Positions 1 through 14,795 of a DNA stretch of 14,795 nucleotides are shown in pieces. Every line of letters starts with the position of its first letter. The first letter of the stretch is position 1. The notes beneath the pieces were generated by a model. It saw only the letters and a program-made list of their open reading frames with translations. It had not been told where the DNA came from and did no database searches. The stretch spans positions 1 to 14,795 of the forward strand of contig JASLEQ010000092.1 in NCBI GenBank assembly GCA_030151135.1. Direction: 5' to 3'. The DNA is from Candidatus Sulfotelmatobacter sp. Lineage in GTDB: Bacteria > Acidobacteriota > Terriglobia > Terriglobales > SbA1. A program made the position numbers and the translations under genes.

Positions 1-49
1 GGAACACCTGCGTCATCCCGATCTTCTTACCTAAAATCCCAGGGCTCAT
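1..49 (-). CDS. rplC: 50S ribosomal protein L3, second copy, 5' fragment cut by the window edge
   Basis: Reading the minus strand from an ATG at 49–47 gives MSPGILGKKIGMTQVF before the edge. This matches the conserved L3 N-terminus and the full L3 at 1105–1839 ([14 protein letters not shown]). A GGAG ribosome-binding site (complement of 55–58) lies 5 nt before the ATG. It follows the minus-strand rpsJ in the usual S10-operon order, so the left side of the window starts a second S10-type operon running leftwards. The N-terminus (MSPG versus MATRVAG) and nucleotide sequence differ clearly from the right-hand copy, so it is not a simple mirror image. Whether the gene is complete beyond the edge cannot be seen. 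Confidence 0.85.
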   Translation of the reverse strand, partial: MSPGILGKKIGMTQVF

Positions 50-98
50 AATATCTCCGGGAGTCCGGATTCAGTCGCATGGTCCAGAACGCTTCGCA

Positions 99-126
99 TT
101 CTGACTTCTGACTTCTGAATTCTGAC
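99..126. repeat. Four tandem heptamers TTCTGAC between left rpsJ and left rplC
   Basis: Four consecutive 7-bp units (TTCTGAC, TTCTGAC, TTCTGAA, TTCTGAC) end inside the stop codon of the minus-strand rpsJ. The word differs from the GCTAGNN and GCTGANN units elsewhere in the window but has the same 7-bp period and the same position against a stop codon. Confidence 0.85.
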
Positions 127-452
127 TACTTGCCTTTCCCGAACGCCTTGATCTCTACATCCACGCCAGCCGGCAGATCCAGCTTCATCAGCGCATCCAC
201 CGTTTGCTGCGTTGGCTCGAGAATGTCGAGCAGACGCTTGTGCGTGCGGATCTCAAACTGCTCCCGAGACTTCTTGTCCACGTGCGGCGAACGCAGCACG
301 CAGTACTTGTTCTTCATCGTGGGTAGCGGAATCGGTCCCGCAATCTGCGCGCCCGTGCGCCGCGCCGTCTCCACGATCTCGCCCGTCGACTGATCCAGAA
401 TGCGATAGTCGTAAGCTTTCAACCGTATCCGAATTCTCTCTTTTCCAATCAC
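126..452 (-). CDS. rpsJ: 30S ribosomal protein S10, second (divergent) copy
   Basis: Encodes 108 residues with the S10 signature [32 protein letters not shown] and a C-terminal [16 protein letters not shown]10 sits in the head of the 30S subunit and doubles as NusE in antitermination complexes. It starts at GTG, with AGGAA upstream, as does the plus-strand copy at 686. The proteins differ at residue 51 (Cys here, Thr there and in E. coli S10) and at the tail (GKGK versus GKEHK). My hand alignment shows about 31 base differences over about 315 aligned bases, nearly all at third positions, so purifying selection has acted on both. It is followed by the start of a second rplC. It could be a true duplicate or a join to a related strain in assembly. 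Confidence 0.95.
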
Positions 453-461
453 GTGTTTCGT

Positions 462-521
462 TTCCTAACCCCTCCCGGCATCTCCAGGAGGAAAGAACCT
501 GCGGAATGTTGCAATCCGCTT
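462..521 (-). promoter_or_regulatory. Conserved 60-bp leader upstream of left rpsJ (left arm of perfect inverted repeat)
   Basis: This is the exact reverse complement of 618–677. Read on the minus strand it holds a small hairpin (GCGGA/TCCGC), then a CCTCC stretch able to pair with the downstream GGAGG, then TTAGGAA as a plausible ribosome-binding site before the GTG start. It is 100% identical to the other copy, whereas the adjoining coding sequences are only about 90% identical. A regulatory role is inferred; I see no convincing -35/-10 pair. Confidence 0.5.
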
Positions 522-522
522 C

Positions 523-616
523 CTTCTAGCTGCTAGCTCCTAGCCGCTAGCTTCTAGCAAATCAACCAAAGTCTTGCCGCTTTAGCTAGTAGCTGGACGC
601 TAGCAGCCAGAAGCTA
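523..616. repeat. Heptamer palindrome element at the centre of the divergent rpsJ pair
   Basis: The left arm (523–558) is built of CTAGCNN-type heptamers and the right arm (583–616) of the complementary GCTAGNN type, with a 24-nt loop. The arms pair imperfectly but extensively. Together with the perfect 60-bp flanks and the rpsJ genes this makes one large inverted repeat from 126 to 1015. It occupies the position where promoters for the two rpsJ genes would be expected, but no clear promoter hexamers were found. Confidence 0.85.
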
Positions 617-617
617 A

Positions 618-677
618 AAGCGGATTGCAACATTCCGCAGGTTCTTTCCTCCTGGAGATGCCGGGAGGGGTTAGGAA
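618..677 (+). promoter_or_regulatory. Conserved 60-bp leader upstream of right rpsJ (right arm of perfect inverted repeat)
   Basis: Identical in inverted orientation to 462–521. Two possible RNA stems are visible: GCGGA (620–624) with TCCGC (634–638), and CCTCC (648–652) with GGAGG (664–668), the second able to mask a purine-rich stretch near the ribosome-binding site. AGGAAG (673–678) is 7 nt before the GTG start of rpsJ. In E. coli the S10 leader is the target of L4 autoregulation; whether this leader works similarly is inference. Confidence 0.5.
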
Positions 678-685
678 GTGAAACA

Positions 686-1015
686 GTGATTGGAAAAGAG
701 AGAATTCGGATCCGGTTGAAAGCGTACGACTATCGCATTCTGGATCAGTCGACGGGCGAAATCGTGGAAACTGCACGGCGCACCGGTGCGCAGATTGCGG
801 GACCGATTCCGCTGCCCACGATGAAAAACAAGTACACGGTGCTGCGTTCGCCGCACGTGGACAAGAAATCGCGGGAGCAGTTCGAGATCCGCACACACAA
901 GCGGTTGCTTGACATTCTCGAACCGACGCAGCAGACCGTAGATGCGCTGATGAAGCTCGATCTGCCGGCTGGAGTCGATGTGGAGATTAAAGCGTTCGGG
1001 AAAGAGCACAAATAA
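686..1015 (+). CDS. rpsJ: 30S ribosomal protein S10
   Basis: First gene of the main S10 operon, 109 residues against about 102 in most bacteria. S10 is a 30S head protein and, as NusE, a partner of NusB in transcription antitermination. The sequence carries [14 protein letters not shown] near the N-terminus, [14 protein letters not shown] around residues 32–45, [17 protein letters not shown] around 55–71 and the closing [15 protein letters not shown]. The start is GTG with AGGAAG 7 nt upstream; no ATG lies in a suitable place, and the minus-strand copy uses the same GTG. The extra residues are a short charged C-terminal tail (GKEHK). The usual upstream tuf/fusA genes are absent; the neighbour is an inverted second rpsJ. 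Confidence 0.97.
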
Positions 1016-1045
1016 GCTTTCAGCTGTCGGCTATCAGCTCTCAGC
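1015..1045. repeat. Heptamer tract AGCTNTC x4 after rpsJ (single arm)
   Basis: Units AGCTTTC, AGCTGTC, GGCTATC and AGCTCTC follow each other exactly, starting in the last base of the rpsJ stop codon, with a trailing AGC. No matching right arm is obvious before rplC, so this looks like a half element. Confidence 0.75.
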
Positions 1046-1104
1046 AAGGCTTCCAGCCAATAGCAGTCGTGAATGACTAGCCAAGCTGGTCGGAGATGAA
1101 AGAT

Positions 1105-1839
1105 ATGGCAACGAGAGTCGCGGGAATTTTGGGCAAGAAGGTCGGGATGACGCAGCTGTTTGACTCGAAGGGCGACGTTCGTCCCGTCACAGTACTGCAG
1201 GCCGGCCCTTGCGTCGTCACGCAGCACAAGACGGCTGTGAAGGATGGATACGAGTCGGCGCAGATCGGGCTGGTTGAGTTTGTGAAGGAGTCGCGGCTTT
1301 CGAAGCCCGAGCGTGGACACTTGGCGAAGAGCAATCTGCCTCCGGTGAAGTTCCTGCGCGAAGTTCCTTTGGAAGTTGATCCGGCGGCGGACGGTAACGG
1401 TGCGGTGAAAATTGGCGACCGCGTGCTCGTAGAAATATTCGATGGCGAGAAGTTTGTTGACGTCGTCGGAATCAGCAAGGGCAAGGGGTTCCAGGGAGTC
1501 GTAAAGCGGCATCACTTCGCGGGCGGCCCGAAGTCCCACGGTTCGATGTTCCAGATTACGGGTTCGATCGGTTCTTCGGCATTTCCTTCCCGCGTTTTTA
1601 AAGGCATGCGGATGTCGGGACACATGGGCAACCAGCAGGTAACGACTCGGAATCTGCGGGTGCTCGGGGTCGATAAAGACGAAAACCTGCTGGTCGTCGA
1701 AGGCAGCGTGCCGGGACCGCAGGGCGGTTACATCGTGATCACGAAGGCGAAGAAGCCGCCACGAGAGCGTCGTGGATTCGCGGGTGCGGCTACGGTCGAT
1801 CCGTTGAAGGCGGCAAAGAGAGCAGCGAAGAAGGCATAA
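1105..1839 (+). CDS. rplC: 50S ribosomal protein L3
   Basis: L3 helps nucleate assembly of the 50S subunit, and its internal loop reaches toward the peptidyl-transferase centre. The protein (244 residues) shows [13 protein letters not shown] at the N-terminus, [13 protein letters not shown] and GPKSHGS in the middle, and [17 protein letters not shown] in the loop. I chose the ATG at 1105 because GGAG (1092–1095) is 9 nt before it; the ATG at 1096 directly abuts that site and would add only MKD. The Gln that PrmB methylates in E. coli L3 (GSIGQNQ) appears to be Ser here (GSIGSSA). A basic, Ala-rich tail of about 30 residues exceeds the usual ~210-residue length. Confidence 0.97.
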
Positions 1840-1849
1840 GAAGTTCGGC

Positions 1850-1874
1850 GCGCGGGCGAGGCACCCGCGCCACA
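1850..1874. repeat. GC-rich REP-like palindrome between rplC and rplD
   Basis: A perfect 7-bp stem, GCGCGGG (1850–1856) with CCCGCGC (1864–1870), has a 7-nt loop and is followed by CACA. A related copy (CGGGC...GCCCGCGCCACA) lies before rpsC at 4850–4870, and both share CCCGCGCCACA. There is no T run, so it is not a typical terminator. Confidence 0.7.
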
Positions 1875-1884
1875 TGAGACATAT

Positions 1885-2625
1885 ATGGCAACGATTGATA
1901 TACACAATTTGAGCGGTGAAAAGGTCGGAACCTTCGATCTGGCCGACGAGATCTTCGGCGCGGTCAACGAAGACCTGCTCTGGGAAGCGGTGAAACACTA
2001 CCGCGCCGGGCAGCGCGCCGGCACGCACAAAACCAAGGGCCGCTGGGAAGTTTCCGGCTCGGGCAAGAAGCTGTGGAAGCAGAAGGGCACAGGCCGCGCC
2101 CGTATCGGATCGATCCGCTCCCCACTGTGGCGGCATGGCTACACGGTGCACGGTCCGGTGCCGCGGTCTTACGATTACACCTTCCCCAAGAAAAAGCTGT
2201 TGGGCGCTTTGCGTTCGGCCCTGGCTTCGAAGTTTGCCGACGGCAAATTGACCGTCGTCAACTCTTTCGACCTCAAGGAACCGAAGACCAAAGAGTTCCA
2301 GAAAGCGCTCGACGCGCTGAAAGTCGAGAAGACGGTGCTGATTGTCGAAGCTGCGAAGCATGACAATCGCAACCTGGAACTGAGCGCGCGAAATATCGAT
2401 GGGCTTGAGCTGGTGCGGGGCAATGAAGTTCATCCCTATCACCTGCTGCGGCATGACCGCGTGATCTTCTCGCATCCTGCCATTGAGAAACTGCAGGTTT
2501 CGCTGCAAGGTTCAGTTTCGAAGAAGCATCGCAAAGCGGGCAGTGGCGAAGACGAGGCGGCGAAGAAGCCGGTGAAAGAGCGGCGCCGCCGGCAGCGTAA
2601 CGAAAAAGCGGCGGAGGTGGCGTAA
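1885..2625 (+). CDS. rplD: 50S ribosomal protein L4
   Basis: L4 binds 23S rRNA domain I, lines the peptide exit tunnel with L22, and in E. coli represses its own S10 operon. The 246-residue protein has the diagnostic tunnel-loop region [25 protein letters not shown] (given here only as a landmark, residues about 52–76) and the following [18 protein letters not shown]. The last ~35 residues are a highly basic tail ([20 protein letters not shown]) beyond the E. coli length of about 201. The start ATG has only a weak ribosome-binding site, and the gap to rplC holds a GC-rich palindrome. The gene ends directly against rplW. Confidence 0.96.
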
Positions 2626-2919
2626 ATGAAGAGCGCATACCAGATCATTCGCCGTCCGGTGATTACCGAGAAGGGTCTCGCGATCAAAGAGAACCAGAAC
2701 ACGCTGGTGTTCCAGGTGTCTCCGAAGGCGACCAAGACGGAAATCAAGGAAGCGGTGCAGTCGATTTTCAAAGTCAAAGTGCATTCGGTCCGCACGGCGA
2801 CTTATCCGGGAAAAGAGCGGCGCCGCGGGAAGTTTGCTGGCTACCGTCCGGATTGGAAGAAGGCGTACGTGCGGTTGCGTTCCGGCGAGAAAATGCCGGA
2901 GTACGCGCAGAATTTGTAA
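2626..2919 (+). CDS. rplW: 50S ribosomal protein L23
   Basis: L23 lies at the exit of the peptide tunnel and is the docking site for trigger factor and SRP. The 97-residue protein, close to the family norm, starts MKSAYQIIRRPVITEKG, the typical L23 opening, with VSPKATKTEIKEAVQSIF and a C-terminal GRRPDWKKAYVRL-like stretch (seen as GYRPDWKKAYVRLRSG). The ATG immediately follows the rplD stop codon with zero spacing, and its GGAGG (2613–2617, 8 nt upstream) lies inside rplD, so translation is likely coupled. Confidence 0.97.
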   Translation: MKSAYQIIRRPVITEKGLAIKENQNTLVFQVSPKATKTEIKEAVQSIFKVKVHSVRTATYPGKERRRGKFAGYRPDWKKAYVRLRSGEKMPEYAQNL

Positions 2920-2924
2920 GAAAG

Positions 2925-3005
2925 CAGCCATCAGCGATCAGCCGTCGGCGATCAGTAAATGCGACGGCAGAAACGCTGAGAGCTGATAGCCAAGAGCTGA
3001 GAGCT
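2925..3005. repeat. Heptamer palindrome element between rplW and rplB
   Basis: The left arm (2925–2955) has CATCAGC/GATCAGC-type words and the right arm (2974–3005) repeats GCTGAGA and GCTGATA words at 7-bp steps. The right arm ends in GAGAG (2999–3003), 6 nt from the rplB ATG, so it doubles as the likely ribosome-binding site. Confidence 0.8.
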
Positions 3006-3009
3006 TTTT

Positions 3010-3834
3010 ATGCCGATTAAGACATACAGACCGACGACGCAGACGCTGCGGTATCGCACGACGATCGTCAACGACGACATCACGACGAAGCATCCGCACA
3101 AGCCGCTGGTCGAGCCCAAGCCGCGTACTGGTGGACGGCGCAACTCGGGCGACACCACGATGCGGTTCATCGGGGGCGGCCATAAGCGTAAGCTGCGCAT
3201 CATCGACTTCAAGCGCGATAAAAGCGGGATTCCGGCAACGGTCACGACCATCGAGTACGATCCAAACCGCTCGTCGCGAATCGCCCTGCTAGCCTACGCA
3301 GACGGCGAGAAGCGGTACATTCTTCAGCCGGAAGGCTTGAAGGTTGGGCAGAAGATCCTGAGCGGCCCGGATGCGGACATTCTTGTGGGCAATGCGCTTC
3401 CGCTGCGGAACATTCCGCCAGGCACTGTGATCCATAACGTCGAACTCAAGCCCGGCAAGGGCGCCCAGATGGTGCGGTCGGCCGGCGGGTCGGCGCAGTT
3501 GGTTGCGAAGGAATCGGACTATGCCCTGGTGAAGTTGCCCTCGGGCGAAACTCGTAAAGTTTCACAGGATTGCATGGCGACGATCGGGCAGGTCGGGAAC
3601 ATCGATCACGAGAACGTCACAATCGGTAAAGCTGGACGGTCGCGGTGGCTGGGCAAGCGTCCGCATAACCGCGGTGTATCAATGAACCCGGTCGACCATC
3701 CGCATGGCGGTGGTGAGGGAAAGACCTCCGGCGGACGGCATCCGGTGACCCCTTGGGGCCAGCCGACGCGTGGATATAAGACGCGGAACAACAAGCGTAC
3801 GGATAAGTTCATCGTGAGCCGGAGAAGCAAGTAA
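3010..3834 (+). CDS. rplB: 50S ribosomal protein L2
   Basis: L2 is a primary 23S-binding protein needed for subunit association and peptidyl-transferase function. At 274 residues it matches the family length. Visible landmarks are [20 protein letters not shown] near residues 41–60, the RNA-binding OB/SH3 core, and the signature [17 protein letters not shown] around 226–242. The latter contains the histidines (H230, H232) in the region of E. coli His229, which is important for activity. It ends with [20 protein letters not shown], the usual basic C-terminus. The start ATG has GAGAG 6 nt upstream, supplied by the heptamer repeat that fills the gap after rplW. Confidence 0.98.
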
Positions 3835-3852
3835 GAATCCGGGAAGAGGGTA

Positions 3853-3880
3853 GGGATTCCTCGCTCCGCTCGGAATGACA
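3853..3880. repeat. REP-like palindrome, ATTCC...GGAAT followed by GACA
   Basis: ATTCC (3856–3860) pairs with GGAAT (3872–3876) around a TCGCTCCGCTC loop, followed by GACA. The form resembles widely dispersed intergenic palindromes ending in (A/G)ATGACA. The one between secY and adk (12929–12965) is a cousin. A terminator role is unlikely because there is no T run next to the stem. Confidence 0.7.
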
Positions 3881-3894
3881 GAGTGTTGGGTTTT

Positions 3895-3927
3895 GCTAAA
3901 AGCTACAAGCTAAGAGCTAGAGGCTGA
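3895..3927. repeat. Heptamer tract (right-arm type) before rpsS
   Basis: Units of the form GCTANNA at about 7-bp steps end in GCTAGAGGCTGA shortly before the rpsS ATG. GAGG (3920–3923), 9 nt from the start, is the likely ribosome-binding site. The same string GCTAGAGGCT also precedes rplP. Confidence 0.7.
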
Positions 3928-3932
3928 TTTTT

Positions 3933-4280
3933 ATGGCGCGTTCAACAAAGAAGGGCGCATTCGTTGATGCTTACCTGCAGACGCGGGTAGAAGGCATGAA
4001 TGCGCGCAACGAGAAAAAAGTGCTGCGTACGTGGTCGCGGCGCTCCACGGTCGTCCCCGAGATGGTGGGACACACGATCGCAGTGCACAACGGGAAGAAA
4101 TTCATCCCGGTGTACGTGACCGAAAATATGGTGGGACACAAGCTGGGCGAGTTCAGCTTCACACGCACCTTCAAGGGACACTCGATGAAGGCGGCGACGG
4201 AAGTTGCGGCGAAGCCAGCGGGTATCCCTGGCGGCCCAGGAGCATCGTCTCCGGCGGCCCCGGCAGCGCCGAAGGCATAA
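3933..4280 (+). CDS. rpsS: 30S ribosomal protein S19
   Basis: S19 sits in the 30S head, pairs with S13 and contacts the A-site finger of the 50S. The sequence opens [15 protein letters not shown] and contains [20 protein letters not shown] and [22 protein letters not shown], all diagnostic. At 115 residues it is about 23 longer than E. coli S19 (92). The extra length is a C-terminal Ala/Pro/Gly tail after the conserved core (about residue 90), low in complexity and probably disordered. It is the third of the L2-S19-L22 trio in standard order. Confidence 0.97.
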
Positions 4281-4336
4281 AACGGCAAGACTTGGTAAGG
4301 GACTTAGGAAGCAAGATGGTTTCTAGCTTCTGATTC

Positions 4337-4369
4337 AGCTAGGAGCTAGCGGCTAGGAGCTAGTAGCTA
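4337..4369. repeat. Heptamer tract (right-arm type) before rplV
   Basis: Units AGCTAGG, AGCTAGC, GGCTAGG, AGCTAGT and AGCTAAC run at exact 7-bp steps into the rplV ATG. A short left remnant TCTAGCTTCTGA (4322–4333) may be the decayed partner arm. GGAG (4356–4359) is 12 nt before the start codon, a little far but the best site available. Confidence 0.8.
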
Positions 4370-4371
4370 AC

Positions 4372-4839
4372 ATGGAATTTCGAGCGAAAAAAATGTTTTT
4401 GCGGGTTTCGCCACAGAAAGCCCGCCTGGTGCTGAATCTGATCAAGGGGCGCCGCGTGGAAGATGCGCGCAACACCTTGCTGTTCACCAAGAAGCGCGTG
4501 GCGGAGCACGTCGGCAAGCTGCTGCAGTCGGCGCTCGACAATGCGAACTTCCTCTCCACAGAGAAGGGGATCGATGTCGATATCGACAACTTGTATGTGA
4601 AGGGTGCGGTGGCAAATGACGGGCCGCGCATGAAGCGGATTCGCCCGGCCCCGCAAGGCCGCGCGTACCGGTATCAGCGGCGCATTGCGCATATCGAACT
4701 GGTCCTGGCCGAGCGTGGAAAGAATAGCTCGGTGGCGACTGTGGTCGGCGAAGAGGCGGCGCCGGCTGCTCCAGCGAAGGCGCGGCGAAGAGCTCCAGTG
4801 AAGGCCTCTGGGAAAAAGAAGAAAGCAGCAGCAAAGTAG
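4372..4839 (+). CDS. rplV: 50S ribosomal protein L22
   Basis: L22 contacts all 23S domains, and its long beta-hairpin lines the exit tunnel near the macrolide site. The core shows RVSPQKARLVLNLIKGRRV near the N-terminus, ALDNANFLS in the middle, and the hairpin region around residues 84–103 (GPRMKRIRPAPQGRAYRYQR). At 155 residues it is about 45 longer than E. coli L22; the surplus is a C-terminal Ala/Pro/Lys tail from about residue 118 ending KKKKAAAK. Such tails are common on acidobacterial and some other ribosomal proteins, and this one's role is unknown. Confidence 0.97.
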   Translation: MEFRAKKMFLRVSPQKARLVLNLIKGRRVEDARNTLLFTKKRVAEHVGKLLQSALDNANFLSTEKGIDVDIDNLYVKGAVANDGPRMKRIRPAPQGRAYRYQRRIAHIELVLAERGKNSSVATVVGEEAAPAAPAKARRRAPVKASGKKKKAAAK

Positions 4840-4849
4840 ACGAGAGTCA

Positions 4850-4870
4850 CGGGCAGGCGCCCGCGCCACA
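4850..4870. repeat. GC-rich REP-like palindrome between rplV and rpsC
   Basis: CGGGC (4850–4854) pairs with GCCCG (4859–4863) across a 4-nt loop, followed by CGCCACA. It shares CCCGCGCCACA with the palindrome at 1850–1874 between rplC and rplD, so the two are copies of one small dispersed element. Confidence 0.7.
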
Positions 4871-4897
4871 CAGGTTTGAGAAGTTTTAGGAGAAGCA

Positions 4898-5566
4898 ATG
4901 GGACAAAAAGTCCATCCTTATGGTTTTCGGCTTGGGTTTACGAAGCCGTGGAAGTCGCGCTGGTTTGCCGAGCGGGACTACGACAAGCAGTTGCATGAGG
5001 ACGTGAAGCTGAAGAATGAGCTGAAGGAAAAGCTCAAGTCGGCGGGCGTCAGCGCGATTGAGATCGAGCGTCCGGGCAACAAGCTGCGCATCATTATCAA
5101 GACGGCGCGGCCCGGGATCATCATTGGACGCAAGGGCGCAGAGATCGACAAGCTCAAGGCAGAGCTGCAGAAGCGCACCGGCGGCAAGGATATTTTCGTC
5201 GACATCCAGGAAGTGCATAAGCCTGAACTCGACGCGCAGTTGGTGTCGGAGTCGATCGCGCTGCAACTGGAAAAGCGCGTTGGCTTCCGGCGCGCCATGC
5301 GCAAGGCGGTGGATTCGGCGCTGCGTTTCGGATGCAAAGGCATCAAGGTTCGCGTGAGCGGCCGGTTGAATGGGAACGAAATCGCGCGGTCGGAGTGGTA
5401 TCTGCAAGGACGCTTGCCGCTGCACACGCTGCGTGCCGACATCGATTTCGGATTCAGCGAAGCGCGCACGACGTATGGCGTGATCGGCGTGAAGTGCTGG
5501 GTGTACAAGGGTGAGATTCTGCCGCAGAAGAAGCGAGAGCAGCAGGCGGCGGTAGGCGGATTCTAA
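4898..5566 (+). CDS. rpsC: 30S ribosomal protein S3
   Basis: S3 forms part of the mRNA entry tunnel and, with S4 and S5, the ribosomal helicase. The 222-residue protein begins [13 protein letters not shown], as in nearly all S3 proteins. It has a type II KH domain with the GxxG loop GRKG at residues 77–80, and basic residues R131, R132 and R135 in [10 protein letters not shown] that align with the E. coli helicase residues. The C-terminal domain carries [14 protein letters not shown] and [18 protein letters not shown] (4888–4892) lies 5 nt before the ATG, a strong site not derived from the heptamer repeats. Confidence 0.98.
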
Positions 5567-5577
5567 CGAGCGATTTT

Positions 5578-5604
5578 GGCTAAGAGCTAGAGGCTAAGGG
5601 CTGA
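5578..5604. repeat. Heptamer tract (right-arm type) before rplP
   Basis: Four words, GGCTAAG, AGCTAGA, GGCTAAG and GGCTGA, at 7-bp steps. Only a right-arm type is present. AAGGG (5596–5600), 8 nt before the rplP ATG, comes from the tract. The string before the start (GCTGATTTT) nearly matches that before rpsS. Confidence 0.7.
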
Positions 5605-5608
5605 TTTT

Positions 5609-6025
5609 ATGTTGATGCCAAAGAAAGTGAAGTATCGGAAACAGCAGCGCGGGCGCATGACCGGGAAGGCCTGGCGCGGATCGACGCTGTCGTTCGGCGA
5701 TTTCGGACTGAAGGTCCTCGAGCCAGGATGGGTGACCGACCGCCAGATCGAAGCCAGCCGTGTGGCAATGACGCGTTTCGTGAAGCGTGGCGGGAAGATC
5801 TGGATTCGCGTGTTTCCCGATAAGCCCGTCACAAAGAAGCCTGCGGAAACTCGTATGGGAAAAGGCAAGGGCGCGCCCGATCACTGGGTCGCCGTCGTGA
5901 AGCCGGGAAAGATTCTGTTTGAGATGGAAGGTGTGACTCTGCAGGACGCAAGCGAGGCCATGCGGCTGGCGTCGCACAAGCTGTCGCTGCGGACCACCCT
6001 GGTAAAGCGCGAGGGAGCGCACTAA
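5609..6025 (+). CDS. rplP: 50S ribosomal protein L16
   Basis: L16 is a late-assembly protein that positions the A-site tRNA. The 138-residue length is normal. Diagnostic stretches are [17 protein letters not shown] at the N-terminus, [25 protein letters not shown] sequence in the middle (seen as [20 protein letters not shown]), [20 protein letters not shown] and [18 protein letters not shown] sequence near the end. Two in-frame ATGs two codons apart (5609 and 5615) are possible starts; 5609 gives ML(M)PKK, the usual ML-P-K pattern, and has AAGGG 8 nt upstream. Confidence 0.97.
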
Positions 6026-6030
6026 GAACC

Positions 6031-6106
6031 GGCTATCCGCTTTCCGCTGTCAACCATCCAGTAAAAGCGACGGGGACTGAGAGCTGAGTGCTGAAAGCTG
6101 AGAGTT
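6031..6106. repeat. Degraded heptamer palindrome element between rplP and rpmC
   Basis: The left part (6031–6061) has GCTATCC, GCTTTCC and GCTGTCA at 7-bp steps. The right part (6076–6106) has CTGAGAG, CTGAGTG, CTGAAAG and CTGAGAG at 7-bp steps. GAGAG (6100–6104), 6 nt from the rpmC ATG, is the likely ribosome-binding site. Confidence 0.8.
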
Positions 6107-6110
6107 AATT

Positions 6111-6320
6111 ATGAAGGTCGACAAAATTCGCAACTTAACCGACGTAGAGCTGGGCAATCAGGAGCGCGAGCTGGCTGACGAGCTCTTCAAGCTGAAGTTC
6201 CAGTTGAATATGGGACAGACGGAAAGTTTGAAGAAGATGCGCGGTCTGCGCAAAGACATTGCGCGCGTGAAGACGATCGCCGGCGAACGCCAGCGAGCAG
6301 CGGCAACGGAGAAGAAATAA
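6111..6320 (+). CDS. rpmC: 50S ribosomal protein L29
   Basis: A small alpha-helical protein near the tunnel exit, beside L23. The 69-residue sequence has the typical LTDVELGNQERELADELFKL-like helix (about residues 9–28), FQLNMGQTESLKKMRGLRKDIARVKT (landmark, about 30–55) and a basic end. L29 is usually 60–70 residues. Its stop codon overlaps the rpsQ start as TAATG, and the rpsQ ribosome-binding site (GGAG, 6308–6311) lies inside it, so the two are likely translationally coupled. Confidence 0.96.
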   Translation: MKVDKIRNLTDVELGNQERELADELFKLKFQLNMGQTESLKKMRGLRKDIARVKTIAGERQRAAATEKK

Positions 6321-6625
6321 TGGCCGAGACAACACAGAAGGCGCAGGGCCGCCGCAAGGAAGTGGTTGGGGAAGTGGTGTCCAACAAGATGCACAAGACG
6401 ATTGTTGTGCAGGTGACGCGCAAGAAGGCGCATCCGTTCTACGGGCGCGTGATCGCGCGGAACAAGAAGTTCTATGCGCATGATGAGTCGAACCAGGCGC
6501 ATGTGGGCGATGTGGTGCGGATCGAAGAGACGCGGCCGCTTTCGAAGCTGAAGCGGTGGAAGCTGAAAGATATCGTGCGCAAGGCTGCGCTGCTGCCCGA
6601 AGCCGCGGTGGAAGCGGCAAGCTAA
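6320..6625 (+). CDS. rpsQ: 30S ribosomal protein S17
   Basis: S17 is an OB-fold protein that binds the 5' domain of 16S rRNA early in assembly. Conserved sequence runs from GEVVSNKMHKTIVVQVTR through HPFYGRVIARNKKFYAHDE to GDVVRIEETRPLSKLKRWKL. At 101 residues it exceeds the ~84 of E. coli because of an N-terminal polar extension (about 13 residues) and a short Ala-rich tail. It is the last gene of the classical S10 operon. Confidence 0.97.
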   Translation: MAETTQKAQGRRKEVVGEVVSNKMHKTIVVQVTRKKAHPFYGRVIARNKKFYAHDESNQAHVGDVVRIEETRPLSKLKRWKLKDIVRKAALLPEAAVEAAS

Positions 6626-6647
6626 CAAGGTTTAGGGAGATTACGCC

Positions 6648-7019
6648 ATGGCTGTGATGATGAGATCGATGCTGGAGGTAGCCGACAATTCCGGCGCGCG
6701 CAAGCTGCAGATGATCCTGCCGCTGGGCGGGTCGACGGGATTGAACGCCGGGCTGGGCGACATAATCACCGCGGCGGTCAAAGAGTCGGCGCCCGAGGGC
6801 CAGGTGCAGAAGGGCAAGGTGGTGAAAGCCGTCATCGTTCGCACCCGTAAGGAGCATCGGCGGCGTGATGGAACCTACATCCGGTTCGATCAGAATGCGG
6901 CGGTGCTGATCAATGACGCGGGTGAACCGGTTGGAACGCGTGTGTTCGGCCCCGTAGCGCGTGAACTACGCGAGAAGAAGTTTTTGAAGATCGTGAGCTT
7001 GGCTCCGGAAGTGATTTGA
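6648..7019 (+). CDS. rplN: 50S ribosomal protein L14
   Basis: First gene of the spc operon order. L14 lies at the subunit interface, contacts 16S helix 14, and is the docking site for RsfS. The 123 residues match the family almost end to end: [38 protein letters not shown] (split here by normal variation), [28 protein letters not shown] and the closing [31 protein letters not shown] (6634–6639) is 8 nt before the chosen ATG; downstream ATGs at 6657 and 6660 are poorer choices. Only 22 bp separate it from rpsQ, so the S10 and spc blocks are probably one transcript. Confidence 0.98.
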
Positions 7020-7033
7020 AGAATTGAGAGAGT

Positions 7034-7069
7034 GTGATTGAGGGATCGGGCGATTGGATCCTCAATCAC
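7034..7069. repeat. Hairpin GTGATTGAG/CTCAATCAC between rplN and rplX
   Basis: GTGATTGAG (7034–7042) pairs perfectly with CTCAATCAC (7061–7069). Inside, after one bulged G, GATC (7044–7047) pairs with GATC (7057–7060), leaving a 9-nt loop. CAATCACC recurs at 7079–7086. There is no T run, so termination is unlikely. It may be another word family of the intergenic repeats. Confidence 0.7.
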
Positions 7070-7107
7070 CAAATGATGCAATCACCAGTCGCAAAATAGG
7101 TTGACTC

Positions 7108-7449
7108 ATGCAAACAGTTAGCACAGCACATAAGAGAGTAGATATCCGGCGGAATGACACCGTAAAGGTGATCACCGGCCGCGATAAGGGCAAGGAAGGG
7201 CGCGTACTGCGCGTGTTTCCCAACGACGCCAAAGTTCTGGTCGAGCACGTGATGATGGTGAAAAAACACGTGCGTCCGAATCCGCAGCGCAATATCAAGG
7301 GTGGCATCGCCGAGCAGGAGAGCCGGATTGCCATTTCGAACGTGCAACTGGTCTGTGCGACTTGCGGTCCGGTACGCATCGGCCACGAAGTACGCGGAGA
7401 TCGGAAAGTTCGCGTGTGCAAGAAGTGTGGAACGACGCTGGACAAATAG
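7108..7449 (+). CDS. rplX: 50S ribosomal protein L24, zinc-ribbon type
   Basis: L24 starts 50S assembly by binding the 5' end of 23S rRNA. The KOW motif is visible as NDTVKVITGRDKGKEGRVLRV (landmark, about residues 16–36), and VKKHVRPNPQRNIKGGIAEQE follows. The C-terminus has two CxxC pairs (Cys83/86 and Cys104/107), the zinc-ribbon variant found in many bacteria but absent from E. coli L24. The 113-residue length is ordinary. The ribosome-binding site is weak (AGG at 7098–7100), and a hairpin lies in the gap after rplN. Confidence 0.97.
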   Translation: MQTVSTAHKRVDIRRNDTVKVITGRDKGKEGRVLRVFPNDAKVLVEHVMMVKKHVRPNPQRNIKGGIAEQESRIAISNVQLVCATCGPVRIGHEVRGDRKVRVCKKCGTTLDK

Positions 7450-7454
7450 CGGTC

Positions 7455-7520
7455 CGCTTTCAGCTATCAGCTTATTGCTGATGCACTGGCTGAGAGCTGA
7501 AAGCTGAAAGCTGAGAGCTG
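7455..7520. repeat. Heptamer palindrome element between rplX and rplE
   Basis: A short left arm (7455–7473, CGCTTTCAGCTATCAGCTT) faces a longer right arm (7488–7520) of GCTGAGA, GCTGAAA, GCTGAAA, GCTGAGA and GCTGG words. GAGAG (7513–7517) is 6 nt before the rplE ATG. Confidence 0.85.
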
Positions 7521-7523
7521 GAA

Positions 7524-8144
7524 ATGGCAAAAGAAAAAAAAGGACACAAGGAATCGGCGCAAGAATCGAAGGCGCCCGCGCAGGCGAGGCATAGCGCGAA
7601 AGAGCGTCCGCGGCTGCGTACGCGGTTCGAGAAGGAAGTGGCTCCCGCTCTGCTGAAAGAGCTGGAACTGAAGAATCCGATGGCCGTTCCGCGGCTGCAT
7701 AAGATCGTCGTCAACATGGGTGTTGGCGAAGCGACGCAGAACGCGAAGGTGCTCGATCCGGCGGTCAATGAACTGGGCCAGATTACAGGTCAGAAGCCCG
7801 TTGTAACTCGCGCCAAGAAGTCCATTGCGGCATTCAAAGTTCGCCAGGGACAATCGATCGGCGCGATGGTTACGCTGCGCGGTGATCGCATGTACGAGTT
7901 TTTCGACCGGCTGGTGAATATCGTTCTGCCCCGCGTGCGAGACTTCAAAGGGGTTTCCAGCAAGTCCTTTGACGGACGCGGCAATTACACGATTGGCTTG
8001 CACGATCAGTTGATCTTCCCGGAAATTTCTTACGAGAAGGTCGACAAGCTGAAGGGAATGAACGTCACGATTGTGACCACCGCCGGGAGCGACAACCAGG
8101 CTCGCACGCTGCTGAAGCAGATGGGAATGCCTTTCCGGCCATAA
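7524..8144 (+). CDS. rplE: 50S ribosomal protein L5
   Basis: L5 binds 5S rRNA and contacts the P-site tRNA and S13. The conserved part begins near residue 50: [78 protein letters not shown] and a C-terminal [20 protein letters not shown]. The 206-residue length exceeds the usual ~180 by an N-terminal Lys/Ala/Glu-rich extension of about 27 residues. The ATG is well placed after GAGAG, so the extension is likely translated, though a start further in cannot be excluded from sequence alone. Confidence 0.97.
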
Positions 8145-8203
8145 CTGAAGCTTACGAGTGTTCAGTGGGCAGGATCCGACGACTAAAGTTATCTGAGGAT
8201 TGA

Positions 8204-8428
8204 ATGACGACAGCAAAACGAGTGAAGGACGCGAAGATCCAAGAAACGTTTCAAAAGGCGCGCGACAATAAGGAACCAAAGCCCAAGTTTTCCTCGCGAA
8301 AGCATAACCGCTGCAAATTGTGCGGACGCCCGCGCGCTTTTCTGCGGAAGTTCGGCATTTGCCGCTTGTGCTTCCGGCAGCTGGCGCTCCGTGGGGAGAT
8401 TCCAGGGGTTTCGAAATCCTCTTGGTAA
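8204..8428 (+). CDS. rpsN: 30S ribosomal protein S14, zinc-binding type
   Basis: S14 completes the 30S head near the P site. Two CxxC pairs (Cys37/40 in CKLCG, Cys53/56 in CRLCF) mark the zinc-binding (C+) form rather than the longer zinc-free form. [20 protein letters not shown] and the ending [11 protein letters not shown] are typical. At 74 residues it is about 13 longer than the usual 61-residue zinc type, with extra polar residues at the N-terminus. GAGG (8195–8198) lies 5 nt before the ATG. It is the only S14 in the window; cells with only this form depend on zinc for it. Confidence 0.97.
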
Positions 8429-8431
8429 ACC

Positions 8432-8480
8432 GTCGTTGGTCGTTCCGAACGACATGGCGAGTAAGCCAACGACAAACGAC
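8432..8480. repeat. Heptamer palindrome of a different word, GTCGTTN/AACGACN, between rpsN and rpsH
   Basis: Left arm GTCGTTGGTCGTT (8432–8444) pairs with AACGACAAACGAC (8468–8480), 12 of 13 positions matching, across a 23-nt loop. Each arm is two heptamer words. The architecture is that of the GCTAGNN elements, but the sequence is unrelated. Confidence 0.85.
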
Positions 8481-8503
8481 CCAAGACGAAAGACTGATGT
8501 AAC

Positions 8504-8547
8504 AGCCGCTGCAGGTTCTCCGCACAGATCGGAGCGAACGGGCGGCT
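8504..8547 (+). promoter_or_regulatory. Nested hairpin just upstream of the rpsH ribosome-binding site
   Basis: AGCCGC (8504–8509) can pair with GCGGCT (8542–8547), enclosing a second stem CTCCG (8518–8522) with CGGAG (8530–8534). AAGGAG (8549–8554), the rpsH ribosome-binding site, begins 1 nt after the outer stem. In E. coli S8 represses spc-operon translation at a site near rplX/rplE; a comparable role here is conjecture. Confidence 0.4.
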
Positions 8548-8563
8548 CAAGGAGAAGCAGACG

Positions 8564-8962
8564 ATGAGGTTGACCGATCCGGTCGCAGACATGCTGACGA
8601 GAGTGCGAAACGCGCTCCAGGCCCGTCACCAGAAGGTAGACGTTCCGGCTTCGCGCCTGAAGCTGGAGATTGCCCGCATTTTGAAGGAAGAGGGTTACAT
8701 CTCCAATTTCAAGCCGACGGAAGAAGAAGGCCACAAGGTTATCCGGATTTATCTGAAGTATGGTGCCAACAACGAGGCGGCCATCTCGAAGGCGGAGCGT
8801 GTGTCGCGCCCGGGATGCCGCGTGTACGTGCGGCGCACCGAGATTCCACGCGTGCTCGGAGGGATGGGCATCAACATCCTCACCACCCCGCGGGGCGTCA
8901 TGACCGGTCGCCAGGCCCGCAAGGAAGGCGTGGGCGGCGAGCTGCTGTGCGAGATTTACTAA
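8564..8962 (+). CDS. rpsH: 30S ribosomal protein S8
   Basis: S8 is a primary 16S-binding protein (helix 21) and, in E. coli, the translational repressor of the spc operon. The 132-residue sequence opens [17 protein letters not shown], has [15 protein letters not shown] at about residues 28–42, and ends with the conserved RNA-binding half [41 protein letters not shown] and LLCEIY. The length is normal. AAGGAG lies 9 nt before the ATG, preceded by a nested hairpin and a GTCGTT/AACGAC palindrome in an unusually long 135-bp gap. Confidence 0.98.
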
Positions 8963-8965
8963 GAG

Positions 8966-9098
8966 CAGCTTCCAGCTACTAGCTCCTAGCTACTAGCTAA
9001 AACTGCGAGTCTGATTACAGCTTGAAACAGATTCGGCGTTGCCGGACTAAAAACCAAAGCGGCCTGGCTAGAAGCCAGGAGCTAGAAGCTAGAAGCTT
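8966..9098. repeat. Large heptamer palindrome element between rpsH and rplF
   Basis: The best-preserved element. The left arm (8966–9000) reads AGCTTCC, AGCTACT, AGCTCCT, AGCTACT, AGCT. The right arm (9065–9098) reads GCTAGAA, GCCAGGA, GCTAGAA, GCTAGAA, GCTT. The reverse complement of the right arm matches the left at about 80% of 34 positions by hand alignment. The 64-nt loop has no recognisable feature. The right arm touches the rplF ATG, leaving rplF with a poorly spaced ribosome-binding site. Confidence 0.9.
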
Positions 9099-9638
9099 AT
9101 GTCGAGAATAGGAAAAAAGCCGATCGCGATTCCCAAGGGAGTTACGGTCAACATTCAGGGAAATACGGTTCTGGTCCAGGGGCCCAAGGGCAAGCTCGAT
9201 ACTCCGCTGCCGCTGGGCATCAAGATGGAGCAGAAGGACGGGCATCTGCTTGCGGTTCGCGAGAACGATTCGCAATCAGCGGTGCACGGACTGGCTCGCG
9301 CGCTGGTAAACAACGCTGTCGAAGGCGTAACCAGGGGCTGGACGCGGGAACTGGAAATCGTCGGCATCGGGTATCGCGCCGAGATGAAGGGCAAAACACA
9401 GGTCGTGTTCAGCCTGGGGTATTCCCATCCGATCGAGTACCCGCTGCCAACTGGCGTGGATGCCGCCGTCGACCCGAAGCAGACTCGCATCACGTTGACG
9501 GGCATTGATCGGCAGAAGGTGGGGCAGGTCGCCGCCGAAATGCGCGCGCTCCGTCCGCCGGACCCATACAAGAATAAGGGCGTGCGCTATGTCGGCGAGC
9601 GTCTGAAGAAGAAGGTTGGAAAGACAGGAGCAAAATAA
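9099..9638 (+). CDS. rplF: 50S ribosomal protein L6
   Basis: L6 is a two-domain protein near the sarcin-ricin loop, at the factor-binding region. The 179 residues cover both repeats: [19 protein letters not shown] at the start, [11 protein letters not shown] around 30–40, [27 protein letters not shown] bridging the domains, and the C-terminal signature [16 protein letters not shown] around 152–167. The length is typical. No well-spaced ribosome-binding site is evident: GGAG (9078–9081) is 17 nt away and only AGAAG is closer, because the heptamer repeat runs right up to the ATG. Confidence 0.98.
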
Positions 9639-9642
9639 GCGA

Positions 9643-9730
9643 TTAGCTGTCAGTTGTCCGCTCTCACCGACTTCGCGAATCGCGATCTGAGAGCTTGAAC
9701 TGATAGCTGACGGCTGAGAGCTGAGAGCTT
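9643..9730. repeat. Heptamer palindrome element between rplF and rplR
   Basis: The left arm (9643–9667) holds TAGCTGTCAGTTGTCCGCT-type words, and the right arm (9687–9730) GCTTGAACTGATAGCTGACG followed by GCTGAGA repeats at 7-bp steps. A GCGAATCGCGA stretch lies in the loop. GAGAG (9723–9727) is 8 nt before the rplR ATG. Confidence 0.85.
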
Positions 9731-9735
9731 TTATC

Positions 9736-10101
9736 ATGCTGACGAAACTTGGAAAAAACGAAAAGCGCGGGTTCGTACACACGCGCATTCGCAAGAAGGT
9801 GCAAGGGACGGCGGAACGTCCGCGTCTGAACGTTTACCGCTCGCTCAATCACATCTACGTGCAGGTCATTGACGACCTGAACGGCAAGACCCTGGTTTCC
9901 GCCAGCACCGCCGAGGGCAAGAAGGAGCAGCGGAAGACCGGTGGCAACGTGGCTTCGGCAAAGGCGCTGGGCAAGGCCATCGCGGAGCGTGCGAAGGAAA
10001 AAGGCGTGACCAAGGTCGTGTTCGACCGCGGCGGATATATTTATCACGGGCGCGTGAAGGCTCTGGCCGACGCCGCCCGCGAGGCGGGATTGAAGTTCTA
10101 A
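9736..10101 (+). CDS. rplR: 50S ribosomal protein L18
   Basis: L18 binds 5S rRNA with L5 and forms part of the central protuberance. The 121-residue sequence has [20 protein letters not shown] near the N-terminus, the [19 protein letters not shown] strand around residues 37–55, and the closing [24 protein letters not shown] typical of bacterial L18. Length and motifs are ordinary. The ribosome-binding site (GAGAG) is contributed by the heptamer repeat filling the 97-bp gap after rplF. Confidence 0.97.
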
Positions 10102-10102
10102 A

Positions 10103-10180
10103 GCAGCTTCTAGCTGCTAGCTTCCAGCTACTAGCCAAATCGGGCTAGCTAGAAGCTAGTAGCTAGAGGCTAGAAGCTAG
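10103..10180. repeat. Heptamer palindrome element between rplR and rpsE
   Basis: Left arm (10103–10136): AGCTTCT, AGCTGCT, AGCTTCC, AGCTACT, AGCC. Right arm (10142–10180): GGCTAGC, TAGAAGC, TAGTAGC, TAGAGGC, TAGAAGC, TAG. The loop is only about 5 nt, so this could form an almost continuous hairpin. It starts 2 nt after the rplR stop and ends 8 nt before rpsE. Confidence 0.9.
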
Positions 10181-10188
10181 GTTTACGA

Positions 10189-10698
10189 ATGCCAACAGTG
10201 ATTAAGAAACTCGATGCAGGGTCGTACCAGCTGAAGGATCAGGTGGTGGCCATTAACCGCGTGACCAAGGTGGTCAAGGGCGGAAAGAATCTTTCGTTCG
10301 CCGCACTGGTCGTCGTGGGAGATCCAGGTGCCGGCGTGGTCGGCTACGGATCCGGCAAGGCGAAGGAAGTACCGCAGGCCATCCGCAAGGGAATCGAGTC
10401 GGCGAAGAAGAACCTGATGAAGGTGAATCTTACGCAGACCAGCATTGCGCACCTGGTTCTCGGACGCTATGGCTCAGGCAAAGTTCTGCTGAAGCCGGCC
10501 CCGGAAGGCACGGGCGTGATCGCGGGCGGCGCCGTGCGCGCAGTGATGACGTCGGCTGGAGTGCAGAACGTGCTCACGAAATCCATCGGCACAACGAATC
10601 CGCACAACGTAATCAAGGCGACATTCGATGCGTTGAAGCAATTGAAGAATAGAGAGAGCGTGGCCACGCTGCGCGGAAAAGTTGCGGAAGAGCTCTGA
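10189..10698 (+). CDS. rpsE: 30S ribosomal protein S5
   Basis: S5 helps form the mRNA entry tunnel and affects decoding accuracy. The N-terminal double-stranded-RNA-binding-like domain is seen as [19 protein letters not shown] and [20 protein letters not shown] (residues about 19–58), followed by [16 protein letters not shown]. The C-terminal domain has [20 protein letters not shown] and [20 protein letters not shown]. At 169 residues it is ordinary. AGG (10179–10181) at the end of the heptamer repeat, 7 nt from the ATG, is the only ribosome-binding candidate. Confidence 0.98.
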
Positions 10699-10721
10699 TA
10701 CCCGGTACCCGGCTCGAGCCG
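10699..10721. repeat. Tandem TACCCGG x2 and 12-bp palindrome after rpsE
   Basis: Two exact TACCCGG heptamers (10699–10705, 10706–10712) start on the base after the rpsE stop codon. They overlap the perfect palindrome CGGCTCGAGCCG (10710–10721). Again the period is seven and the tract abuts a stop codon. Confidence 0.75.
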
Positions 10722-10743
10722 CAAAGGTTTTGAGGATTTGGAG

Positions 10744-10947
10744 ATGACTGCAAAAAAGACAACTTCGGGCGGCGGAACGATCCAGCTCAAGTGGGTGCGC
10801 TCCGCGATTTGCGCTCCGCAGAAACAGAAGCTGGTAATCAAAGGGTTGGGGTTCACCCGGCTGAACCAGGTGATTGAGCGTCCCAACACGCAAGCGATTC
10901 GCGGGATGGTGGCGAAGGTGCCGCACTTGATCGAGGTATTGGACTAA
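10744..10947 (+). CDS. rpmD: 50S ribosomal protein L30
   Basis: A small 50S protein missing from some bacteria. The conserved part runs IQLKWVRSAICAPQKQKLVI, GLGFTRLNQVIERPNTQAIRGM and VPHLIEVLD. I chose ATG 10744 (67 residues) because GAGGA (10732–10736) lies 7 nt upstream; an in-frame TTG at 10738 would be only 1 nt from that site. It exceeds the usual ~60 residues by a short polar N-terminus (TAKKTTSGGG). It sits between rpsE and rplO, as in most spc operons. Confidence 0.96.
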   Translation: MTAKKTTSGGGTIQLKWVRSAICAPQKQKLVIKGLGFTRLNQVIERPNTQAIRGMVAKVPHLIEVLD

Positions 10948-10959
10948 ACCGCGATCGTT

Positions 10960-11016
10960 CTCAGCCTTCAGTGAAAACTGCTTGGCTGAGAGCTGAAGGC
11001 TGACAGCGGAGAGCTT
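10960..11016. repeat. Heptamer palindrome element between rpmD and rplO
   Basis: TCAGCCTTCAG (10961–10971) pairs perfectly over 11 bp with CTGAAGGCTGA (10993–11003). The right side continues as GCTGAGA, GCTGAAG, GCTGACA, GCGGAGA, GCTT at 7-bp steps. GGAGAG (11008–11013) is 7 nt before the rplO ATG. Confidence 0.85.
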
Positions 11017-11020
11017 ATTT

Positions 11021-11458
11021 ATGAATTTATCGAACATACACCGACCAAAGAAGGCAACGGAGAAGCGCAAGCGCGTGGGCCGCGGTATGGGCTCGGGCAT
11101 GGGCAAGACTTCTACCCGAGGCCACAAGGGACAGCGCTCGCGCACCGGATCGCGCATGATCCGCGGATTTGAAGGCGGCCAGATGCCGCTGCACCGCCGC
11201 ATGCCAAAGCGCGGCTTCACCAATATCTTCCGCAAGGAGTACAACATTGTCAGCCTGGAGCGTTTGGCCGAGATTGGCGAAACGACGATCAACCCCGACG
11301 TGCTGCGCAAAGCGGGCGTGATCAAGACCAAGCATCCCGTGAAGGTTTTGGGTGACGGCGAATTGACTGTGGCCCTGACCGTGAGCGCACACAAGTTTTC
11401 GAAGTCAGCGCAAGAGAAGATCACCAAGGCAGGCGGCAAGGTAGAGGTCTTGCAGTAA
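11021..11458 (+). CDS. rplO: 50S ribosomal protein L15
   Basis: L15 is a late-assembly 50S protein with a long extended N-terminal arm. That arm is seen as RVGRGMGSGMGKTSTRGHKG (residues about 19–38) and RGFEGGQMPLHRRMPKRGFTN (about 49–69). The globular C-terminal half has ADI-like strands and ends EKITKAGGKVEVLQ. The 145 residues are normal. Its stop codon overlaps the secY start as TAATG, so the two are probably translationally coupled, as in many bacteria. Confidence 0.98.
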   Translation: MNLSNIHRPKKATEKRKRVGRGMGSGMGKTSTRGHKGQRSRTGSRMIRGFEGGQMPLHRRMPKRGFTNIFRKEYNIVSLERLAEIGETTINPDVLRKAGVIKTKHPVKVLGDGELTVALTVSAHKFSKSAQEKITKAGGKVEVLQ

Positions 11459-12843
11459 TGTTTGAAAAGCTGGCGAACATCTTTCGAATTCCGGACCTGC
11501 GCAAGCGAATTCTCTTCACGCTTGCGATGCTGTTTGTGTACCGGCTGGGCGGGCACCTGCCCACTCCCGGGATCGATACGGCCAAGCTGGAGCAGTTTTT
11601 CACGCTAGGGAGCACCAGCGGTTCGCTCCTGGGATTCGTCGACCTGTTTTCGGGCGGCCAGTTGCGCCGCATGACCATCTTCGCTCTGGGCATCATGCCC
11701 TATATCACGGCGTCGATCATTCTGCAGTTGTTGACGGTGGTGTACGAGCCGCTGGCAAAGTTGCAGAAGGAAGGCGAACTCGGGCGCAAAAAGATTACGC
11801 AGTGGACGCGGTATATCACCGTTATCCTCAGCGCGGTGCAGTCGTTCGGCATCGCGATCGGCCTGGAAAAGGGCGGGTTTGCGCTAAATCCTGGCTGGGG
11901 ATTCCGTCTGATGACGATGTTGACCCTGACCACGGGCAGTGCGTTCATTATGTGGCTGGGCGAGCAGATCACCGAGCGCGGCGTGGGGAATGGTATGTCG
12001 CTGCTGATTTTCGCCGGTATCGTCGTCGGCCTGCCCCGCGGCGCCGTGGAACTTGTCGACAAGGCGAAGAACGCATCATGGGGAGCCATGACGTTCCCGC
12101 TGATGGTGGGCTTGATCATCTTCATGATTCTGGTGGTTGCGTTCATCGTTTATGTAGAGCGCAGCGAACGGCGAATTCCGGTGCAATACGCGAAGCGTGT
12201 CGTCGGACGCAAAGTAATGGGCGGGCAATCCACGCACCTCCCTTTGCGGGTAAACGCCGGCGGCGTGATGCCGGTGATTTTCGCATCTTCGATTTTGACA
12301 CTGCCCCAGACCATCGGATATGGGCTTCGCAGCAGCCGTTACTTTGGGCCGCTGTTCGAGGCATTGCGTTGGGGTGAACCGCTGTACGAGCTTCTCTATG
12401 CCTTGGGCATTATCTTCTTCGCATATTTCTACGTCTCGATCGTGTTCAATCCGAACGAGGTTGCGGACAATATGCGGAAGTATGGCGGGTTCATTCCCGG
12501 TATCCGTCCCGGGCGCCGCACCGCGGACTTCATCAACGAAGTTTTGACGCGAATCACCCTGGTGGGCGCTCTTTATCTGATTATTATTTCGTTTATTCCG
12601 GAGTGGATGATTGCCGGTATTCACCTCAATCATCTTTGGGGCCCCTTCGGCCGCTTTTTCGAAGCCATGCCGACATGGGTCACAAACGGTCTGGGCGTGA
12701 GTTTTTACTTTGGTGGAACGTCGCTGCTGATTGTCGTGGGTGTAGCAATGGACACTGTAACGCAGATCGAAGCGCAGTTGATCATGCGCCACTATGACGG
12801 ATTCACCCCGCGGAGCGGACGGGCCCGCGGCCGGCGCTGGTGA
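11458..12843 (+). CDS. secY: Preprotein translocase channel subunit SecY
   Basis: SecY is the core inner-membrane channel of the Sec translocon. The 461-residue protein has ten predicted membrane segments, roughly at 15–33, 73–98, 118–137, 150–171, 178–200, 213–234, 268–290, 308–330, 364–384 and 413–432. The plug region follows segment 1 (GFVDLFSGGQLRRMTIFALG, 59–78). Cytoplasmic loop C4 carries RSERRIPVQYAKR (235–247), and loop C5 carries NMRKYGGFIPGIRPG (338–352), with conserved arginines that engage SecA or the ribosome. The start overlaps the rplO stop; GAGG (11444–11447) is 10 nt upstream. The C-terminus is a short basic tail (SGRARGRRW). Confidence 0.98.
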   Translation: MFEKLANIFRIPDLRKRILFTLAMLFVYRLGGHLPTPGIDTAKLEQFFTLGSTSGSLLGFVDLFSGGQLRRMTIFALGIMPYITASIILQLLTVVYEPLAKLQKEGELGRKKITQWTRYITVILSAVQSFGIAIGLEKGGFALNPGWGFRLMTMLTLTTGSAFIMWLGEQITERGVGNGMSLLIFAGIVVGLPRGAVELVDKAKNASWGAMTFPLMVGLIIFMILVVAFIVYVERSERRIPVQYAKRVVGRKVMGGQSTHLPLRVNAGGVMPVIFASSILTLPQTIGYGLRSSRYFGPLFEALRWGEPLYELLYALGIIFFAYFYVSIVFNPNEVADNMRKYGGFIPGIRPGRRTADFINEVLTRITLVGALYLIIISFIPEWMIAGIHLNHLWGPFGRFFEAMPTWVTNGLGVSFYFGGTSLLIVVGVAMDTVTQIEAQLIMRHYDGFTPRSGRARGRRW

Positions 12844-12861
12844 CCGGAAGCAGGGAAGGAA

Positions 12862-12880
12862 GCGCGCCGAACGCGCGTTT
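12862..12880 (+). terminator. Possible weak terminator after secY
   Basis: GCGCG (12862–12866) pairs with CGCGC (12872–12876) across CCGAA and is followed by GTTTATAG. The stem is only 5 bp and the T run only three bases, so this is a doubtful intrinsic terminator. adk and map follow in the same direction, which also argues against a strong stop here. Confidence 0.25.
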
Positions 12881-12926
12881 ATAGCAATCTCGCGAGAAGG
12901 GCGGGATTGATCGCGCAGCGCGCCTG

Positions 12927-12966
12927 GGTCCTTCGGCGGGCATGGGAGTTCGCCTGAGGATGACAA
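12927..12966. repeat. REP-like palindrome in the secY–adk gap
   Basis: TCCTTCGGCG (12929–12938) faces CGCCTGAGGA (12951–12960), 8 of 10 positions complementary, followed by TGACA. It matches in style the dispersed TCCTTCG...CAGGATGACA palindromes of many bacterial genomes and the rplB–rpsS element at 3853–3880. The rest of the 205-bp gap (12844–13048) shows no gene and no clear promoter. Confidence 0.65.
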
Positions 12967-13048
12967 GAAGGTTCGATGGGGTTGCTGCCCTTCGGCGTTC
13001 CATGATGCACGCCGGGGAGAATGTGGTCGGGAGGCATTTGCCAAGCCG

Positions 13049-13753
13049 ATGGCGCAGGAAACCTCGCATTGTGTAGGTCCCGTGGTGCTGCTCGGACCAC
13101 CGGGTGCCGGGAAAGGCACTCAGTCCAAGCGCATCATGGAGCACTACGGCATTCCCCAGATCTCTACCGGAGACCTGCTTCGGGACCACGTGGAGCGCGG
13201 CACGGAGCTCGGAGTGATCGCGAAAACGGTCATGGCTCGGGGCGAACTGGTCTCCGACGATCTGGTTTGCAACATGGTGCAGCAGCGCCTCATGCTGCCG
13301 GATTGCAAACGCGGATACATTTTGGATGGATTTCCCCGGACTGCGGCCCAGGCTGGGTGGCTCGATGCCTTGCTCGAGCATGAGCTCTTTGACAAATCGT
13401 GTCCGACGAAGATCTGGCCAATTGTGATCCGGCTCGTGGTCGACTATAATTTATTACTGCTCCGGATCACTGGACGACGTTCTTGTCCCACCTGTGGACG
13501 GATCTACAACGTCCACTTCCAGCCGCCCCGAGTCGACGAAGTTTGCGACGAGCCGCATGGGACCAAGCTGGTAGCCCGCAATGATGACCGGTTGGAAGTG
13601 ATTCAACCCAGACTCACCGCGTTTCAGGAGCAGACGAAACCTGTGGCGGATTATTACGGGCGCACAGGCAGGCTGATTTCGGTGAATGGCGAGCAGCCAG
13701 TAGACGTGGTGACCGAAGAGATCTTCAAGATTCTCGAAGATCATCGCGCGTAA
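13049..13753 (+). CDS. adk: Adenylate kinase, zinc-LID type
   Basis: Catalyses ATP + AMP to two ADP in the cytoplasm. The P-loop GPPGAGKGT is at residues 16–24, the AMP-binding STGDLLRDHV at 39–48, LDGFPRT at 92–98, and the LID starts RITGRRSCPTCGRIY at 139–153. LID cysteines C146, C149 and C166 have zinc-ribbon spacing, but the usual fourth ligand position (Cys or Asp three residues after the third Cys) is Pro169, with Asp167 and His170 nearby. The second LID arginine region reads RNDDRLEVIQPRL rather than the common DDxEETVRxRL. The 234 residues include an extra ~10 at the N-terminus. The ATG lacks a well-spaced ribosome-binding site (GGGAGG is 14 nt away), so a downstream start is possible. 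Confidence 0.95.
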   Translation: MAQETSHCVGPVVLLGPPGAGKGTQSKRIMEHYGIPQISTGDLLRDHVERGTELGVIAKTVMARGELVSDDLVCNMVQQRLMLPDCKRGYILDGFPRTAAQAGWLDALLEHELFDKSCPTKIWPIVIRLVVDYNLLLLRITGRRSCPTCGRIYNVHFQPPRVDEVCDEPHGTKLVARNDDRLEVIQPRLTAFQEQTKPVADYYGRTGRLISVNGEQPVDVVTEEIFKILEDHRA

Positions 13754-13758
13754 TAGAT

Positions 13759-14511
13759 ATGGCGATTGTCTGCAAGTCGGCGAGTGAGATCGAAAAGATG
13801 CGGCGCAGCGGTCACATCGTGCGCCAGGTCCTCGATCATTTGAGGGCGATGGTGGCTCCTGGCGTCTCGACCATGGACCTGGAGCGCGCAGCAGACAAGA
13901 AGATCAAGGAACTCGGTGCGAAACCGGCGTTTAAGGGATACTACGATTATCCATGCGTGCTTTGTACGTCGGTGAATGAAGAGATTGTGCACGGAATCCC
14001 CTCGGAGAAGCGGGTCCTCAAGGAGGGAGACATCGTCTCGATCGACTGCGGTGTGGTGCTGGATGGCTACTACGGAGATGCAGCGGTTACGGTGCCGGTA
14101 GGAAACGGACTGAAGCCTGAGCTGAAGAAACTGCTCGACGTGACCGAGGCTTCGCTCTATCGCGGCATTGATCAGGCGCGGATCGGCAATTCGATCGGAG
14201 ATGTCGGAGCGGCCGTCCAGGAGCACGTGGAAGCTGCCGGGTTCAGCGTGGTTCGTGAATTTGTCGGACATGGCATCGGCACGCGCTTGCACGAAGAGCC
14301 GCAAGTTCCGAATTTCGGTAACCGCGGACACGGAGCCAAGTTGCGCGAGGGAATGGTGATCGCTATCGAGCCGATGGTCAATTACGGCAAGCCTGAGACG
14401 CGCGTTCTGGGCGATAAGTGGACCGCCGTGACCGCCGACGGAAGTTTCAGCGCCCACTTTGAACACTGTGTGGCAGTGACGAAGGATGGGCCGGTGATTT
14501 TGACGCAGTAA
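13759..14511 (+). CDS. map: Methionine aminopeptidase, type I
   Basis: Removes the initiator methionine from nascent proteins. All five metal ligands of the family are in place: Asp96, Asp107, His171, Glu204 and Glu235, with the substrate-binding His78 and His178. Landmarks are NEEIVHGIPS (73–82), VSIDCGVVLDGYYGDAAVTV (93–112), GHGIGTRLHEEPQVPNFG (170–187), IEPM (203–206) and HFEHCVAVT (233–241). The 250-residue length and absence of an N-terminal zinc finger make it the short E. coli-like class. The start is 5 bp after the adk stop with no strong ribosome-binding site, suggesting coupling to adk. Confidence 0.97.
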   Translation: MAIVCKSASEIEKMRRSGHIVRQVLDHLRAMVAPGVSTMDLERAADKKIKELGAKPAFKGYYDYPCVLCTSVNEEIVHGIPSEKRVLKEGDIVSIDCGVVLDGYYGDAAVTVPVGNGLKPELKKLLDVTEASLYRGIDQARIGNSIGDVGAAVQEHVEAAGFSVVREFVGHGIGTRLHEEPQVPNFGNRGHGAKLREGMVIAIEPMVNYGKPETRVLGDKWTAVTADGSFSAHFEHCVAVTKDGPVILTQ

Positions 14512-14512
14512 C

Positions 14513-14593
14513 AAGCTTCTAGCTGCTAGCTCCCAGCGTCTAGCTAGTCGGTTGGCAGTCAGCTAGAAGCTAGTAGCTAGAAGCCAGGAGCTA
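14513..14593. repeat. Heptamer palindrome element between map and infA
   Basis: Left arm (14513–14545): AAGCTTCT, AGCTGCT, AGCTCCC, AGCGTCT, AGCT. Right arm (14561–14593): AGCTAGA, AGCTAGT, AGCTAGA, AGCCAGG, AGCTA. The loop is 15 nt. By hand about 26 of 33 arm positions are complementary. Its last word contains AGGAGC, which doubles as the ribosome-binding site of the truncated infA copy. Confidence 0.9.
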
Positions 14594-14671
14594 ATGAGCA
14601 AAGAAGACGCGATTGAAGTTGAGGCGTCTTGCGGGCGTGAGCGAAGTGGGAGCCCGCAGCCGAAATCCTGA
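14594..14671 (+). pseudogene. Truncated duplicate of the infA start, possible 25-codon leader peptide
   Basis: Bases 14586–14620 match 14708–14742 at 34 of 35 positions, covering the AGGAGC ribosome-binding site, the ATG and the first nine codons (MSKEDAIEV). The reading frame then runs into a REP-like palindrome and ends at TGA (14669–14671) after 25 codons (EASCGRERSGSPQPKS after the shared part). It cannot make IF-1. It is either the remnant of an infA 5' end interrupted by the palindrome, with the real start rebuilt downstream, or a retained short upstream ORF. It keeps a start and ribosome-binding site, so it may be translated. Confidence 0.75.
14630..14658. repeat. REP-like palindrome inside the truncated infA copy
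   Basis: TGCGGGC (14630–14636) pairs perfectly over 7 bp with GCCCGCA (14652–14658) across a 15-nt loop. It begins ten bases after the end of the infA duplication, consistent with insertion there. There is no T run. Confidence 0.7.
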
Positions 14672-14715
14672 GCGTGGTTGGCGAAGGATCTCCAGTTGAC
14701 GAACACAAGGAGCGA

Positions 14716-14795
14716 ATGAGCAAAGAAGACGCGATTGAAGTTATGGCGGTGGTGCTGGAGCCGCTGCCCAATGCGATGTTCCGGGTCGAACTGGA
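14716..14795 (+). CDS. infA: Translation initiation factor IF-1, 5' part cut by the window edge
   Basis: Twenty-six codons are visible: MSKEDAIEVMAVVLEPLPNA then MFRVEL. This is the IF-1 N-terminus leading into its OB (S1-like) fold; LPNAMFRVEL is diagnostic. IF-1 occupies the 30S A site during initiation. AAGGAG (14707–14712) is 3 nt before the ATG, which is short spacing. The position after map is standard. The first nine codons and the ribosome-binding site are duplicated 122 bp upstream. Confidence 0.93.
   Translation, partial: MSKEDAIEVMAVVLEPLPNAMFRVEL

Follow-up and report, generated by a model that had tools for sequence, protein, structure and literature searches.

Can one acidobacterium carry two starts of the S10 operon placed back to back, or does the end of this contig join DNA from different organisms? 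The window analysed here, a stretch of 14,795 nucleotides from Candidatus Sulfotelmatobacter sp. (contig JASLEQ010000092.1), contains an S10-spc-type ribosomal gene cluster that runs rightward from rpsJ. NCBIfam models confirm S10, L3, L4, SecY, adenylate kinase and methionyl aminopeptidase in it, and the identity of the genes between them was read by eye from their translations. On the opposite strand at the left lies a second intact rpsJ (126-452, minus strand), followed by 16 codons of rplC (49-2, minus strand); as the original prediction had described, both run leftward from a common centre. Our comparison with related genomes argues, with a probability of about 0.92, that the back-to-back rpsJ genes represent a chimeric or misjoined contig end in a multi-organism Acidobacteria assembly and not a gene duplication.

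Geometry of the inverted arms

The inverted duplication itself is confirmed in the sequence. A gapped alignment of 3-1160 to its own reverse complement gives 80% identity over 1189 columns (E = 0.0), and the arms pair as 454-521/618-685 (97%), 101-452/686-1037 (87%) and 3-40/1123-1160 (87%). Identity thus falls from 97% in the leader, which adjoins the centre, to 87% across the gene, and the longest exact run common to both arms comprises 60 bases of the leader (462-521 versus 618-677).

Read outward from the centre, the left arm consists of a copy of the rpsJ leader (453-521, minus strand), the left rpsJ with its GTG start (126-452), a spacer (50-125, minus strand) with a TTCTGAC heptamer array at 99-127, and the first 16 codons of rplC (2-49, minus strand; MSPGILGKKIGMTQVF). 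The left rpsJ encodes an S10 of 108 amino acids whose body resembles that of the window's family and whose C-terminus reads GKGK, while the rplC fragment is closest to MSPG-type, Bryobacterales-like loci and ends within codon 16 at the first base of the window, which we assume to be the contig end. The right arm begins with the rpsJ leader (618-685, plus strand), which contains two hairpins at the same place as those of relatives, and continues with an rpsJ that also starts with GTG (686-1015, plus strand; 109 amino acids, C-terminus GKEHK). This gene is followed by a conserved pre-rplC element identified by comparison with relatives (1053-1089, plus strand; CCAGCCAATAG, a variable hairpin and AGCCAAGCTGG) and by the rplC that we take as native (1105-1839, plus strand), which is recognised as L3 by NCBIfam. 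Its start at 1105 agrees with those of relatives and lies three codons after the start given by the ORF tool (1096).

The centre of the inversion (522-617) is composed of two CTAGCTG-type heptamer arrays which are 80% complementary over 30 bases and could form an imperfect hairpin; it is the probable zone of the false join. The idea that a palindromic centre promoted the join therefore needs rewording: a clean palindrome is absent, and the hairpin consists of heptamer arrays similar to ones found in tuf-rpsJ spacers of relatives. By eye, inverted heptamer arrays were seen in this spacer in L001, L104, L109, L112, L120 and L123 and one-way arrays in L100, L114, L116, L118 and L125, and arrays like those of the centre recur in genomes G006 and G007. 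Since exact runs common to the centre and the rest of the window do not exceed 20 bases, a jump driven purely by repeats would need a small k-mer or pair linking. Heptamer arrays of the CTAGCTG/TTCTGAC type, some of them as inverted pairs, occupy many intergenic gaps of the window (99-127, 526-616, 1015-1045, 2925-3005, 4336-4369, 7489-7520, 10105-10180 and 14561-14593), and arrays of a similar kind are found in other acidobacterial genomes.

Divergence and origin of the two arms

Both rpsJ frames score far above the NCBIfam cut-off for S10 (170.4 and 171 bits, cut-off 85). Among 309 compared bases there are 31 differences, of which 28 fall on third codon positions; 28 of the 103 codons differ silently and one is replaced, in good agreement with the roughly 31, nearly all silent, differences that had been reported. 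Compared with the related locus L001, the left copy shows 32 silent and one replaced codon and the right copy 32 and two. Judged by these counts, the distance between the two copies is about that of either copy to L001, i.e. at the level of species. A fold-back between strains was rejected, as the arms are too different for it. The view that selection has kept each copy as a functional S10 is right for either gene taken by itself; it does not demand that the two share a genome.

Genes that arose by duplication within a genome should be nearest each other. This is not the case for the left rpsJ, which over 318 bases is closer to the genes of seven of 33 relatives than to the right copy (90.3%): L101 (93.1%), L100 (92.8%) and L102 (92.1%), followed by L108, L110, L105 and L103. 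For the right copy, the left copy and L102 share first place among 34 rows, both at 90.3%. A tree based on the 318 rpsJ columns places the left copy in an open fork of 31 rows and the right copy with L106, L115 and L119 in an open fork; strong support was obtained at five of its 32 inner branches, and the tree is hence not used as proof.

Near the centre, the arms are more alike. Their 64-nt leaders are 95% identical, a value reached by one of the 410 family pairs that diverge by 8% or more across the rest of rpsJ. Divergence between the left and right rpsJ amounts to 3.8% in the first 78 bases and 11.7% in the remainder; 15 of 328 comparable pairs are as little diverged in these 78 bases, so that, taken alone, this is a weak observation. 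The first third of the left rpsJ is 95.7% identical to the family locus L100 and 67-80% identical to MSPG-type and similar loci, L147 and L150 being left out of this comparison as they were out of register in it.

Several features suggest that the right arm can be taken as the native copy. The region 616-5334 aligns at 77% to L001 (PKVW01000064, titled Acidobacteriaceae bacterium palsa_292), GKEHK is the commonest S10 end of the family (72 of 87 loci), the L3 start resembles that of family loci, and the pre-rpsJ leader and the pre-rplC element are both present as in many relatives. From its leader through rpsJ and the pre-rplC element to rplC and onward, the right arm is thus like the ordinary tuf-rpsJ-rplC junction of the family, where the str and S10 operons meet. 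Unlike this junction, the window lacks tuf and carries the inverted left arm instead.

The far end of the left arm bears other marks. We read 87 family loci from 86 genomes, the best-scoring part of 231 matching genomes in a draw of 300. The S10 gene could be read in 84 of the family loci and the L3 start in 81; none of the former encodes an S10 ending in GKGK, and none of the latter an L3 starting with MSPG. Outside the family, GKGK ends the S10 of 10 among 96 loci and MSPG opens the L3 of 22 among 67. Among the loci that carry a name, MSPG is present in L006 (Bryobacteraceae), L009 (Sulfopaludibacter) and L035 (Bryobacterales) and also in L007, L019 and L026, which are titled Terriglobia or Acidobacteria; L024, titled Bryobacterales, has neither GKGK nor MSPG. 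In these loci, the two motifs are not general marks of Bryobacterales. Over its 48 bases, the left rplC shares 94% identity with L135 and a mean of 87% with the 22 MSPG loci, as compared with a mean of 70% and a maximum of 79% for family loci. The 39-base rplC core alone also reaches 95% to L147 and L150, whose genomes (G042 and G127) belong to the 300-genome family draw yet lack MSPG. In a class-wide draw, 175 of 399 genomes match 1-140, with the two best candidates per genome scored, and the best match over 1-57 among the scored candidates is G376 with 93%.

Sliding windows revealed no switch of lineage inside the left rpsJ; across its second half, the best family match equals or exceeds the best Bryobacterales-like match in every one of the 14 windows. 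The foreign end therefore rests on the last codons, the spacer and the 48 bases of rplC. The pre-rplC elements of relatives are absent from the left-arm spacer, and L005 has a somewhat similar spacer after GKGK. Taken together, the left arm mixes a leader like that of the right arm, an rpsJ body like that of other family members and a GKGK/MSPG end, and it is foreign to the right arm.

The tuf-rpsJ junction in relatives and the case for a false join

The gene immediately upstream of rpsJ is tuf in 84 of the 87 family loci. A tblastn search with the C-terminus of EF-Tu gave a match upstream of rpsJ in 74 of them, 54-405 bases away, and in 10 further loci the last tuf codons were readable by eye; of the remaining three, L129 and L198 start too close to rpsJ and L211 is partial. 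Conserved synteny is broken at the left arm of the window, where tuf would be expected beside the right rpsJ and the inverted arm stands in its place. An inverted rpsJ or an insert of this kind occurs in none of the 87 loci. In the more distant L018, on a 5.0-Mb contig, a single rpsJ follows an apparent tuf end. The locus L209 (genome G192) shows two overlapping, frameshift-like S10 matches at a contig edge and is the only such family locus.

Copy number was assessed in several sets of genomes. One whole S10 was found in 36 of 36 family genomes in which all candidates were scored, and also in each of G207, G131 and G294; in a set of nine genomes, six of which recur in the 300-genome draw, all nine have one place for rpsJ. 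In the draw of 300 itself, 231 genomes matched and 69 had no match at E 1e-20; here the two best candidates per genome were scored, which is weaker than full scoring. Among the matches listed for the 231 genomes there are two each, except for G293 (four) and G294 (one), and where places are given, the two matches correspond to one gene met by both arms of the query. Two candidates for a second gene were rejected: the matches in G293 are two partial pieces at contig ends, and the extra S10 in G135 is a piece of 24 residues at the first base of another contig (G135:C183:1-72). The search for related genomes with two rpsJ genes, as proposed along with the original prediction, has thus returned single whole genes in the fully scored genomes, and close relatives with one rpsJ behind tuf do exist; a finished genome of this kind is what the prediction itself had named as evidence against a duplication. 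Together with the mixed lineage markers, these counts speak against its headline of two S10 genes in one cell.

The anomaly starts at a frequent breakpoint of contigs and extends over 521 bases to the first base of the window. For 26 of the first 40 of 80 loci, no more than 500 bases separate the contig start from the rpsJ downstream of it; frequent contig starts at this place are tentatively ascribed to repeated sequence, such as a second tuf. The broken rpsJ genes of L209 and G135 are further signs of assemblies stumbling at this locus. Chimeric or fold-back contig ends are a known class of artefacts in metagenome assemblies. The window resembles them in the inverted copy at its own edge, which is assumed to be that of the contig, in arms that appear to come from different organisms, in a join that lies in repeated sequence (the heptamer arrays and the 60-base exact leader in both arms) and in the missing neighbour gene. 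It differs from a simple fold-back in that its arms are not identical copies of one molecule and in that its outer arm shows the marks of more than one lineage.

In the proposed scenario, the sequence from about 522 rightward would be where the S10 operon of a single Acidobacteriota species genuinely begins; the tuf of this species should lie just left of 522 and is missing, and 1 to about 521 would be a false extension. The assembler, or a chimeric read, may have passed from the heptamer-array hairpin of the tuf-rpsJ spacer into the reverse-complemented version of this locus in one or more other members of the community. The left arm would then be made up of a near-native leader, the rpsJ body of another family member and a Bryobacterales-like rpsJ end and rplC start. 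We infer the breakpoints, an origin of the join in assembly or library making, and two or three sources. The species-level divergence of the arms and the absence of GKGK and MSPG from the family loci read suggest that the parts stem from different genomes. The chimeric join that the original prediction offered as an alternative is supported in this respect; its sources as strains of one species are not, given that the arms are a species-level distance apart and that the far end of the left arm is of a lineage type absent from the family loci read. A variant compatible with a false join, possible though rather doubtful, would derive the whole left arm from a single lineage outside the present sampling, in which a family-type rpsJ naturally occurs together with GKGK and MSPG; the contig would then join two organisms instead of three. 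The lack of a visible switch inside the left rpsJ and the L005 spacer are consistent with such a lineage, for which the reading of the locus in the best-scoring 86 of 231 matching genomes leaves room; the leader identity to the right arm, matched by so few comparable pairs, and the absence of both motifs from all readable family loci argue against it.

A real inverted duplication in one genome would comprise a second S10 operon start that diverged silently, with its part near the centre gene-converted across the palindrome. Two intact frames for a highly conserved protein fit this explanation, as do an identity that climbs toward the centre, as gene conversion between inverted copies would give, and the right copy's nearest neighbour in the panel of 34, which is the left copy, tied with L102. 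However, it leaves the GKGK/MSPG end of the left arm unexplained, the left copy is nearer to the genes of seven other species, and the constant position of tuf and the single whole rpsJ of relatives speak against it; in addition, no promoter-like site was found on either strand of 1-1200, a weak point in view of an average of 0.5 in shuffled sequences. We therefore regard this explanation as very improbable. It is likewise hard to credit that a genome has two divergently transcribed S10 operon starts that differ at silent sites, the second of which was taken up from other acidobacteria and became in part uniform with the first through gene conversion across the heptamer-array hairpin. Least probable of all would be a real junction created by horizontal transfer, in which part of the S10 operon of another acidobacterium entered in inverted orientation between tuf and rpsJ through recombination at the heptamer arrays. 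The left arm does differ from the right one as another species would, and the abundant arrays could recombine, but the piece itself would have to mix lineages or stem from an unseen one, and no family locus contains such an insert.

If the duplication were real, it would mean a doubled gene for S10/NusE and foreign DNA inside a ribosomal operon cluster. The false join favoured here calls for caution instead: an inverted duplicate of a ribosomal-protein gene at a contig edge, with tuf missing and lineage markers mixed in one arm, looks like the product of a false join, and such joins may be expected in the gap between tuf and rpsJ in these Acidobacteriota.

Candidate leader elements upstream of rpsJ and rplC

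The comparison of loci also brought up leader-like RNA elements which merit a study of their own. The elements before rpsJ and before rplC are candidates for ribosomal-protein leaders. A pattern of two hairpins between tuf and rpsJ, located at 618-680 in the window with its left copy at 453-521, was seen in 48 of the 87 family loci. Ten of these 48 loci, being longer or irregular, were set aside; the other 38, aligned with the window, give a fold of two hairpins in which five of 14 pairs show compensatory changes. The leader of the window by itself folds moderately better than shuffled sequences (z -1.85, with 11 of 200 shuffles as good).

A scan of window positions 1-3000 against Rfam gave no match at E values up to 1, and the same scan of 10 relatives' loci yielded a single match, Acido-Lenti-1 at 1341-1386 of L181. 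The main text of a survey of r-leaders (PMC7247131) does not contain the string 'Acidobacteri', and the S10 leader mentioned there is that of Firmicutes. A literature search that joined structured RNA, Acidobacteria, an upstream position and rplC found no paper.

Before rplC, at least two types of element can be distinguished. One consists of CCAGCCAAUAG, a hairpin and GCCANGCUGG just before the gene and is present in 33 loci of relatives and at 1053-1089 of the window; its inner part is strongly variable in length and sequence. The other has the form CAGU-NNN...NNN-AUGAUG and was found in 34 loci of relatives, e.g. L204, L181, L182 and L200. RNAalifold predicted no pairs for a loose alignment of 18 of its sequences, and the two triplets between CAGU and AUGAUG are exact complements in 25 of the 34 loci, compared with a mean of 9.1 and a maximum of 16 in 1000 shuffles. 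A third sequence that recurs in the rpsJ-rplC spacer, AAGCTTCCG ... CCCCGG ... GGAAGCGGAG, was noticed by eye in L193, L194, L176 and L171.
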